Origin: Arachidicoccus terrestris
GTDB taxonomy: Bacteria; Bacteroidota; Bacteroidia; Chitinophagales; Chitinophagaceae
Direction: 5' to 3'
DNA: 64,000 nucleotides
Assembly: GCF_020042345.1 (NCBI RefSeq)
Contig: NZ_CP083387.1
Span: 868,001 to 932,000, forward strand
Part shown: positions 1-64,000 of the stretch, one piece after another
Layout of the letters: the number at the start of each line of letters is the position of its first letter
Position numbering within the stretch: position 1 is the stretch's first letter
Position numbers and translations under genes: made by a program
Notes under the pieces: model-generated
Seen by the model: only the letters and a program-made list of their open reading frames with translations
Database searches by the model: none
Told to the model about the DNA's origin: nothing

Positions 1-777
1 GTTAGCTTTCAGCAAGGGCTCGATATAGGTTCCTATCCAGTTGCGGATCCGCCCTTCGAGTTCCAGCGCCCCTGTCATATCCGTCCGGGTCATTTCGTAC
101 CAGTACTGCGCCACGGCGGGGTGCAGACAAGCCATATTAGAATAAGCGCCTGATGCACCTTTCTGGATACCGGAGGCCAGATGATGCCCGGGGATAAATA
201 TGGAAAGCATAGGATCCAGTTGTCTTATTTTATCAAACCATGCAGCGTCTCCTCCTATCACCTTCAGGCCGGCCAGCCGGTTTAATAAGCCAGCGGCATG
301 AAGTGCACCATAATCTTCTATTGTCAGGCATTTTTTTGCATGTGGCGGATTATAGAGCACGACCGGCAACTTTCCTGCCAGGTCCAATACCCTTTCCAGA
401 TACAACTGCACTTCTGCCATGGATGGTGGCGCCCAGTCAGGTAGGATAACCTGAATGGCTCCGGGCTCCAGGGTAAGCGCCCTTTGTATACGCCTACAGG
501 TTTCCATTGGATCGGGATGGCTGCATCCGATCTGAAAAGGCATCCCTGCTTTCTGACATTTTGAAGCCAGCATGGCATTGATGCGGTCGAACTCTTCCGG
601 TGTCTGATTAAAAAATTCGCCGGCAGTACCGTTTGAATAAATCCCGTTCACATCTGTTTCAACCAGAAAGTCCAGCTGCTCTTCCAGCTTTGAAAAATCG
701 ATCACATCGTTTTCTGTAACAGGCAATAACAAAGTGGCCCAATTGCCCCGGATATCGGTCTTTTGTAAAGGTTGCAT
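1..777 (-). CDS. DapA/NanA-family class I aldolase (candidate N-acetylneuraminate lyase), 3' end outside window
   Basis: An open frame of 259 codons runs from ATG at 777 to the window edge, so about 40 C-terminal residues of a usual ~300-residue family member are missing. It shows the TIM-barrel aldolase signatures: SNGTAGEF near residues 48-55 (pyruvate-carboxylate binding loop), VVLYNPP near 140 (catalytic Tyr) and LAGLKVIGGD near 168-177 (Schiff-base Lys). The family cleaves or condenses pyruvate with aldehydes in the cytoplasm. Lying 38 bp downstream of the sialidase/SusE-like genes on the same strand, it is plausibly the lyase splitting sialic acid into ManNAc and pyruvate. The motifs do not separate NanA from other DapA-like enzymes, so substrate is inferred from context. 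Confidence 0.85.
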   Translation of the reverse strand, partial: MQPLQKTDIRGNWATLLLPVTENDVIDFSKLEEQLDFLVETDVNGIYSNGTAGEFFNQTPEEFDRINAMLASKCQKAGMPFQIGCSHPDPMETCRRIQRALTLEPGAIQVILPDWAPPSMAEVQLYLERVLDLAGKLPVVLYNPPHAKKCLTIEDYGALHAAGLLNRLAGLKVIGGDAAWFDKIRQLDPMLSIFIPGHHLASGIQKGASGAYSNMACLHPAVAQYWYEMTRTDMTGALELEGRIRNWIGTYIEPLLKAN

Positions 778-815
778 AGTCTATCTTTCTCTCTTTCTGT
801 GTTTTTATATACCGG

Positions 816-2264
816 TTAATTAGCCGGACCGGCGTTTTCCACCAGGCAAGTCTGCAAGTGGAGGTCAAAGGTGATAATGATCCAGTAGCGCTTATCAGGA
901 TCAGGTAACGTATAGGATAGATTTTTACCGCTGCTTCCCTGGATCAGCTGCCCGTCAAGCGTTCTGTCATAGCGCCAGAAAGGCGACAGCCACTTGTCAT
1001 TTACAGGATCCCTGGGTGTAAGCGTAAAGCTCACCAGCTGATGCATCTTAACCTTTGTGACATACCTGAAAGGATTGCCCGGTTCCGGCGTGCATTCCAC
1101 GGCCCCCTTTGGCCGGGAAGCACCCGGATAATCATCGAAAAAAGCACCGGCCATGGCCAGGGGATTATCAGGCAGCGCCCAGGCCTCTGACGGATCCGGC
1201 GTTACCTTTTTTACCTGATACGACTCTGTTTTCGTGTCCACATCTATAACGTAATAGCCCTTATCCGGCAGCGTAATCGGCAGGGAATGCTGATCACTGG
1301 AGGTCAGATCACCTGGTTTGCCCATGGGATCCTGTCCAAAGCGATAACCGTTAAATGATTTCTGTCCAAGCAAGAATATCTCTGTACCTGCCTCGGGTGC
1401 GTAATAGCCGACCTGATAAACATAATCTCCTGTCCTTGTCACTTTTCCGGGCATCCCGGAAAGGTATCTCGAAAAATCACCGCCAGTGGCTGCAGGAGCG
1501 ACATATAATGGGAGGTCTCCTGCGTAAGGCACTTTTCTTGAAACGCGTATCATCACCGTTTTCTGCGTCATAAGGCCGGACACGTCATATACGAAAACGG
1601 TCAGCGGAAAACTGCCTTTTTTCAATGGCAACGCCAGTGTCTTTTTAAAATCAAATTCGTTTCCGCTGATGGTCACTGAATCATCAACGGACAGGTCCGG
1701 TGCTTTCAATACCACCGCTCCCAGTCCGCTGTTGTCCTGCAGGGCTATATCGAGATTGAGTACCGCTTTATCGTTTTCAATTTCTACGATATAATCTTCA
1801 AGCGGCGTCTTAAAAGAGGGCTTTTCTATATCGGAGAGTTTAATTTCAGTGGTGGCCTGTCCGCCATACACATTGGTTGCTGTAATGAAGATCACACTGC
1901 TGTCCTTTTGCCGGCTAAGCGGTGCCTTCAGCACTCTGTCCAGTGTATATTCTTTAATCAGGCTGTCTTGCGCGATCTTAATGGTTTGGTCAACGTAAAA
2001 AGAATCACATTGTATATGGATTGTCTTTAACCCATAGGCGTCCTTTACGCTGCCGGAAAGTTTGACCGTATAATAACCGGCTGTCTTTTCCATTGGAGTA
2101 GCCACCAGATTGAGGGTCGGTGGTGTGGCATCCCCCGGGACGCTAACCTTGGCTTCCTTCTTGCAGGCAAAAAACAGGCAGGCGATTAACAGCCAGATAC
2201 CCCATTTCCCTGCAGCAAGAGCGGGGATATGATTTCTCTTTATAACATTATTCATGATAATCAT
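816..2264 (-). CDS. SusE/F-like surface lipoprotein of the sialidase PUL
   Basis: 482 residues with a hydrophobic N-terminus ending in FFAC at Cys34 followed by KK, a typical Bacteroidota lipoprotein signal. The body looks like repeated beta-sandwich modules (residues ~45-130, ~140-240) and a C-terminal portion with starch-binding-SusE-like spacing; no catalytic motif was seen. Such proteins sit on the cell surface beside SusCD and bind the glycan or glycopeptide. The annotated ATG overlaps the sialidase stop by 17 bp; a second in-frame ATG three codons later (2255) overlaps by 8 bp, so translation is likely coupled. No specific family is recognised with certainty; SusE-like is inferred from position and architecture. 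Confidence 0.72.
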   Translation of the reverse strand: MIIMNNVIKRNHIPALAAGKWGIWLLIACLFFACKKEAKVSVPGDATPPTLNLVATPMEKTAGYYTVKLSGSVKDAYGLKTIHIQCDSFYVDQTIKIAQDSLIKEYTLDRVLKAPLSRQKDSSVIFITATNVYGGQATTEIKLSDIEKPSFKTPLEDYIVEIENDKAVLNLDIALQDNSGLGAVVLKAPDLSVDDSVTISGNEFDFKKTLALPLKKGSFPLTVFVYDVSGLMTQKTVMIRVSRKVPYAGDLPLYVAPAATGGDFSRYLSGMPGKVTRTGDYVYQVGYYAPEAGTEIFLLGQKSFNGYRFGQDPMGKPGDLTSSDQHSLPITLPDKGYYVIDVDTKTESYQVKKVTPDPSEAWALPDNPLAMAGAFFDDYPGASRPKGAVECTPEPGNPFRYVTKVKMHQLVSFTLTPRDPVNDKWLSPFWRYDRTLDGQLIQGSSGKNLSYTLPDPDKRYWIIITFDLHLQTCLVENAGPAN

Positions 2265-3483
2265 TTTTTAAAGAATCAAGTAAGTAGGATTGGAAAGTAA
2301 TCTTCTCATAAGGATTGACCTCACCTGTCTCATAAGTAATACCCAGATGATCGTTACCGATAATGACCATATCTGAATAGGCAGCCTGCCCCGGTTCCAC
2401 AATATAGCGCGCCGTCCAGTTGGCGCCATTATTGTTACTGAGGCTGATGGCCATATTCTCTCTTTTCTTACTGGCCGCATTGGAAAAATACAGCATGTAA
2501 GTGCCGGCCCATTCAAACCCTAATATACTTCCCTGATTGACCGGATCAACCAGTGGATACTCCGCCATCATGGGACTCCAGGTGGCACCGCCATCTTCAC
2601 TCAGCGATGAAATCCTGTAATTCTTACCCGTGCAACGGCTGTTCATCAGTAACCTGCCATCCGGCAGTTCCACAACAGTTGACTCACTGGGTTTAAATCC
2701 ATTGGGGTCTGCATAGGCGCCCTTCTGCCAGGTTTTACCGTGGTCATCAGAATAGATCGCAAAAGCGGATTCCGTCCTGTTGGAAGCGTTTTTATCGACG
2801 GTAATAAAACAGGCCGGGATCACCAGTCTGCCTTTATGCCCGCCTTGCTTTAACTGAATCCCGTGGCAGGGACCGGTGGACAACCATCCCCAGTCAGGGT
2901 CCATTACGTCACCGGAAATATCAACGGGCGTTTTCCAGGTTTTACCATCATCCTCAGAAAGGCTCATATAAGCATGACGCCGCTCTGCCGTGCCGTTATT
3001 AATCGCGCCAATATCAGCGGAGCCCAGATTCCAGGACATGAGCAGATAAATATTGCCCGTGCTCTGGTCTACCACGGGTACAGGATTGCCACAGGTGTTA
3101 CCGCCGTCATCCCAGACCATGGTCATACCGCTCCATGACTTTCCGCCGTCATCAGATCTTTTAACAACCAGGTCAATATTCCCGTTGTCCTTACAATTGT
3201 CTTTTCTGGCTTCCGCGAAAGCGAGCAATGTGCCCTTCTTTGTCTCAATGATGGCCGGGATCCTGAAACAGCTATAGCCTTCTGTATTCTTGGCATAAAT
3301 ATCCGCTTCAACGCTGGCGGCTAACTGCTGGTTGCCGACACCGGCAGGCGGCGGTGGCGGCGGATCCGCCACATCACGCCGGCACCCTGTGCCAGCCAGT
3401 AGCAGCCACAAGCCGGACAGCAGCATTCCATATCTGATGACCCTGTCAAAACGAATTATTCTTGTCTGATGTACTATTTTCAT
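2248..3483 (-). CDS. exo-alpha-sialidase (GH33/BNR family), lipoprotein
   Basis: 411 residues. Signal with GTGC at Cys34 predicts lipid anchoring, followed by a poly-Pro linker (41-46). The FRIP motif (73-76), carrying the first of the carboxylate-binding arginines, is intact. Asp-boxes occur at 110-117 (SDDGGKSW), 176-183 (SEDDGKTW), 245-252 (SDDHGKTW), 295-302 (SEDGGATW) and a degenerate one at 349-356, i.e. the six-bladed sialidase propeller. Tyr369 in YSD is the likely nucleophile and Glu267 its likely partner. It would release terminal sialic acid from host-type glycans at the cell surface, feeding the aldolase encoded at the end of the operon. No extra carbohydrate-binding domain is present. 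Confidence 0.92.
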   Translation of the reverse strand: MKIVHQTRIIRFDRVIRYGMLLSGLWLLLAGTGCRRDVADPPPPPPAGVGNQQLAASVEADIYAKNTEGYSCFRIPAIIETKKGTLLAFAEARKDNCKDNGNIDLVVKRSDDGGKSWSGMTMVWDDGGNTCGNPVPVVDQSTGNIYLLMSWNLGSADIGAINNGTAERRHAYMSLSEDDGKTWKTPVDISGDVMDPDWGWLSTGPCHGIQLKQGGHKGRLVIPACFITVDKNASNRTESAFAIYSDDHGKTWQKGAYADPNGFKPSESTVVELPDGRLLMNSRCTGKNYRISSLSEDGGATWSPMMAEYPLVDPVNQGSILGFEWAGTYMLYFSNAASKKRENMAISLSNNNGANWTARYIVEPGQAAYSDMVIIGNDHLGITYETGEVNPYEKITFQSYLLDSLKNDYHE

Positions 3484-3513
3484 AATCTGTAATTTTGTAA
3501 AGTTACCCGTGTA

Positions 3514-5040
3514 TTAGAATGCGGGATAACCTTCAGTTTGATCAAGTTTTGGATTAAGACTATGGGCCGCCCGGCTGATCGGGAAAAACAGCGGTACCTG
3601 CTTGCCGCTTAATTCAGGAACAACCTGATAGAGATTAATAACCCCTTCTTTGTGAAAACGGACCAGATCGGGCCAGCGTTTAAGTTCGGCATATAATTCC
3701 CGGAAACGCTCCTGTAAAATTTCTTTCTCTAAGGTCTTTTTGTCCGTCTGACCGGTATAGTCACCCGTTCCGGCACGGTTACGCACTTTATTAAGCGGCA
3801 CCAGCGCCTGCGATACTTTACCCAACGCAGCCAGTGCTTCTGCTTTCAACAGCAGCAAGCCGCCTAATCTGTAGATAATGATATCACAGTCAAATATCCG
3901 CCCGTCAGGATAGAGCGTGCCTTTTAATTTGTTGTCGAATACACCCACAAGGGATCCATCGCTTCTGACACCTTTCACCATCGAAGCAGCCTTGCGCTTA
4001 TCTGCCGGATTAACATCGAAGGCCGCTTCCAGACTGGCACTCGGTGCATACTGGCTTCTGGCAGCCGACTCCGCCCAGGGAATATCATCTTTGTTGACAG
4101 CGTCATTAACCAGTGCGCCGTTGGGTTTGAGATAATATCCGTAACTGTGGCCGGATTCATCTTTCTGGAAATAGATAGATAGGACCACTTCACTATTGTT
4201 GCGATGATCGGTCGAGTAAATATCACTGAAGTCCGGCAATAAAGAAGCCGTAGGTATGACCTTATCCAGGGCCTCGACCGCCCCGTTCAAGTCTGCTGCG
4301 CCGCCGCCCAGCACTTTGGCCTTCCAGATCAGCGCATCCGCCAGGAGTGCTTCAGCTGCCGGAGCAGAGGCCCGGCTCTTATTCACATATCCCTGTTCAG
4401 GAAACAAAGAAAGGGCTGACTGAATATCCTTTAAAATCTGCGCCATGACTTCTGTGGCAGGCGAGCGGGCAAGCAAGGGCTGGTCATCACTTTCAGTAGG
4501 TGTTAAAACCAGCGGCACATCTCCCCAGCTGCGAATGAGGTAGAAATAGGTGTAAGCCCGGATAAAATAGGCTTCCGCCATCACCCGGTCCTTTGTACTT
4601 TGATCCCCGAAACGAATGCCATCCACATACTTTAACAGCAGATTGCAGTGGTGGATCAGGTTATAGAAATTCACCCAGCTGGGCGCGGAATTTTCTGTCA
4701 GGTTCTGCGTCCATGCGGTGCTCATGCCCTGATGCAGACCGGGGTCAAAACTGTCGCCACGATCCTCCATATAAAACGTCGTGTTCATCGTCGACCTGAA
4801 TTTAGAATAGATTCCGATCATATACCCTAAGACATCTCCTTCCGTTTTCCAGTAATTGGCACTGGTAATAGAGGAAACCGGCGCCAGTTCCAATGTCTTT
4901 GTACAGCTGTCAGAGAAAATAACGACGATACATAGCGATAAGGCCGTCAGCAAGGGCCTTAAGGCATATCCTCCGATACGTCTTACGGCCAGGCTGGAGC
5001 GGGATATATTGCGCTTGCTTATTTTTTTTATCTGTTTCAT
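3514..5040 (-). CDS. SusD/RagB-family glycan-binding lipoprotein
   Basis: 508 residues, with an unusually long basic N-terminus before the hydrophobic stretch (30-43) and the lipobox ending at Cys46. The region YWKTEGDVLGYMIGIYSKF and the later EAYFIRAYTYFYLIRSWGDVPL are the SusD-like N-terminal domain and TPR hallmarks; the C-terminal portion has the usual KAEALAALGK...LNKVRNRAG and LQERFRELYAELKRWPDL motifs of the RagB/SusD family. It should form the lid on the SusC barrel immediately upstream (about 100 bp), together importing sialylated oligosaccharide. In Tannerella-type nan loci the equivalent pair is NanO/NanU; I infer an analogous role. Confidence 0.95.
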   Translation of the reverse strand: MKQIKKISKRNISRSSLAVRRIGGYALRPLLTALSLCIVVIFSDSCTKTLELAPVSSITSANYWKTEGDVLGYMIGIYSKFRSTMNTTFYMEDRGDSFDPGLHQGMSTAWTQNLTENSAPSWVNFYNLIHHCNLLLKYVDGIRFGDQSTKDRVMAEAYFIRAYTYFYLIRSWGDVPLVLTPTESDDQPLLARSPATEVMAQILKDIQSALSLFPEQGYVNKSRASAPAAEALLADALIWKAKVLGGGAADLNGAVEALDKVIPTASLLPDFSDIYSTDHRNNSEVVLSIYFQKDESGHSYGYYLKPNGALVNDAVNKDDIPWAESAARSQYAPSASLEAAFDVNPADKRKAASMVKGVRSDGSLVGVFDNKLKGTLYPDGRIFDCDIIIYRLGGLLLLKAEALAALGKVSQALVPLNKVRNRAGTGDYTGQTDKKTLEKEILQERFRELYAELKRWPDLVRFHKEGVINLYQVVPELSGKQVPLFFPISRAAHSLNPKLDQTEGYPAF

Positions 5041-5139
5041 AATAAAATCTTTTTATCTCTTTTTTTATCTGCAGGGTGTGTATTCAGCCAGTTATAATTT
5101 TCGCTAAAGCCTGGGCACACCCGCATGGCGATATCAGTG

Positions 5140-8100
5140 TTAGAATGTGATTTTAATACCGAAATTGTATTCAAGTGGCCTGGGATAGAGACCCGGATCA
5201 TTACCTGTAAATACTTCAGGCGTCAATCCGTCGTAGGCTGTGATATACCCCATATTAAATACACCGGCAAACAACTGTAACTGCTGGACAGCGATCTTCT
5301 TCAAAAACCTGGCCTCCCAGTTATAGCCCAGCGAGACTTCTCTAAAAGCCAGATAGTCTCCTTTTTTATAATAGAGGGAATTGTTACTGGGGTTATTGCC
5401 GCTGTTACCGATCCCTTGCGCATCCCGCACATGATTGCGGTAACCAAAGTCCCAGTCACTCTCAACAGTGTATCTGGGAATGGTCGCGATGTCGCCCGGT
5501 TTCTTCCAGATGTCATCACTCAGTACATCGGAGAGCGCCATGTTATTATTTCTGGAGCTGCCATTGGCCTTTGCCCTAAAGCCGTTATCGATCACAAATC
5601 CCAGGGCATAGTCTACCACAAAACGCAGAGAGAATCCTTTATAGCTCAGAGAATTGACCATCCCACCGGTAATGTCCGGGTGAATATATCCCATAAACAC
5701 CATGTCTTTATTGTCGATGATATTGTCACCATTGACATCTTCCCAGATCGCGTCACCGCCTTTTTTCTGCCGTCCGTTCGCAAATACATCATAAGGCGCG
5801 TTCAAAGCAGACTCATCTGTGGGATAGACACCGATCATGTGATAAGCCCATCTGCCACCATATCTTTCACCTTCGGCAAACCCGCCGACCCAGACATCCT
5901 TCTGAAGTTTCGGATCAAATACAATATTGCCGCCGGAGCGATTCTTATCCTGTCCGTTCTCAGGTAAATTCAGCGCGATGGAACGGTTATAGGCGATGTT
6001 AAAGGAACTGTTCCACTGGAAATGTTTGGAACGAATGATATCCGCAGATACTTCAAACTCAATACCTCTGCTTCTGATGGAACCAAAATTACTTTTGATG
6101 CTGCTGAATCCGGTGGAGTAGTCCAGTGGCTTGTCATATAAACGATCTGAGGTCACTTTGGAATAGTAGTCGACCATTAAACTTAACCGGTTATTGAACA
6201 GGCCAATATCAAGGCCCACATCTGATGAGGTAGTTGTTTCCCACTTCAGGGCACGATTGGCAACCGCCGTATTCAGTATCCCCGCCTGCCCCATATACGT
6301 ATAGGCGGTCCCGGTAGAATAAGCCCCCTGGGAATTGCCGATGCTTAATTCGTTGTTGCCCGTTTCACCCCAGCTGCCCCTTAGTTTCAGCTGGCTGATA
6401 AAAGAAGCGCCGAGCGCTTTCCAGAATTTCTCCCTGTGTATATTCCACCCTGCGGAAAATCCGGGGAATATACCCCATTTGTGCTCCGTTGAGAATTTTG
6501 AGGATCCGTCATAGCGAAGGCTGGCAGAGAATAGATACCTTAGATCATAGTTGTAATTGACGCGGCCAAAATAGCTCATCATATTATCCTCAGTCATTTC
6601 AGTACTCACCCTTTGGGTTTCCGGATTAGAGGCATTCAGGGTCGGGATATTGTCTGTCGGCGCACCGTATCCCGTTCCATGCATGGTATTGCCGGTCTGA
6701 TCCAGGTAACTTGTCCCTAACAGCGCATTCAGGTTATGGCGACCAAATGACCTGGTATAGTTTAACAGGCCGTCCAGTTGTAAATTTTTAATCAGATCCC
6801 GGTTGGCTGCGGCATTCCTATTCTTATTAATTTCATTATAGGCTTCAAAACGGTTCTGGTCGCTGGTGCCTGAATAATAATAAAAAGTGGGTGTAAATGT
6901 CAGCCCGGGAATGATCTTTACTTCCGCCCCCAGTTGCAGGTTTGTCCTGTAGACGCTGTTATCACTGTATTTGTCTTTATAATAATATTCATGTAAACGG
7001 CTCCTGAAACTCGCATTCACCTCGCCGGGTGCCGGCGTCCCGTCTTCATAATAAAGACGTTCAGTAAACGGCATGGTGACAGAGCGGCTCAGGGTATTAT
7101 TATAATTACTGGCGCCGTTACTGTTCCGGTGAATATAACCCACCTGTGAATTAAGCGTTACCCGGTCATTTAGTTTATAGCTGACTTTCAGATCCAGTGT
7201 ATAGTTCTTATACCAGGTACCATATAAAATACCGTCCTGGTTCAGATAGCCCATGCCCAGATAGTAATTAAATTTATCCGTGGCGCCGCTGACATTAAAA
7301 TCATACTCCTTTTTCAATCCTCTCTGAAAGGTCACATCCTGGAAATCCGTGGATTTAAAAATCAGCTGGCGGCCTGTAACGGGATCGGTCATGGTTTCCC
7401 ATCCCCGTTGGTTCAAAAGATAATCCACATACTGCTGTCCGTAATTTAACAAATACACATCCAGAAATTCCAAGGTTTGCCGGCTGTTGCGCGGATTCCC
7501 TGTAGACATCCCGTACGTTCCTCCTTCCAGATACTTCTGTTTATTGGCGGGAGAGCTGTAATTATTAATATTCTCACGGCTGACTCTGATATAATCCGCG
7601 GCACTGATAAAGTCATACCGTTTTGCCTGCTGTTCGATACCGGAGGTCACCTTGAAGTTGATTTTCGGCTTGCCGACCTTGCCGGATTTAGTGGTAACGA
7701 TGATAATGCCATTGGCTGCGCGGGCCCCGTAAATAGCGGTCGAGGCCGCGTCCTTTAATACCTGAATGGACGCAATGTCATCGGGGTTTAAATCGCTGAT
7801 ATTACGAACGGCGCCGACAAATCCGTCCACGATAAAAAGCGGAGCGTCCCCCTCCGGAGAGGTGGAACTGCCTCCCCGGATAAATATCTGCGGATTCGCG
7901 CCCGGCTGGCCGTCAGATATCTGAAGCGATAATCCGGGAACTTTCCCCTGTAGCTGTACGAGCGGGTTGGCCGCGGGTGCATGATCAAACTCCTTCTCGC
8001 TGATCTTGGAGATAGAAGTCGTAACGGCCTCCCTGGACTGCGTCCCGTAGCCGATAACGACCACGTCATCCAACAGGTCATTGTCTTCGGGTACCAACGC

Positions 8101-8391
8101 CACATTATAAACGTCAGAACCACTGAGCGGAATTTCTTTTTTTGTATAGCCTACAAAAGATACCACCAGCATTCCCTGGGAATTAGAGGGGACCGAAAGT
8201 GAAAAATTACCGGTACTATCGGTCAGCGTGTGGCTGCCTACGTCCTTAAGCTGAACAGTTGCACCTTCGAGCGGGGCCTGGGTGACGGAGGATATGATCC
8301 TGCCATGAATCCTGACCCCCTCCTGGGCAAAAACAGGTTGGGAAAAAATAAGAAGCATTCCCAATAAACAGTAAAGTCCTAACGATTTCAT
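5140..8391 (-). CDS. SusC/RagA-family TonB-dependent outer-membrane transporter
   Basis: 1083 residues. Signal peptide to FAQ (~23), carboxypeptidase-regulatory-like domain (~26-100), TonB box around 108-116 (DDVVVIGYG), plug domain with VIGYGTQ/IRGGSS/DGF signatures (~118-240) and a long beta-barrel ending in the aromatic residue Phe (KITF). The LYDKPLDYSTGFSSIKSN and NNGFRAKANGSSRNN stretches are typical for the SusC family. It is the first gene of the five-gene PUL operon, energised by TonB/ExbBD from elsewhere, and pairs with the SusD downstream. A consensus promoter lies 60-90 bp upstream of its start. Substrate (sialo-oligosaccharide) is inferred from the linked sialidase. Confidence 0.96.
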   Translation of the reverse strand: MKSLGLYCLLGMLLIFSQPVFAQEGVRIHGRIISSVTQAPLEGATVQLKDVGSHTLTDSTGNFSLSVPSNSQGMLVVSFVGYTKKEIPLSGSDVYNVALVPEDNDLLDDVVVIGYGTQSREAVTTSISKISEKEFDHAPAANPLVQLQGKVPGLSLQISDGQPGANPQIFIRGGSSTSPEGDAPLFIVDGFVGAVRNISDLNPDDIASIQVLKDAASTAIYGARAANGIIIVTTKSGKVGKPKINFKVTSGIEQQAKRYDFISAADYIRVSRENINNYSSPANKQKYLEGGTYGMSTGNPRNSRQTLEFLDVYLLNYGQQYVDYLLNQRGWETMTDPVTGRQLIFKSTDFQDVTFQRGLKKEYDFNVSGATDKFNYYLGMGYLNQDGILYGTWYKNYTLDLKVSYKLNDRVTLNSQVGYIHRNSNGASNYNNTLSRSVTMPFTERLYYEDGTPAPGEVNASFRSRLHEYYYKDKYSDNSVYRTNLQLGAEVKIIPGLTFTPTFYYYSGTSDQNRFEAYNEINKNRNAAANRDLIKNLQLDGLLNYTRSFGRHNLNALLGTSYLDQTGNTMHGTGYGAPTDNIPTLNASNPETQRVSTEMTEDNMMSYFGRVNYNYDLRYLFSASLRYDGSSKFSTEHKWGIFPGFSAGWNIHREKFWKALGASFISQLKLRGSWGETGNNELSIGNSQGAYSTGTAYTYMGQAGILNTAVANRALKWETTTSSDVGLDIGLFNNRLSLMVDYYSKVTSDRLYDKPLDYSTGFSSIKSNFGSIRSRGIEFEVSADIIRSKHFQWNSSFNIAYNRSIALNLPENGQDKNRSGGNIVFDPKLQKDVWVGGFAEGERYGGRWAYHMIGVYPTDESALNAPYDVFANGRQKKGGDAIWEDVNGDNIIDNKDMVFMGYIHPDITGGMVNSLSYKGFSLRFVVDYALGFVIDNGFRAKANGSSRNNNMALSDVLSDDIWKKPGDIATIPRYTVESDWDFGYRNHVRDAQGIGNSGNNPSNNSLYYKKGDYLAFREVSLGYNWEARFLKKIAVQQLQLFAGVFNMGYITAYDGLTPEVFTGNDPGLYPRPLEYNFGIKITF

Positions 8392-8451
8392 ACAATCAAT
8401 TTATGGTAAAGGAATGTGATTTTTGTTTATTTGCCCTTATGTAGGGCATAA

Positions 8452-8482
8452 CAAATGTAGGTAGAATAAACATTACAAACAA
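8452..8482 (-). promoter_or_regulatory. Bacteroidota-type promoter of the sialidase PUL
   Basis: On the minus strand TTG (8480-8482), 20 bp, then TACATTTG (8452-8459). This matches the TTTG/TTG -33 and TAnnTTTG -7 elements. It lies 61 bp before the SusC ATG, implying a short leader. Further upstream a short AT-rich inverted repeat (TTAAT-6-ATTAA, about 8535-8550) lies between promoter and the GntR gene and could be part of the regulator's operator, but its arms are only five bases. Confidence 0.7.
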
Positions 8483-8596
8483 GCGTTCTTTAACAAAAAC
8501 TTTATATTTAATTTCTATATAATCGTAAAGCCTTGTTAATAATATAATTAAGTTGAGTATGAACCGGCAAGTTGGTTTGCAATCTTTTAATGTTTG

Positions 8597-9295
8597 TTAT
8601 TTTTTGTTCTTTAACCGGTCAAAATGGGGCTGCAAATGGGCTTTCATTCCTTTTTTAAAATCCTCAATGGTGCCTTCTTTCAATATTCTGACCAATCCCA
8701 GATGATCCACCTCCCCTTTCATGGGCTTTTTTTCCAGCGTTACCACATAATCAAAAATAGGCAGTAACATGATCTGAAAGCGCTTCAGCGTCTGGTTCCC
8801 GGAAATCTCATACAGCTTACCGTGAAAGGCGATTTCATTTTCAATTCTGAAGGTCGCGTCACTATATTTCTTTTCTTTCAGGGCGATCTTTTCCAGCTCG
8901 TCAATATCCTTTTTAGTCATCCTTAGATACAAGAGCTCTGCCATACCCGTTTCCAGTACGAGCCGGAGTTCAAAAATATCCTGTAAGGTGTCTTTATCAA
9001 TGATAAGTGGGTCCAGCACCCGCTCAAACGCCCCCAGGATATCGGGCCTTGCCAGCACCATTCCGGTTTTCTTCTTGGTTTCGATCATCCCCAACATCCT
9101 TAATCTGCTGAGCGCTTCTCTTAATACATTTCGGCTGACGCCAAGCGCCTCGGCCAGTTCAAATTCCTTGGGCAACGCATCTCCCGGTTTAAATGACTTT
9201 TTCTTCAAATAATCCCTTAAATGGGCTTCTACTACATCCGTTCTCGTTTGTTTGGCAACCGGCTCCAGCCCTGTAATCTTCTTATCAGATATCAT
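8597..9295 (-). CDS. FadR-subfamily GntR transcriptional regulator (FCD domain)
   Basis: 232 residues: winged helix at ~20-85 (EFELAEALGVSRNVLREALSRL is the recognition region) and an alpha-helical FCD effector domain at ~96-225 with metal-binding candidates in IAFHGKLYEISGN and the C-terminal AHLQPHF. GntR/FadR-type proteins are usually repressors released by a small organic acid or sugar acid. Its location directly upstream of, and on the same strand as, the SusC-led operon suggests it controls sialic-acid utilisation, as NanR-type GntR regulators do elsewhere. The gene has its own upstream region shared divergently with the MFS gene. Ligand identity is inference. Confidence 0.88.
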   Translation of the reverse strand: MISDKKITGLEPVAKQTRTDVVEAHLRDYLKKKSFKPGDALPKEFELAEALGVSRNVLREALSRLRMLGMIETKKKTGMVLARPDILGAFERVLDPLIIDKDTLQDIFELRLVLETGMAELLYLRMTKKDIDELEKIALKEKKYSDATFRIENEIAFHGKLYEISGNQTLKRFQIMLLPIFDYVVTLEKKPMKGEVDHLGLVRILKEGTIEDFKKGMKAHLQPHFDRLKNKK

Positions 9296-9517
9296 AAATT
9301 TTTGAATTTAGCAAAAAAGAAAAGTTCACTTGTCCTACAAAATAAGCAAAATTCACGCAAAAATAACGGCAATCCTCCATGTATCAGCAATTTTATATGC
9401 AATTTTCTATTTGATTTAGGGTGGTCATTTCAAGGATTAGCGAATAAACCTTAAAATACTCGCTGGCAAAAATGCAAAAAATTCCAAACTTTTTCGCAAA
9501 AAACAGATTAATCCTCT

Positions 9518-9525
9518 TAGATTTG
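9518..9525 (+). promoter_or_regulatory. candidate -7 element for the MFS transporter gene
   Basis: TAGATTTG fits TAnnTTTG and sits 18 bp before the ATG at 9544. No convincing TTG/TTTG -33 box was found 19-23 bp upstream, so this is a half-supported promoter in the divergent GntR/MFS spacer. Confidence 0.4.
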
Positions 9526-9543
9526 TAGTCATAATTTTTCTTT

Positions 9544-10827
9544 ATGCCGTTATCGAAAAAATCCGCCATCAGCTTTATTTTCATTACCCTGCTGATCGAT
9601 TGTATGGGCTGGGGACTGATCATACCTGTTATTGCAGACCTGGTGGCCGAACTCAAACATATTCCGGTCAATGAAGCCAGCACTTATGGCGCTTACCTGC
9701 TTTCCGCCTTTGCGATCGTGCAATTCATCTGCGCGCCGATCATTGGCAACCTCAGTGACAAATACGGCAGAAGACCTATTTTACTGCTTTCATTACTGGG
9801 ATTTGGCATTGATTATATTATTCAGGCCGTTTCCCCAACTTATGCGTTATTATTCTTCGGACGGGTCGTAGCGGGTGTTACCGGTGCCAGTTTCACCACG
9901 GCTTCCGCCTATATAGCCGATGTCAGTCCTGATCCGACCTCAAGAGCCAAAAACTTTGGCGTGATCGGTGCTGCTTTCGGATTAGGTTTTGTACTGGGCC
10001 CGGCTTTGGGCGCCTTGCTTTCCAGTTGGGGTATAAGAGCTCCTTTTTATGCAGCGGCCGTCTTATGTCTGGTAAACTGCGTATACGGTTATTTCTTTTT
10101 ACCTGAATCCCTTCCAAAGGAAAACAGAAGAGAATTTGACTGGAAAAGAGCCAATCCATTTGGCTCACTGAAATTTTTGACACATCATCCGGAAATCGGC
10201 GGACTGGCTTTAAGCTTTTTTTTGATCTATCTGGGCGCCCAGGCGGTGCAGAGTAACTGGAATTTCTTTACGATATATCGTTTTAACTGGTCCGAAAAAA
10301 TGGTGGGAATTTCACTGGCTGTGGTGGGTATACTGATCGGCGTCGTTCAGGGTGGCCTGACAAGAATCGTCGTGCCGAAGCTGGGTAACAATAAAAGCAT
10401 TTATGTCGGCCTGACATTATACGTCATAGGCCTGGTCTTATTTGCTTTCGCAACTGAAGGATGGATGATGTTCGCCTTTTTGATCCCTTATTGTCTGGGC
10501 GGCATCTGCGGCCCGTCATTACAATCTGTTATTTCAGGGGAGGTCCCTCCTAATCAACAGGGAGAACTACAGGGTTCGCTCACCAGCCTGATGAGCCTTA
10601 CCACTATTATTGGTCCACTCATTATGAACGGCAGTTTCGCTTATTTCACATCAAATGACGCGCCGTTTGTATTTCCGGGTGTGCATTTTTTAATCGGTGC
10701 CATATGCATGTTACTTGGTGCCATCATCGCCTATAGCGTATTATCCAAAAGGCCAGCAAAAAAAATGAATGCAGCCGGGGTACCTGCAATGGAACCTTCC
10801 GTCCCTTCCCCTAATGAGACGGTATAG
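9544..10827 (+). CDS. MFS transporter, TCR/Tet (TetA-like drug:H+ antiporter) family
   Basis: 427 residues with 12 predicted membrane helices. Motif A of the family is clear at 68-80 (GNLSDKYGRRPIL) and the antiporter motif C region reads GLGFVLGPALGALL near 150. The protein therefore resembles TetA-type exporters in the inner membrane rather than sugar importers. It is divergent from the GntR regulator with a 248-bp spacer. A role as sialic-acid importer is possible from its position, but the antiporter motif C argues for efflux of an unknown compound. The hydrophilic C-tail (residues ~405-427) is Pro/Ala rich and not conserved-looking. Confidence 0.88.
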   Translation: MPLSKKSAISFIFITLLIDCMGWGLIIPVIADLVAELKHIPVNEASTYGAYLLSAFAIVQFICAPIIGNLSDKYGRRPILLLSLLGFGIDYIIQAVSPTYALLFFGRVVAGVTGASFTTASAYIADVSPDPTSRAKNFGVIGAAFGLGFVLGPALGALLSSWGIRAPFYAAAVLCLVNCVYGYFFLPESLPKENRREFDWKRANPFGSLKFLTHHPEIGGLALSFFLIYLGAQAVQSNWNFFTIYRFNWSEKMVGISLAVVGILIGVVQGGLTRIVVPKLGNNKSIYVGLTLYVIGLVLFAFATEGWMMFAFLIPYCLGGICGPSLQSVISGEVPPNQQGELQGSLTSLMSLTTIIGPLIMNGSFAYFTSNDAPFVFPGVHFLIGAICMLLGAIIAYSVLSKRPAKKMNAAGVPAMEPSVPSPNETV

Positions 10828-10839
10828 AAGCGGCGGCTC

Positions 10840-10859
10840 TTCTGTCATCCACAACAGAA
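10840..10859. terminator. weak hairpin between convergent genes
   Basis: TTCTGT and ACAGAA form a 6-bp stem with an 8-nt loop in the 51-bp space between the convergent MFS and hypothetical genes. There is no clear T-tract, so terminator function is only suggested by position. Confidence 0.25.
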
Positions 10860-10878
10860 CGCATCGTGCCACTGCCGG

Positions 10879-11442
10879 TTAATCCAGTCTTGAAGTAATC
10901 ATCTGATCGATTTTCTGAAACAGATGATGGGGTTTATATACCCGCCAGTCTTCCATTTGCATCAGCTCCACATAATATTGAAGCTTATATTTTTTAAACT
11001 CATCCCTGGAAGCCTGTGGCAAATTAAGCAATACGACCCAGCCGTCCGCCTCACTGATCTCTTCATACCACTGCTGGTAATACTCGGCATCACTGCCATG
11101 AAAATTCAGGACATTTTCGCCGATCAGTATAAAATGGGTGATCCCCTGATCAAAGAGAAAATCCGTCAGATTATACCGAAGGGTCATGACATCATTTTCT
11201 ATGGCATCATTCCACTCTCCTATCAGTTCTATCACACAGAACTGCATTTCATAATCAGCATAAAGAATCTTGCAAAACAAGGTAGAACTGCCAAAGTTAT
11301 CCCACTGCGGATGAATATAATAGTTGTAAACTGCATTGGAAAACTCAAACTCGCTGTAGGTCCTGCCGTAAAACGGAGAACGCTCATCCTCTTCTGATTC
11401 GTAGAGATACCGCCAGTTAAAAAATGGTTCGATGGTATGCAC
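10879..11442 (-). CDS. conserved hypothetical protein, 187 aa
   Basis: I do not recognise a named domain. The protein is acidic and rich in aromatic residues (many Tyr, Trp, Phe), with no signal peptide or membrane segment, so it is probably cytoplasmic. The stretch from MQFCVIELIGEWNDAIENDV to FLFDQGITHFILIGENVLNFHG looks like an ordered alpha/beta core with alternating hydrophobic strands. It is convergent with the MFS gene and precedes an AT-rich island. Codon use and amino-acid order look like a genuine gene; function is unknown. Confidence 0.7.
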   Translation of the reverse strand: MHTIEPFFNWRYLYESEEDERSPFYGRTYSEFEFSNAVYNYYIHPQWDNFGSSTLFCKILYADYEMQFCVIELIGEWNDAIENDVMTLRYNLTDFLFDQGITHFILIGENVLNFHGSDAEYYQQWYEEISEADGWVVLLNLPQASRDEFKKYKLQYYVELMQMEDWRVYKPHHLFQKIDQMITSRLD

Positions 11443-12019
11443 GATATCTAATTCAATTTTCTGGTCAAAAACACGTTTAACCTTATAAAGGTACGGCTAA
11501 TTTCAACCGGTGGCTATAAGTCAGTTGTTAATTTGTGCGATCCTGACAAGTAGAAAAGACTTTTCAATCCACTGCCGTCCAGTGTGAGTCGGAATATTCT
11601 GGATTTACCTTAACTAAAGATGCATGTGAGTTATCCAGCCGCAATTACCGAAAGAGGGGTGCCCGTTAAATTATCGGTCCCGCCACGTAAAAAATAAAAT
11701 ATTCCGGAAAGTATTTCAGTATCTGAATTATGAAAACATTTGACTTAACCGGTCGGTCATCCATAGCCAGCATGGTTGTGACTCTCTTAACTATTTCATT
11801 TTAAAACAGGAGACATTCCAGGCACCTCAAACCAAATCGTGTCTCTATGGAGAGTTTTGAAAATCATTAGTTGCGTCAAATATTGCGATTAAATATCCAA
11901 AATCACAATTTCCCCATAGAAAGACTTGCTTAACAGAAGCATCTACGGATCATCATCATCTGCCAGACAAATTCAAAAAGACAACGAACGCGGTCCAAAT
12001 TCTTTCTCATAAGACTGCT
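11443..12019. other. 577-bp AT-rich spacer with no supported gene
   Basis: No open frame, strong hairpin or consensus promoter could be supported here. Short stretches read as protein-like on the minus strand around 11690-11790 (an ATG-started run of 35 codons), but without initiation signals or recognisable motifs; it may be eroded sequence at the edge of the AT-rich island. Confidence 0.5.
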
Positions 12020-14866
12020 TTATCTCTGTCCAAATTTTCGCGGAAAATATGAAATTGTGAATAAAAAATATTGTTGTAATACATTCGTCTCGCTCCTAGT
12101 AAGTCTATAGTTGTTTCCAGAAACAACTATGCTCTTATTTTGATGAAGTAGATCAAGTGCAGAAAACTTGAACTCCAAATTGTCTTTCTTTAAAAAACGA
12201 TAAGTTACGGCTGCATTCCAGACAGAGAAGCTTGAAGAAACAGATTGTGAGGAACTATAGTTGTTTAAAGTGATATTGCTATTTATCTTCAAACGCTTTG
12301 TACAATTCAGGCCAAAGCTAAATATCGACTTCAAACTTGAATTTCTAAAAATCTGATCAGAAATTCCTCGCTGAACGGACCTATAGAAAGACAACTCTTC
12401 TTTTAAATTAACAACAAGTAAATCTTTATAAAGGTAAAACAGCGCTAAGCTATTTGAGTTCGTATTAGTCTGCGAAATATTGTATTTACTAGTTGGATTA
12501 CCTGAACTGCGCAGATAGCTTGGAATTCTATTTATTCCAAATTGGGAAGACCCAATTGCCTGCAATGAATGATTAGAATTTATCTTAATCGCCTTTTTAA
12601 AATTAATCTCGGCGTTCAAAAACCGCCGTCCATTCATGTTTATCATATAATTGAGAAACCCGCCATTTTCATCCACAATGCTACTGTCTGTCAAGCTATT
12701 GGAATACCATCCTGCCCGCACTGATGCACTATAATTTAAAGGATTTCTTGTTTTGTGGGTTTCGTGATTATATGTAAATAACAACTGATGCATTTTCGCC
12801 GGCTTCAATCTCGGGTTACCGGCCTGAATTAAATACAAATTACTGCTGTCAACAAGTGGATATAAAAGATCAGGAGATACGTACTTCATATCAACCTGAT
12901 AATCCAAAATATAGGTATCCTTAAACAAGCCAAACTCGTTGTTGATATACTTTGCAGTAAAAGAGGGAACAAAAAAACTATAATTTCTATGGAAATCTTG
13001 GAACGAATGACTTGATTGATTGTTTTGGCTACTGAATTGCAGCCCCGCCCCGGTGACGAATGAAAGCGTTTTATCATATCTATCGGCCAGGCTTTTTGAA
13101 AATATCCTGGAAAATCTAATTGAAGGAGTCTCTTTAATATGGAGATAATCTGTTGTGTTCGACAGATAAGCATTGTATTTATATAAACCAGCATCAAAAT
13201 TAAAATCGTTTATAGAATCTGCATGATGCTGACCAGTCAGATACAGATCATTTACCAAGGTAATATCAATTGTAGATAAAAAATTTCCAACACCAAAAAT
13301 CCAATTTGAAAAGTTCCCAAATTCCGCAGTTAGGTGATGCTGACTGAGGACAGATCGACGATCGTATCTCCGGTCAAGGTAGCGGCTTTGATCCGGATTG
13401 ATTACTGATGTAAATGACGAAGAAAAATCACCTATATTGTGGTCATTTTCATGTGAAAACTTATAATATACGGATAAACTTCCAGGTAACCGGCTTGAGG
13501 TATTTTTTTTACTTTTATTAAAACTTAGCCCAAAATCAACTTTTTGATTCTTTCCTTCTTTTGAATCAGCACTTGAGTCACTACTTTGAACGCCTTCCGA
13601 ACCAATTTCACTGCTCTGCATTGACTGATTGTTACCATTTGTACTTCCTATAGATCCGGACAAAAACATATTCAGTGATGAGTATGGCCGGTTTAAATTA
13701 TATTCTGCATTCAGTTTATGAGTGACCCCACTATAACGGCCGACATTCGAGATTCTCTGATTAAGTACACTATCATCCCCAATGGTGCTCTTTGTCTCAA
13801 CATGTGTAGACAGCTTATTCGCATTACTATTAAACAGATACTTCCCACTTAAATTTTCCTCACTGCTGACATGGTTAACCGGATGAAAATCGTGCAGAAA
13901 TGTTCCTCCTGCCATACGAGAAGTGTTCATTCCCGGCATGCTGAAGTCCGGCTGATATGTAATATCAGCACTTAATCCTTTAAAAACATTGGCCAACAGA
14001 AGATCATCTACGCTCGCCGCTGTCTTGTTTGTATTATTATTTGCGGTGACAAGAGCAACTTTTGTAAAGGGGGAAAACCTGTTAATACTTCCGTCCAATT
14101 CATAATGCTGCCTGGTTCCTCCTCCTGCAGAGGCTTTTCCAAAAAAACCAGAATGACTATCTGCCTTCAGTTTAATATTTATGGCAGTGGTTGAGTCCAG
14201 CGGATTATTTTTATCCTTATTTTGCTGATAGACCTGCACCTTATCAATTGCCTCTTTAGGTATATTCTGTGTGGCGATTTTACTATTTGAACTGAAAAAC
14301 TTTTTTCCATCTACCAAAACAGTTTTTACCGGCCTGCCGTTCACTGTAATAACCCCGTCACCCCAAATCATAACACCCGGCAATCTTTTCAACAGATCTT
14401 CGGCAACTGCATTGGGATCCAGAGTGAACGCATCTGCATTAAACTCCAAAGTATCCCCGTTCATGACTACAGGTGGTATGGCAGTTACAGTTACCGCCTC
14501 CAGGCTGTCATCGCCCTTCTCCATGCTAATATTGCCAAATACAACCTTTTTTACTTTAGATGGTATAATAAATTTTTCACTGAAGGACTTATAGCCGACA
14601 AAGTCGATTTTGAGCAGTAATTCCGCTGCGAGTGGCAGCCCGGTAAATGCAAACTCACCGAAATTATTAGTTAACTGGTATGCCAATAGCTTTTTACCAT
14701 CGTACCTATAAATAGATATTGTAGCAGACTGAAGCACATAATTTCGAACAGAATCCTTAACGACTCCACTAATCTCGCCCGCACTGGCAGAAGTATCCGC
14801 TGTTTGCCCATTAGATAAAAAATGAATGCTCAATATAAAAATCAGTAAAATTCCTTTTCTAAACAT
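12020..14866 (-). CDS. outer-membrane beta-barrel receptor with carboxypeptidase-regulatory-like domain (TonB-receptor superfamily)
   Basis: 948 residues: signal peptide to SNGQ (~21), a carboxypeptidase-regulatory-like Ig fold (~31-115), a plug-like domain with EDLLKRLPGVMIWGDGVITV and VLVDGKKFF (~150-195), then a long barrel. It belongs to the Bacteroidota outer-membrane-beta-barrel group that resembles TonB receptors but lacks an obvious TonB box; its last residues (RKFGQR) are not the usual terminal aromatic. It ends the operon begun by the beta-propeller gene 11 bp upstream. Base composition is distinctly more AT-rich than flanking genes, suggesting an island of different origin. Substrate unknown. 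Confidence 0.85.
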   Translation of the reverse strand: MFRKGILLIFILSIHFLSNGQTADTSASAGEISGVVKDSVRNYVLQSATISIYRYDGKKLLAYQLTNNFGEFAFTGLPLAAELLLKIDFVGYKSFSEKFIIPSKVKKVVFGNISMEKGDDSLEAVTVTAIPPVVMNGDTLEFNADAFTLDPNAVAEDLLKRLPGVMIWGDGVITVNGRPVKTVLVDGKKFFSSNSKIATQNIPKEAIDKVQVYQQNKDKNNPLDSTTAINIKLKADSHSGFFGKASAGGGTRQHYELDGSINRFSPFTKVALVTANNNTNKTAASVDDLLLANVFKGLSADITYQPDFSMPGMNTSRMAGGTFLHDFHPVNHVSSEENLSGKYLFNSNANKLSTHVETKSTIGDDSVLNQRISNVGRYSGVTHKLNAEYNLNRPYSSLNMFLSGSIGSTNGNNQSMQSSEIGSEGVQSSDSSADSKEGKNQKVDFGLSFNKSKKNTSSRLPGSLSVYYKFSHENDHNIGDFSSSFTSVINPDQSRYLDRRYDRRSVLSQHHLTAEFGNFSNWIFGVGNFLSTIDITLVNDLYLTGQHHADSINDFNFDAGLYKYNAYLSNTTDYLHIKETPSIRFSRIFSKSLADRYDKTLSFVTGAGLQFSSQNNQSSHSFQDFHRNYSFFVPSFTAKYINNEFGLFKDTYILDYQVDMKYVSPDLLYPLVDSSNLYLIQAGNPRLKPAKMHQLLFTYNHETHKTRNPLNYSASVRAGWYSNSLTDSSIVDENGGFLNYMINMNGRRFLNAEINFKKAIKINSNHSLQAIGSSQFGINRIPSYLRSSGNPTSKYNISQTNTNSNSLALFYLYKDLLVVNLKEELSFYRSVQRGISDQIFRNSSLKSIFSFGLNCTKRLKINSNITLNNYSSSQSVSSSFSVWNAAVTYRFLKKDNLEFKFSALDLLHQNKSIVVSGNNYRLTRSETNVLQQYFLFTISYFPRKFGQR

Positions 14867-14877
14867 TTAGTAGGGCT

Positions 14878-16065
14878 CTAATTTCTTTTTGGGATTATGC
14901 GCACTATGACCGGATTACTTCTGGAAGTCTGAGAAGCAAAGTACTTTAACATGCGTTGAGAATAATTATTACTTCTTTTTTTATTGTCATTGAAAGATTT
15001 AAACAGCTTGTAAGACGGAACAGACAGATAGAAAGAACTTGTATCTGCCGCTAAAACACGTATGGTCTGATCTCCAAGGAAAGGCAAAAAGTTATTTGAA
15101 CTATCAGGAGAAATTTTGCCCAAATCATAACAAACTTTTGTCCGCAGATCATATAAAAGAGGCACATGTAAACGGGAAGGATTTCGCCTGTTGACATCAA
15201 ACAAAAGTAGATTCTGCACTCTATAGATATCGGAAATGCTATAGATAACGTTACGGTTCTGACTTAAATAATCTGCCCGCTTATGGCTATAAACAGAATC
15301 CAAAAAATCTGAAGGAAGACTATAACTATAGGGAAAAATAAACTTTATTGTTTCTTTTAATCCTTCGGCTCCAAATACATACGCGTTATAGTCAAATGAA
15401 CGTGTATAAATCGCACTCTTCGAATTTGATGCATGCATTAAATTACTTCCCGCAGTAATATTGAAATCTGAATGCAGCTCTTTTAAAAAACCCTTCTTTA
15501 ATGTGAAACTGCTATCTGTAACAATACAAGAACCAAATATATTATTTATGGTATCCTTTATATCATCCATACTTTCGACCAGGTAATGAGAATCGTCAAT
15601 ATTGCCATATGAAAGCCAGGAATTGTGCTTGAGCACTTTTAGCAGAACGCCTTTCGGACTAAAAAAATACAAATTTCCCTGTTTTTGCCAATGAGAAACA
15701 ATTAAATTACCTGTTAACTCATTGACCATAAAATCCCTTATGCCCAACTCTTGTCTATTTGGTGTTTTAATCCAGTGCACCAATTCGACTTTATTAAAAA
15801 ACTGCCCGTTTTTTTTAAAAAGATATATAGCGTCCGTACTATGGTCTAAAATATAAAAAAAATCTGAGGTCACGAATAATTTATCGACCCTCCCGAATTC
15901 ACTTTCGGGTGAGTTCTCCAGCGGAATGTATTCAACAGAATCAAATAACTGAGAGACTCCTGCGCCTTTTGCATTTTCAGGATCTATTCTTATTGTATTT
16001 ACCTGCCCCACCGCCATGTTGATAACTATAACATATAGAATAAGCATGTAAAAGACTCTAATCAT
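14878..16065 (-). CDS. secreted 6-bladed beta-propeller protein
   Basis: The open frame reaches 16218, but the best start is ATG at 16065, which opens directly into a signal peptide (MIRVFYMLILYVIVINMAVG) and leaves a 395-residue product. The mature part begins with IRIDPENAKG...FDSVEYIPLENSPES, the typical N-terminal strand of the Bacteroidota 6-bladed beta-propeller family, followed by repeated blades such as DFFYILDHSTDAIYLFKKNG. These proteins are periplasmic or surface-exposed and usually sit beside an outer-membrane receptor, as here (11 bp before the barrel gene). Precise role unknown; probably part of uptake or processing of a peptide-like ligand. Confidence 0.82.
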   Translation of the reverse strand: MIRVFYMLILYVIVINMAVGQVNTIRIDPENAKGAGVSQLFDSVEYIPLENSPESEFGRVDKLFVTSDFFYILDHSTDAIYLFKKNGQFFNKVELVHWIKTPNRQELGIRDFMVNELTGNLIVSHWQKQGNLYFFSPKGVLLKVLKHNSWLSYGNIDDSHYLVESMDDIKDTINNIFGSCIVTDSSFTLKKGFLKELHSDFNITAGSNLMHASNSKSAIYTRSFDYNAYVFGAEGLKETIKFIFPYSYSLPSDFLDSVYSHKRADYLSQNRNVIYSISDIYRVQNLLLFDVNRRNPSRLHVPLLYDLRTKVCYDLGKISPDSSNNFLPFLGDQTIRVLAADTSSFYLSVPSYKLFKSFNDNKKRSNNYSQRMLKYFASQTSRSNPVIVRIIPKRN

Positions 16066-16239
16066 AACTTTTCTTTTTAAAATACTTTCTGCAATTATTA
16101 AATAATCAAGTGATCTATTGGAATCTTCTTTTTGCGGAAAGAAAAGATCCAGAACCTTAGCTACTCTCGGCCGAATAATAAAAAAACACAAAGCGTTGCA
16201 TATTGATGGATTATTCAAACGACTTGAATAAGAATAAAT

Positions 16240-17705
16240 TTTTAATCATTTTTAGAAAATATGCAATTCTGTATGACTTTCTGTCCAGGCGAGTAATTCG
16301 TAAGCGTAAAAAATGATAATTGAATTATTCCCCATCTTCCTAATTTTTCACGAGGGTGAAGGGAAAACCTAGTCAAATCTCTTTGATCTGCGAAACTGAA
16401 GTTTAAGAAAGACCTTCCACGCAGCCTCGTTTGTACTAGTTCCTCCATGATCTGGATGCTCACAAGGATAAATTTGAACAGTAACATTCTTACAATATAC
16501 AACTGTGTAAGCTGAGCCATTTGGAGATAAAGTTATCTTTATCCAACAAATTGAATACGAACTTGCTATTGCCTGAGTGAATTCATAACCGGTTCGATTA
16601 CTTTGTACTACAGAATTATTTCAAATTGTTCTTTTGGAAAAAGAAAGTTCTTGTTCCAATATTTATACAGCCTAAGTTCTGCCGTGGAGCCAGTTGTTAT
16701 AGTTTAGTTGTGCTACCTCAATGGACTTTAAATATAAGGCTAGTACTTACCGGATAGTTTTGATTATTATGTTCATCAAAACGATATTGATTTCCTTCCG
16801 AGCTCATTGCACTTCGTGTAATTGAAAATGTTGATAAAGGTATGGAAGGTCCCAATTATAGGCGTTCCAATCCCCATCAAAATGGCCATTGTTTTTAATT
16901 TATTTGTAATCATAGTTTCGATTTAAAGTTAAAATTTAAATCCCGCAAGTCTAGCGCACATGTTCTGGTCTTACAATCAGTTACTAAATCAAAGTTATAA
17001 AAAATATCAAATAACTCCTTGAAACTCACTTCAATAACATTGCATTAACATTCGCGCCAAGGCATACCTGGAGTTGGACAGGTGTCCAGTTAGGCAGACG
17101 CTAGAGTGGTTACTTTCTTCTAAGCTAACACCAACTTCACACAGTTCGCAGCGTCAGTAATAAAGTCCTTGGGGTCGGTATTGGCAAGAGTAATTTGTAC
17201 AGCATTCCGCCGGATCCGAAAAAAGTAACTCCATTACCAGGCTAGTCTATCGCTTATCCGGTTTACATCATCATCCTGATGAACGCACATTCCACTCAGC
17301 ATGGTCATCCCCGAAGAGTATTAAATAGTCAGCTGCAAAATTCAATTTACTAAATTGCGCATAAACCACATAATTGACAAAAACAGTGACCAATTGTATA
17401 AAGTATTAGGTTCGGGAACCCGTCGATGCATTCGGTGTAAGGAAACTGGTAACAGAATACCAGGCTATTTTATACTTCTCAGTGTTGAAACAATTTTAAT
17501 CAGACCTTTGCGAGTCGCACCCTTCGGCTTCCTTTAAATATCCCGTCCCCCATACCCCTTGCCGTTCCGGTTATTGTCCGTGTCCAATTTAACGGTAAAC
17601 AGCGTCTTGAAAACAGTATTTTACACCAGCGATAAAAGAATGATAAACGTTTTTAAAGCTAAAATCCATGCTTTATCAGTGATCATTGGATTTGCCATTC
17701 CTGAA
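16240..17705. other. region of decayed coding fragments upstream of the propeller operon
   Basis: No intact gene was found. On the minus strand several protein-like stretches occur in disconnected frames: about 16378-16610 (ending KVFLKLQFRRSKRFD), about 16610-16700 (GSTAELRLYKYWNKN followed by LFPKEQF), about 17290-17400 (NFAADYLILFGDDHAEWNV) and about 17120-17340 (with an in-frame TAA, ending DFITDAANCVKLVLA), and 17545-17640 (ending RNGKGYGGRDI). They look like remnants of two or more genes. The plus-strand frame at 17355-17537 has no supporting signal. I recognise none of the families. Confidence 0.4.
16718..16913 (-). pseudogene. frameshifted small secreted-peptide gene
   Basis: From ATG at 16913 the minus strand reads a hydrophobic leader (MITNKLKTMAILMGIGTPII). 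Removing one G from the GGG that follows continues in frame through PSIPLSTFSITRSAMSSEGN and QYRFDEHNNQNYPV to a stop at 16718, giving ~62 residues with a signal-peptide-like start and a small polar tail. As written the frame breaks. Small secreted peptides accompany propeller/receptor pairs in Bacteroidota, and this one lies about 650 bp upstream of the propeller gene. A sequencing error in the G-run cannot be excluded. Confidence 0.45.
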
Positions 17706-20075
17706 TTATGCATCCATATCAGCGGTCTCCATATTAACCCCGATCCTTAATGCTTTAAGTCCGGCCACCCCCTGCAACTCTTCCAGCTCCAGATATTCCA
17801 GATCATCGTTCAGGACATTTTGCTGCTGCAGATACCGGATATAGCCCAGATATTCTTCCACATCACGCGGCTGAAAGTACACCAGCGCGATCTTATCGGG
17901 TTGTGTGAGCCTTTCTTCTGAATCTTTGATACGCACCTTATCGATTCTCTTTTTTATGACTTCATAACGGATATTATAAGCGCCTTCCACATCAAAGCGA
18001 TGTTCATCACTTCTAAATTCAATATCAATCGTTGCAGCATGGATAAAGATCAGTTGTGTTGTTTCCAGTCTTTTTTTCATCTGGGGAATCAACGCCCTGG
18101 TCAGCCTCGCAACAAGGGCCATGGATGTCAGCTGCCATAACCTGAGGTTCCTCAGATACATCAGGTCAAAGGATCTCTCTGGCGTAATCGATTGACCTAT
18201 ATAGATGTCGTATTCTATACCGTCAGAACGGAACTTCTCAAAAAAGCAGGGATACTCCATCTGGATCTCTTCATTCATCCGGTCCAGCAGACTGCCGATC
18301 GTGGCATTCAGCAGCCTTAACGACTGCTCCAGGTCATCACGGTTCTTATAGGCAAATCCGCCGGGGCCGGCATCCAGATAATATTTATTGATCAATTCTC
18401 CGGCTCCTTTGTATGACTCATGGTAATGGAGCAGAAAAGCAACAATTTCTGACTCCAGAAATTGTGTGATCTCATACTGTTCATCGGTGCCGAACTGAAC
18501 ATCCATTTTTTTTATCAAGGTCTTCGCCTTGAAGATCATCTCATCCATGATCGTCAGAAAATGAACTTTTTTCAAGGCCTGAAGCAACTCCACCAATAGG
18601 CTTAGCTGCTTGCGCAGATCCTGTTCCAGCGCCAGATTGCGTTGCAAGGTAGAATTTCTGACGTCTATGGCACCATAGAGCGGATAGACATCCTCAAAGC
18701 GGATCCTCCCGATCTGCGCTTTTTTATCCAGTCGCTTTTGTTGCATGTATTGCCAGGCAGCTTCTGTAAAAGCCCATTGCACGGAGGGCTGCAAAGAGGT
18801 AAAGCGTTCTTTTACGATCCGGTCCAGCGAGGCATCAAAATCATCAATGTTGGCCTGAAAGAGTTGTTCCAGTAACGGTATGACAGGATCCAGCGTAGAA
18901 AGCAGATCGGGAACGATGATGCCGGGCTCCTTAGCGAATATCTCAAATATACCGACCAGCTGTTTATTAAAATATACAGGTTGTACAAGCAGACCTTTGA
19001 CGCCCATATTCTCCAACATCCTGTACATTTCCTTAGATGCATCGGGAGCGCTTTCATAGGATACCTCCTGATCTAAAATCATTTCCGGGTGTTTGTAAAA
19101 CCTTTCTACGGCGTCCATATACACCTTTTCACCCACATTATTTTTTGTACAGATATCCCGCAGTTTTCTGCCCATGTCCCCGCAGTCATCCAGTACGAGG
19201 CGGTTGTTTACCCTAAGCATAGGCAGTAACCGGATAATGACCTGAGAGCTGCCGATAAGGGATTTGATAGAATCGCTTACCTCATCATAGACCATAACGC
19301 CTGGTTTCAGATTGACGATGCTGTTCTTGATATTTTCGATCGCCTTTCTTGCCGTCACATCGCTGACCTGGACAATACTGAACCCCTGAAAACACAACAA
19401 GTCGATGGGCAGGTTTTCCTGCAGGATAGCCAGACCTTCCTGGGTGATATGATTGTCATGGACCTCTATGGCAGAAAAATCAATCTCCGGCAGCCGCTCC
19501 CCTAAATAACGGACATCGATAAACCGGGAATCAAACTGGACCTTATAGGCACTCTGCAAATTGTCTCCTCCAGCACTCAGATACTGAAATATCTCCAGCT
19601 TCACAGGCAGCGCCTTCCCGTATAGGCGGTCCAGGGCCATTGTATAACAGATACTCTGGATATGGCGTACTTTTTCCTCTTCGCTCATGGAATGGATAAT
19701 ACTCCCTTTAAGAAAGCCCTGTTTGTCTGTCAGAAAATGATAGATCGCCCGGGTACCGTAAAAGATCACCGGAGACAAAGGCAGGCTAAGGGCCCAGAAC
19801 TTTTCTTTTTCATCCGTTACCGGCGGCAGCAGTGCCAGATGTACGTATTCCAGCACATCCTTATAGTTCACGATGTCTTCGAGCGGAACGGTCCCTTCCA
19901 GTTCAGGATGCTGTCCGATCTGTTCCAGGATATGTTCCAAGAAGCGCAATTTCACGCCCTTTTCTTTTTCAAGCCTTGATCTTAAAAACTGGGCGAAACG
20001 ATGCAGGGACAACACGACCTGCGGTGTTGCGGCGGCACTTCTTTGATCACTGAGATATATAATTTCGGCTTTCAT
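17706..20075 (-). CDS. large GAF-domain-like cytoplasmic protein, 789 aa
   Basis: No signal peptide or membrane helix. A GAF-like module is suggested around residues 250-400 by the order of strands and the stretch LVQPVYFNKQLVGIFEIFAK, typical of the last GAF strands. The C-terminal half is helical with acidic/basic repeats and contains no kinase, cyclase or HTH motif that I can see. It ends a minus-strand run behind the phosphoesterase-like barrel gene (68-bp gap) and upstream ppk1, so it may sense a metabolite linked to phosphate or cell-envelope state. That link is positional inference only. Confidence 0.65.
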   Translation of the reverse strand: MKAEIIYLSDQRSAAATPQVVLSLHRFAQFLRSRLEKEKGVKLRFLEHILEQIGQHPELEGTVPLEDIVNYKDVLEYVHLALLPPVTDEKEKFWALSLPLSPVIFYGTRAIYHFLTDKQGFLKGSIIHSMSEEEKVRHIQSICYTMALDRLYGKALPVKLEIFQYLSAGGDNLQSAYKVQFDSRFIDVRYLGERLPEIDFSAIEVHDNHITQEGLAILQENLPIDLLCFQGFSIVQVSDVTARKAIENIKNSIVNLKPGVMVYDEVSDSIKSLIGSSQVIIRLLPMLRVNNRLVLDDCGDMGRKLRDICTKNNVGEKVYMDAVERFYKHPEMILDQEVSYESAPDASKEMYRMLENMGVKGLLVQPVYFNKQLVGIFEIFAKEPGIIVPDLLSTLDPVIPLLEQLFQANIDDFDASLDRIVKERFTSLQPSVQWAFTEAAWQYMQQKRLDKKAQIGRIRFEDVYPLYGAIDVRNSTLQRNLALEQDLRKQLSLLVELLQALKKVHFLTIMDEMIFKAKTLIKKMDVQFGTDEQYEITQFLESEIVAFLLHYHESYKGAGELINKYYLDAGPGGFAYKNRDDLEQSLRLLNATIGSLLDRMNEEIQMEYPCFFEKFRSDGIEYDIYIGQSITPERSFDLMYLRNLRLWQLTSMALVARLTRALIPQMKKRLETTQLIFIHAATIDIEFRSDEHRFDVEGAYNIRYEVIKKRIDKVRIKDSEERLTQPDKIALVYFQPRDVEEYLGYIRYLQQQNVLNDDLEYLELEELQGVAGLKALRIGVNMETADMDA

Positions 20076-20143
20076 CCCGAATACTTTTTAATTGATAGGC
20101 GGGTGCAGGTTTCTATAGCGTTTCCTCTTAGGTACCGCCCTTG

Positions 20144-23100
20144 TCAGAACCTCAACCCCATTGAAAAATAGGGATACCAGCCTTCGCTGGAATGCCCCAT
20201 TACGAATTTAAAAACCGTGAGCCCGGCAGGCGCAAAATAAATGCCGCCACCGAACCCGTTATGCCACTTACCCGACGCCTCGCCCTGTTGCCATACACGG
20301 CCGATATCATAAAAACCGTTCAGGCCCATTTCTCCCTTCAGAATATAGTTGCCGAAATCCATCAACGCCCACCTCAGGGAAAGATTATTGTAGAGCGCCT
20401 GCTGACCGGCAAACCGGTATTTGCGATAACCTAACAAATTACCCTGGCCGCCCAGGAAAATAGATTGATAGAAAGTCGTGTGCCCTACACTCAGTCCGCC
20501 ACCGATGCGATCAGACAGGATCAGGGTATGGCGATTATCAATCGGCTTATATACTGTCAATTCCGGCAGTAGCTGCGCAAAGGTACGGGATAAATCATTC
20601 AGTCCTTTATATGCCTGTAACTGTACACGGGCATAGACACCCCACTCGGGCAAAACAGCATTATCTCTGCGATCTAATTCATATAAAGCCTTGACACCCA
20701 GATGCATTTTATCTTCAAACAGGGTTGCGCTGTCATAGCTGCCCACCAGTGCCCGGTTTTCAATAAACCGGCCATCATTCTCCCCGGGGTCCATATGATA
20801 ATACTGGTAACCCGGCCCTACCTGCAACTGGGAACAGCGCTGAAAGTTCCATCTGAGGGCAGCCGCCACATCTACTGTGGTAAACCGGGTCCTGTAATAG
20901 CGCTGATAGCCTTCAAATGTAAGCAGGGAGGTCTCATTTCCCCGGCCAAAATAGTTTTGCGTATTATTAGGTGCCTTTACGTCTACGTCGGTTACCAGAT
21001 CCGCCTGTCCGATCACAGATTTCCACTGTCCGCTATAGCCGATCCGATAGGCTTTGGTGGAAAAGGAATGGCCAACCATAATCTGATGGGTCGAGCTATA
21101 GGGTGCTTTCCTGAATCCATTCTGTAGGATAAACTTAGCGCCCAGTCCAAGAATCAGTTTATCATCTGCATTATAGCCACCTGTAATGAGTGGCAGTACC
21201 GTGTTATACCGGTTGGTGATCGCAAAAGCCGTATGAGCGCTGTCGGAGCTGACAGCTACTTTCAGCCGGCTGCTGTCCTTGCCCGTATATTTTTCATGAT
21301 CATGATCATAGACCGGGATGCGCCGGTTGGCCGCGGCAACATGATAGGACTTATGACCCTTACCGCCGATCAACCGTAATTTAACGGAGGAAGCAGCATT
21401 ATTGATATATACGCTGTCATCTCCCTTACCCAAATACAATCTGATTTCCCGGGTAGCTTTACGGGGATAGACTTTATGCATCAAGGTATCCTGTATCTTG
21501 CCTTTTTTACTGATCTTACGCATGACAATATCCAGTGCATCGCTGTCAGGAACATCTGTTATTTCAATCAGTTCATTTTTATCACTCGCATGAATATCTA
21601 CATACTTATTACTGAGCCGGTAGTACCTGTCCATGGCCTCTGTTAAATGATCCCTTCTGGCTTTTAACTGTGCCAAGAGCCGGTCATGACCCAGTGCCAG
21701 CACTTCGTGCGGGATCTGCTGCAGGGCAGTTTCCAAAACATCATCCGTTAATTTTGCCTGTTCATTTACTGCCGTCTGATGCCAGTCGGTGAAACCAATC
21801 TGGAAGCCGGGGTGCGCATCCAGAAAATCGGATTTATAAAAATAATAGTTACTGCCGCGCATGGGATTTTTATAACTGAAGCCGAATACCCTTGGCATAA
21901 GAACCAGCTTTTTCGCAATACCGGGAATCAGCCCTTCCGTTACGTTGAGTGCCATGTCTCTGTCTCTGGGTACCGGCCGGTAGTATTTAGGTTCGCCCTT
22001 TCCCCCCTTTTCCTGAAATCGCCATTGATCCTCATGACGATCCCAGTCTGCCAGCAAATAATCCAGTCCCCGGGCTCGTAAAAAACCATAGGCGTCAAAA
22101 TCATTGTCATTATCCTCCTGCAATTTGTCCAGGGTCTTGAACGTATTATCTGTTTCTCCCGCAGGCTCCCTCTGTTCCAGCAGCGTTACCTTCCCTTCAA
22201 AAAGGTCGCCATAGGCGCCCAGCGCCGTATCCGGCGCGACCACGCCGATCACCGGACTGGCATGCAACACGCCGACAGCCTCAGCCAGTGGCGGCACAAC
22301 GAGCGCTCCGTAAGGATGCTGCGCACTGGTCGCATCATCCAGCCAGTCTTTTAAAAAGGTACCCTGAAACGGTTCGGGAGTGATCAGATCAGCGCTTTTC
22401 TCCACACTTCTGAGTGTATACTCGTTACCCGCTTTATCTGCCATCCGAAGCGAAGTCGATTGAAAACCGCCGCCCAGCTTTAAAGGCTGTAGCCCTCCGT
22501 GTAGTTCGGAAACGCGTAATACGGGTAATCTTACCGGCAGCGCCCAGGCTGCCCGATAGTTTTTTCCAAACAGCCATTTGTGTATCCCCGAAACAGCGGC
22601 GTAGACAGGATGCGCAGCGGTGGTAGCGCTGTCCCCTGAGATCTGACGCTGCTGTCGTTGTTCTACAACTTGATAAGGTTTCGGTTGAAAATGATAGTCA
22701 TATTGCCTTTGCAGGCTATTCTGTGAACCGTCCGATTTGACTTCCGCCATTACTTCAATCATGGTACTGCCATCAGACATCTGATCTAGTACCACAAAGC
22801 CCGGTCCTTTACTGTCAAAAAGACTATGTCTGCCCTTAGCGGCGGTTGCCTGCTTTGGCTCGCCCAGGCCGGCGCTGATGACCTGCAACAGTGATTTACC
22901 GGAATCCCTGATCACCTGTAAGCCCGGCTCATGGGCAGAGAGATAAATCAGGTTTGGAAAATCGGTAAATACTTTACCGACCATCTGGCGCATTTGCTTG
23001 TATAGTGGATGGTGTAGCTGCTGAGGCGACTGAAAGGCCCGGCTGAGCGCCGGGTACAGGCTGCCGATACCCGGAAGGGGCAGATAAAGATCCCGCTGAA

Positions 23101-23905
23101 TATGGGTTAAGGGAAACATGTGATCTTTCCACGTAAAATGCCCGTTATAAAATCCATAGTCCGAAAACGGGTGATGTGTGGCCAGCACGATGGTTTTATA
23201 CCGGTTTTGATATAATAACTCTCTTAGTGCACCGGTAACATCCCTTTCGTTTTTACAGTCGCAGTCAGCTCCCTGGCTTTCCTTTTTAAAACCATGCAGC
23301 CACCACTGAGAATCCATCACGATAACGACCAGTTTATCTGATATATTGATCAGCGCGGGGTCCGGACAACCACCGGCAGGTAACTGCCGGACCAATGAAT
23401 CATGCAATGCGGTTATATAATTTGCTGCACGGCTGACTTTTTGCAAACCGTTGGGCCCGCTGTTATCCCAGTCCTTTTCTCCGGGGATAAAATAAACCGG
23501 CACGCCCAACTGTCTAAAAGGACCATACTTGGCTTTTAAAATTCCGGCCGCCTTTTGAAGCGCCCCGTCATCCCCTCCAAAACCGCTTGGGGGCAGATTA
23601 TCCCCTAAATAAAGAACCGTCGTTTTACCTGGAAGCACCTGCCGGGCCGCCGCTTTTATGACGGCCTGAAAACTGCCGTCGCCCATGTCAGCACCGCTAC
23701 CCCCAATAGCGATGACCCTGGCCCGGACCTGACCCGGAGCACGGCTGGCAATGACGCCGACGCCTGATTGTGCCCAGACGCCTGATACAGGAATCAGCGG
23801 CAAAAGCCCCATGATCCCGTAAAAAAAAATACGTCTTATTACACCCGGGCTACAACCAGCGTGCACAGAAAACATATTTTGAAGTAATGTACAATTTTTC
23901 ATCAT
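20144..23905 (-). CDS. metallophosphoesterase-like domain fused to outer-membrane beta-barrel; catalytic motifs eroded
   Basis: 1253 residues. Signal peptide to VWAQ (~46). Residues ~62-350 match the calcineurin-like phosphoesterase fold of this family, but the metal-ligand motifs are altered: IGGSG (67-71) where GDxG is expected, GDN (101-103) intact, GEKDW (142-146) in place of GNHDW, HHP (244-246) intact, SAHEP (323-327) in place of GHxH. The middle (~450-820) is a linker/kinase-like alpha-beta region (LVLMPRVFGFSY and related), and ~900-1253 is a BamA/TamA-like barrel ending in FSMGLRF. The first half should be periplasmic, the second in the outer membrane. The domain is probably non-catalytic or unusual. 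Alternative starts at M11 or M32 exist. Confidence 0.8.
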   Translation of the reverse strand: MMKNCTLLQNMFSVHAGCSPGVIRRIFFYGIMGLLPLIPVSGVWAQSGVGVIASRAPGQVRARVIAIGGSGADMGDGSFQAVIKAAARQVLPGKTTVLYLGDNLPPSGFGGDDGALQKAAGILKAKYGPFRQLGVPVYFIPGEKDWDNSGPNGLQKVSRAANYITALHDSLVRQLPAGGCPDPALINISDKLVVIVMDSQWWLHGFKKESQGADCDCKNERDVTGALRELLYQNRYKTIVLATHHPFSDYGFYNGHFTWKDHMFPLTHIQRDLYLPLPGIGSLYPALSRAFQSPQQLHHPLYKQMRQMVGKVFTDFPNLIYLSAHEPGLQVIRDSGKSLLQVISAGLGEPKQATAAKGRHSLFDSKGPGFVVLDQMSDGSTMIEVMAEVKSDGSQNSLQRQYDYHFQPKPYQVVEQRQQRQISGDSATTAAHPVYAAVSGIHKWLFGKNYRAAWALPVRLPVLRVSELHGGLQPLKLGGGFQSTSLRMADKAGNEYTLRSVEKSADLITPEPFQGTFLKDWLDDATSAQHPYGALVVPPLAEAVGVLHASPVIGVVAPDTALGAYGDLFEGKVTLLEQREPAGETDNTFKTLDKLQEDNDNDFDAYGFLRARGLDYLLADWDRHEDQWRFQEKGGKGEPKYYRPVPRDRDMALNVTEGLIPGIAKKLVLMPRVFGFSYKNPMRGSNYYFYKSDFLDAHPGFQIGFTDWHQTAVNEQAKLTDDVLETALQQIPHEVLALGHDRLLAQLKARRDHLTEAMDRYYRLSNKYVDIHASDKNELIEITDVPDSDALDIVMRKISKKGKIQDTLMHKVYPRKATREIRLYLGKGDDSVYINNAASSVKLRLIGGKGHKSYHVAAANRRIPVYDHDHEKYTGKDSSRLKVAVSSDSAHTAFAITNRYNTVLPLITGGYNADDKLILGLGAKFILQNGFRKAPYSSTHQIMVGHSFSTKAYRIGYSGQWKSVIGQADLVTDVDVKAPNNTQNYFGRGNETSLLTFEGYQRYYRTRFTTVDVAAALRWNFQRCSQLQVGPGYQYYHMDPGENDGRFIENRALVGSYDSATLFEDKMHLGVKALYELDRRDNAVLPEWGVYARVQLQAYKGLNDLSRTFAQLLPELTVYKPIDNRHTLILSDRIGGGLSVGHTTFYQSIFLGGQGNLLGYRKYRFAGQQALYNNLSLRWALMDFGNYILKGEMGLNGFYDIGRVWQQGEASGKWHNGFGGGIYFAPAGLTVFKFVMGHSSEGWYPYFSMGLRF

Positions 23906-23985
23906 ATAGTAAGTATTCCGATTATCATCCGGCCGTTTTTTAAAGCCCCTGCTCCCCAGGGCAGATCACTTCAACGGCTATCTGA

Positions 23986-24936
23986 TTAATTGCCTTTATA
24001 AGTAAACTTAAGGACTGTACCCTCCCCACCTGCCGGGCCTTCATTGGAAATATATAAGTTGTTATCCCTGTCAAAACACATGCCTTCAGGCTGAGGGAAC
24101 TGCTTATGATCCAACGGATAAACGGCCTGCACCTGAAAGCCGGCGTCCGTCACCACCAGCATTTTATTGACGGAAGAAAGAAGGTACCACTGATGTGTGA
24201 GGGGATTTAAGCTGATCGCCGAAGGCTTAAAATCAATCTTCTTGTTCTTCTTGCCGCTATCCTTCTCATTAGCTGACAGCGCACTGATCTTTGTCACGTC
24301 CACGGTGGAAGACCCGGATAAAGCCCAGCCCTGGCCATTACTGTTCAGTTTATAAACACTGACCGCTTTTTTATGATCTTCATTTTTGCATTCCTTGCAA
24401 AGCACATATAGCTGATTTTGGCCCGTATCCGCATATAAGCCTTCATACTCCCCCTTTGGCAACAAACCTTTCCACTCCTGCAGCTTTCCCGTAACAGGAG
24501 CGGCGTCAGCGCCGGCAGCCGGCTTAAAATCAAAACTATAAAGATGCCCGTTGGATTTTAAAAAGACCACCTGACTGCCCACAAAGGCCAGGTCTTCATA
24601 ATCTCCGTCTTTGCCAAAATCATAGTAGTGGGCTTTATCGCTGCCAGGTTCTAACCAGTAAAGCCTTCCGTTCTCATCCTGCTCAGCATACAGCATTGCC
24701 GGGTCTCCTTTATAAAAACTGATACCTGAAACTTCGCGCAGTTCATCCGGCATGGTGTATACCGTAGGATGCTGCAAATCATAGGCGATCGGTATCTGTT
24801 CCTGCTGAGCGGCCTGCCCGGCCCGGTCAGTTGTCTGGGTCCCGGAGGTTCCGCCGCCCTGGCCACAACTGCCAAGTGTCAAAATAAAAGCGCTGCCTAA
24901 TGTCGATAGTGTTGATATAATGGATAGCATTTTCAT
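23986..24936 (-). CDS. SdiA-regulated-like (YjiK-type) beta-propeller lipoprotein
   Basis: The frame is open to 24987, which would overlap ppk1; the start at 24936 (MKMLSIISTLSTLGSAFILTLG, then SC) gives a clean lipoprotein signal and a 34-bp gap. The mature part has the family pattern ELREVSGISFYKGDPAMLYAEQDENG, DYEDLAFVG, GEYEGLYAD and PEGMCFDRDNNLYISNEG, i.e. NHL-like propeller blades with acidic loops. Members bind divalent metal or act as extracytoplasmic sensors/hydrolases of unknown substrate. It lies between ppk1 and the phosphoesterase-like barrel on one strand, so may serve the same envelope process. Confidence 0.8.
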   Translation of the reverse strand: MKMLSIISTLSTLGSAFILTLGSCGQGGGTSGTQTTDRAGQAAQQEQIPIAYDLQHPTVYTMPDELREVSGISFYKGDPAMLYAEQDENGRLYWLEPGSDKAHYYDFGKDGDYEDLAFVGSQVVFLKSNGHLYSFDFKPAAGADAAPVTGKLQEWKGLLPKGEYEGLYADTGQNQLYVLCKECKNEDHKKAVSVYKLNSNGQGWALSGSSTVDVTKISALSANEKDSGKKNKKIDFKPSAISLNPLTHQWYLLSSVNKMLVVTDAGFQVQAVYPLDHKQFPQPEGMCFDRDNNLYISNEGPAGGEGTVLKFTYKGN

Positions 24937-24970
24937 TCTTATTGATTCTTTATTTAAGAGGGATGTTTCA

Positions 24971-27190
24971 TCATTTTTCCTGAGCATCAGCCTTCGTACC
25001 TCTGGCAGGACTCAGACCATCCGTAGGCTGTTTTTTTATTTCCCGTGTCTCCGCTAAAAACTGATAGGTTTCCCGCTGCGCCTCACGGCCGGCGGAGGCG
25101 CCCGCCCGGCGGCCGTCATCAGCCGGCAATACCCACTCATTTTTTAACGCAGATGTGAGCCGGACCAGGTGTAGCTGATCGGCAAACTGCAGTTCAACAA
25201 TATGACGGATGACCTGAGCCGCCGCCGGGTCCTCCACCGGGCAGCAGACTTCAATACGCCTGTATATATTGCGGTTCATCCAGTCGGCGGATCCGATATA
25301 CATGGCGCGCATATCAGCCGTCTCAAAAATAAAGACACGGCTGTGCTCCAGATAACGGTCCACCAGACGGAACACTTCAATGCGCTCACTCATACCCGGC
25401 ACTCCGGGGATGAGCCGGCATATACTGCGCACCATCAGCCGGATCTTTACACCAGCCCTGGAAGCGTCATATAAGGCATCGATCAGTTTTTCCTCTTCCA
25501 GATTATTCAGCTTTAGCGTAATACTGGCGGGCTGCCCGTTTATTGCGGCGGTTGTGCAGGCCTTTATTCTATCTAAAAATACCTGTTGCAAATTAAAGCC
25601 GGCGATCAGTAACTTTCTGGGTTGAAAAAAACGGTAAAGATCAGGGCGTGCTCTCTTTTCCAAAAAGATCATGAGGGTTTCCATATCTGCCGTCATCTCC
25701 CTGTCAGCAGTCATTAATATATGATCTGCATATAATCCCGCCGTGGTCTCGTTAAAATTACCGGTAGCGACCATACCGCTGTATCGTACCCGGCCCCGTT
25801 TCATTCTTTTCACCAGGGCAACCTTCGCATGAACTTTTAAGGCCCAGATGCTATAGACAATTTTCACGCCGGCCGCTTTCATCATGGCGGCCCACTTGAT
25901 ATTATTGGCCTCGTCAAAGCGTGCTTTCAGTTCAACGAATACGGTCACCTTTTTCCTGTTCTTGGCGGCAGTCATCAGCGCATGCGCAATCAATGAGTCG
26001 CTGGCGATCCTGTAAAGGGTCACAGCGATATGTGTGACCTCAGGTGCGATCGCTGCCTCATTAAAATAGCGCAGTACCGTATTATAATCCTGATAAGGTG
26101 TACTGATCAGCAGATCTTTCTGATCGATCTGCTCCAATAAAGAAACCGCCGGCTCTCCAACTTGATAACCGGCAAACGCCGGACGCTGGGGCGCCCACTT
26201 TTTATAATGATACCCTTTGACAGGAAATTTCATTAAATCCCTTAAATTATGATAGCGTCCCCCTTTTACGATTGTCGCCTCCGGGCATTGAAGGACGGCC
26301 AGTAATCTGTCCAGACAAGGCTGCGGCATACTGGCGTCATAGAGCAGCCGGGTCGCCAGCCCAAAACTGCGTTTACCGATCTGCTTTTGTATAAACCCGG
26401 CAACATCCTTTCCATATTCATCTTTATAGTCAATATCCGCGTCCCGGGTAAGCTTAAAACTGTAACTACTGTCAACGGTCAAATCATCACTGCCCGCGAG
26501 CCGGGGCAGATGCATACGGATAATATCATCCAGCATCCAGACATCCATGCGTCCTTTATCATGATCTGTTTTTTCAAGCGCTAAAAAGCGGCCGCAGTCC
26601 ACGGAAGGGATGCGGATGATGCCCATGCCCTCAACGCCGGCCCTGGTCCCAAATACGGCCAGATATATCGTATCGTTTTCCGGAAAGAATCCGGGGCGTT
26701 TCTTTGAGCTTTTAAGCGGCGGAACGTCTTGCTGTAAAGACGGGTCAGGTAACCAGACCATCCTGAGATAAGCCGCTACTTTCTCATAAAAAAATGCCTG
26801 AATGCGGGGATCGATCTGAGCGGGCAGTAGAGCATTGTATTGAAAGTCGATACCCGCGCCGGCCAGTTCGGGCAGGATCTGCTGCAGCATTAATGCGCCA
26901 AAGTTTGTCTGTAACCGGTCGATGGTCTCCCTGACCTGACAGAGCAGTTCATTTTCCGGCGGGGTTACTTCTCCCTCAGTGGCTATATTTGCCGGCAAGG
27001 CTTTCAGCGCCAGTATGGCAGGCATCCGCACCCGGTAGAACTCATCCAGATTCGATGCGAATATGCCCAGAAAACTCAGCCGCTCGCCTACCGGCACACC
27101 GACCCTGCCCGCCTCCATTAAAATGCGTTCGTTAAAAGAGAGCCAGCTAAGGTCTCTGTCAAAATAGCTGTTATTATTTATGCCTTCCAT
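24971..27190 (-). CDS. ppk1: polyphosphate kinase 1
   Basis: 739 residues, normal length for PPK1, with N domain (SYFDRDLSWLSFNERIL), head domain and two PLD-like catalytic domains. The phosphorylated histidine is His454 in ALKVHAKVALV; the second conserved histidine is His616 in YLEHSRVFIF; SGMVATGNFNETTAGLYAD and GSADWMNRNIYRRIEV complete the active site. It makes polyphosphate reversibly from ATP in the cytoplasm. It follows the HD/Pycsar-type gene by only 12 bp, so the two are almost certainly cotranscribed. The C-terminal ~45 residues are charged and of low complexity, beyond the conserved core. Confidence 0.97.
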   Translation of the reverse strand: MEGINNNSYFDRDLSWLSFNERILMEAGRVGVPVGERLSFLGIFASNLDEFYRVRMPAILALKALPANIATEGEVTPPENELLCQVRETIDRLQTNFGALMLQQILPELAGAGIDFQYNALLPAQIDPRIQAFFYEKVAAYLRMVWLPDPSLQQDVPPLKSSKKRPGFFPENDTIYLAVFGTRAGVEGMGIIRIPSVDCGRFLALEKTDHDKGRMDVWMLDDIIRMHLPRLAGSDDLTVDSSYSFKLTRDADIDYKDEYGKDVAGFIQKQIGKRSFGLATRLLYDASMPQPCLDRLLAVLQCPEATIVKGGRYHNLRDLMKFPVKGYHYKKWAPQRPAFAGYQVGEPAVSLLEQIDQKDLLISTPYQDYNTVLRYFNEAAIAPEVTHIAVTLYRIASDSLIAHALMTAAKNRKKVTVFVELKARFDEANNIKWAAMMKAAGVKIVYSIWALKVHAKVALVKRMKRGRVRYSGMVATGNFNETTAGLYADHILMTADREMTADMETLMIFLEKRARPDLYRFFQPRKLLIAGFNLQQVFLDRIKACTTAAINGQPASITLKLNNLEEEKLIDALYDASRAGVKIRLMVRSICRLIPGVPGMSERIEVFRLVDRYLEHSRVFIFETADMRAMYIGSADWMNRNIYRRIEVCCPVEDPAAAQVIRHIVELQFADQLHLVRLTSALKNEWVLPADDGRRAGASAGREAQRETYQFLAETREIKKQPTDGLSPARGTKADAQEK

Positions 27191-27202
27191 TTAAATTTCT
27201 GG

Positions 27203-28543
27203 TTACAATGACACCATTACACCGATCATATAGGCGATTACCGAAAAGATCAACCCATACATAAACACATTATAAGCGGTTCTGAGCAAGCGGTATTTTT
27301 TACCCAAAACCACACCCTGTGCATATACATCCTTAATAAGCGACCCATATAGAAAATCCCGGTCATCCATGACCTTCCACATGCCTTCTGTATACTGTTG
27401 CAGGTTCATTTTATAGAAGTTACCAAAAAACAGCAGGTTGGTCTTCTTTTCCTCGATGTCCTGTTGGGTAAACGTACCCTTAGGAATGGTAGGCCTCGTT
27501 GAAAGAATAGAGAAAATAATGGTCACCAGGCTCACGGTAATCAATACAAAAGTAGGAATGGCCAGTTCTTCATGAGCGTCCAGTTTTCTTAACAGCAAAC
27601 TGATGACAGCAGATAAAATAATGGAGTTGACAGAGATCAGGATATGCGCTTTATTGTCTGCCATATTAGACAACTTTTGATTATTGCCGGCCGTTACCCT
27701 GAACATGGTCTCTATCCCTTTGTCTGGTTTATCCTCCTTCTTTTCTTTTTTCGCCTTCTTTTCTTCTTTGCGGCCTTTCTGATTTCCTTTATCTGCCTGT
27801 TTACCGGGCGTAAGCGGCAAGGCTTCCGAAGGCATTAACGCGGTACCTTGAGACGCACCACCTCCTGCTTCTCGATGCCCCGTCAGGGGAACCGTAACGG
27901 CAGTTGCCTGCTGCCTGGCAGCCGCCTCCGCAGCCTTTTTTTTGAGCGCAGCCAGATTCGCTGCTTTTTTATCGTTTAATAGCATCTGACAATAATCTGT
28001 ATGGTAATGATGGGCTTCCAAAAAGGCGATCGTGCCCAACCGCCACTCTTGTTTGGACAGCTCTTTACCCAGACAAAGTGCCTTTTCCTGGCACATCAGT
28101 TTATTGATTTCCTTAAAGCGGTCTTTGCCCAGATGAAACAGATCCGCATCACAGACAATCGCTTCTAATAACCCATTCGGATTTTGCGGCATCCGGGTGG
28201 CCAGGATACAACCTTCCACCTGGCTGGTCAGCTGTGGATCCACACCTTGTTTTTCGAGAAAATCAGCGGCGGCTTTGGCGCCGGCCTTCTCATGGGCATC
28301 GGGATTAATATGATAGCCCACGTCATGGAACCAGGCCGCTACGCTAACGATCTCAAATGCCTGGTCGCTGACTTGATAATGACCGGCAATTTCCCGGACT
28401 GCAGCTACCACTGCCTCCGTATGTGACAAATTATGATAGGCACGCTTTTCTTTCTGATGGCTGGCAAAAAAAGCCCGCACATACTGTTCGGCGGCCTGAA
28501 TGATAGAACCTGTTGAAGCATTCATGTAACGAATTTTAAGCAT
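27203..28543 (-). CDS. HD-domain phosphohydrolase fused to Pycsar-effector-like transmembrane module
   Basis: 446 residues. N-terminal HD domain with His41 (NLSHTEAV), His73-Asp74 (WFHDVGYH) and Asp134 (CDADLFHLG), a complete HD metal site. A Lys/Glu-rich, low-complexity linker spans ~200-277. The C-terminus (~290-446) has the DUF5706/PycTM pattern: NMADNKAHILISVNSIIL leading into TM1 (~301-318), TM2 (~330-348) and TM3 (~425-444). In Pycsar defence this membrane module is gated by cyclic pyrimidine nucleotides; here no cyclase gene lies nearby and the neighbour is ppk1. The HD part may hydrolyse a nucleotide signal sensed by the membrane part. ATG at codon 7 is an alternative start. Confidence 0.85.
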   Translation of the reverse strand: MLKIRYMNASTGSIIQAAEQYVRAFFASHQKEKRAYHNLSHTEAVVAAVREIAGHYQVSDQAFEIVSVAAWFHDVGYHINPDAHEKAGAKAAADFLEKQGVDPQLTSQVEGCILATRMPQNPNGLLEAIVCDADLFHLGKDRFKEINKLMCQEKALCLGKELSKQEWRLGTIAFLEAHHYHTDYCQMLLNDKKAANLAALKKKAAEAAARQQATAVTVPLTGHREAGGGASQGTALMPSEALPLTPGKQADKGNQKGRKEEKKAKKEKKEDKPDKGIETMFRVTAGNNQKLSNMADNKAHILISVNSIILSAVISLLLRKLDAHEELAIPTFVLITVSLVTIIFSILSTRPTIPKGTFTQQDIEEKKTNLLFFGNFYKMNLQQYTEGMWKVMDDRDFLYGSLIKDVYAQGVVLGKKYRLLRTAYNVFMYGLIFSVIAYMIGVMVSL

Positions 28544-28642
28544 TACTTCCAGATACCGGAAAGTGTATGCATAACAAAATTACCGCTTATTTGTCAATTG
28601 ATAAAGCAGCGGAGCCGGCATCTTACCACTCTGCTCCCGGGA

Positions 28643-29275
28643 TTAGTCTCCATACAGGCGACCTGTAACCCAGTGACCGATGATCCCACTCACGACACCT
28701 ACAGCAAGGCCGCCGAGTACATCGGTTGGAAAATGCCGTCCCAGATACATTCTGGAATACCCTACCGATCCGGCCCATAAACTAATAGGCAGGGTTACAG
28801 TCCACTGTTTGCGCGTCAGCGCCAGGGAAGCGGCTGTTGAAAAAGCAAGCGTGGTATGCCCGGAAGGAAAAGACGGCCCGGTACCATAATTAATGGGATG
28901 AATTCTTTGCGGGTAACTCATATAGGGTCTGGGCCTTTTAAACAGGTGTTTTAGTCCGATTGACATTAATTGTCCGATGCCCACTGTAACACCTGTTTCA
29001 ACCCCATAGCGTTTACTCGGGCCGTCATCAGCGATAAAGCCATATCCCAGTTCGCCCAGGGTAATGACAGCAGGCAGCCAATAGGCTGAGTTGCTGATCT
29101 GCCTGACAAACGCGCTGCGCGGGGTATCCGGATTGATCTTATCCAGTAAATTGATGTCAAAACCGGCTGCTGGTCCGGGCAGCCGGTATACCCCTGTTGA
29201 ATCCTGTCCCCAAAGCAGGCAGGGCAGTAAGATGATAACCAGCAAATGCAAAACGGAAAGTAGATTTCTATGCAT
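28643..29275 (-). CDS. exported PAP2-family phosphatase
   Basis: The frame extends to 29425, but ATG at 29275 opens into a signal peptide (MHRNLLSVLHLLVIILLPCL) and gives 210 residues. The three PAP2 motifs are intact: KHLFKRPRP, FPSGHTTL and SRMYLGRHFPTDVLGG (phosphatidate phosphatase-type catalytic His/Arg/His/Asp). Membrane helices flank the motifs, placing the active site on the periplasmic side. Substrate could be undecaprenyl pyrophosphate, phosphatidate or lipid A phosphate. It heads, 99 bp upstream of the HD/Pycsar-type gene, a run of genes tied to phosphate chemistry. Confidence 0.9.
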   Translation of the reverse strand: MHRNLLSVLHLLVIILLPCLLWGQDSTGVYRLPGPAAGFDINLLDKINPDTPRSAFVRQISNSAYWLPAVITLGELGYGFIADDGPSKRYGVETGVTVGIGQLMSIGLKHLFKRPRPYMSYPQRIHPINYGTGPSFPSGHTTLAFSTAASLALTRKQWTVTLPISLWAGSVGYSRMYLGRHFPTDVLGGLAVGVVSGIIGHWVTGRLYGD

Positions 29276-29635
29276 AAATCGAAAAAGCGCCGGATGACGG
29301 ATCGGCAATCCAGGTTCCGTAATATCCCCAATAATACAAGCGGAATGCTGCATACTATATATTGCTTTCAACAGTAAAGATAGGGATGAATCGTTAAACC
29401 CGCTGAAGAAGTTCTTTGGGAACATTGAGCGTTAAAGTAGCATGCACTTTGCACGAGTTCCGTCAGGCTATCTCTGTTTCCGTGTAAGCTTTTCTGATGA
29501 CTGCTTCCAGATCCGTGGCATCTGCTATCTTTACAGACTTTCAGATGGCCGTTTGCAGGGATTTCTGGCGGCATTTTTCAGGTTCAGTGATGCCCACTAA
29601 TTTTTTTATCTTTTTTATGAGATTTTTGATATTTT
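29276..29635. other. intergenic region without supported gene
   Basis: Contains only short overlapping frames in both directions, none with a start signal or recognisable motif. It separates the PAP2 gene (minus) from the promoter of the Rpn-like gene (plus) and turns strongly AT-rich after about 29600. Confidence 0.5.
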
Positions 29636-29668
29636 TTTGGTTTTGCTAAATTTATTATACTATCTTTG
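29636..29668 (+). promoter_or_regulatory. promoter of the Rpn-like gene
   Basis: TTTG (29636-29639), 21 bp, TATCTTTG (29661-29668): both elements match the Bacteroidota consensus. Transcription from about 29675 would give a leader of roughly 130 nt before the ATG at 29809. Confidence 0.65.
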
Positions 29669-29808
29669 TGTCAGCGGTGAATAACTGGATTGTTGCCATC
29701 AATCAGATTATTTTACTGCGGTTTTATAACCTACAATTCTTGCCGGATTACCATTTTTTTTAATCGCAGACACTTTTAAATAAGTGCCTTGTATAAAATC
29801 TATATGCC

Positions 29809-30840
29809 ATGGATAATATTATAGTTTCCAGTATCCCATCTGCCTCAGTTCCTTATGGACTTGTTGTGGACAGGCTTGGCAGACTGACCAACCGTGAGGT
29901 ACGGGAGCGGCCCCTGAAACGGGATGTGCGGCCGCAGTTTCGCAAAGAGGATGAACTCATCCAGCCAGGCCAGTCTCCGTCTAAAGAGCAGCTGGAAAAC
30001 CTTAAAAAGGATGTGATTTTTAAAATGCTGTTAGGTGACGAGGATTATGCGAAGCAGGTTGCGATTCCTTTTATCAAAGCTTTTTGGGGGCACCTGACTG
30101 AGGTGACGGACCTGAAGTTAAAAACGACTACGCTCACAGGCAGCACCAAAGACAGCAGAAATGTCTGTCCGGATACTGTCTGGCAGTCACAGAAGACCGG
30201 CGATGTATTTTTGATAGAAATGCAAAGGCGCTATCAGGATTTTTATAATCAACGGCTGTCGCTGTATGACGGAAAACTCCGAGCAACGCTTGCAAAAAAA
30301 AGCAGTGACTGGGATTACAACCAGGTATCTGTTTTTGTTCTGGGAATGGCCGATTTTGATCTGGAAAGACCTGCTTCTGACAGCTGTATCTATGAATATG
30401 TAAGTATGAACACGAAAAACAATCAGGACCTGCTGACAGGCCGGGACTGGAAGATGCTGATAGACCTCAGGAAAGCCAGCAGAGTCAGGCAGGCAGCCTA
30501 TTCGGAAAGGGATAAATGGATATATCTCTTGAACAATTTTCATAAACTAAAACGGATACCGGCGTTTTTAAAAGAAGGTTACTTTGATCAGGTAATAAAA
30601 ATTGCTAAAAATTTAAATCGAACAAAAATGGAAGAATTAGAAGATTTCTTTTGGGAAAACTACCAGAAAGACCTGGCTAGAGAAGCAAAGGCAGAAGAAA
30701 GAGCGATATGGATGAATAAGATAAAAAATATCATCAAATCTTTTATCTCTCTCCACCCAAATTATAGCATTCAGGAGGCAGCCGCACAACTAGGTATTGA
30801 AGAACGGTTGGTAAGATCGGTGTTCCCTGCCGGGGTCTAA
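29809..30840 (+). CDS. Rpn/PD-(D/E)XK nuclease-family protein (transposase-like, recombination-promoting nuclease)
   Basis: 343 residues. The PD-(D/E)XK core lies at ~68-230: KKDVIFKMLLGDEDYAK, then Asp122 in CPDTVW and the ELQ-like EMQ at 137-139 (FLIEMQRR), the fold of Rpn and related PDDEXK family transposases. The C-terminal tail (274-343) is helical: MEELEDFFWENYQKDLAREA and an HTH-like SIQEAAAQLGIEERLVRSVF. In E. coli Rpn proteins a separately translated C-terminal fragment restrains the full-length nuclease; Met274 (30628) could start such a fragment here. A partial copy of exactly this tail follows at 30979. Function likely DNA cleavage in recombination or phage defence. Confidence 0.82.
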   Translation: MDNIIVSSIPSASVPYGLVVDRLGRLTNREVRERPLKRDVRPQFRKEDELIQPGQSPSKEQLENLKKDVIFKMLLGDEDYAKQVAIPFIKAFWGHLTEVTDLKLKTTTLTGSTKDSRNVCPDTVWQSQKTGDVFLIEMQRRYQDFYNQRLSLYDGKLRATLAKKSSDWDYNQVSVFVLGMADFDLERPASDSCIYEYVSMNTKNNQDLLTGRDWKMLIDLRKASRVRQAAYSERDKWIYLLNNFHKLKRIPAFLKEGYFDQVIKIAKNLNRTKMEELEDFFWENYQKDLAREAKAEERAIWMNKIKNIIKSFISLHPNYSIQEAAAQLGIEERLVRSVFPAGV

Positions 30841-30978
30841 AGGCGTCCTGATGCTAATAGCAGGAATTGTTTAGACAAAAAATGCAGAGAGAATTACTTG
30901 GCGCATTTCAATATTCTCCCTGTATTTTATTGAAGACCTCAACGCTAAAATCGTTTCAAAAATTAAAACAGGTTTACG

Positions 30979-31293
30979 ATGGAAGATCTAGAAGATTTCT
31001 TTTGGGAATTATATAAAGAAGACCTGGCTAGAGAAGCAAAGGCAGAAGGTTTTGTAGAAGGTTACATAGAAAGTTTTGATAAAGAGCACCCGGAAGGAAT
31101 AAAATTACAAAATATCGTCGAGTCTTTTATCTCCCTCAATCCGGAGGATTGCAGCGCACACGATATGGCAGCTTTTTTGGGTATTGAAGAAGCGTTGAAA
31201 AGATGCCTGTATCCAGATCGGGCTAAAAGGCATTCTTGTCCCGGTTCGGGCTTACTCACGACCCAGGCAGCTCAGCCTGATCAAAAATCATAA
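30979..31293 (+). CDS. stand-alone copy of the Rpn-like C-terminal tail, 104 aa
   Basis: Starts with MEDLEDFFWELYKEDLAREA, nearly identical to residues 274-295 of the preceding protein, and goes on through IVESFISLNPEDCSAHDMAAF and LGIEEALKRCLYP, matching its HTH-like end. DNA identity is high (an 18-nt and a 28-nt run are identical), so this is a tandem duplication of the 3' end without the nuclease core. An AGG-containing stretch (ACAGG) lies 7 nt before the ATG, so translation is plausible. The last ~25 residues (after YPDRA) are unrelated read-through. It may be a remnant, or a regulatory subunit of the nuclease. Confidence 0.6.
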   Translation: MEDLEDFFWELYKEDLAREAKAEGFVEGYIESFDKEHPEGIKLQNIVESFISLNPEDCSAHDMAAFLGIEEALKRCLYPDRAKRHSCPGSGLLTTQAAQPDQKS

Positions 31294-31369
31294 TCTTGGT
31301 GAGAAAGACAGCGACATTAAAATCAATGCCCTGCTTTAGGGGATCGGTGTGGCCCGTTTTTCGCTTTCC

Positions 31370-32086
31370 CTATCCCTGTGGATCAGGGTTCTGAGAAACA
31401 CCTTTTGCAGCTTTCTTACCCTTGTCCCCCCTGATCATCTTGATGAGTACGGGTGCCGTGGTAATAACGACCAGAATGATAATAATATACTCCAGGTGGT
31501 GCGTCAGGTCTACATTATAGGTTTTAAGAACCGCCTTATAAAGATAATGTCCCCCCGCCAATAGCAAGGTCGCCCAGCTCAGTGAGCCGATGACATTATA
31601 AAGCATGAACTTTTTTCTTTCCATACCGACGATGCCGGCGACAATCGGCGCGAATGTGCGGATAATCGGAAGAAATCTGGCAAGAATCAGGGCGCCGCCA
31701 CCTTTTTCTTCAAAAAAGTCGTGCGCCTGCTGCAGGTGTTTTTTCTTAAAATACCAGGTATCTTTTTTCTTAAAGAGTAGTGGCCCGCTTTTTCTGCCGA
31801 ACCAGAATCCGAAAATGTTGCCCAGCACACCGGCTAAAAACACCAATACGATAATTTCCACGAGATTCAAAAACGGACTACCTGTATCAATAAAGGACCT
31901 GGCCAGATCATCACTATAAATGCCTGCGATAAATAACAAAGAGTCACCGGGCAGAAAAAATCCGACAAAAAGACCGGTCTCAGCAAATATGATAAAAAGG
32001 ATCAGCCACAGGCCGCCTGCCTGAATATAGAAGTCAGGGCTTAAAAGTTGTTTCCAGTCGAAACTCAGTAGTATTGCATCCAGCAT
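31370..32086 (-). CDS. DedA-family inner-membrane protein
   Basis: 238 residues with about five hydrophobic segments and both family signatures: FAETGLFVGFFLPGDSLLF (~34-52, with the essential acidic Glu and Asp) and LARFLPIIRTFAPIVAG (~137-153, with conserved arginines). DedA proteins are lipid-carrier transporters (undecaprenyl-phosphate or phospholipid flippases) coupled to proton motive force. The Lys-rich tail (KGKKAAK) fits a cytoplasmic C-terminus. Monocistronic; its 3' end faces the Rpn-like cluster 76 bp away. Confidence 0.93.
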   Translation of the reverse strand: MLDAILLSFDWKQLLSPDFYIQAGGLWLILFIIFAETGLFVGFFLPGDSLLFIAGIYSDDLARSFIDTGSPFLNLVEIIVLVFLAGVLGNIFGFWFGRKSGPLLFKKKDTWYFKKKHLQQAHDFFEEKGGGALILARFLPIIRTFAPIVAGIVGMERKKFMLYNVIGSLSWATLLLAGGHYLYKAVLKTYNVDLTHHLEYIIIILVVITTAPVLIKMIRGDKGKKAAKGVSQNPDPQG

Positions 32087-32379
32087 GGACTCTAATTAAA
32101 ATGTCTTTCCAATGAAATGATGTAACAGAATGATATCCGGCACCCGGCAAATTTAAGCTACCAGCTCCAGTAGTTGTCGTAGATTTTGGTAATTAATATT
32201 AAAATATAATTTAAAAAAATATTAATGTGTAAATCTGCACGGTCAAAACAAAGATCCTTTTGCGCCTCTGCCGTTGCTGAACATCCACCTTGTTGCCACC
32301 GGCCAAAGATAGCGCAAATTAACAGCCGTTTTTAACTGCTCACCGAAAATACACCGATCGGTTTTAAACAGCTTTACAT

Positions 32380-33654
32380 CTAAGCAGCCTGAGCGGGTGC
32401 ATCCTGCAGTAGCGAAGGATCCTTTAGTTCACCTTCCCATTTGCTGACGGCTGCGGTAGACAAGGCGTTGCCCACGACATTGGTCATGGAGCGCATCATG
32501 TCACAGAAATGGTCAATGGGCAGGATCAGTGCGATGCCTTCAGGGGGAATATCAAACATGGCGCAGGTCGCAGCAACGACCACCAGTGACGCCCTTGGTA
32601 CCCCTGCCATGCCTTTACTGGTCAGCATAAGCACAAACAACATCGTAATCTGCGTGCCGACATCCAGGTGAATGCCATAGGCCTGTGCGATGGCCATAGA
32701 GGCAAAGGTCATATTGATCATGGAGCCATCCAGATTAAAGGAATAGCCGAGTGGCAATACAAAAGAGACAATTTTATTCTTGCATCCGTATTTTTCCAAT
32801 TCTTCAGTGAGTACCGGAAAAACCGCTTCACTGCTGGTTGTGCTGAAGGCAATGATCATGGGTTGTATAATATGCCGCAGTAAGGGTATTAATCGTTTAC
32901 CCAGGATCAGATAGCCCACAATGGCCATCAGGATCCACAATAGCAATATAGCGACCAGGAACCAGAGCAAGTATTTACCATAGAACCAGAAAATACCAGG
33001 CCCGTTAACGGCCATGGTGCCGGCGATGGATCCCAGTACCCCTATCGGTGCCGTATACATGACGTAGTTGACCATCACGAGAATGGCTTCAGAAAGTGTA
33101 TCCAGCGCCTTTACCACCGGCTTTGCCCTTTCACCCAAAGCCGCCAGCGATACACCCAGGAACATGGCAAAAACCACAATCTGCAGAATCTCATTGGTGG
33201 CCATCGCTTCTACCACACTTTTAGGTACCAGGTGATTGATAAAATTCATGGCCGAGAAAGACTGTGTGCCGGAAATAATCTCTCCGACATCCCCGTTCGC
33301 ATCAGCCAGGTTGAGCCCTATGCCGGGTTTTGCGATATGTACGATCATCAGCCCGATAAACAGACTGACAATGGAAGCAGTGACAAACCAAAGCATGGCT
33401 TTACCACCGATCCTGCCGACACTTTTGAGATCGCCCAGTTTGGCAATACCTACCGTCAGGGTACACAAGACGAGCGGCGCAATGATCATCTGCACCAGCC
33501 TCAGAAAAAGCGTCGTCAGCATTTTGCCGACAGATACCAGCGAAGGAATATCTTCCTTGGGCATATACAGATAGGCAATATAGCCAATAATGGCCCCCAG
33601 TGCCATGGCAATGATAATATACAGGGTCAGGCGGTTCTTGGAGTTTTTCTTCAT
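32380..33654 (-). CDS. dicarboxylate/amino-acid:cation symporter (DAACS, SLC1 family)
   Basis: 424 residues from the ATG at 33654; an ATG at 33672 is possible, but the MKKNSKNRLT start is typical. Eight helices with the re-entrant hairpins: STTSSEAVFPVLTEELEKYG (HP1), LGYSFNLDGSMINMTFASMA (TM7 cation site), KGMAGVPRASLVVVAAT (HP2) and IDHFCDMMRSMTNVVGNALS (TM8 substrate/cation residues). Imports acidic amino acids or C4-dicarboxylates with Na+ or H+. Divergent from an amino-acid permease gene; the two may share control through the 319-bp spacer. Confidence 0.94.
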   Translation of the reverse strand: MKKNSKNRLTLYIIIAMALGAIIGYIAYLYMPKEDIPSLVSVGKMLTTLFLRLVQMIIAPLVLCTLTVGIAKLGDLKSVGRIGGKAMLWFVTASIVSLFIGLMIVHIAKPGIGLNLADANGDVGEIISGTQSFSAMNFINHLVPKSVVEAMATNEILQIVVFAMFLGVSLAALGERAKPVVKALDTLSEAILVMVNYVMYTAPIGVLGSIAGTMAVNGPGIFWFYGKYLLWFLVAILLLWILMAIVGYLILGKRLIPLLRHIIQPMIIAFSTTSSEAVFPVLTEELEKYGCKNKIVSFVLPLGYSFNLDGSMINMTFASMAIAQAYGIHLDVGTQITMLFVLMLTSKGMAGVPRASLVVVAATCAMFDIPPEGIALILPIDHFCDMMRSMTNVVGNALSTAAVSKWEGELKDPSLLQDAPAQAA

Positions 33655-33672
33655 CAAAATACTTCTAAACAT

Positions 33673-33991
33673 AAATAAGGTCTGAACAGAGAGACCCGTG
33701 AATACTAAATTACTATACGGTTAATTATCTTCCGGTTTCTTTCAAAATGGCTGCAATATACGAAAGCGAACAGATATTAGCCTGAAAATTGCTCCAAAAA
33801 TTGAACAGAAATCAGGACGATAATAACGTTAACCGGGCCAAAACCGGGCAAGATAATGAAACGAACAGACATTAGGAAAGATTTTCCACTTTTTATTGCG
33901 GAACGTCAAAAAAACGGGGGTTTTGTTAAACTGTTTGGAATTAATCCTTAATTTTCCACCTCGTAACTAATTTAAGAATCTAAATATTATT
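33673..33991. other. divergent promoter region between two transporter genes
   Basis: About 319 bp without a gene. It contains a direct CCGGG repeat around 33835-33850 and AT-rich stretches, but I could not identify a complete TTTG/TAnnTTTG pair with correct spacing for either gene. Confidence 0.4.
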
Positions 33992-35665
33992 ATGAGTTTA
34001 TTTGCAAAAAAGTCGATTAGTTCCCTGATTGCCGAGTCTGCTGCTACGGATGGCCTGAAAAAAACACTGAGTGCCCGTTCGCTGGTGGCCTTGGGAATCG
34101 GAGCCATTATCGGTGCCGGTCTGTTTTCCATTACGGGTGTGGCAGCGGCTAATATGGCAGGGCCGGGAATTATGATTTCTTTTATTATTGCTGCCGTCGG
34201 CTGCGCCTTTGCAGGTCTCTGTTATGCAGAGTTTGCGTCGATGATACCTGTCGCCGGTAGTGCCTATACCTATTCATATGCGACCATGGGAGAGTTTATT
34301 GCCTGGATCATCGGATGGGACCTGGTGCTGGAATATGCAGTAGGGGCCGCAACGGTGGCTTCCAGCTGGTCCGGCTACCTGAATGAACTGCTGAAAACCT
34401 ATGATATCGCCTTACCGCATATGTTGACGGCAACTCCCTTTGATACCGTGCCTGGTATTCTTAACCTGCCAGCCGTATTTATCGTTGTGATCATATCGAT
34501 GATCCTGATCAGGGGCACAAGTGAATCAGCCTGGGTAAATGCCATTATCGTTGTTGTTAAGGTATCAATCGTTGTTGTATTCATCGCGCTGGGTATACAT
34601 TATGTACAGCCGGCCAACCTGGAGCCACTGGTACCCAAAAATACTGGCGAGTTCGGCCACTTCGGCTGGTCTGGCGTTGTCAGGGCCGCCGCGGTTGTAT
34701 TCTTTGCTTATATTGGTTTTGACGCGGTCTCTACTGCCGCTCAGGAAACCAAGAACCCAAAAACAGCCATGCCTGTCGGGATCCTGGGCTCCTTAATTAT
34801 CTGTACCGTGCTCTATATCGCCTTTGCCTATGTCATGACAGGGGTGGCGCATTATACCATGTTTAACACAGGAGGCAGCAGTGACCTGGCTCCCGTGGCC
34901 ATCGCCATTAAGCAAATGGGTACCGTCGGCGCCGGCGGTGTTGTCATACCGGCTTATCCTTGGTTAAACACCCTGATCATCGTGGCCATCTTGCTGGGTT
35001 ATTCCTCTGTTATTCTGGTCATGTTGCTCGGACAGAGCCGTGTCTTTTATTCCATGAGTAAGGACGGTCTGTTACCGGGGCTTTTCTCCAAACTGCACCC
35101 GCGTCATAAAACACCCTACAAATCCAACTTATTATTCATGCTCCTTGTCAGCCTGTTCGCCGCCTTTATCCCTGGCAGGATTGTCGGTGAAATGACCAGT
35201 ATCGGAACACTGTTCGCCTTTATCCTGGTCTGTATCGGGGTACTGGTGATGCGCAAGAAAATGAAGGATGCACCACGCGCCTTCCGTACACCACTGGTTC
35301 CGTTGGTGCCTATCCTGGGGGTATTGACCTGTTTATTTATGATGGTATTTCTGCCGCTGGATACCTGGATCCGGCTGATCGCCTGGATGATGATTGGTCT
35401 GGACATCTATCTGGCCCGCGGTATTCAAAAGAGTATCCTCAATCAGGCTGACACCAAGGGTGACTACAGCCGGAGCTTTAAAATTACCGCTTTAAGCGGC
35501 CTTTTGATCACCGTCGTGCTGGCCGTTCTTGGTGCGTTCCATCACCATAACACGAAAGGGAGCGATGAAGGTCTTGTGATCTTCTCCCTTATAATGGTGA
35601 TTTTCCACCTTATCTACTATGGTATTTATATCGCCAAAGCAGCCGGTCTTCGCAAACAGAATTAA
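33992..35665 (+). CDS. APC-superfamily amino-acid permease (cationic amino acid transporter type)
   Basis: 557 residues, 13-14 helices. TM1 carries ALGIGAIIGAGLFSITGVAA, the APC substrate-backbone-binding signature; FFAYIGFDAVSTAAQETKNP is the TM6 region with the conserved Glu/Asn-Pro. The length and the long C-terminal extra helices resemble the CAT/YfnA subgroup rather than short LysP-type permeases. Likely an amino-acid importer; the lysine-catabolic operon 16 kb away makes basic amino acids an attractive but unproven substrate. Followed by a strong bidirectional terminator. Confidence 0.92.
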   Translation: MSLFAKKSISSLIAESAATDGLKKTLSARSLVALGIGAIIGAGLFSITGVAAANMAGPGIMISFIIAAVGCAFAGLCYAEFASMIPVAGSAYTYSYATMGEFIAWIIGWDLVLEYAVGAATVASSWSGYLNELLKTYDIALPHMLTATPFDTVPGILNLPAVFIVVIISMILIRGTSESAWVNAIIVVVKVSIVVVFIALGIHYVQPANLEPLVPKNTGEFGHFGWSGVVRAAAVVFFAYIGFDAVSTAAQETKNPKTAMPVGILGSLIICTVLYIAFAYVMTGVAHYTMFNTGGSSDLAPVAIAIKQMGTVGAGGVVIPAYPWLNTLIIVAILLGYSSVILVMLLGQSRVFYSMSKDGLLPGLFSKLHPRHKTPYKSNLLFMLLVSLFAAFIPGRIVGEMTSIGTLFAFILVCIGVLVMRKKMKDAPRAFRTPLVPLVPILGVLTCLFMMVFLPLDTWIRLIAWMMIGLDIYLARGIQKSILNQADTKGDYSRSFKITALSGLLITVVLAVLGAFHHHNTKGSDEGLVIFSLIMVIFHLIYYGIYIAKAAGLRKQN

Positions 35666-35702
35666 AGATTAAAATGTAACGAAGCGTGTCGCTTCTGCGT
35701 AT

Positions 35703-35757
35703 AAAAAGCGACCGTCCCCTACTCATTAAATAAAATAAGGGACGGTTGCTTTTTTTA
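35703..35757. terminator. rho-independent terminator after the amino-acid permease
   Basis: AAAGCGACCGTCCC pairs with GGGACGGTTGCTTT (one G-T wobble) around a 20-nt A/T-rich loop, followed by a run of seven T and preceded by five A, so it can work on both strands. The nadB gene begins about 90 bp further on. Confidence 0.9.
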
Positions 35758-35849
35758 TACCCCCGCATCATCAAGCGGGATTATTCATTAATTTTGACAT
35801 GTAAGCATTGTACTTCAACTTATACTACCTTAAACAGATCATTTAATAT

Positions 35850-37472
35850 ATGACAACAGATTTATTGGTTATCGGTTCGGGTATCGCCGGACTTACCTTT
35901 GCCATCAAGACAGCAAAAGCGCTGCCGGACAAAGAAATCCTGGTGCTCACCAAGGCGGCTTCAGCCGAAGAATCTAATACCAACTATGCCCAGGGAGGTG
36001 TAGCAGGGGTCTGGGATTTTGAAAAAGACAGCTTTGAAAAACACATAGAAGATACCCTGATTTCGGGCGATGGCCTTTGTGACCCGGCTGCAGTGGAAGT
36101 CGTGGTCAAGGAAGGACCGGACCGGATCAGAGAAATTATCAGTTACGGTACCCGCTTCGACAAAAATGAAGATGGTGATTACAATCTGGGGAGAGAGGGC
36201 GGTCATAGTGCCTTCAGGGTACTCCATCACAAGGATGTTACCGGCAAAGAAATTGAAAGAGCACTGATCAGCGAGGCCGGCAGGTACAAAAATATCAAAA
36301 TTCTGGATCAGTATTATGTCGTGGAGCTGCTTACCCAACACCACCTGGGTTTTCTGGTAACGAAATCTTCCAGAGATATTACCTGTTACGGTGTCTACGC
36401 CCTCAACCGGGAAACCGGTACGATCGAAAAAATTCTGGCCGCCGCAACGCTGCTGGCGACAGGAGGCTGTGGTCAGGCCTACAGAACGACGACTAATCCC
36501 AGGGTAGCCACAGGTGACGGCGTCGCCATGGCTTACAGGGCTAAGGGCCGGATAGAGAACATGGAATTCATCCAGTTTCATCCGACCGCATTATTTGAAC
36601 CGGGTGTCTCCCCTGCTTTTCTGATCACGGAAGCGGTGCGCGGTGAAGGCGGTGTTTTGCGCAATCATAAAGGGGAAGCTTTTATGGAGCGGTATGATCC
36701 CAGAAAGGACCTGGCTTCCCGTGACATTGTCGCCAGGGCCATCGACAGTGAAATGAAAAAGCATGGTACGCAGCATGTCTACCTGGATTGTTCCCCTATC
36801 GACCGGGAAAAATTCATGCAGCATTTTCCCAATATCTATGAGCGGTGCCATTCAATGGGTATCGATGTCTTTAAAGAAGGAATACCTGTTGCCCCTGCGG
36901 CTCATTACAGCTGCGGCGGTGTAAAAACGGACCTCTACGCCCGGACCTCCATACAACATCTGTATGCCTGCGGCGAATGCTCTTCCACCGGCCTGCATGG
37001 GGCCAACAGACTGGCCAGCAATAGCCTGTTGGAAGCCATGGTCTTTGCCCACAGGGCTTATGAGGATGTGCTGTCCCGGTATAAAGACGGGTCTCTGGAG
37101 CAGTTCATGGGAGAAATGGATAACATGGCGTTCCCGGATTGGGACGCCCTGGGCACTTCTGAACCCAAAGAGATGATCCTGATCACCCAGAGTGTTAAGG
37201 AGTTAGAACAGATCATGACGGACTATGTGGGAATTGTCCGGACCAATGTCCGTCTGGAAAGAGCTATGCGGCGCCTGGACCTGCTTTTTGAAGAAACCGA
37301 AGCTTTGTATAAGCAGGCGCAGGTTTCTCCACAGCTCTGCCAGCTGCGTAACCTGATCACAGTCGGGTATCTGATCGTTAAAGGCGCACAGTTCCGAAGA
37401 GAAAGCAGAGGGCTGCACTTTAATACGGATTACCCGGAGAAAAACCATCTGTTGCAAAGCGTAATATTATAA
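35850..37472 (+). CDS. nadB: L-aspartate oxidase
   Basis: 540 residues. FAD-binding Rossmann start VIGSGIAGLTFAIKTAK (7-23), the ESNTNYAQGGVAGVWD flavoprotein loop, the active-site HPTALF region (~246) with EAVRGEGGVLRNHKG, and GLHGANRLASNSLLEAMVFA near 385-405 are all intact. Makes iminoaspartate from L-aspartate, first step of de novo NAD synthesis. nadA and nadC are not in the window. The gene is single, bounded by a terminator upstream and a perfect 12-bp hairpin downstream. Confidence 0.97.
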   Translation: MTTDLLVIGSGIAGLTFAIKTAKALPDKEILVLTKAASAEESNTNYAQGGVAGVWDFEKDSFEKHIEDTLISGDGLCDPAAVEVVVKEGPDRIREIISYGTRFDKNEDGDYNLGREGGHSAFRVLHHKDVTGKEIERALISEAGRYKNIKILDQYYVVELLTQHHLGFLVTKSSRDITCYGVYALNRETGTIEKILAAATLLATGGCGQAYRTTTNPRVATGDGVAMAYRAKGRIENMEFIQFHPTALFEPGVSPAFLITEAVRGEGGVLRNHKGEAFMERYDPRKDLASRDIVARAIDSEMKKHGTQHVYLDCSPIDREKFMQHFPNIYERCHSMGIDVFKEGIPVAPAAHYSCGGVKTDLYARTSIQHLYACGECSSTGLHGANRLASNSLLEAMVFAHRAYEDVLSRYKDGSLEQFMGEMDNMAFPDWDALGTSEPKEMILITQSVKELEQIMTDYVGIVRTNVRLERAMRRLDLLFEETEALYKQAQVSPQLCQLRNLITVGYLIVKGAQFRRESRGLHFNTDYPEKNHLLQSVIL

Positions 37473-37480
37473 TAATTGCC

Positions 37481-37509
37481 AAATAGGGCAGCTGGGCGCT
37501 GCCCTATTT
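37481..37509. terminator. perfect 12-bp hairpin after nadB
   Basis: AAATAGGGCAGC and GCTGCCCTATTT form a perfect stem with a 5-nt loop, 9 bp after the nadB stop. A TATATTTG (37511-37518) follows directly and could be the -7 element of the acyltransferase gene, so terminator and next promoter may abut. Confidence 0.75.
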
Positions 37510-37561
37510 GTATATTTGCGGCTTAAACTCCTGTAATCGGTCTCAAAAGCAGTCAACAAGC

Positions 37562-38452
37562 ATGTATTATATTGTTTACGGTTTACTTTATCTGATCTCA
37601 CTGCTCCCATTTTGGGTGTTGTACGGAATCAGTGACCTGATTGCATTTACTTTACACCGCATTGTCCGCTACAGACGTCCCGTGGTGGAAAAGAACCTGA
37701 AGATCGCCTTCCCCGAGAAAACTGATGCCGAGCGCAGAAAGATCTGCCGGGATTTCTATTACCGGTTCACCGACAATTTTGTGGAGCTGGTCAAATTGAT
37801 TTCACTGCCGGTTGAGTCGATCCTGCGCCGCTTTAAAAGAGACCACGTATTGATTAACAGACTGTACGAAGAAGGTCTTAGTATCGATTTTGTATTAGGC
37901 CATTTTTTTAACTGGGAATGGTGCAATCTGTCCTATTCCCATCAAAATCCATATAAGCAAATCGTGGTCTATGCCCATGTGAGCAGCACTATCGCTGAAA
38001 GACTCATGCAGAAGATCCGTAGCCGGTTCGGCACCATATTAATTGACAGCAGTCGGTTCAAAGAGCAATTTAAGCCCTATGCATCTGAGCGCAAAGCTTT
38101 TGTGCTGGTGGCCGACCAGAACCCCCGGTTTTTGAAAAGCGCCTACTGGCTTCCTTTTTTTGGCAGGCTGACACCTTTTGCCAAAGGACCTGATGCGAAC
38201 TCCAGGCTCATGAATAACGCTGTGGTCTTCTGTAAAATAAAAAGAATTAAACGGGGATATTATACGACCGAGCTGGAATGTATCACGAAGGCGGCAGGCG
38301 ATTTGCCAAAAGGTGCGGTGACTGTCAAAACAGCTGCACTGCTGGAACGAGTGATCCGGGAGGACCCGGCGGGCTACCTGTGGAGTCACCGCCGATGGAA
38401 GCATACTTACACCCCCAAAAGAGATCAACGCAACCTCATTAAAGCAGAATAA
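37562..38452 (+). CDS. LpxL/LpxM-type lysophospholipid/lipid A acyltransferase
   Basis: The frame opens at 37508, but ATG at 37562 begins directly with a membrane anchor (MYYIVYGLLYLISLLPFWVL) and gives 296 residues. The catalytic HX4(D/E) motif is His114-Glu119 (GHFFNWEW), and the substrate-binding region VADQNPR followed by FFGRLTPFAKGP is typical of late lipid A acyltransferases (KDO-independent Bacteroidota form). It adds a secondary acyl chain to lipid A, or to an ornithine-type lipid, at the inner membrane. Followed 79 bp later by a HAD phosphatase gene, probably in one operon. Confidence 0.88.
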   Translation: MYYIVYGLLYLISLLPFWVLYGISDLIAFTLHRIVRYRRPVVEKNLKIAFPEKTDAERRKICRDFYYRFTDNFVELVKLISLPVESILRRFKRDHVLINRLYEEGLSIDFVLGHFFNWEWCNLSYSHQNPYKQIVVYAHVSSTIAERLMQKIRSRFGTILIDSSRFKEQFKPYASERKAFVLVADQNPRFLKSAYWLPFFGRLTPFAKGPDANSRLMNNAVVFCKIKRIKRGYYTTELECITKAAGDLPKGAVTVKTAALLERVIREDPAGYLWSHRRWKHTYTPKRDQRNLIKAE

Positions 38453-38531
38453 ATTTTCATTACAACGTCCAGTGCCGGATTTTACTCAGGTAAAAAAATG
38501 GCAAGACATTAAAAAAGAAGAAAAAAGACAT

Positions 38532-39194
38532 ATGCATTTATCGACCGTTATTTTTGATATGGATGGCCTGCTGATCGACAGCGAGCCTTTATGGAAAGAA
38601 GCTGCCCAGGAGATCTTCGGTGAATATGGTATCGTACTCTCTGATGAGCAGTATGCCATCACCACCGGGCTCAGAACCAAAGAATTTACCGAATGGTGGC
38701 TATCCAGGCACCAGGTTTCTGTCCATGAATATGACCGGGTGGAAGCGAAAATTCTGGCCACTGTCATGGATAAAGTGGATAAAAGAGGACTGGTCATGCC
38801 TGGTGTGGATCATATTTTTGAGTTTTTCAGTGAACTGAAATTTAAAATCGGCATCGCTTCCTCTTCTTCCCTGCCGCTGATTCATCTGGTCGTAGAAAAA
38901 CTGGGTATCGAGAAATACCTGAATACGATCGCATCCGCGGGGAATCTGCCTTACGGTAAGCCGCATCCGCAGGTGTATCTGGACTGCGCCGCTGCGCTCA
39001 ATACCGCACCCACTCAGTGCATTTGTTTTGAGGACTCTTTCAATGGCATGATCGCTGTAAAAGCGGCCAGAATGCGCTGCGTTATTGTTCCTGGACCGGA
39101 ACATTATAAAGAGCCAAGATGGGCTGCGGCAGATCTGAAATTATCTTCTTTACAGAATTTCAATCAGTTACACTTAAATCTTTTAGATAATTAA
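38532..39194 (+). CDS. HAD-superfamily sugar-phosphate phosphatase (HxpB/YniC-like)
   Basis: The start at 38532 (MHLSTVIFDMDG) is preferred over 38472, as it puts the nucleophile motif DxD (Asp9, Asp11) at the N-terminus; 220 residues. Further HAD motifs: IASSSSLP (motif II), KPHPQVYL (motif III Lys) and FEDSFNGMIA (motif IV acidic pair). A helical C1-type cap lies between. The order matches hexitol/2-deoxyglucose-6-phosphatases and beta-phosphoglucomutase relatives. Cytoplasmic dephosphorylation of a sugar or sugar alcohol phosphate; exact substrate unknown. Confidence 0.88.
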   Translation: MHLSTVIFDMDGLLIDSEPLWKEAAQEIFGEYGIVLSDEQYAITTGLRTKEFTEWWLSRHQVSVHEYDRVEAKILATVMDKVDKRGLVMPGVDHIFEFFSELKFKIGIASSSSLPLIHLVVEKLGIEKYLNTIASAGNLPYGKPHPQVYLDCAAALNTAPTQCICFEDSFNGMIAVKAARMRCVIVPGPEHYKEPRWAAADLKLSSLQNFNQLHLNLLDN

Positions 39195-39373
39195 CAAATG
39201 CAGTGATTATCAGCAGGATGTTAAAAAAGGAAATTGGCGAAAAACTCTTCTCAATTGTCCGATTTTTGGCAAAATCTGCTTACATTTAACATCAAAGCCG
39301 GGTTCAGGGCAGGTTTCCTGAAGGCATCCCAGCCCATAAATTTATTTTAGATTATCAAACAAAAATTGAAAAG

Positions 39374-39580
39374 ATGGACACTTCAAAATTTATTAAAGCT
39401 TATTGTCTGAAAACAAAGGAAAAGAACGTACCCATGCACAATGCTGTCGTATCCAAAACTGCCAGAGGTGGTTATATCGCAAAAGGTGATGATGGTAAAG
39501 GCAACAAAATGAGTGCGATTCTTAGCGAAACCAATGCCCTGAAAGCGATTGCGGATGGTGTTGCAAAAAAAGATTTCTAA
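39374..39580 (+). CDS. small conserved-looking cytoplasmic protein, 68 aa
   Basis: MDTSKFIKAYCLKTKEKNVP begins a compact protein with basic beta-hairpin character and no signal peptide. The AYC(L/V)K-x-K pattern followed by a Gly-rich KGDDGKGNKMSAIL turn recalls DUF5679-like zinc ribbons, but the later CPxC pair is absent, so no metal site remains. Followed by a strong terminator, which supports it as a real gene. Function unknown; the resemblance is by eye and weak. Confidence 0.6.
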   Translation: MDTSKFIKAYCLKTKEKNVPMHNAVVSKTARGGYIAKGDDGKGNKMSAILSETNALKAIADGVAKKDF

Positions 39581-39690
39581 ATTCCGCTTTTTAGCCCCAA
39601 GTTTAAAGTTAACTTATTTTTGATCAGCGTATTGCAATCCCTCCATGTTGACGCTGACCGACATTTTCAGGAAACATCCTGAAAGACCAG

Positions 39691-39737
39691 ACAGATCCGC
39701 AGGTAGATCAAACGATATCCTGCGGATCTGTTTTTTA
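39691..39737 (+). terminator. rho-independent terminator
   Basis: ACAGATCCGCAGG and CCTGCGGATCTGT form a perfect 13-bp stem with a 15-nt loop, followed by six T. It ends the small gene at 39374 and isolates the SRP RNA promoter. Confidence 0.92.
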
Positions 39738-39760
39738 TTTTCACAAAACGGCGTTTAAAA

Positions 39761-39792
39761 TTTGGCATTTCCAGGTAAGGCTTTTACATTTG
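39761..39792 (+). promoter_or_regulatory. promoter of the SRP RNA gene
   Basis: TTTG (39761-39764), 20 bp, TACATTTG (39785-39792): a textbook Bacteroidota promoter. The predicted start is about 39797-39799, exactly where the SRP RNA helix begins. Confidence 0.85.
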
Positions 39793-39797
39793 CACCC

Positions 39798-39892
39798 GGC
39801 AGGTCTCACACGGCCAGCTCCTACTGAATCCTCCCAGGGCCGGAAGGCAGCAAGAGTAGGTGGTTGTAGCGGCGCGATGTGAGTAGCCTGCC
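39798..39892 (+). ncRNA. ffs: signal recognition particle 4.5S RNA
   Basis: The conserved domain IV apex is present around 39835-39855 (CAGGGCCGGAAGGCAGCAAG), with the GGAA-type tetraloop and the asymmetric A-rich loop that binds Ffh. The ends GGCAGGTCTCACA and TGTGAGTAGCCTGCC pair to close a single long hairpin of about 95 nt, the usual size in this phylum. A T-rich stretch (TTCTTTATT) follows. It would direct signal-peptide proteins to the membrane. End positions are accurate to a few bases. Confidence 0.93.
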
Positions 39893-40025
39893 TTCTTTAT
39901 TACCTCCCCTATTACATAGATAACAATCGCCATAAACGACATAAGGATCGTTTTTTTAGCTTGTTTAGCGCTATCAACTAAATGTAAATTTTTCGATCTT
40001 ATTAAGCCTATCTTTAATTTTTGCG

Positions 40026-40033
40026 TACCTTTG
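40026..40033 (+). promoter_or_regulatory. candidate -7 element upstream of the transaldolase-like gene
   Basis: TACCTTTG matches TAnnTTTG, 85 bp before the ATG at 40119. No good -33 box at 19-23 bp upstream was seen. Confidence 0.4.
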
Positions 40034-40118
40034 GGGAAGATTGTTATGCACCCTGCTAAGGCGCACAGCATGATAAAAAGAGATATATTTACCAATCATT
40101 AAATTAAAAAAAAGACTG

Positions 40119-40772
40119 ATGAAATTCTTTATTGACACGGCAGACCTGGAACAGATTAAGGAAGCCAATGATTTAGGTATCCTGGATGGTGTTACCACCA
40201 ATCCATCCTTAATGGCGAAGGTAGGAATCAAAGGCCATGACGCCGTTATCCAGCATTATAAGACTATCTGCGAGATCGTGGATGGTGATATCAGCGCTGA
40301 AGTTGTATCTACTGATTTTAAGGGCATTGTAGAAGAAGGTAAAAAACTCGCTGCACTGCATAAAAATATTGTGGTTAAAGTTCCAATGATCAAGGAAGGT
40401 GTAAAAGCGATCAAATGGTTTACAGATAATGGCATTCGGACCAACTGTACACTGGTATTCTCTGCAGGTCAGGCTATCCTGGCAGCTAAAGCAGGCGCAG
40501 CCTACGTTTCTCCATTTATCGGCCGTATCGACGATAGTGGCTGGGAAGGGATCAACCTGATTTCTCAGATCGCGGAAATCTATGCCGTACAAGGTTATGA
40601 AACCGAGATCCTGGCAGCTTCAATCCGTAACAGCAATCACATTATCCAATGTGCTGAAGCGGGTGCCGATGTAGTCACTTCTCCGCTGGAGCCTATTCTA
40701 GGTTTACTGAAACATCCACTGACGGATATTGGCCTGGCGAAGTTCCTGGAAGATGCCAAGAAATTTGCATAG
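40119..40772 (+). CDS. fsa: fructose-6-phosphate aldolase / small transaldolase
   Basis: 217 residues, the size of the TalC/FSA subfamily. MKFFIDTADLEQIKEAND, GVTTNPSLMAK, NIVVKVPM with the Schiff-base Lys87, TLVFSAGQAILAAKAGAAYV and SPFIGRIDD are the hallmark segments. In Bacteroidota this small enzyme is the usual transaldolase of the pentose phosphate pathway, so it may act as transaldolase rather than free dihydroxyacetone aldolase. Single gene, with a -7 element upstream and a strong terminator downstream. Confidence 0.95.
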   Translation: MKFFIDTADLEQIKEANDLGILDGVTTNPSLMAKVGIKGHDAVIQHYKTICEIVDGDISAEVVSTDFKGIVEEGKKLAALHKNIVVKVPMIKEGVKAIKWFTDNGIRTNCTLVFSAGQAILAAKAGAAYVSPFIGRIDDSGWEGINLISQIAEIYAVQGYETEILAASIRNSNHIIQCAEAGADVVTSPLEPILGLLKHPLTDIGLAKFLEDAKKFA

Positions 40773-40829
40773 ACATTGACCTGCTACATGAAGCCACATT
40801 CAATGTCGCTTTTCATGCAATAATAATGT

Positions 40830-40868
40830 AAAGCCCCGCATTCGCTCAAAGTTGAAAGCGGGGCTTTA
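40830..40868 (+). terminator. rho-independent terminator after the transaldolase-like gene
   Basis: AAAGCCCCGC and GCGGGGCTTT form a 10-bp GC-rich stem with an 18-nt loop, ending in TTT followed by A-rich sequence; A-tract symmetry suggests partial function on both strands. Confidence 0.85.
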
Positions 40869-41068
40869 AAAATTAGCGTATGTATGGGCATCCAATGCAT
40901 TCCAAATTGTATAGAATAAAAGTCAAGTCAACCCACCCACTCATTTAATGAGATTCTATTTGATTTTGCATCCCTCTCGTTAAAAGAAGCATATAACGAA
41001 TAAAGGTGCTATCTAAATATTTTCTAAGGCAGGAGTAGCTGAATGGCTTAATCGCATTGCAAAGTCTG

Positions 41069-41290
41069 CTATTGTTCACTAATTGATTCTCGTTGTACTT
41101 TGACAGGCCCCAATGTATGGTCAAACATTAATAAAACCCGGTTAACTTTTCGCAGATTTAGATTTTCCTTTCCTTGTTCAATTTTCCTTATTACGACAAG
41201 GGCTACGCCCGCTCTTTCTGCAAACTCGGATTGTGTCAACTTAATTTTCTTCCTTTCTGTTTTTACAAACGCTCCCAGTGCTGGTGTCAT
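41069..41290 (-). CDS. orphan XRE/y4mF-type helix-turn-helix regulator
   Basis: The frame opens at 41341, but ATG at 41290 (MTPALGAFVKTERKKIKLTQ) gives the canonical 73-residue y4mF domain: LTQSEFAERAGVALVVIRKIEQGKENLNLRKVNRVL is a complete XRE HTH. These proteins are HipB-like antitoxins normally followed by a HipA kinase. No HipA-like gene lies on either side, so this is an orphan, either a remnant of a toxin-antitoxin pair or a stand-alone regulator. Inverted and direct repeats directly upstream suggest autoregulation. Confidence 0.82.
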   Translation of the reverse strand: MTPALGAFVKTERKKIKLTQSEFAERAGVALVVIRKIEQGKENLNLRKVNRVLLMFDHTLGPVKVQRESISEQ

Positions 41291-41291
41291 T

Positions 41292-41351
41292 TTATATCTA
41301 TTTACATATAAATTAATCAAAATTAAGTATTTTATATTCAATTAGATATAA
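41292..41351. promoter_or_regulatory. putative operator repeats of the y4mF regulator
   Basis: TTATATCTA (41292-41300) and its exact complement TAGATATAA (41343-41351) form a 9-bp inverted pair 42 bp apart. The left copy is itself part of a TTATAT-8-ATATAA dyad ending at 41311. They begin one base upstream of the regulator ATG, where an autorepressing HTH protein would bind. The region is very AT-rich, so chance similarity is possible. Confidence 0.4.
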
Positions 41352-41453
41352 TTTTACATCCAAAAAGACGAAAATAAATCTAAAAAATTACTACAAAAAA
41401 CCCGATCAGCGTACATTACACCGATCGGGCATCTAGTATTTCCTCCTGAGAAA

Positions 41454-43229
41454 TCAACGTAACTGAATCGTCCTTTTAACCATGGGTTTAAAATTACGCC
41501 TGTTTTCCTCAGCTTCATAGCTTCGAATTGAAGCTCGGGTGGCAGGATTCTGCCTTGGCTTAATATTGGTACTAAGGGCCGCTCTGAAGCTGGTCCCGGG
41601 CACCTTAAATTTTGAATCCAGGGTAGCCAAAATCTGGTTCAGCGATTCAAGACGGTCTTCCGATTTCCCAAAATCCGCCAACACATCATCATATCCCAAC
41701 CCGTCTGTCAGCATGCCACTATAATAATCACCTTCTCCCTTTGAATTCAGTGACTGGAACATTGACATATACACAGTGTATTCTCCTATCCGCAGATCAA
41801 AGAACCCAACAGGCTTGCCATAGGTTCTTATTTGCGTATGACCCCCATCATCTTCTTCCGGATCTTCTGCGTACCAAGCACCCACAAGGACCACATTATT
41901 ATAAGGTTTTAGAGCGTTGATCAATAATTCACTGGCAGATGCCGTTCCTCCTGCTACAATAAAATAAATTTTATTTGAAGCCGTACTAATGGCACCCGAC
42001 TTCTTTACCTTTTCCGTATTGCCGGCCACGCTATAATCAATATCCAGTGTTGTCTTGCCCGTTGGTGTAACACCGTCATCTTCATATAATTTCTGGGATT
42101 TCAGCACCGTTTTCAAAAAGGATGAATAGGTGGATTCATCGCGCAGACTATCATTATAATGCATGCTATACAGCGTTTTACCATCATTGCCGCTGGCTAC
42201 AAATGCATTGGCCAGATACTCTGCCGTCTCAACGGCGCCGCCACCATTGTAGCGAAGATCAACAACCAGGTCGGTAACACCGGCAAACTTCTTTAATGCG
42301 GCATCTATAGGCGCCTTGGCATTCTCTAACTGGGTAAATCCTTCAAAGACCAGATAACCCACTTTTTTACCACCAGGCAAGCTGATGACGGAATCTAAAA
42401 TAACCGGATTAAAATCATATTGCTTTTTTTGAAGGCTAATCATTGTCTCCTTTCTCTTCCCGGTTTTGGGATAAACAGAATCTACTTTCACAATATCAAG
42501 GCTGCTTCCGTCAAGTATTCCGTTATAATAATCCTGAAGCTCTTTATCACTTGAAAAAGAATTAAAGTCTTTGGCCTCTCCATTCATTTTATATATCACA
42601 TCTCCGCGCTTCAGTCCCGCCTTTTGAGCTGGTGAGCCATTATCCACGTATTTTAAAACCGTAATCGTCGTATCCCGATTGAGCTTTCTGTTCCCGTCAG
42701 TATCCACTATGTAATCGCCATTCTCATCGACCGCGTATGGAGAAGTGAAGCCAAAATGAATACCCAGATCATTACCCTTGCCATCCAAGGTAAATGACTG
42801 AGTATTGGGTTTAATGACAAAAGATGAATTGCCGCCTCCTGTATTATCAGCCGTTAACAGCATATAGGAATATTTGGACTCACCAGGAAAATCAGCGTCG
42901 TATTCATAGGGTTTATTGGTCTCGGCATTTACAGGGATCTGTGTCAAAGCGTAAAGCTCGTTTTTCAGCCCGGTAAGACTATTGCCGCTTTCATATTTCG
43001 AAGGATCAAACTTTGCAAAACTCGGCAAATCGTCGTTCCAGAGATAAAAAGCCTTTGCGTACATATACAATGAATCATTTAGAGAATTCGTGAAAGTATA
43101 GCCGCCATAATAACCGCCTGAGGCCCCGTCTCCATCCCCCGGTCCGTCAACGACCTTTTTACAAGAGAAACTAAGGCCAATACCTGCTGCTACCAATAAG
43201 CAGAGCATTAATTTACGTTGGTTGTTCAT
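41454..43229 (-). CDS. S41-family (C-terminal processing type) peptidase lipoprotein
   Basis: The frame opens at 43295; ATG at 43229 (MNNQRKLMLCLLVAAGIGLS followed by FSC) gives a lipoprotein signal with Cys23 and 591 residues. A PDZ-like domain lies around 190-270 (VLKYVDNGSPAQKAGLKRGD), followed by the S41 core: VGYLVFEGF, VTDLVVDLRYNGGG and IVAGGTASASELLINAL with the nucleophilic Ser. The Lys of the dyad is expected about 25 residues after it. Located on the outer-membrane side of the periplasm or the surface, it probably trims C-termini of exported proteins or takes up peptides. Monocistronic. Confidence 0.9.
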   Translation of the reverse strand: MNNQRKLMLCLLVAAGIGLSFSCKKVVDGPGDGDGASGGYYGGYTFTNSLNDSLYMYAKAFYLWNDDLPSFAKFDPSKYESGNSLTGLKNELYALTQIPVNAETNKPYEYDADFPGESKYSYMLLTADNTGGGNSSFVIKPNTQSFTLDGKGNDLGIHFGFTSPYAVDENGDYIVDTDGNRKLNRDTTITVLKYVDNGSPAQKAGLKRGDVIYKMNGEAKDFNSFSSDKELQDYYNGILDGSSLDIVKVDSVYPKTGKRKETMISLQKKQYDFNPVILDSVISLPGGKKVGYLVFEGFTQLENAKAPIDAALKKFAGVTDLVVDLRYNGGGAVETAEYLANAFVASGNDGKTLYSMHYNDSLRDESTYSSFLKTVLKSQKLYEDDGVTPTGKTTLDIDYSVAGNTEKVKKSGAISTASNKIYFIVAGGTASASELLINALKPYNNVVLVGAWYAEDPEEDDGGHTQIRTYGKPVGFFDLRIGEYTVYMSMFQSLNSKGEGDYYSGMLTDGLGYDDVLADFGKSEDRLESLNQILATLDSKFKVPGTSFRAALSTNIKPRQNPATRASIRSYEAEENRRNFKPMVKRTIQLR

Positions 43230-43441
43230 ATATTGCTTTATAAGTTGAAAGTGAGCAGTATTCGGTTCATATCTGCTATAATTAAAGTTATACAATTTGG
43301 ATGAATCTTCCCTGAAAATCTACCAAAGCGCATAAATGATCGTTGAATGAAGCGATTAAAATGAGTGGGTCTTACTAGCGTTTTTTACCGGTACCCTGGA
43401 CAAAGCTTGCCTGCAGAAAGCGATAACAACAAGCTCCCAGC

Positions 43442-43666
43442 TTAGTCGGAATACTTCAGGGGATTTCGTCTGGCAAATAAAACATAGCGTTTAATATTCA
43501 TCCAGAATGCCAGTACCATATATATAATAACAGGCGAGCCAAAAGTGAGAAATGAGATATAGATAAACCAAAGGCGGATACGGGAGCTGGCTATCCCCAG
43601 TTTCATACCGATCGCAGCACAGACCCCAAAAGCCCGGCACTCAATAAAACTTCTTAATCTGTTCAT
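43442..43666 (-). CDS. PspC-domain membrane protein
   Basis: 74 residues. FGVCAAIGMKLGIASSRIRLWFIYISFLTFGSPVIIYMVLAFWM is a PspC domain: a short amphipathic start, then a long hydrophobic segment forming one or two helices. PspC proteins belong to the phage-shock envelope stress response or act as anti-sigma-like membrane sensors. The protein is minimal, without the C-terminal extensions of larger relatives. It lies downstream of the aconitase divergent promoter region. Confidence 0.82.
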   Translation of the reverse strand: MNRLRSFIECRAFGVCAAIGMKLGIASSRIRLWFIYISFLTFGSPVIIYMVLAFWMNIKRYVLFARRNPLKYSD

Positions 43667-43995
43667 CTAATTAGCTTTTTAATTCTAAGACTCGTCCAAT
43701 AAAGTAAATCCATCGGATCAGTATTATCCTAGAACATTCACACCGTAGCAAGATTTACGCCAATTGGGTAACCATCCTATTAAAGCAGGACAGACAAATA
43801 TACAAAATCCTCAAACATGTCAGAGCTCTTAAAAAAATTTCTTGCAAGAGCATAAAAATCAAAGGCTTTTATCCATTAGGTATATCAAACCCTAAAATTA
43901 GGACTACCTAATTTTAACAGACCAAAGTTTTAAAAATCCACCCGATTTTAGTAACTTCGCAACAATTTTATATCACACTATTTAAATTGTATGTT
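43667..43995. other. divergent regulatory region upstream of aconitase
   Basis: No gene. It holds a perfect 10-bp inverted repeat at 43893-43916 and a near-consensus -7 element TAACTTCG at 43952-43959 (one mismatch to TAnnTTTG). Confidence 0.5.
43893..43916. promoter_or_regulatory. perfect inverted repeat upstream of the aconitase promoter
   Basis: TAAAATTAGG (43893-43902), spacer ACTA, CCTAATTTTA (43907-43916). It ends about 36 bp upstream of the putative -7 element and 80 bp before the acn start, just upstream of the expected -33 position, where an activator or iron/redox regulator would bind. Confidence 0.5.
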
Positions 43996-46269
43996 ATGGC
44001 TTTTGATATTGACATGATCAAAAAGGTCTACAGTGAGCTACCTGACAAAATTGCAAAAGCACGCGCCGCTACCGGCACACCTCTCACACTTGCCGAAAAA
44101 GTACTTTACGCGCATTTACACAGCGACCAACCCCTGAAGAAATTCGAAAGGGCACACGATTATGTTAATTTCGCGCCTGACCGTGTAGCTATGCAGGATG
44201 CCACTGCTCAGATGGCGCTGTTGCAGTTCATGCAGGCTGGCCGCCCGAAAGTAGCGGTTCCTTCCACTGTACACTGTGATCACCTGATTATTGCCAAAGA
44301 AGGTGCTGAAAAAGACCTGGCATTCGCAAAAGAAGAAAGTAAAGAAGTATATGATTTTCTCGGCTCTGTGTCCAATAAATACGGAATCGGATTCTGGCGC
44401 CCGGGCGCCGGTATCATCCACCAGGTCGTACTGGAAAATTACGCCTTCCCTGGCGGGATGATGATTGGTACCGACTCCCATACTGTAAATGCGGGTGGTC
44501 TGGGTATGATTGCCATCGGTGTCGGCGGTGCTGACGCCTGTGATGTAATGGCTGGTTTGCCATGGGAACTGAAATGGCCTAAACTGATCGGTGTGAAGCT
44601 GACCGGCAAACTAAGTGGCTGGGCAGCTCCAAAAGATATTATCCTTAAAGTTGCCGGAATCCTGACTGTAAAAGGCGGCACCGGTGCCATCGTTGAATAT
44701 TTTGGTGAAGGTGCACGTTCTATCAGCTGTACCGGTAAAGGCACCATCTGTAATATGGGTGCTGAAATAGGCGCCACCAACTCTACCTTCGGTTACGACG
44801 AATCTATGGCCCGCTACCTGAGAGCCACCGGCAGAACAGAGGTAGCTGATATCGCAGATTCTATCAAAGATCATCTGACCGGCGATCCGGAAGTATACGC
44901 AGATCCTGAAAAATATTTTGATCAGGTGATTGAAATCAACCTTTCTGAGCTGGAGCCTCACCTGAACGGACCATTCACACCCGATCTGGCTACACCTGTT
45001 TCCAAAATGAAGGAAGTAGCCGATGCACAGGGCTGGCCGGAAAGAGTGGAAGTCGGTTTAATCGGATCTTGTACCAATTCCTCCTATGAAGACCTTTCCC
45101 GTGCCGTTTCTCTGGCAAAACAGGTGGCCGAAAAAAACCTGAAGGCTAAATCTGAATTCCTGATCAACCCGGGATCCGAACAAATCCGTTTTACCGTGGA
45201 GCGCGACGGCATCCTGGACGTATTTGAAGGAATCGGCGCCAAGATCCTGACCAATGCCTGCGGACCCTGTATCGGTATGTGGGACAGAGTCGGTGCTGAG
45301 AAAAAAGAAAAAAACACCATCGTTCACTCTTTTAACCGCAACTTCGCGAAAAGAGCCGATGGCAACCCCAATACATTTGCATTCGTCGCCTCGCCTGAAC
45401 TGGTAACTGCGATTGCCATTGCCGGAGACCTGACATTCAACCCGATGACAGACTACCTGCTCAATGAAAAGGGGGAGAAAGTAAAACTGGATCCACCATC
45501 CGGAGATGAACTACCTAAGAATGGCTTTGATGTTGAAGATCCCGGTTATCAGGCACCTGCAGAAGACGGTTCTTCCGTTCAGATCCAGGTTTCTCCGGAC
45601 TCAAAACGTCTGCAGCTGTTGTCTCCGTTCGCTGAGTGGGAAGGCACCGACCTGAAAGGCTTAAGACTGCTGATCAAGGCCAAAGGCAAATGTACCACTG
45701 ACCATATCTCTATGGCCGGTCCATGGCTGAAATTCAGGGGGCATCTGGATAATATCTCCAATAATATGCTGATCGGCGCGGTTAACTTCTTTAATGAGAA
45801 AACAGACAGCGTTAAAAATGAGCTGACCGGTGAATACGGTCCTGTACCGGCTACCCAGCGTGCTTATAAAGCCGCCGGTATCGGAACAGTCGTTGTGGGG
45901 GATGAAAACTACGGAGAGGGCTCCAGCAGGGAACATGCTGCAATGGAACCTCGTCACCTGGGTGTTCGTGCGGTCATTGCCAAGAGCTTTGCACGTATCC
46001 ATGAGACCAACCTGAAAAAGCAGGGTATGCTGGGTCTGACTTTCCAGGATAAAAATGACTACGACAAGATTCTGGAAGATGACGTGATCGATATCCTGGG
46101 TTTAACCACTTTTACTCCGGATAAACCGTTAACGATCGTATTACATCATGCAGACGGTTCTACTGAGCAGTTCGACGTGAATCACACCTACAATCAACAA
46201 CAGATCGAGTGGTTCAGACACGGAGCCGCGCTGAATATCATCCGTAAAAGCTTCGAACAAAAGAGTTAA
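43996..46269 (+). CDS. acn: aconitate hydratase (mitochondrial-type aconitase)
   Basis: 757 residues from ATG 43996 ([12 protein letters not shown]; an upstream ATG at 43987 adds three residues). The [4Fe-4S] cysteines are in [13 protein letters not shown] and [11 protein letters not shown] (here [11 protein letters not shown]), and the substrate-binding [14 protein letters not shown] region is intact; [10 protein letters not shown] and [20 protein letters not shown] complete the active site. Interconverts citrate and isocitrate in the TCA cycle. The length and sequence match the Bacteroidota/mitochondrial aconitase class rather than AcnA/AcnB. Followed by a strong terminator. Confidence 0.97.
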
Positions 46270-46297
46270 GTCCGAATCGGGTTTAAATAGTTTTTTT

Positions 46298-46343
46298 ACA
46301 AAAAGAAGAGGTTTGTCTTATGGGACAAACCTCTTCTTTTTGT
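46298..46343. terminator. rho-independent terminator after aconitase
   Basis: ACAAAAAGAAGAGGTTTGTC pairs with its exact complement at 46324-46343 around a 6-nt loop; the stem itself carries the A and T tracts, so it can act in both directions. Confidence 0.9.
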
Positions 46344-46454
46344 AACACCCATAGTAGTCAAACTTATTGACCGCTATGGGTTTAAGTCCTAAAAATGATG
46401 TAATTTTACAGGGCACAATCATTTTATAACCCGATTAGCCTCTAAAGTTACCTC

Positions 46455-47036
46455 ATGTATCCCTTACTCAGAGACAACATTCAAGGACATATTACACTAT
46501 CCGAAGATCAACTGGAAAAACTCGAAGGGCTGTTTCAGGAAAAAATGCTGAAAAAAAAGCACTACCTATTGCAGGAAGGTGACATCAATCAGGGACTGGC
46601 ATTTGTAACAGAAGGGCTGCTCAGAAGCTATAAAGTGGATAGCAACGGCTTTGAGCACGTGCTGCAGTTTGCCCCGCCCGGCTGGTGGATGGCTGACATG
46701 AAAAGTCTTAACAGGCAGGAGCCGGCAGACCTTTTTATTGAAGCGCTGGAGCCTACCTATTACCTGTTTATCTCCAGGGCAAAACTGGATGAAGCATTTG
46801 AAGCATTTCCCGAGCTGGAAAGACATTTCAGAATACTGGCAGAAAATGCGGTTATCGCCTATCAACAAAGGCTGATTGGTAACCTCAGTCAACCGGCGAT
46901 TGAGCGGTTCGCTACCTTTTGCCATCTGTATCCTACGTTAACACAAAGCTTGCCACACAAACAGATTGCTTCTTTTATCGGCGTTACACCGGAATTCTTC
47001 TCTAAAATGATCAATAACATGCCTTTGCCAGACTAA
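46455..47036 (+). CDS. Crp/Fnr-family transcriptional regulator
   Basis: 193 residues: cyclic-nucleotide-binding-type beta-roll at ~20-115 (KKKHYLLQEGDINQGLAFVTEGLLRSY is the family start) and a short winged helix at the C-terminus (LPHKQIASFIGVTPEFFSKM). It lacks the Arg-Ser pair typical of cAMP binding and the FNR cysteines, so the ligand is unknown; many Bacteroidota homologues act in redox or nutrient control. It stands upstream of a REC-like gene, two pirins and a GNAT gene, which it may control. The C-terminus is slightly short. Confidence 0.87.
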   Translation: MYPLLRDNIQGHITLSEDQLEKLEGLFQEKMLKKKHYLLQEGDINQGLAFVTEGLLRSYKVDSNGFEHVLQFAPPGWWMADMKSLNRQEPADLFIEALEPTYYLFISRAKLDEAFEAFPELERHFRILAENAVIAYQQRLIGNLSQPAIERFATFCHLYPTLTQSLPHKQIASFIGVTPEFFSKMINNMPLPD

Positions 47037-47085
47037 GCAACCCTTCCAAACATCATCTCATAATCAACAACTTACGATTTACACT

Positions 47086-47152
47086 TAATGCAGATTAAGC
47101 TTGCTGCTTAATCTGCATTATTGGGCACCCCTTTTGCCCTGACGTATCTTTG
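47086..47152 (+). promoter_or_regulatory. promoter with large perfect palindrome upstream of the receiver-like/pirin genes
   Basis: A perfect inverted repeat with 15-bp arms (47086-47100 and 47106-47120, 5-nt loop; arms contain GCAGATTAAGC) abuts a consensus promoter: TTG 47121-47123, 21 bp, TATCTTTG 47145-47152. The dyad lies immediately upstream of the -33 box, the usual place for a Crp-type activator dimer. It could also be a hairpin ending the crp-like transcript, but there is no T-run after it. Confidence 0.6.
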
Positions 47153-47175
47153 TGTAGTCAAAAAAAGGAGTCATT

Positions 47176-47526
47176 ATGAAGCGTAAAATTCTGATTATCG
47201 TCAATGATGTTGCAGATCTGGAACAAGTTCAGGTTCTGTCAACCAAAGAGGAACTAAGTGTCGTTCAGGACGTCGAATCCGCTATCGAACAACTTTATAG
47301 AATGGACTTTGATGGCATTCTCTATGAAGCAGGCCCGGAAGAAAGCCAGGAGAAGAAATTACTTAAAATTCTTTCCCTTCAGGAAGAGCCTCCGGTTATT
47401 GTACGCAAAGAATCCTGGAGTAACTGGGAAAGCAGCCTGGATGAACTCATTAAGTCCATCCCATTAAAAATACGGTTTATTGATGATGGTTTTAAAAATG
47501 CAGGCCTCAACATCTGCCTGAACTAA
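47176..47526 (+). CDS. receiver-like hypothetical protein, 116 aa
   Basis: Has a good Shine-Dalgarno (AAGGAG, 6 nt before ATG). KRKILIIVNDVADLEQVQVL, DVESAIEQLYRMDFDGILYE and a late EEPPVIVRKES segment follow the beta-alpha order of a response-regulator receiver, but the acidic pocket is incomplete (no clear phospho-acceptor Asp with Thr/Lys partners). Probably a degenerate receiver or an unrelated alpha/beta fold. It starts the transcript running into the first pirin (49-bp gap). No known name. Confidence 0.6.
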   Translation: MKRKILIIVNDVADLEQVQVLSTKEELSVVQDVESAIEQLYRMDFDGILYEAGPEESQEKKLLKILSLQEEPPVIVRKESWSNWESSLDELIKSIPLKIRFIDDGFKNAGLNICLN

Positions 47527-47574
47527 AGAGGCGCATACAATTATTTAAATAAAAAAATATAAGGAAAAGAAATC

Positions 47575-48441
47575 ATGGAAAAGAAAATAGACAGGGTTAT
47601 AGCAAAGCCTGCCAGGGCAGGCATGGTCGGTGACGGATTCAGGGTATTTAATTTTATCCCACAGGCCGTCGGGCAAAAAAGAATCAGCCCGTTTTTGATG
47701 CTGGACTTTAACGCCGCTTATGATTTTGGCCCTTCCGATCATATCCGGGGTGTCGACGTTCATCCGCACAAAGGTTTTGAAACAGTTACCATCGCCTACC
47801 AGGGCAGTGTTGCCCATCACGACAGTGCAGGCAACAGCGGCGTAATCAACCCCGGAGATGTGCAATGGATGACCGCAGGGAACGGCATTCTGCACAAAGA
47901 ATACCATGAGGAAAATTTCTCTAAAAAAGGCGGCAATTTTGAAATGGTTCAGCTGTGGGTAAACCTTCCCAAAAAAGATAAATCAGTCGCTGCGCATTAT
48001 CAGCCGCTGACAAAAAATGACATACCGGTGGTCACGCTACCAGACGGCAAAAGTGTTGTCCGCGTCATCGCAGGTGAATTTCAGGAGCAGAAAGGGGCCG
48101 CAAGTACATATACCTCCGTCAATCTATTGGATGTACACCTGGAAGCCGGAGGTGAGGTAACCATTCCGGTGCCGACCGCACATAATACAGCATTACTTTT
48201 TGTCAATGGCGGAGGCAAGGTTAATGGCCGGGATGTGCAAGAGCATGATTTTGTGTTATTTGAAAACGACGGCGAAGACATTCATCTGCAGGCCAGCGAA
48301 AAAGCGGTCATATTGCTGATGAGCGGAACGCCCATTGATGAACCCATTGCCAGCTACGGCCCCTTTGTCATGAATACACAAGATGAGATCATAGAAGCAA
48401 TCAATGATTTCAATCAAGGCAAATTCGGACATTTGGAATAA
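47575..48441 (+). CDS. pirin-family cupin protein (first copy)
   Basis: 288 residues with two cupin domains. The N-terminal domain keeps the metal-binding set in GVDVHPHKGFETVTIAYQGS and DVQWMTAGNGILHKEYHEE (two His plus Glu/His), as in iron-binding pirins; the C-terminal cupin (~180-270) ends in SGTPIDEPIASYGPFVMNTQ, typical of the family. Pirins act as quercetinase-like dioxygenases or as redox sensors/co-regulators. It follows the receiver-like gene and is separated from a second pirin by a terminator-like hairpin. Confidence 0.93.
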   Translation: MEKKIDRVIAKPARAGMVGDGFRVFNFIPQAVGQKRISPFLMLDFNAAYDFGPSDHIRGVDVHPHKGFETVTIAYQGSVAHHDSAGNSGVINPGDVQWMTAGNGILHKEYHEENFSKKGGNFEMVQLWVNLPKKDKSVAAHYQPLTKNDIPVVTLPDGKSVVRVIAGEFQEQKGAASTYTSVNLLDVHLEAGGEVTIPVPTAHNTALLFVNGGGKVNGRDVQEHDFVLFENDGEDIHLQASEKAVILLMSGTPIDEPIASYGPFVMNTQDEIIEAINDFNQGKFGHLE

Positions 48442-48448
48442 TAAGATG

Positions 48449-48490
48449 AGCAGTTGCAGTACCTACTGGGTAGGTGCTGCAACTGCTTTG
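48449..48490 (+). terminator. long hairpin between the two pirin genes
   Basis: An 18-bp stem with one T-G wobble and a 3-nt loop: AGCAGTTGCAGTACCTAC pairs with GTAGGTGCTGCAACTGCT, followed by TTGTTT. It begins 8 bp after the first pirin stop and would reduce read-through into the second pirin. Confidence 0.75.
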
Positions 48491-48516
48491 TTTAAAGAAC
48501 AAAACGAGATAATCTA

Positions 48517-49371
48517 ATGTTTAAGAAAATTATGCACATCCTGGATGGAAGGGCAAAAAAGATCACCGATGAGGAGACCGTGCTACAGCCACTCCCCCAT
48601 TCTGATTTCAGATTTGCCAATCCCTTTATCTTACTACACCATATTACACCTGAACAAATCGAGCCGGGATCCGTCAGAAGAATTCACCCACACCCCCACA
48701 GAGGGTTTTCTCCGGTTACACTGATGTTACGCGGCGAGGGTTTCCACAGAGATAATCATGGTGGAGAAGGTATCTTAAGTGCCGGTGATGTGCAATGGAT
48801 GTTCGCTGGCAGCGGCCTCTTGCACAGCGAAGGGCCAACGGATAATTTACTGAAGAAGGGCGGAGATTATGAGCTTATTCAACTTTGGATTAACAGTCCT
48901 GCTCATCTTAAATGGGAGGCACCTTTCTATCAATTGGCAAAGAAAACTGATCAACCCATAGTCCCGACCGCCAGTGGCGCGTCGATCAGGCTTGTTGCAG
49001 GAGATTATGAAGGTCTTCAGGGGCCGTTGCAGGCGCAGACGCCCATTACGATTCTTGGTGGGGAATTGTATGCCGGCAAACAGCTCCAATTGACAGCCCG
49101 GCCCGGCCACTGGACATTACTCTATCTGATTAGCGGTCAATTGCAGATAAACGGGGAAAATATTCTACCCCATCAACTGATCGTCTTTGAAAAAGAGAAT
49201 GATGAATTACTGATCCGCAGCTGTGTTGACAGCCATTTTCTCTACCTTAGCGGAGAACCCATTGACGAACCGGTAGCTGCTGGCGGGAATTTTGTAATGA
49301 ATACATCCGAAGAGTTAAAACAGGCGGAAGCCGATTATAAAGCAGGTAAATTTGGTACACTAAGCTTTTAA
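48517..49371 (+). CDS. pirin-family cupin protein (second copy)
   Basis: 284 residues. Same two-cupin layout as the preceding gene: RRIHPHPHRGFSPVTLMLRG and GDVQWMFAGSGLLHSEGPTD supply the metal ligands, and the C-terminal domain ends SGEPIDEPVAAGGNFVMNTS. By eye it shares roughly a third to two-fifths identity with the first copy, so the duplication is old and both metal sites are retained. The final segment (ELKQAEADYKAGKFGTLSF) also parallels the first copy. Followed by a GNAT gene 11 bp later, probably cotranscribed. Confidence 0.92.
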   Translation: MFKKIMHILDGRAKKITDEETVLQPLPHSDFRFANPFILLHHITPEQIEPGSVRRIHPHPHRGFSPVTLMLRGEGFHRDNHGGEGILSAGDVQWMFAGSGLLHSEGPTDNLLKKGGDYELIQLWINSPAHLKWEAPFYQLAKKTDQPIVPTASGASIRLVAGDYEGLQGPLQAQTPITILGGELYAGKQLQLTARPGHWTLLYLISGQLQINGENILPHQLIVFEKENDELLIRSCVDSHFLYLSGEPIDEPVAAGGNFVMNTSEELKQAEADYKAGKFGTLSF

Positions 49372-49382
49372 AAAAAATAAAA

Positions 49383-49679
49383 ATGAATCCATTATATGCA
49401 ACCATGGAACTGGTGGACAACAGAACCGAAAACAAGTTAGAACTGCCTATCAACAGCGAAGAGGGGCATGCCTTTGTGCGCTATAGAGTGCACGACAATC
49501 ATATCGACCTGGATTACATAGAGGTGTCCCGCAACCTCCGGGGCCAGGGGATCGCCTCAACGCTGGCGGAAAAAGTTTTTGCCTATATCGCAGCAAAAAA
49601 CATGGAATATACCATCTACTGTAGCTTTCTAAAATCCTGGAAAAACAGGAGGGATATGCAGGAAAATGATGCAGAATAA
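49383..49679 (+). CDS. small GNAT-fold N-acetyltransferase (YjdJ-like)
   Basis: 98 residues. GHAFVRYRVHDNHIDLDYIEV then VSRNLRGQGIASTLAEKVFAY contains the acetyl-CoA pyrophosphate loop (R-G-Q-G-I-A) of the short GCN5-related class (Gcn5-like, YjdJ). The C-terminus matches YCSFLKSWKNR. Such enzymes act on unknown small molecules or protein N-termini. It closes the Crp-pirin cluster, 11 bp after the second pirin. Confidence 0.88.
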   Translation: MNPLYATMELVDNRTENKLELPINSEEGHAFVRYRVHDNHIDLDYIEVSRNLRGQGIASTLAEKVFAYIAAKNMEYTIYCSFLKSWKNRRDMQENDAE

Positions 49680-49745
49680 CAATATAAAAAAAACATACAA
49701 CCCAACAGGGCAAATTATCTGATCGCACCTGCAGAAACGAGCCGG

Positions 49746-50990
49746 TTAATCTTTTTTAATCAGCAACATATCAACCGGTTCCTCACTTTCCACCAAATAC
49801 AGGCCGTACTTTTTCAGCTCCCTTTTAATGGAAGTGCTGTCTGCATATTCCCATTTTAAAGTAATATCAAATTTCCGATTCAAATGGGTTTTATTCAAAA
49901 CGATTCGGCCTTCCATGCTTCCGATTTCATTGGACAGATAGGCCATCAAATTATCAGCGGAAATCCGCTTACCGATTAGATTGGAGCCATATGTGGTGAA
50001 TGTAGATTCAGCGTGTCCGGTTGTGTCTGAGGGGGCGAAATTTAAATGGTGCTCCTTGGGCCAGTATACCAGATTGTATACTTTTTTAATTCTTTTCACC
50101 CTTGTTGCTGTATATGGAAAAGAGAGGTTCACTGCCGTTTGCGCCAAACGAAACGCCTCATCTTCACTTGAGTCACGAGGCAATCTCACCGTCACACAAT
50201 ACTTCTTTTGCGCAGTATTGCCAGCATCGGCACTATCTTTTGTTTGGTCAATAACCCAGGTGGGAGCGGGCATTCCGTACACTTCCCTATATAGTGAAGG
50301 GAGGGTGAAATTTATAAATTTTAATATAGTCCCTTCAAAAGAAGATTGTTTATATATTTTCGTTCCCCGACTACTTGAATCATACCCCGACACGGAAACA
50401 TTCAATAAATCTTTATTATCCTTCGTCAGATCATTACCGGCCACTTCGGGACTGTCATTTTTAAGCGGAAACGATACCTTTTCACCATTGACCATTTTCC
50501 GGATCAGGGCGGTATTAATGGCTCCGGGATAAGTGATGGCTTCGATAATTCCATTCTTATCGATCACCACAGTATGCGGCACCGAGTAAAACATAAACTG
50601 GTTCCAGATCATCCCGTCATTGGAAAAATATATATCAGAAGCATCCAAATGCTGAATGGCTCGCCGTATATCTTGCTTTGATTCAGGTGCTATTGCCACC
50701 GTTATTAACTTATCAGGTCCTACTTCCTTCTGTATCTGATTGAGCCGGATCAGCGAAGGTAAACAGGGCTGACACCAGGTAGCCCAAAAATCTATAATGG
50801 TGACTTTCCCCTTTAAGGAGTCCAGGTCAATTGTCAGGTCCTGCTGTGTTTTCGGTCCCAAGGCAAAAGTTGCTATTTTAAGCTGAGAAACAGTATCGCC
50901 AATGGAAAGTCCCCTGTCCCCTGTTATATGCTGACCAAACGCAAAGGTGACGGTAAAGCATAGAATCAATCCGGTAATCAGTGATCTCAT
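49746..50990 (-). CDS. secreted TlpA-type thioredoxin-fold protein with DUF3738-like C-terminal domain
   Basis: 414 residues. Signal peptide to AFGQ (~20). Redoxin/TlpA fold at ~25-170 with the reactive CQPC (Cys73, Cys76) in DFWATWCQPCLPSL and the cis-Pro region SVPHTVVIDKNG. Residues ~190-414 form a DUF3738/TIGR03435-like domain of beta-strand-rich, peptidase-associated type. Family members reduce or oxidise exported proteins, or act in envelope stress; the second domain has no known activity. Convergent with the GNAT gene. Good candidate for periplasmic disulfide chemistry. Confidence 0.88.
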   Translation of the reverse strand: MRSLITGLILCFTVTFAFGQHITGDRGLSIGDTVSQLKIATFALGPKTQQDLTIDLDSLKGKVTIIDFWATWCQPCLPSLIRLNQIQKEVGPDKLITVAIAPESKQDIRRAIQHLDASDIYFSNDGMIWNQFMFYSVPHTVVIDKNGIIEAITYPGAINTALIRKMVNGEKVSFPLKNDSPEVAGNDLTKDNKDLLNVSVSGYDSSSRGTKIYKQSSFEGTILKFINFTLPSLYREVYGMPAPTWVIDQTKDSADAGNTAQKKYCVTVRLPRDSSEDEAFRLAQTAVNLSFPYTATRVKRIKKVYNLVYWPKEHHLNFAPSDTTGHAESTFTTYGSNLIGKRISADNLMAYLSNEIGSMEGRIVLNKTHLNRKFDITLKWEYADSTSIKRELKKYGLYLVESEEPVDMLLIKKD

Positions 50991-51142
50991 ATGATGTTCG
51001 TTAAGGTTGTTTTACAGATGTCATACAAATGTCTGATCAAAAATAAGACAAATGCATTTCTTTTTCGTTAAGGTATCCCATTTACAAAGACATTCATCAA
51101 GATAATAGCAGACCAAGAGCATTTTGACAGATTTTTTGAGAA

Positions 51143-52693
51143 TCACCCCAGATGGAAATCAATGCCCTGCGCCAGCGGCAAATCATCCCCATAATTGATC
51201 GTACTGGTCTGTCGGCGCATATAGGCCTTCCAGGCATCGGACCCACTTTCCCTGCCGCCTCCGGTATGCTTCTCTCCACCAAAGGCACCCCCTATTTCAG
51301 CGCCTGAAGTGCCAATATTAACATTGGCAATACCACAATCAGAGCCGCTGGCAGATAAGAATTTTTCGGCCTCTTTCAGGTTACCTGTCATAATCGCCGA
51401 AGACAGGCCTTGCGGAACGCCGTTCTGCATCTGTATAGCTTCCTCGAGTGTCGTGTATTTCATCACGTACAAGATAGGCGCAAAAGTTTCCTGTTGCACG
51501 ATCATATAATCATTTTGCACAGCGGCGATACAGGGCCTCACATAACAACCCGATTCAAAACCTTCCCCTTCCAGTTTACCTGCAGGCGTCAGGATTGATC
51601 CCCCCTCCTTTTGAACAGCCACTAGTGCCGCTTCATATTGTACGACAGCCGCCTCATCAATTAAAGGTCCTACATGCACCTGAGGATCCAGCGGATTTCC
51701 GATCTGTAACTGGCCATAGGCTTTTATCAGTTCTGCTACGAACTGATCATAAACAGATTCATGAATAATCAGCCTTCTGGTTGTAGTGCAGCGTTGCCCT
51801 GCGGTCCCCACGGCACCGAATACTGCCCCCGTCAGCGCCAGTTTTAAATCAGCATTTTCAGTAACGATAATGGCATTATTGCCTCCTAATTCCAATAAGC
51901 ATTTACCTAAGCGCCCGGCGACTGCCTGTCCGACGGCCATCCCCATACGCGTGGAACCTGTAGCAGATACCAATACAATTCTCGGATCAGCAGCTATCAA
52001 TTTACCGATCTCAGTAGTTCCCTGTACGAGATTGCATACGCCAGCGGGCACCTGATTGGCTTTAAATACGCCGGACAGGATATGCATACAGGCCTGTGCC
52101 GCCAGAGGCGTTTTCTCCGAAGGTTTCCAAATTGTCACATTCCCGGCCACAAGCGCGATCATCGCATTCCAGCTCCAGACGGCTACCGGAAAATTAAAAG
52201 CGGTGATAATACCTACAATGCCCAAGGGATGCCACTGTTCGTACATCCTATGATCGGGTCTTTCTGAATGCATGGTCAGTCCGTGCAGTTGCCTGGAAAG
52301 TCCTACAGCGAAATCACAGATGTCAATCATCTCCTGTACTTCACCGGCGCCCTCCTGCAGGCTTTTGCCCATTTCGTAGGAAACCAGTTTACCAAGCATT
52401 TCTTTATTATCTCTGAGTGCCTGGCCATATTGACGGATAACTTCCCCTCTTTTTGGAGCCGGCCATTTGCGCCAGGCTAAAAACGCCTCCTCAGCCCTGA
52501 GGACGATTGCCTCATAGTCTGTCGGAGCGGCCGTTGCAACTTCTGCAATCAATTGTCCGTCGACCGGAGAATTAGAGGCAATCTGGGCTCCCTTGGTGAG
52601 CTGTTGCGCGATGCCATCCGAGCCACCATTATTTTTTGCCCGGATGGCAAACTGATCCAGTACCTCCTGCATGTCTTTTTTTAAATCCATCAT
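51143..52693 (-). CDS. amaB: L-piperidine-6-carboxylate / 2-aminoadipate semialdehyde dehydrogenase (ALDH7)
   Basis: 516 residues. NAD-binding and catalytic ALDH motifs: GIITAFNFPVAVWSWNAMIA, KPSEKTPLAA, VSATGSTRMG, the catalytic Glu in CLLELGGNNAI and the catalytic Cys in GTAGQRCTTTRRL. Antiquitin-like features place it in the ALDH7 class. It would oxidise the lysine-derived semialdehyde (in equilibrium with piperideine-6-carboxylate) to 2-aminoadipate. It is the last gene of the operon with the HglS-like and saccharopine-dehydrogenase-like genes (49- and 43-bp gaps). Confidence 0.9.
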   Translation of the reverse strand: MMDLKKDMQEVLDQFAIRAKNNGGSDGIAQQLTKGAQIASNSPVDGQLIAEVATAAPTDYEAIVLRAEEAFLAWRKWPAPKRGEVIRQYGQALRDNKEMLGKLVSYEMGKSLQEGAGEVQEMIDICDFAVGLSRQLHGLTMHSERPDHRMYEQWHPLGIVGIITAFNFPVAVWSWNAMIALVAGNVTIWKPSEKTPLAAQACMHILSGVFKANQVPAGVCNLVQGTTEIGKLIAADPRIVLVSATGSTRMGMAVGQAVAGRLGKCLLELGGNNAIIVTENADLKLALTGAVFGAVGTAGQRCTTTRRLIIHESVYDQFVAELIKAYGQLQIGNPLDPQVHVGPLIDEAAVVQYEAALVAVQKEGGSILTPAGKLEGEGFESGCYVRPCIAAVQNDYMIVQQETFAPILYVMKYTTLEEAIQMQNGVPQGLSSAIMTGNLKEAEKFLSASGSDCGIANVNIGTSGAEIGGAFGGEKHTGGGRESGSDAWKAYMRRQTSTINYGDDLPLAQGIDFHLG

Positions 52694-52742
52694 TATTTCT
52701 TTTACAGTTTTCCCTAATTATTTTTTTGAATGCCGCAATATA

Positions 52743-53648
52743 TTACCGATCGGTTTGCGTCCGGTAGGTGCTTTCGAAGATACGGTCCGCGTTCCCGGTC
52801 TCGAATCCATCGCGTCTGTGTTTACGCTGAATCTGATCTGAAGGTACATCTTTAAAAGCGTCCAGCACCTTCCTCTCAGCAAACTCCACATAGGAACCGG
52901 CAATCTCACGCTCCTTGCCGTCCGCAAATTCTGCAAGCAACTTACCTGCCACCGTCGAGCTTTGCCGGAGTTTACCATCCGCACTTTCCTTGATCTTTCC
53001 GCCGGCACTGTTCAGTTTAATCCCCTCGGCTTCCAAAAACTCATTGAACGTCTCCAGCGTATTAAAGCCCTCGGGTAGATTATGCACACTAATGGTAAAA
53101 TGGTTCAGATAATAGTGATTAAATATCACCCAGGCAGCATATTCAGATTCGTCGAGTAAGGTCTCATAATCCGTAAGTGTCGGCGTCCGCCATAAGCCGG
53201 TATGCAGGTAATGATCCACCTGTGCTGCATTATCCAGATCCAGCTCTTTCACGGGGTCGGCCTTTACGGTATCCGTATAATAATGAATGATATTCCGGGC
53301 GCGCTCACTGAGATCATTTACCCTGAGCTCGCTGGCAAAAATGCGTGGATATTTATCTTCCGGAGGACTGTACCAGTAAGCATCCAGTTTTTTGGCCTCA
53401 AAATGATAATAATCCCTTTTTACATAACCGTAATGCAAAAAGATCTTTTCCAGAGACTGGATGCCTAACTGTGGGACGCCCATCGTCCGAAAAGCAACGT
53501 GATCATTTTCAATATCCGTTTCATTTTCTATAATTCTCTTATCCATCATCGCATGAATGATCTTCTGCACATCAGGTACTCTTTCTTTATATCGGCGCAT
53601 CAGCCCTTCCAGTACCTGATCCAGTGTCTTTAATTTGTTTTGACTCAT
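52743..53648 (-). CDS. hglS: 2-oxoadipate dioxygenase/decarboxylase (HglS, DUF1338)
   Basis: 301 residues of the DUF1338 class. The first metal-binding His50 with Arg54 is in NDHVAFRTM, and a second His is in YYLNHFTISVH (His183); an acidic ligand is expected in the SYVEFAER stretch. HglS-type enzymes convert 2-oxoadipate to D-2-hydroxyglutarate with release of CO2, the step that closes bacterial lysine breakdown through the aminoadipate route. In the operon it follows the saccharopine-dehydrogenase-like gene and precedes the ALDH7, a fitting context. Whether this member has that activity is inferred from family and context. Confidence 0.88.
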   Translation of the reverse strand: MSQNKLKTLDQVLEGLMRRYKERVPDVQKIIHAMMDKRIIENETDIENDHVAFRTMGVPQLGIQSLEKIFLHYGYVKRDYYHFEAKKLDAYWYSPPEDKYPRIFASELRVNDLSERARNIIHYYTDTVKADPVKELDLDNAAQVDHYLHTGLWRTPTLTDYETLLDESEYAAWVIFNHYYLNHFTISVHNLPEGFNTLETFNEFLEAEGIKLNSAGGKIKESADGKLRQSSTVAGKLLAEFADGKEREIAGSYVEFAERKVLDAFKDVPSDQIQRKHRRDGFETGNADRIFESTYRTQTDR

Positions 53649-53691
53649 CTTTATAGAATTTAATCATTGAGTGCATGGATTTTCTATCCTG

Positions 53692-54762
53692 TTATTTATA
53701 AAAGCGGACAAAGTCTGATTCCATCAGTTCAGGAAACTTGACATCTTCCTGTCTTACAAAACCCGTTGCCGGCAGCTTACCTTGCGCATGTAAATCCAAA
53801 ACCGCGCAGGCACTGCCTGCTGTCGTCACCTGAATGGCGGTCATGGGTTTACCGGCAACCTCCTGGTCATAGATCGTACGGGTAAAAACCTTCTGTGTTA
53901 ACCTGCCATTTATTAATCCGGTAACTGTTATAAAAACCAGTACTTTATCCTGCTGCGTAAAAGGGATCTCCTTATCCAGCAATGTTACCAGGTCTTCCCT
54001 GTGTGCTTTGAAACCCAGGTCATTCAGCAAAAACTGCATCAGATCTCTATGCCCCGGGTATCTGACTGTTTTATAGTCCAGCGACCGGACTTTGCCTTCC
54101 AGTACCTCTGCCAAGGCAGAAAGCCCTCCCGAAGTATTAAAAGCCTCATAATCTATGCCATCTGCCATTAATCGTTCATACCCTTCCAGGGGTGCCACTT
54201 GCGTACGTTTACCATCTACTATAGCGTCACAGGGATTGCAATATTCATTCACCAGGCCGTTTGTGCTCCAGGTAAGGTTATATTTAAGGCGGTTCACCGG
54301 ATATTGAGGTAATGCGCCCACCCTGAGTCGGACTGTCTCCAGACTATCAAATTGTTTACAAAGGTCATAAGCCGCAATACTGATAAAACCGGGGGCCAGA
54401 CCGCATTGAGGCATAAAACTCACATCGGCGCCTTCGGCCAGTTCGCGAATCGCCTTTGTCGCAGCAACATCTTCCGTCAGATCAAAATAATGGGTGTGGG
54501 TTTGCTTAGCGGCATTCGCTATCTGCACGTTCAAAAAATAGGGACAGGCACTCAGCACCATATCACAGTTCTCCATGGCATCCCGTAACTGTTTTTCATT
54601 CTGGACATCGGCCTGAACAGTATGGATACCATCCTTTGCAGCCTTTTCCAATAAGGCAGGATTTACATCTGATAAAGTGACATCGAAACGGGCATGCTGA
54701 TGGAGCATAAAAGCCGCAGTCGCGCCAATTTTTCCTCCACCTATAATAATTACTTTCGTCAT
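53692..54762 (-). CDS. saccharopine dehydrogenase / lysine 6-dehydrogenase-like oxidoreductase
   Basis: 356 residues. An N-terminal Rossmann start (KVIIIGGGKIGATAAFMLHQ) and a catalytic C-terminal domain of the saccharopine-dehydrogenase family (SFMPQCGLAPGFISIAAYDL, SGGLSALAEVLEGKVRSLDYKT). At this length it resembles Lys9-type saccharopine dehydrogenases or lysine 6-dehydrogenases that give 2-aminoadipate semialdehyde. It leads the operon; a consensus promoter lies about 170 bp upstream, so there is a long leader. I cannot tell the two possible reactions apart from sequence alone. Confidence 0.85.
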   Translation of the reverse strand: MTKVIIIGGGKIGATAAFMLHQHARFDVTLSDVNPALLEKAAKDGIHTVQADVQNEKQLRDAMENCDMVLSACPYFLNVQIANAAKQTHTHYFDLTEDVAATKAIRELAEGADVSFMPQCGLAPGFISIAAYDLCKQFDSLETVRLRVGALPQYPVNRLKYNLTWSTNGLVNEYCNPCDAIVDGKRTQVAPLEGYERLMADGIDYEAFNTSGGLSALAEVLEGKVRSLDYKTVRYPGHRDLMQFLLNDLGFKAHREDLVTLLDKEIPFTQQDKVLVFITVTGLINGRLTQKVFTRTIYDQEVAGKPMTAIQVTTAGSACAVLDLHAQGKLPATGFVRQEDVKFPELMESDFVRFYK

Positions 54763-54931
54763 ATTCTAAATATGGGTTTTGTAGTATATCAAATAATGGA
54801 TAGCTCCTCAAGGCTGAAAGCCGGGAGCAGGACAAAACAATATAATAACCCTAATTTATGGGATATGAGAACAGGTACTTCTCAGAAAGGAGAGCCTGGA
54901 TAATTGTATATTAATTAGAAGGTTCACCCCT

Positions 54932-54963
54932 CAAATATATTGCAACTTTATCACACTAACAAA
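54932..54963 (-). promoter_or_regulatory. promoter of the lysine-catabolic operon
   Basis: On the minus strand TTTG (54960-54963), 20 bp, TATATTTG (54932-54939), an exact Bacteroidota consensus. Initiation near 54926 gives a ~165-nt leader with no recognisable lysine-riboswitch core. Confidence 0.8.
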
Positions 54964-55021
54964 CAATCGTTTCATAATTAACAAGCTGAAAAGCTTTGGA
55001 TTAAGAGAGCTAAAAGCAGGC

Positions 55022-55999
55022 TTACGCCTCTTTAAAGAAAGCGACCTCTTCTTCCAGGCGCAAATAAGGATATTCATTTTGCAAGGCCTGAACCTGCGTC
55101 AGGGTCTTGGCCCGAAATTGCCGGTGTCTTTCCGAATCGGGCTGAAAGGGCTTATGCGCTCTTGCAATGCGGATCTTATCCAGCTTTTCCATTAAATCGC
55201 AGGTAGATTCCTCCATATAGGTCTCCTGGAACTTCTCCAGCACAAACTGTGTAGCCGCGTAATTAGGATGGACTAAATCTATGTCATAGAATCGATAGTC
55301 CCGAAGTACATCCACGACCAGTTCATAAGCGGGAAAATAATGCAGCCGGTCAAATTTATCCACCATATGATGAACCGCTTCTAAAAGTCTTGCTTTGCTC
55401 CGGTTGTTTTCCATAATCCCGTCACGGATATGACGGACGGGGGAAATCGTAAAAATGACTTTTAATGCCCGATTGAACCGCAGCAGCCGGTAGAGCATTC
55501 CATCCAGTGCGGTAATGATTTCCGGGATGGTGTGCATGTGTTTTTCAAAGGTCTGTGCGGGCGCTTTATGACAATTGGCAACGGTATTACCCGTTGAAAC
55601 AAGCCGATAGCTGTTGGCTGAACCCAGCGTAATAATCAGCCAGTCAGCCGCCTTCAAAAAGACAGTTGCTTGTCTTTGCGACTGATTGATACCTTCTATT
55701 ACCTGCCCCGGATCCGGTCCGGAGAAACGGCTATGATGTGCCCAGCTATGATAGAGTTCCTGATGGTAATACAGTTCCTCCTCTTTATACTGGCGCTCTT
55801 CCATATACCCAATCAGGCTATTGCAGACACTGATAGGGTCAAACAAGATCCCATTGGGGTTTTGCAGTGTCTGGAATTTAACCTCTGCTAACCGCTGGCC
55901 AATATGCTCGGTAAAGCAAGAGCCTGTCAACATGATCTTTTGACGATAATCAATACCGGGGCTGACTACCGGGATGCGTATAGGTATCTGAAACTGCAT
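55022..55999 (-). CDS. GSCFA-domain protein
   Basis: 325 residues from ATG at 55999 (MQFQIPIRIPVVSPGIDYRQ; an upstream ATG at 56038 is less likely). The family-naming motif is intact: KIMLTGSCFTEHIG (~30). Other conserved points: GILFDPISV, LGSANSYRL and a late FTISPVRHIRDG, suggesting an SGNH-hydrolase-like fold with the Ser of GSCF as nucleophile. GSCFA proteins occur across Bacteroidota; substrate unknown. Cytoplasmic (no signal). It ends 260 bp from the lysine operon promoter. Confidence 0.9.
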   Translation of the reverse strand: MQFQIPIRIPVVSPGIDYRQKIMLTGSCFTEHIGQRLAEVKFQTLQNPNGILFDPISVCNSLIGYMEERQYKEEELYYHQELYHSWAHHSRFSGPDPGQVIEGINQSQRQATVFLKAADWLIITLGSANSYRLVSTGNTVANCHKAPAQTFEKHMHTIPEIITALDGMLYRLLRFNRALKVIFTISPVRHIRDGIMENNRSKARLLEAVHHMVDKFDRLHYFPAYELVVDVLRDYRFYDIDLVHPNYAATQFVLEKFQETYMEESTCDLMEKLDKIRIARAHKPFQPDSERHRQFRAKTLTQVQALQNEYPYLRLEEEVAFFKEA

Positions 56000-56180
56000 A
56001 TTGCAAAAATACTTATTTAAGGCAATCCAACCCTTCAACTTCGGCCTGGATTTTGGTGATCATTTTTATAAACTATTTCAATAGGTGAATATTGGACGAA
56101 TATTTGTAACTTTAATACAATAAATCAGAACCCGGAACATTAATTTCAAAACTTAAACTTTAATCAAATAAATCCAGCAC

Positions 56181-56510
56181 ATGAAAAAATCAATCAGCAT
56201 TTTTGTAATGGCATTGGCCCTGTCTTTTGGTTTCCAAAGCGCCATGGCGGCAGGCGGTCCCGGCAAAAAAGCCAAGACCGAGGCTAAAAAAGAATTAACG
56301 GCCCAGCAGCAGGCCCGACTCGACGAGATCGTTAACAGGGTCAACGAGATCAAAGCCATGGATAAATCCAATCTTACCAGGGCGGAGAAAAAAGAATTGC
56401 GTAGCGAGTTAAAATCAATGAAAACAGAAGCGCGCGCGATAGGTGGTGGTGTCTACCTTTCTGTGGGTGCCATTATCATTATTATTCTGGTGTTGATTTT
56501 AATCCTTTAA
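56181..56510 (+). CDS. small exported protein with coiled-coil and C-terminal hydrophobic tail, 109 aa
   Basis: Signal peptide MKKSISIFVMALALSFGFQS to AMAA (~24), then a Lys/Glu-rich helical segment (~27-90) with heptad-like pattern (QQARLDEIVNRVNEIKAMD), and a C-terminal hydrophobic segment LSVGAIIIIILVLILIL that would anchor or cluster it in the membrane. No enzymatic motif. Its 3' hairpin is the first copy of the duplicated 44-bp repeat flanking the IS element. Function unknown; small exported proteins of this build are often stress-linked. Confidence 0.75.
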   Translation: MKKSISIFVMALALSFGFQSAMAAGGPGKKAKTEAKKELTAQQQARLDEIVNRVNEIKAMDKSNLTRAEKKELRSELKSMKTEARAIGGGVYLSVGAIIIIILVLILIL

Positions 56511-56529
56511 GACCAGCCGGCCTCCAGCC

Positions 56530-56573
56530 AAAACGGGTGACCGGAATTACATATAATTCCGGTCACCCGTTTT
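56530..56573. terminator. left copy of 44-bp perfect hairpin (terminator / direct repeat)
   Basis: Perfect 20-bp arms around a CATA loop (arms read AAAACGGGTGACCGGAATTA), ending in TTTT. It terminates the small exported-protein gene and is repeated exactly at 58323-58366 on the other side of the IS element. Confidence 0.9.
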
Positions 56574-56584
56574 CTTTAGTTTGG

Positions 56585-57934
56585 CTAATTTCTGGCATAA
56601 AAGAAGGAGGAAAATGAGGGATTTGCCATTTTTTCGCACTTCGATAATTTTTTTTCAATGTTCACGAAGTCGGAAAAATTAATATTTACACTTTGCGCCC
56701 AATTTTCAACTCTACATCTATTTATAATATCACCAGTAGTAACCCTTTGCTTTTTAATATTTACGTACCATTTAGGCCCAGGGAGTTGTTTTTTTGATTT
56801 GGACTGCTGCTGTTTGTGCGATGCCAGTATCATCATAGCATAACATGCGGATACAAATGCCGGAACTTTTGCTACCGCAGTTTTTTCCCGGATTTGTGCC
56901 TGACCACATCCCATTAATGTTTTCTGATCTCTAAAGCCGACTTCTATCTCCCATCTTCTAATATAAGCCTGGACCTGCAGGAAAATATCTATCTCTTGAT
57001 TGGTTGATATTAAATAGGCGGGAGCACGATACAGTAATTTTGATTTTTTGGTGAGCCTATAGGAAACTGGCCTGATAATGATCAGCATTAAGTCTCTCTT
57101 ACCTGATTTTCGCCAGCGTATATCTTTTACAACTTTCACATTGAATGTACGCATCTTTCCTGCAGCCCATGCTTCAACCTGCTGATAAGGATAGTCATCG
57201 CTTTGTCGGATTTGTTCTGGTGTGGGGAGCTCTTCTCCATAATATCGTTTACGTCCCTTTCCTGATTGTTGCTCTTCTGGTAGAGCATAAATTTTTGAAT
57301 CCTTCCTTATGCGGCCAATGAGTTCTACATTTTCTGGAAGTTGCCTTAAAACAGTTCCATTCGTGTAACTGCCGTCCACGCTCAGGATAAGTTTTTTATT
57401 TTTATAGCCATCGTCATCTAAGCACTTTCTCAAGGCTATGACACGCTGGACGCCTACTTCGCTCATTTTTTCTTTCTTCTGTCTTTCCCGGTATAGTGCT
57501 ACTTCCTGGTCGGTCGCATTTTTTGACGGCTTCTTGGTGGGAGGACAATGTTTGAAGTCTACCGGGATGGCCCTTGATGGACCGCAGAGGTCTTTTTCAA
57601 TGAGCGATAAAGAGAGTTGAACAAATCGTTGGCCCCAAATGAAATTATTACAAAACGGGGGGCCAAGTGGATCCCTTAGCCATCCGGTCCCTGATATTTT
57701 CTTCCCTCTCTTCCTTAACAGGGTATCGTCCATGTGTGCATAAATAAAATCGCCTTTCTTTCTATTTTGATACACGACCTCCTTTCTAACTTCAGAAAAA
57801 ATTGCATTCATATCCATTCTTTCACCCTTAAATATTCGATAGGCCGCACTCCAGTCCTTAAACTGATTCCCACTTGCTGTTAACATCCCTGTTATCGTAC
57901 AACGTCCAATACATGAAATAACTCCGTGAGACAA
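56585..57934 (-). CDS. IS4/IS701-like DDE transposase
   Basis: 449 residues from a TTG at 57934, but protein-like sequence continues upstream in the same frame to about 58010 (CFNELFDRCITAFKQSRTFQ) without any ATG/GTG/TTG, so the true N-terminus is longer and probably reached by frameshifting from the AbrB-like ORF. DDE residues: Asp in YAHMDDTLL, Asp in LILSVDGSYTNG, Glu in the exact YREK signature YIRRWEIEVGFRDQK. The stop codon overlaps the left inverted repeat. Confidence 0.9.
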   Translation of the reverse strand: MSHGVISCIGRCTITGMLTASGNQFKDWSAAYRIFKGERMDMNAIFSEVRKEVVYQNRKKGDFIYAHMDDTLLRKRGKKISGTGWLRDPLGPPFCNNFIWGQRFVQLSLSLIEKDLCGPSRAIPVDFKHCPPTKKPSKNATDQEVALYRERQKKEKMSEVGVQRVIALRKCLDDDGYKNKKLILSVDGSYTNGTVLRQLPENVELIGRIRKDSKIYALPEEQQSGKGRKRYYGEELPTPEQIRQSDDYPYQQVEAWAAGKMRTFNVKVVKDIRWRKSGKRDLMLIIIRPVSYRLTKKSKLLYRAPAYLISTNQEIDIFLQVQAYIRRWEIEVGFRDQKTLMGCGQAQIREKTAVAKVPAFVSACYAMMILASHKQQQSKSKKQLPGPKWYVNIKKQRVTTGDIINRCRVENWAQSVNINFSDFVNIEKKLSKCEKMANPSFSSFFYARN

Positions 57935-58011
57935 ATCGCGAGCTCTCTGAAAAGTTCTGGATTGCTTGAAAGCTGTTATACATCTATCGAATAATTCATT
58001 AAAGCAAGCAA

Positions 58012-58221
58012 CTACTCCTTCTTTTTGGGGAGTTTTTTTTTAAGATCTTTTACGGATTCATCACTACGCTGAAGTACTAGGCGCTGGTGATCATCTATCA
58101 CCCACTCAACAATCTCTCCTTGCTTAAATTCTATTGCCTGAGCCACGGCAGCTGGAAAATTTACATACCATTGCTCACTCTTTGCTCTTTTTATTATCTG
58201 AATTTTAGTTGGATATCCCAT
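58012..58221 (-). CDS. AbrB/MazE-like small DNA-binding ORF within the IS element
   Basis: 69 residues: PTKIQIIKRAKSEQWYVNFP and AVAQAIEFKQGEIVEWVI follow the swapped-hairpin AbrB/SpoVT pattern, with a Lys-rich tail (KKKLPKKKE). It lies upstream of the transposase inside the inverted repeats, with the transposase in the -1 frame relative to it. A run of nine A (58033-58041, complement) lies just before its stop and could promote -1 frameshifting or transcript slippage into the transposase frame. It may regulate transposition or give the transposase a DNA-binding N-domain. Confidence 0.7.
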   Translation of the reverse strand: MGYPTKIQIIKRAKSEQWYVNFPAAVAQAIEFKQGEIVEWVIDDHQRLVLQRSDESVKDLKKKLPKKKE

Positions 58222-58322
58222 ATCTAGTCGTTTAACTAGATATAAAGATCACAAAAAATAGCAATATAACCAACTAAATTGCTATTTTTTTTTGCCTTAT
58301 CTAGAAAAAGGCCAAACTAGAG

Positions 58323-58366
58323 AAAACGGGTGACCGGAATTACATATAATTCCGGTCACCCGTTTT
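58323..58366. terminator. right copy of 44-bp perfect hairpin (terminator / direct repeat)
   Basis: Identical to 56530-56573 in all 44 bases, followed here by TTATACC, so its T-run is longer. It terminates the minus-strand SDR gene, and in the pre-insertion locus a single copy would have served both converging genes. Confidence 0.9.
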
Positions 58367-58389
58367 TTATACCTACTGCCGATGGGCTT

Positions 58390-59145
58390 TTATCTGGTCG
58401 TATAACCTCCGTTTGCAAATATCGTTTGCCCCGTAATCCACCAACCCTGTGTGACTAAAAACAACACGAGCGGGGCAATATCATGAATGTCTGTAAGCCC
58501 ACCCAAAGCAGAAGCCGATTTATGATAGGCAACCGCATCTTCACTTTCCTGTCCATAAAAAAATGGTGTATCCATCGGGCCCGGTGCCACTGCGGTAACG
58601 GAAATACCGCGGCTTCCAAACTCCTTGGAGGCGGCGCGCGTAAAATGCTCCACCGGCGCTTTCAAACCTTCATAGGTTGAATATAAGCCGGTGTAAGCAG
58701 CTAACAGGGAGGTGACAATGGTGCAGATCTTCCCACCATCATTGAGATTTTTACCGGCCTCCTGAATAAAAAAATAAGCGACTTTTGAATTAATATCACT
58801 CATGCTGTCATACTCCGACTCAGTGGTATCTACAAACGGCTTTTTCAGGACTTTACCTACAGTATTGATGGCTATATCGATGCTGCCAAACCTTTCTTTT
58901 GCAGCGTCGAATAACTTCGTGACATTGGCAACTCGAGTAAGGTCTCCCTGTACCAGTATAGCATCAGCGCCGGCCGCCTTAACATCAGCCAGTGTTTTTT
59001 CGGCGTCTGCTTTCGTATTCTCACTATTGTAATGGATCACCAGCCTCGCACCCAATGCGGCAAATTGCCTGCTCAGTAGCCCGCCGAGGTTCTTGCCGCC
59101 TCCGGCAATCAATACGATTTTTCCATTCAAATCATTGTTACGCAT
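58390..59145 (-). CDS. short-chain dehydrogenase/reductase
   Basis: 251 residues from ATG at 59145 (an ATG at 59178 would add 11). Rossmann start IVLIAGGGKNLGGLLSRQFA with the SDR Gly pattern; VGKVLKKPFV (NAG-like) and the catalytic set Ser in ICTIVTSLLA (~153), Tyr/Lys in TYEGLKAPVEHF (YxxxK). Classical SDR, probably NADP-dependent judging from an Arg/Asn after the second strand. Transcribed on the same strand as the AraC regulator upstream (72 bp) and sharing a 17-bp upstream motif with it. Substrate unknown. Confidence 0.9.
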   Translation of the reverse strand: MRNNDLNGKIVLIAGGGKNLGGLLSRQFAALGARLVIHYNSENTKADAEKTLADVKAAGADAILVQGDLTRVANVTKLFDAAKERFGSIDIAINTVGKVLKKPFVDTTESEYDSMSDINSKVAYFFIQEAGKNLNDGGKICTIVTSLLAAYTGLYSTYEGLKAPVEHFTRAASKEFGSRGISVTAVAPGPMDTPFFYGQESEDAVAYHKSASALGGLTDIHDIAPLVLFLVTQGWWITGQTIFANGGYTTR

Positions 59146-59195
59146 AATTATCAATTTAGATGAGTAACAAAGATCCATTGAATATATGGGGTAGT

Positions 59196-59212
59196 CATGG
59201 TGAACTTTTCGG
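59196..59212. promoter_or_regulatory. 17-bp motif upstream of the SDR gene (copy 1)
   Basis: CATGGTGAACTTTTCGG, 50 bp before the SDR ATG, identical to the copy before the AraC gene. A weak -7 (GATCTTTG) lies between it and the start. Confidence 0.75.
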
Positions 59213-59217
59213 AACTT

Positions 59218-59592
59218 TCATGGACTGTTCCTATGATTTTTTCGAAAGTTTCCCGGCGTTTCTCCCGTCCATTTCTTAAAGAATTTAGAAAAATTGGAAG
59301 GATCATAGGTAAGCACCATGGCGATATGTGCGATTGAGCCGTCAGTCTCCAAAAGCATCTGCCTGGCTCTGTCAATGATTTTTGCATCATAAAAATAACA
59401 GGGATGTTTCCCTTTAATCTTCCGGACAGTATCCGACAGATGCCCATGTGAAATGGCCAGCTCCTGCGCAATTTGCCCCAGCTCCATAAATGCTGTTGCT
59501 TTGCCGCTAATCACTTCCTCTATATGCCGATCCAGAAAATCAAAATAAGCTTCAATAATCTCAGTACTTCTTTTAGGTTGTTCTCCTTCCAT
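59218..59592 (-). CDS. single-domain AraC-family regulator
   Basis: 124 residues, consisting almost only of the AraC double HTH: SHGHLSDTVRKIKGKHPCYF (first HTH) and IAHIAMVLTYDPSNFSKFFK (second HTH) with the family PSNFSKFFKKWTGETPGNFR ending. There is no ligand-binding cupin. It likely regulates the SDR gene just downstream and itself: both are preceded by the same 17-bp motif at a similar distance (50 and 59 bp). Confidence 0.88.
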   Translation of the reverse strand: MEGEQPKRSTEIIEAYFDFLDRHIEEVISGKATAFMELGQIAQELAISHGHLSDTVRKIKGKHPCYFYDAKIIDRARQMLLETDGSIAHIAMVLTYDPSNFSKFFKKWTGETPGNFRKNHRNSP

Positions 59593-59651
59593 AATGCTTG
59601 CTTGTGACTGTTATGAATAGCAGCCCAAAATAAGCTTTTATCCACTGTCAA

Positions 59652-59668
59652 CATGGTGAACTTTTCGG
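59652..59668. promoter_or_regulatory. 17-bp motif upstream of the AraC gene (copy 2)
   Basis: CATGGTGAACTTTTCGG again, 59 bp before the AraC ATG, same orientation as copy 1. Spacing to the near -7 element (26 versus 28 bp) is nearly conserved in the two copies. Confidence 0.75.
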
Positions 59669-59896
59669 CTTTTAACGCAGTAACAAAAAAATGGGCGGGC
59701 TAGCAACCAGCGAATAGATACTTCAGTTATTATGATAAGTCGGTCTGGCCGGCCGGTGGGGCACAAACCCATCTCTGGCAAACAAATTCATGTCAACAAT
59801 ATTCCGGCCAGTAAACACCTGTAGTAATAAAAATGGACCTCCCGTTATCAGGAGATCCAGATTTTTAATCTAGCGTTTAAATGCTTTCAAAACGCA

Positions 59897-59968
59897 CTAG
59901 ATACCTCCGACGCCCAAACTGTCTAGAAGTGCAGTCAAGATGGCGATTAATTTGGCTAAAATGTCCAT
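59897..59968 (-). CDS. 23-aa hydrophobic micropeptide A
   Basis: Begins MDILAKLIAILTALLDSLGV and ends after three more residues. Mostly Leu/Ile/Ala with one Lys and two Asp at helix-compatible spacing, hence an amphipathic or membrane helix. ATG begins one base after the leader stop (TAA-A-ATG), implying translational coupling. Closely parallel to micropeptide B (shared ILTALL-SLG core). Too short for common gene callers. Confidence 0.6.
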   Translation of the reverse strand: MDILAKLIAILTALLDSLGVGGI

Positions 59969-59969
59969 T

Positions 59970-60017
59970 TTAAATAGGTTTAAAGTTAGCGCTTACTCTA
60001 TTCAGGGTTTTCAGCAT
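59970..60017 (-). CDS. 15-codon leader ORF of module A
   Basis: MLKTLNRVSANFKPI, preceded by AAGGAGGG at the right distance. KTLNRVS is also encoded in one frame of module B, with one synonymous change, but there the ATG is missing, so the RNA element may be what is conserved. Confidence 0.45.
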   Translation of the reverse strand: MLKTLNRVSANFKPI

Positions 60018-60216
60018 AGGCCCTCCTTGCAAGTATTACCAAAGTTAAACCTGGCTATGTCATTTTTTGTCAAACGGTTTTGTATTCAATTAAATTATAT
60101 TCAATTTAAAAATAATTTAATAGTATAAAAGTCTTATTCCCAGATGGTTAAAAATCAAACCGGCACTTTGTTCAGATTTCACATTATACGGTAATATAAA
60201 GTAGGCACATGCACCA

Positions 60217-60456
60217 TAAAAAATCTCCCGAAATTTCGGGAGATTCAAACTCTTAATCTTGAGTTCTCTGAAAACTTTGTAAGCTTACTAGAGACCCAAG
60301 CTGCCTAAAAGTGCAGTCAATACGGCTAATAACGTTGTTAAGATTCCCATTTTTGACAAATTTTTAAGTGAATGCTTACTCTGTTCAGGGTTTTCGGCTT
60401 GCCCCTCCTTGCAATTGATACCAAAATTATAGGAACCTATGTCATTTTCTGTCAAA
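60217..60456 (-). other. micropeptide module B: promoter, leader, hydrophobic peptide, terminator
   Basis: Same order as module A: TTTG (60453-60456)-23-TAATTTTG (60422-60429), AAGGAGGGG, conserved leader (GAAAACCCTGAACAGAG), peptide ORF 60350-60288, and a perfect 24-nt palindrome (60222-60245) with T-run. Shared blocks with A in the promoter, leader and coding parts show tandem duplication with divergence. Confidence 0.7.
60288..60350 (-). CDS. 20-aa hydrophobic micropeptide B
   Basis: MGILTTLLAVLTALLGSLGL. Entirely uncharged apart from the termini, and would span a membrane as a short helix. It aligns with micropeptide A over the ILxxL-A-LTALL-SLG pattern. Flanked by a module-specific promoter and a perfect terminator hairpin, which argues that it is expressed as a short mRNA of about 200 nt. 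Confidence 0.6.
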   Translation of the reverse strand: MGILTTLLAVLTALLGSLGL

Positions 60457-60588
60457 CGCTTCAAGATAACGAAACGAGGCCCGTTTATTGTTCAATTATC
60501 TGGGACATATTGAAGATATAAAGCCAGGCGCCTATTTAATTCCCAAATGTCGATTTCACATTAAATAAAGCATCTCTTTACAACAGTC

Positions 60589-60623
60589 AAAAAACCCACA
60601 TGCAGATCTACATGCACGTGGGT
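60589..60623 (-). terminator. rho-independent terminator of gyrB
   Basis: ACCCAC-G-TGCA and TGCA-T-GTGGGT form a stem with one mismatch and an 8-nt loop, followed on the minus strand by a run of six T. Located 50-80 bp after the gyrB stop. Confidence 0.85.
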
Positions 60624-60671
60624 CTTAATTTGTTTCTGATAAATTCAACATGTTATCCGCTACAGGCAATA

Positions 60672-62696
<2,025 letters not shown>

Positions 62697-62911
62697 TTAG
62701 GCTTTTAAAAAAGTGTAGCGAAGTTACGGTTTTTTAGGGGATTTGCCCCTTTTTAAACCGTGTATTTTAATGAGGGCTGCATGCCTCCGCAAGGCAAAAG
62801 CGATCCGCTTTTTTCCTCTTGCAATTAACTGAAAACAAGTGAACAATATATAAAAATTTTAATTTATTTAGCAAAGATGCACATGCGGCATTTAAAATGG
62901 CGCATTTACCC

Positions 62912-62919
62912 TATTTTTG
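62912..62919 (+). promoter_or_regulatory. candidate -7 element of the arginase-family gene
   Basis: TATTTTTG fits TAnnTTTG, 22 bp before the ATG at 62942. The -33 region (about 62890) lacks a clear TTG. Confidence 0.4.
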
Positions 62920-62941
62920 TCTAAAATTTTACGCTTACACA

Positions 62942-64000
62942 ATGTCATCATTTAACGAACAAACCATTATTGATTTTCTAGAACCCGTACATCTTTTTGA
63001 ACTCTCCCAGGACGAAGGCTTTAAAACCTCCCAGATTGGCTATTATATTACCAGTTATGAAGAAAGCTTCCCGGATTTAACCGATGCCGATCTGATTATT
63101 GTAGGTATCGGAGAATACAGAGGCAAGGGCTTTCCAAACAGGGGTACCCCTTCAGCAGATGTTTTCCGTACAGAATTCTATCAACTCTATCAATGGCATA
63201 AAAATGTCAAAATTGCTGACATCGGTAATATTGTTCTTGGTAAAAATCTTTCTGACTCCTACGCTGCCTTAAAAATTGTTTTATCAGAACTGCTTTTATT
63301 GCAAAATGCGAAAATTCTGATTATCGGCGGCTCCCATGATCTGACGACCGCTCAGTGTGCCGCCTATGGCAAACTGGATCGTACCTTCGATCTTTGCTGT
63401 ATTGATGCTAAAATGGACATGGACACAGATAGTCAGGCGCCTGCTGACAGATTCTTGCTGGATATGTTTACCCAGTCACCGAATTATCTGAACCATTATA
63501 ATCACCTTGGGTTTCAGAGTTACTTTGTACACCCGGAAATGCTGGAAGTCATTGACCGCCTTCGTTTTGATTGTGTACGGGTCGGAAGGGTCAAGGAAAA
63601 AATCGAAGAAGTAGAGCCACCTATCCGGCACTCGGATGCGATCAGCCTGGATATTTCTGCTATTCAAAGCGGACACGCGCCGGCCAATCTGATGACCCCT
63701 AACGGTCTTAACGGGGAAGAAGCCTGTCGTTTAATGCAGTTTGCCGGTATGAGCAGTAAGGTCAGCAGCATCGGCTTCTATGATTATCAGCAACACCTGG
63801 ACAGAAACTTTCAGACGGCCAAACAATTAAGCCATCTGGCCTGGTATCTGGTTGATGGGATCCATCAGGGCAAACAGGAAGCCGATCCCCAGACCCGTCA
63901 GAATTTTAATGAATTTCATCTGGCTTTCGCAGAGATGGAAACCACTTTTTTGCAAAGTAAAAAGACCGGTCGCTGGTGGATGGAACTGCCCGATGGCCAT
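62942..64000 (+). CDS. arginase/formimidoylglutamase-family protein, 3' end outside window
   Basis: 353 codons up to the edge; the family in Bacteroidota is about 380-390 residues, so 30-40 are missing. The first Mn motif GGSHD (129-133) is intact, but the second is CIDAKMDMD (153-161), with Lys where ureohydrolases have His (DAHxD), and the third is SLDISAIQ (235-242) rather than SxDxDxxDP. LTPNGLNGEEAC (here MTPNGLNGEEAC) and HLAWYLVDGI match the Bacteroidota subfamily. It may be a variant hydrolase with altered metal binding. ATG at 62942 follows a good -7 element. Confidence 0.85.
   Translation, partial: MSSFNEQTIIDFLEPVHLFELSQDEGFKTSQIGYYITSYEESFPDLTDADLIIVGIGEYRGKGFPNRGTPSADVFRTEFYQLYQWHKNVKIADIGNIVLGKNLSDSYAALKIVLSELLLLQNAKILIIGGSHDLTTAQCAAYGKLDRTFDLCCIDAKMDMDTDSQAPADRFLLDMFTQSPNYLNHYNHLGFQSYFVHPEMLEVIDRLRFDCVRVGRVKEKIEEVEPPIRHSDAISLDISAIQSGHAPANLMTPNGLNGEEACRLMQFAGMSSKVSSIGFYDYQQHLDRNFQTAKQLSHLAWYLVDGIHQGKQEADPQTRQNFNEFHLAFAEMETTFLQSKKTGRWWMELPDGH

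Follow-up and report, generated by a model that had tools for sequence, protein, structure and literature searches.

The window analysed here (C1:868001-932000; 64,000 nucleotides) belongs to the genome of Arachidicoccus terrestris, which has a size of 4,901,925 bases. Between gyrB (60672-62675) and an ORF for an AraC-type helix-turn-helix protein (59218-59592), it holds two minus-strand cassettes, A and B, each composed of a TAnnTTTG promoter, a leader, a tiny ORF and a hairpin:

60440..60454, minus strand: operator-like TGACA-N5-TGACA, cassette B (motif search)
60422..60429, minus strand: TAnnTTTG (-7) element, cassette B (motif scan)
60373..60407, minus strand: DUF805b leader, pseudoknot, cassette B (40.9 bits, cut-off 35.6; pairing counts)
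60288..60350, minus strand: peptide B, MGILTTLLAVLTALLGSLGL (ORF)
60221..60246, minus strand: terminator hairpin B (folding)
60058..60072, minus strand: operator-like TGACA-N5-TGACA, cassette A (motif search)
60040..60047, minus strand: TAnnTTTG (-7) element, cassette A (motif scan)
59990..60024, minus strand: DUF805b-like leader, cassette A (18.2 bits, below cut-off)
59897..59968, minus strand: peptide A, MDILAKLIAILTALLDSLGVGGI (ORF)
59834..59859, minus strand: terminator hairpin A (folding)

The two peptides comprise 20 and 23 residues. Sequence, ORFs, promoters and hairpins lie where a preliminary description of this DNA had placed them, and the 23-bp spacing that it reported, TTTG-N23-TAnnTTTG, is exact in both cassettes, which account for the only two occurrences of this pattern on both strands of the whole window. 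We take TAnnTTTG to be the Bacteroidota -7 element. The terminator hairpins fold with -16.5 kcal/mol (B; z -3.1) and -18.9 kcal/mol (A; z -5.1), and T-rich DNA follows the hairpin in both cassettes.

The DUF805b leader and its second stem

The leader of cassette B matches the Rfam family RF02914 (DUF805b, type cis-regulatory) and, with 40.9 bits, passes the gathering score of 35.6; the leader of cassette A stays below it (18.2 bits) and is filed as DUF805b-like because its tandem homologue B is 76% identical. The shared leader of the preliminary description is present in both cassettes and belongs to a known RNA family. Like DUF805b RNAs, the cassette leaders have the same hairpin, GAAAA and AGAGUARGC; unlike in the printed model, which consists of one stem, a second stem is supported here, and the gene behind the leader is a 20-aa ORF. 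Among the titles and abstract openings listed in a literature search, neither the cassettes nor DUF805b came up as the subject of a paper.

The first stem, P1, covaries: at a fixed offset, 373 of 436 cells are paired in 109 leaders, as compared with a mean of 209 and a maximum of 250 in 5000 shuffles (since the leader sequences are related, these and the following shuffle figures are not probabilities), and sliding P1 by one base either way yields 240 and 255 paired cells. The second stem, P2, is a possible pairing of the base triplet in front of GAAAA with the final triplet of the AGAGUARGN tail. In the Infernal-derived loci L001-L007, L023-L051 and L107-L166, a regex gave 112 hits, and one of these, which has no P1 stem, was dropped from the P2 set. 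With a regex that fixed part of the 3' arm and a permissive P1 filter, P2 is complete in 104 of the 111 leaders (mean 71.7 and maximum 81 in 10,000 shuffles), and in 95 of 111 if only Watson-Crick pairs are admitted (shuffle mean 56.1, maximum 68); the pair types include GCC/GGC, GCU/AGC, UCC/GGA and ACC/GGU. In 28 newly fetched loci, searched with a regex that did not constrain the three 3' bases, all P2 pairs are present in 31 of 36 cases (shuffle mean 13.2, maximum 22), a count that retains four misses (out of five) lying away from the Infernal match and apparently due to chance regex hits; CCC/GGG appears there as a new pair type. The second stem is backed by covariation, and the leader is therefore assigned as an H-type pseudoknot. 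The printed one-stem Rfam line cannot show a pseudoknot, so that Rfam may already know the second stem. When pseudoknots were disallowed, leader plus ORF folded more weakly than shuffled sequences (z +1.8 and +1.2).

Two elements of the preliminary description dissolve into this structure. AAGGAGGG, part of the conserved leader in that description, is the 5' arm of P1 rather than a conserved Shine-Dalgarno sequence, and AAGGAGG is absent from the other three copies in the same genome. The Shine-Dalgarno-led leader ORF of 15 codons in cassette A, for which coupling to the peptide ORF had been suggested, is the pseudoknot read in frame; of the six further cassettes in the genus, the one in genome G002 alone has the leader-ORF ATG, with a stop after 5 codons. 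Translational coupling via this ORF was rejected, as the ORF is not kept in other copies.

In the A. terrestris genome, five RF02914 matches at E 0.01 correspond to four cassettes and to locus L005, where a 149-aa ORF stands behind the leader; cassette A, the fifth, comes next with E 0.03, and the leader of L007, with a 109-aa ORF 85 nt downstream, has E 0.05. The leader is hence not specific to peptides, as the matches at L005 and L007 precede other genes. Matches at E 0.01 were obtained in 44 of 59 genomes of relatives (26 over the cut-off), and across the phylum 76 of 296 genomes match at E 1e-5 (59 over the cut-off). The 14 control genomes yielded matches in none at 1e-5, two at 0.01 and all at E 10, none of them over the cut-off at any threshold tried.

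Behind 108 of the 109 leaders with enough downstream DNA, an ATG ORF of at least 15 aa starts 8-95 nt downstream, with a median gap between leader and ATG of 22 nt (quartiles 18.75 and 27); two sites (L152, L141) are counted twice in these figures. The ORFs have a median length of 129.5 aa, many longer ones being cut by the locus end, and because the rule took the longest ORF, a wrong frame was picked at least once (L001 at 1715). Judged by eye, many leader-linked products start with a signal-like or GG-leader-like stretch. Among ten chosen products, Pfam recognized TM2, DUF805 and bacteriorhodopsin-like proteins over cut-off and one DUF6520 match below it, leaving six without any match; NCBIfam had no match for the seven leader-linked products submitted. 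Rhodopsin-like genes lie behind DUF805b leaders at L025 (Pfam) and at L142 and L247 (by their likeness to L025, seen by eye). In Pedobacter steynii (L065, 2356-4672, plus strand), five DUF805b-like leaders follow one another, each with a short protein behind it; these proteins are similar and begin with MANWY or MAKWY.

Peptide family and promoters

The A. terrestris genome holds five leader-peptide cassettes. Further carriers are two congeners (G002 and G004, one cassette each), three other genomes of the family, among them G011 with two cassettes and G030 with three, and Chitinophaga silvatica; in G034 and C. silvatica, the peptide behind the leader is a 35-aa relative in kind. The cassettes often stand in tandem (the window pair, a pair near 2810k in the same genome, and the sets of G011, G030 and C. 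silvatica, where the second ORF of the pair is cut by the locus end). Since copies of the cassette occur elsewhere in the genome and in relatives, the peptides are regarded as real.

Eleven peptides align to the consensus MxILxxLLAxLxxLLGSLGL. Three peptides remain outside the profile and are grouped with the others by leader, length and hydrophobicity only: the last of the three in G030, the 35-aa peptide of G034 and the one from C. silvatica (L057). A profile search of related genomes, a route indicated in the preliminary description, recovered leader-peptide cassettes in genus and family. Three of six congener genomes match, G002 among them, and three do not. Across 147 family genomes, six match at E 0.1, four of which (G000, G004, G011, G030) are sources of the profile cassettes; the matches in G227 and G261 were discarded as chance, having no leader in the 300 nt upstream and, in G261, starting at CTG, and this search added no member beyond the input cassettes. 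The proposal of selected tiny peptides in self-contained units is supported by a frame kept in relatives and a pooled pN/pS of 0.37 (0.249/0.675; 21 non-independent pairs, 19 codons), a figure that is rough because the peptides are leucine-rich. The cassettes are real, selected and duplicating one-gene units with a leader from a known RNA family.

The leucine-rich peptides are almost uncharged, with a net charge of 0 or -1 in 13 of 14. The 'amphipathic' build ascribed to them is weak: the hydrophobic moment lies in the top 5% of shuffles for five of the 14 peptides, but not for the window pair (0.148 and 0.072). Neither window peptide scores above the cut-off of any Pfam or NCBIfam family, and the peptide family is without a match in the libraries searched. 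The smalltalk protein (NF033879) is likewise a short hydrophobic Bacteroidota peptide, which B matches weakly, but it has a basic start; membership was rejected (B 12.3 bits, cut-off 24.7; A no match), and the 300 nt upstream of five smalltalk genes over cut-off contain the leader pattern in no case. A relationship to a solved structure was also rejected, all 11 matches being cullin with E 1 or worse.

Four of the five A. terrestris cassettes share TGWCA-N5-TGACA-N10-TAnnTTTG; the one at 2810538 has no operator match, and the 94 nt that follow the preceding stop contain no TAnnTTTG. If up to one mismatch is allowed, operator plus promoter occurs 17 times in six congener genomes (3 in the reversed control). 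The seven exact matches lie at cassettes in A. terrestris (four), G002 and G004, and in G005 without a cassette. Of the ten one-mismatch sites, four precede a gene for a secreted protein (A. terrestris, G002, G003, G004), two precede a gene for a WCX-domain regulator (A. terrestris, G004) and four have no such link. In the A. terrestris copies, which were the ones scanned, the WCX domain was found in a 343-aa regulator and a T9SS sorting domain in a 779-aa protein; at L209 (3311-7364, minus strand), the genes for both stand behind the TGTCA-N5-TGACA palindrome of the peptide promoters. This palindrome occurs at six places in the genome, four of them in these promoters (reversed control, three places); the window copies read TGACA-N5-TGACA and are not full palindromes. 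The WCX domain presumably marks a WYL-type regulator, and such a regulator perhaps binds the operator.

In the three-peptide array of G030, each cistron has its own pseudoknot. A TAnnTTTG lies 36 nt upstream of the GAAAA of the first leader, and none lies in the 56 and 64 nt between the previous stop and the second and third leaders; the intervals from leader to leader in the 2810k pair, in G011 and in C. silvatica likewise contain none. Such absence is weak evidence for a shared promoter, because the 120 nt ahead of the first G011 leader also lack a TAnnTTTG. A leader for each cistron with no TAnnTTTG in between points to translational control.

Possible functions of the cassettes

The most likely explanation, held with modest confidence, is that the cassettes are stand-alone units whose peptides are membrane-active and whose expression is controlled by operator and pseudoknot, a function that is predicted. 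The unit would be a one-gene cassette for a peptide of ~20 residues, and transcription would start at the TAnnTTTG promoter overlapped by the TGWCA-N5-TGACA operator, perhaps bound by the WYL-type (WCX) regulator, whose own promoter carries a one-mismatch copy. The short mRNA would begin near the H-type pseudoknot, which ends ~22 nt before the AUG and thus would be near the edge of a bound 30S subunit. The phylum Bacteroidota makes little use of Shine-Dalgarno sites; the pseudoknot may, instead of such a site, set or gate translation of its cistron. At this length, which roughly matches the thickness of a membrane and leaves no room for both a signal peptide and cargo, the product most likely works in or on membranes, either as an exported peptide or as an inner-membrane effector. 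This reading builds on the cassettes and their paralogues, the kept frame, the covarying pseudoknot and the shared promoter and operator. Against it weigh the leaders at L005 and L007, which stand before other genes, the hydrophobic moments of most peptides, the missing TAnnTTTG ahead of the first G011 leader, the three congener genomes that lack a profile match, the exact operator match in G005 with no cassette, and the weak folding when pseudoknots are disallowed.

Secretion of the peptides to act on neighbours, in the manner of phenol-soluble modulins (PSM) or leaderless bacteriocins, is possible but doubtful. PSM-alpha peptides presumably resemble the window peptides in having ~20 residues, no signal peptide and a tandem arrangement; for peptide A, Pfam lists PSM-alpha (PF17063; E 0.081) and no other family, and many of the ORFs behind DUF805b leaders elsewhere appear exported or GG-leader-like by eye. 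However, A scores 13.4 bits against a cut-off of 23 and B is not listed, so that membership was rejected; the peptides are not cationic, as their net charges show, and no recurring neighbour such as a transporter was seen by eye.

Type I toxin-antitoxin modules, in which the peptide damages its own cell's membrane and an antisense RNA silences it, appear unlikely. Small size, hydrophobicity, tandem paralogues and stand-alone intergenic units speak for them, and type I toxins are, as we assume, similar to the window peptides in size and hydrophobicity. Unlike in type I systems, the searches for an antisense RNA gave no candidate: on the plus strand, 59701-60600 has no TTG/TTTG-N17-25-TAnnTTTG, and beyond 29 bases the genome shows similarity to A or B only in the cassettes themselves and in the L007 leader. 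Both tests would miss shorter antisense pairing or a promoter of another type. The leader, moreover, is common to many other kinds of gene. The abstract of PMC12390103 states at its opening that, until that work on Cyanobacteria, type I systems were known from Proteobacteria, Firmicutes and Tenericutes alone; given this range, the outcome of a toxicity assay would be informative either way.

An RNA that is itself the functional product, with an incidental ORF, would suit a short independent unit with conserved RNA structure, yet is very improbable, as the frame is kept (pN/pS 0.37) and similar peptides occur in other genera.

Membrane-active peptides under operator and pseudoknot control may form part of a broader scheme, which we propose tentatively: DUF805b could be a portable Bacteroidota pseudoknot by which translation of many short exported or peptide genes is driven or gated independently of Shine-Dalgarno sites, and the ~20-residue peptides could be a new signal-less membrane-active family, co-controlled with the WYL-type regulator and the T9SS-sorted protein. 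If so, an orphan RNA motif would gain a testable job, and a family would be added to the peptides that may be short enough for gene callers to miss.

Genomic setting

In five of five congeners, the 1.5 kb downstream of gyrB contains neither leader nor operator, and in three of the five a GSCFA gene lies within this distance. In A. terrestris, an SDR, a MazE-like ORF (under cut-off) and a DDE transposase also lie in the interval from gyrB to the GSCFA gene; these contents, together with the absence in congeners, make the stretch look like an insertion. By eye, gene order around the 2810k pair is the same as around the single G002 cassette, and the 332k cassette and the G004 cassette have differing neighbours; no gene, for example a transporter, recurs beside cassettes of different loci (seven loci, by eye).

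The transposase ORF (DDE_5) occupies 56585-57934 of the window on the minus strand, between gyrB and the GSCFA gene, and the MazE-like ORF of 69 aa lies at 58012-58221, also on the minus strand (Pfam 21.4 bits, cut-off 24.7). At Rfam gathering thresholds, the window has two matches, one of which is the leader of cassette B; a Bacteroidales small SRP RNA (RF04183) lies at 39790-39897 on the plus strand, with 99.9 bits.
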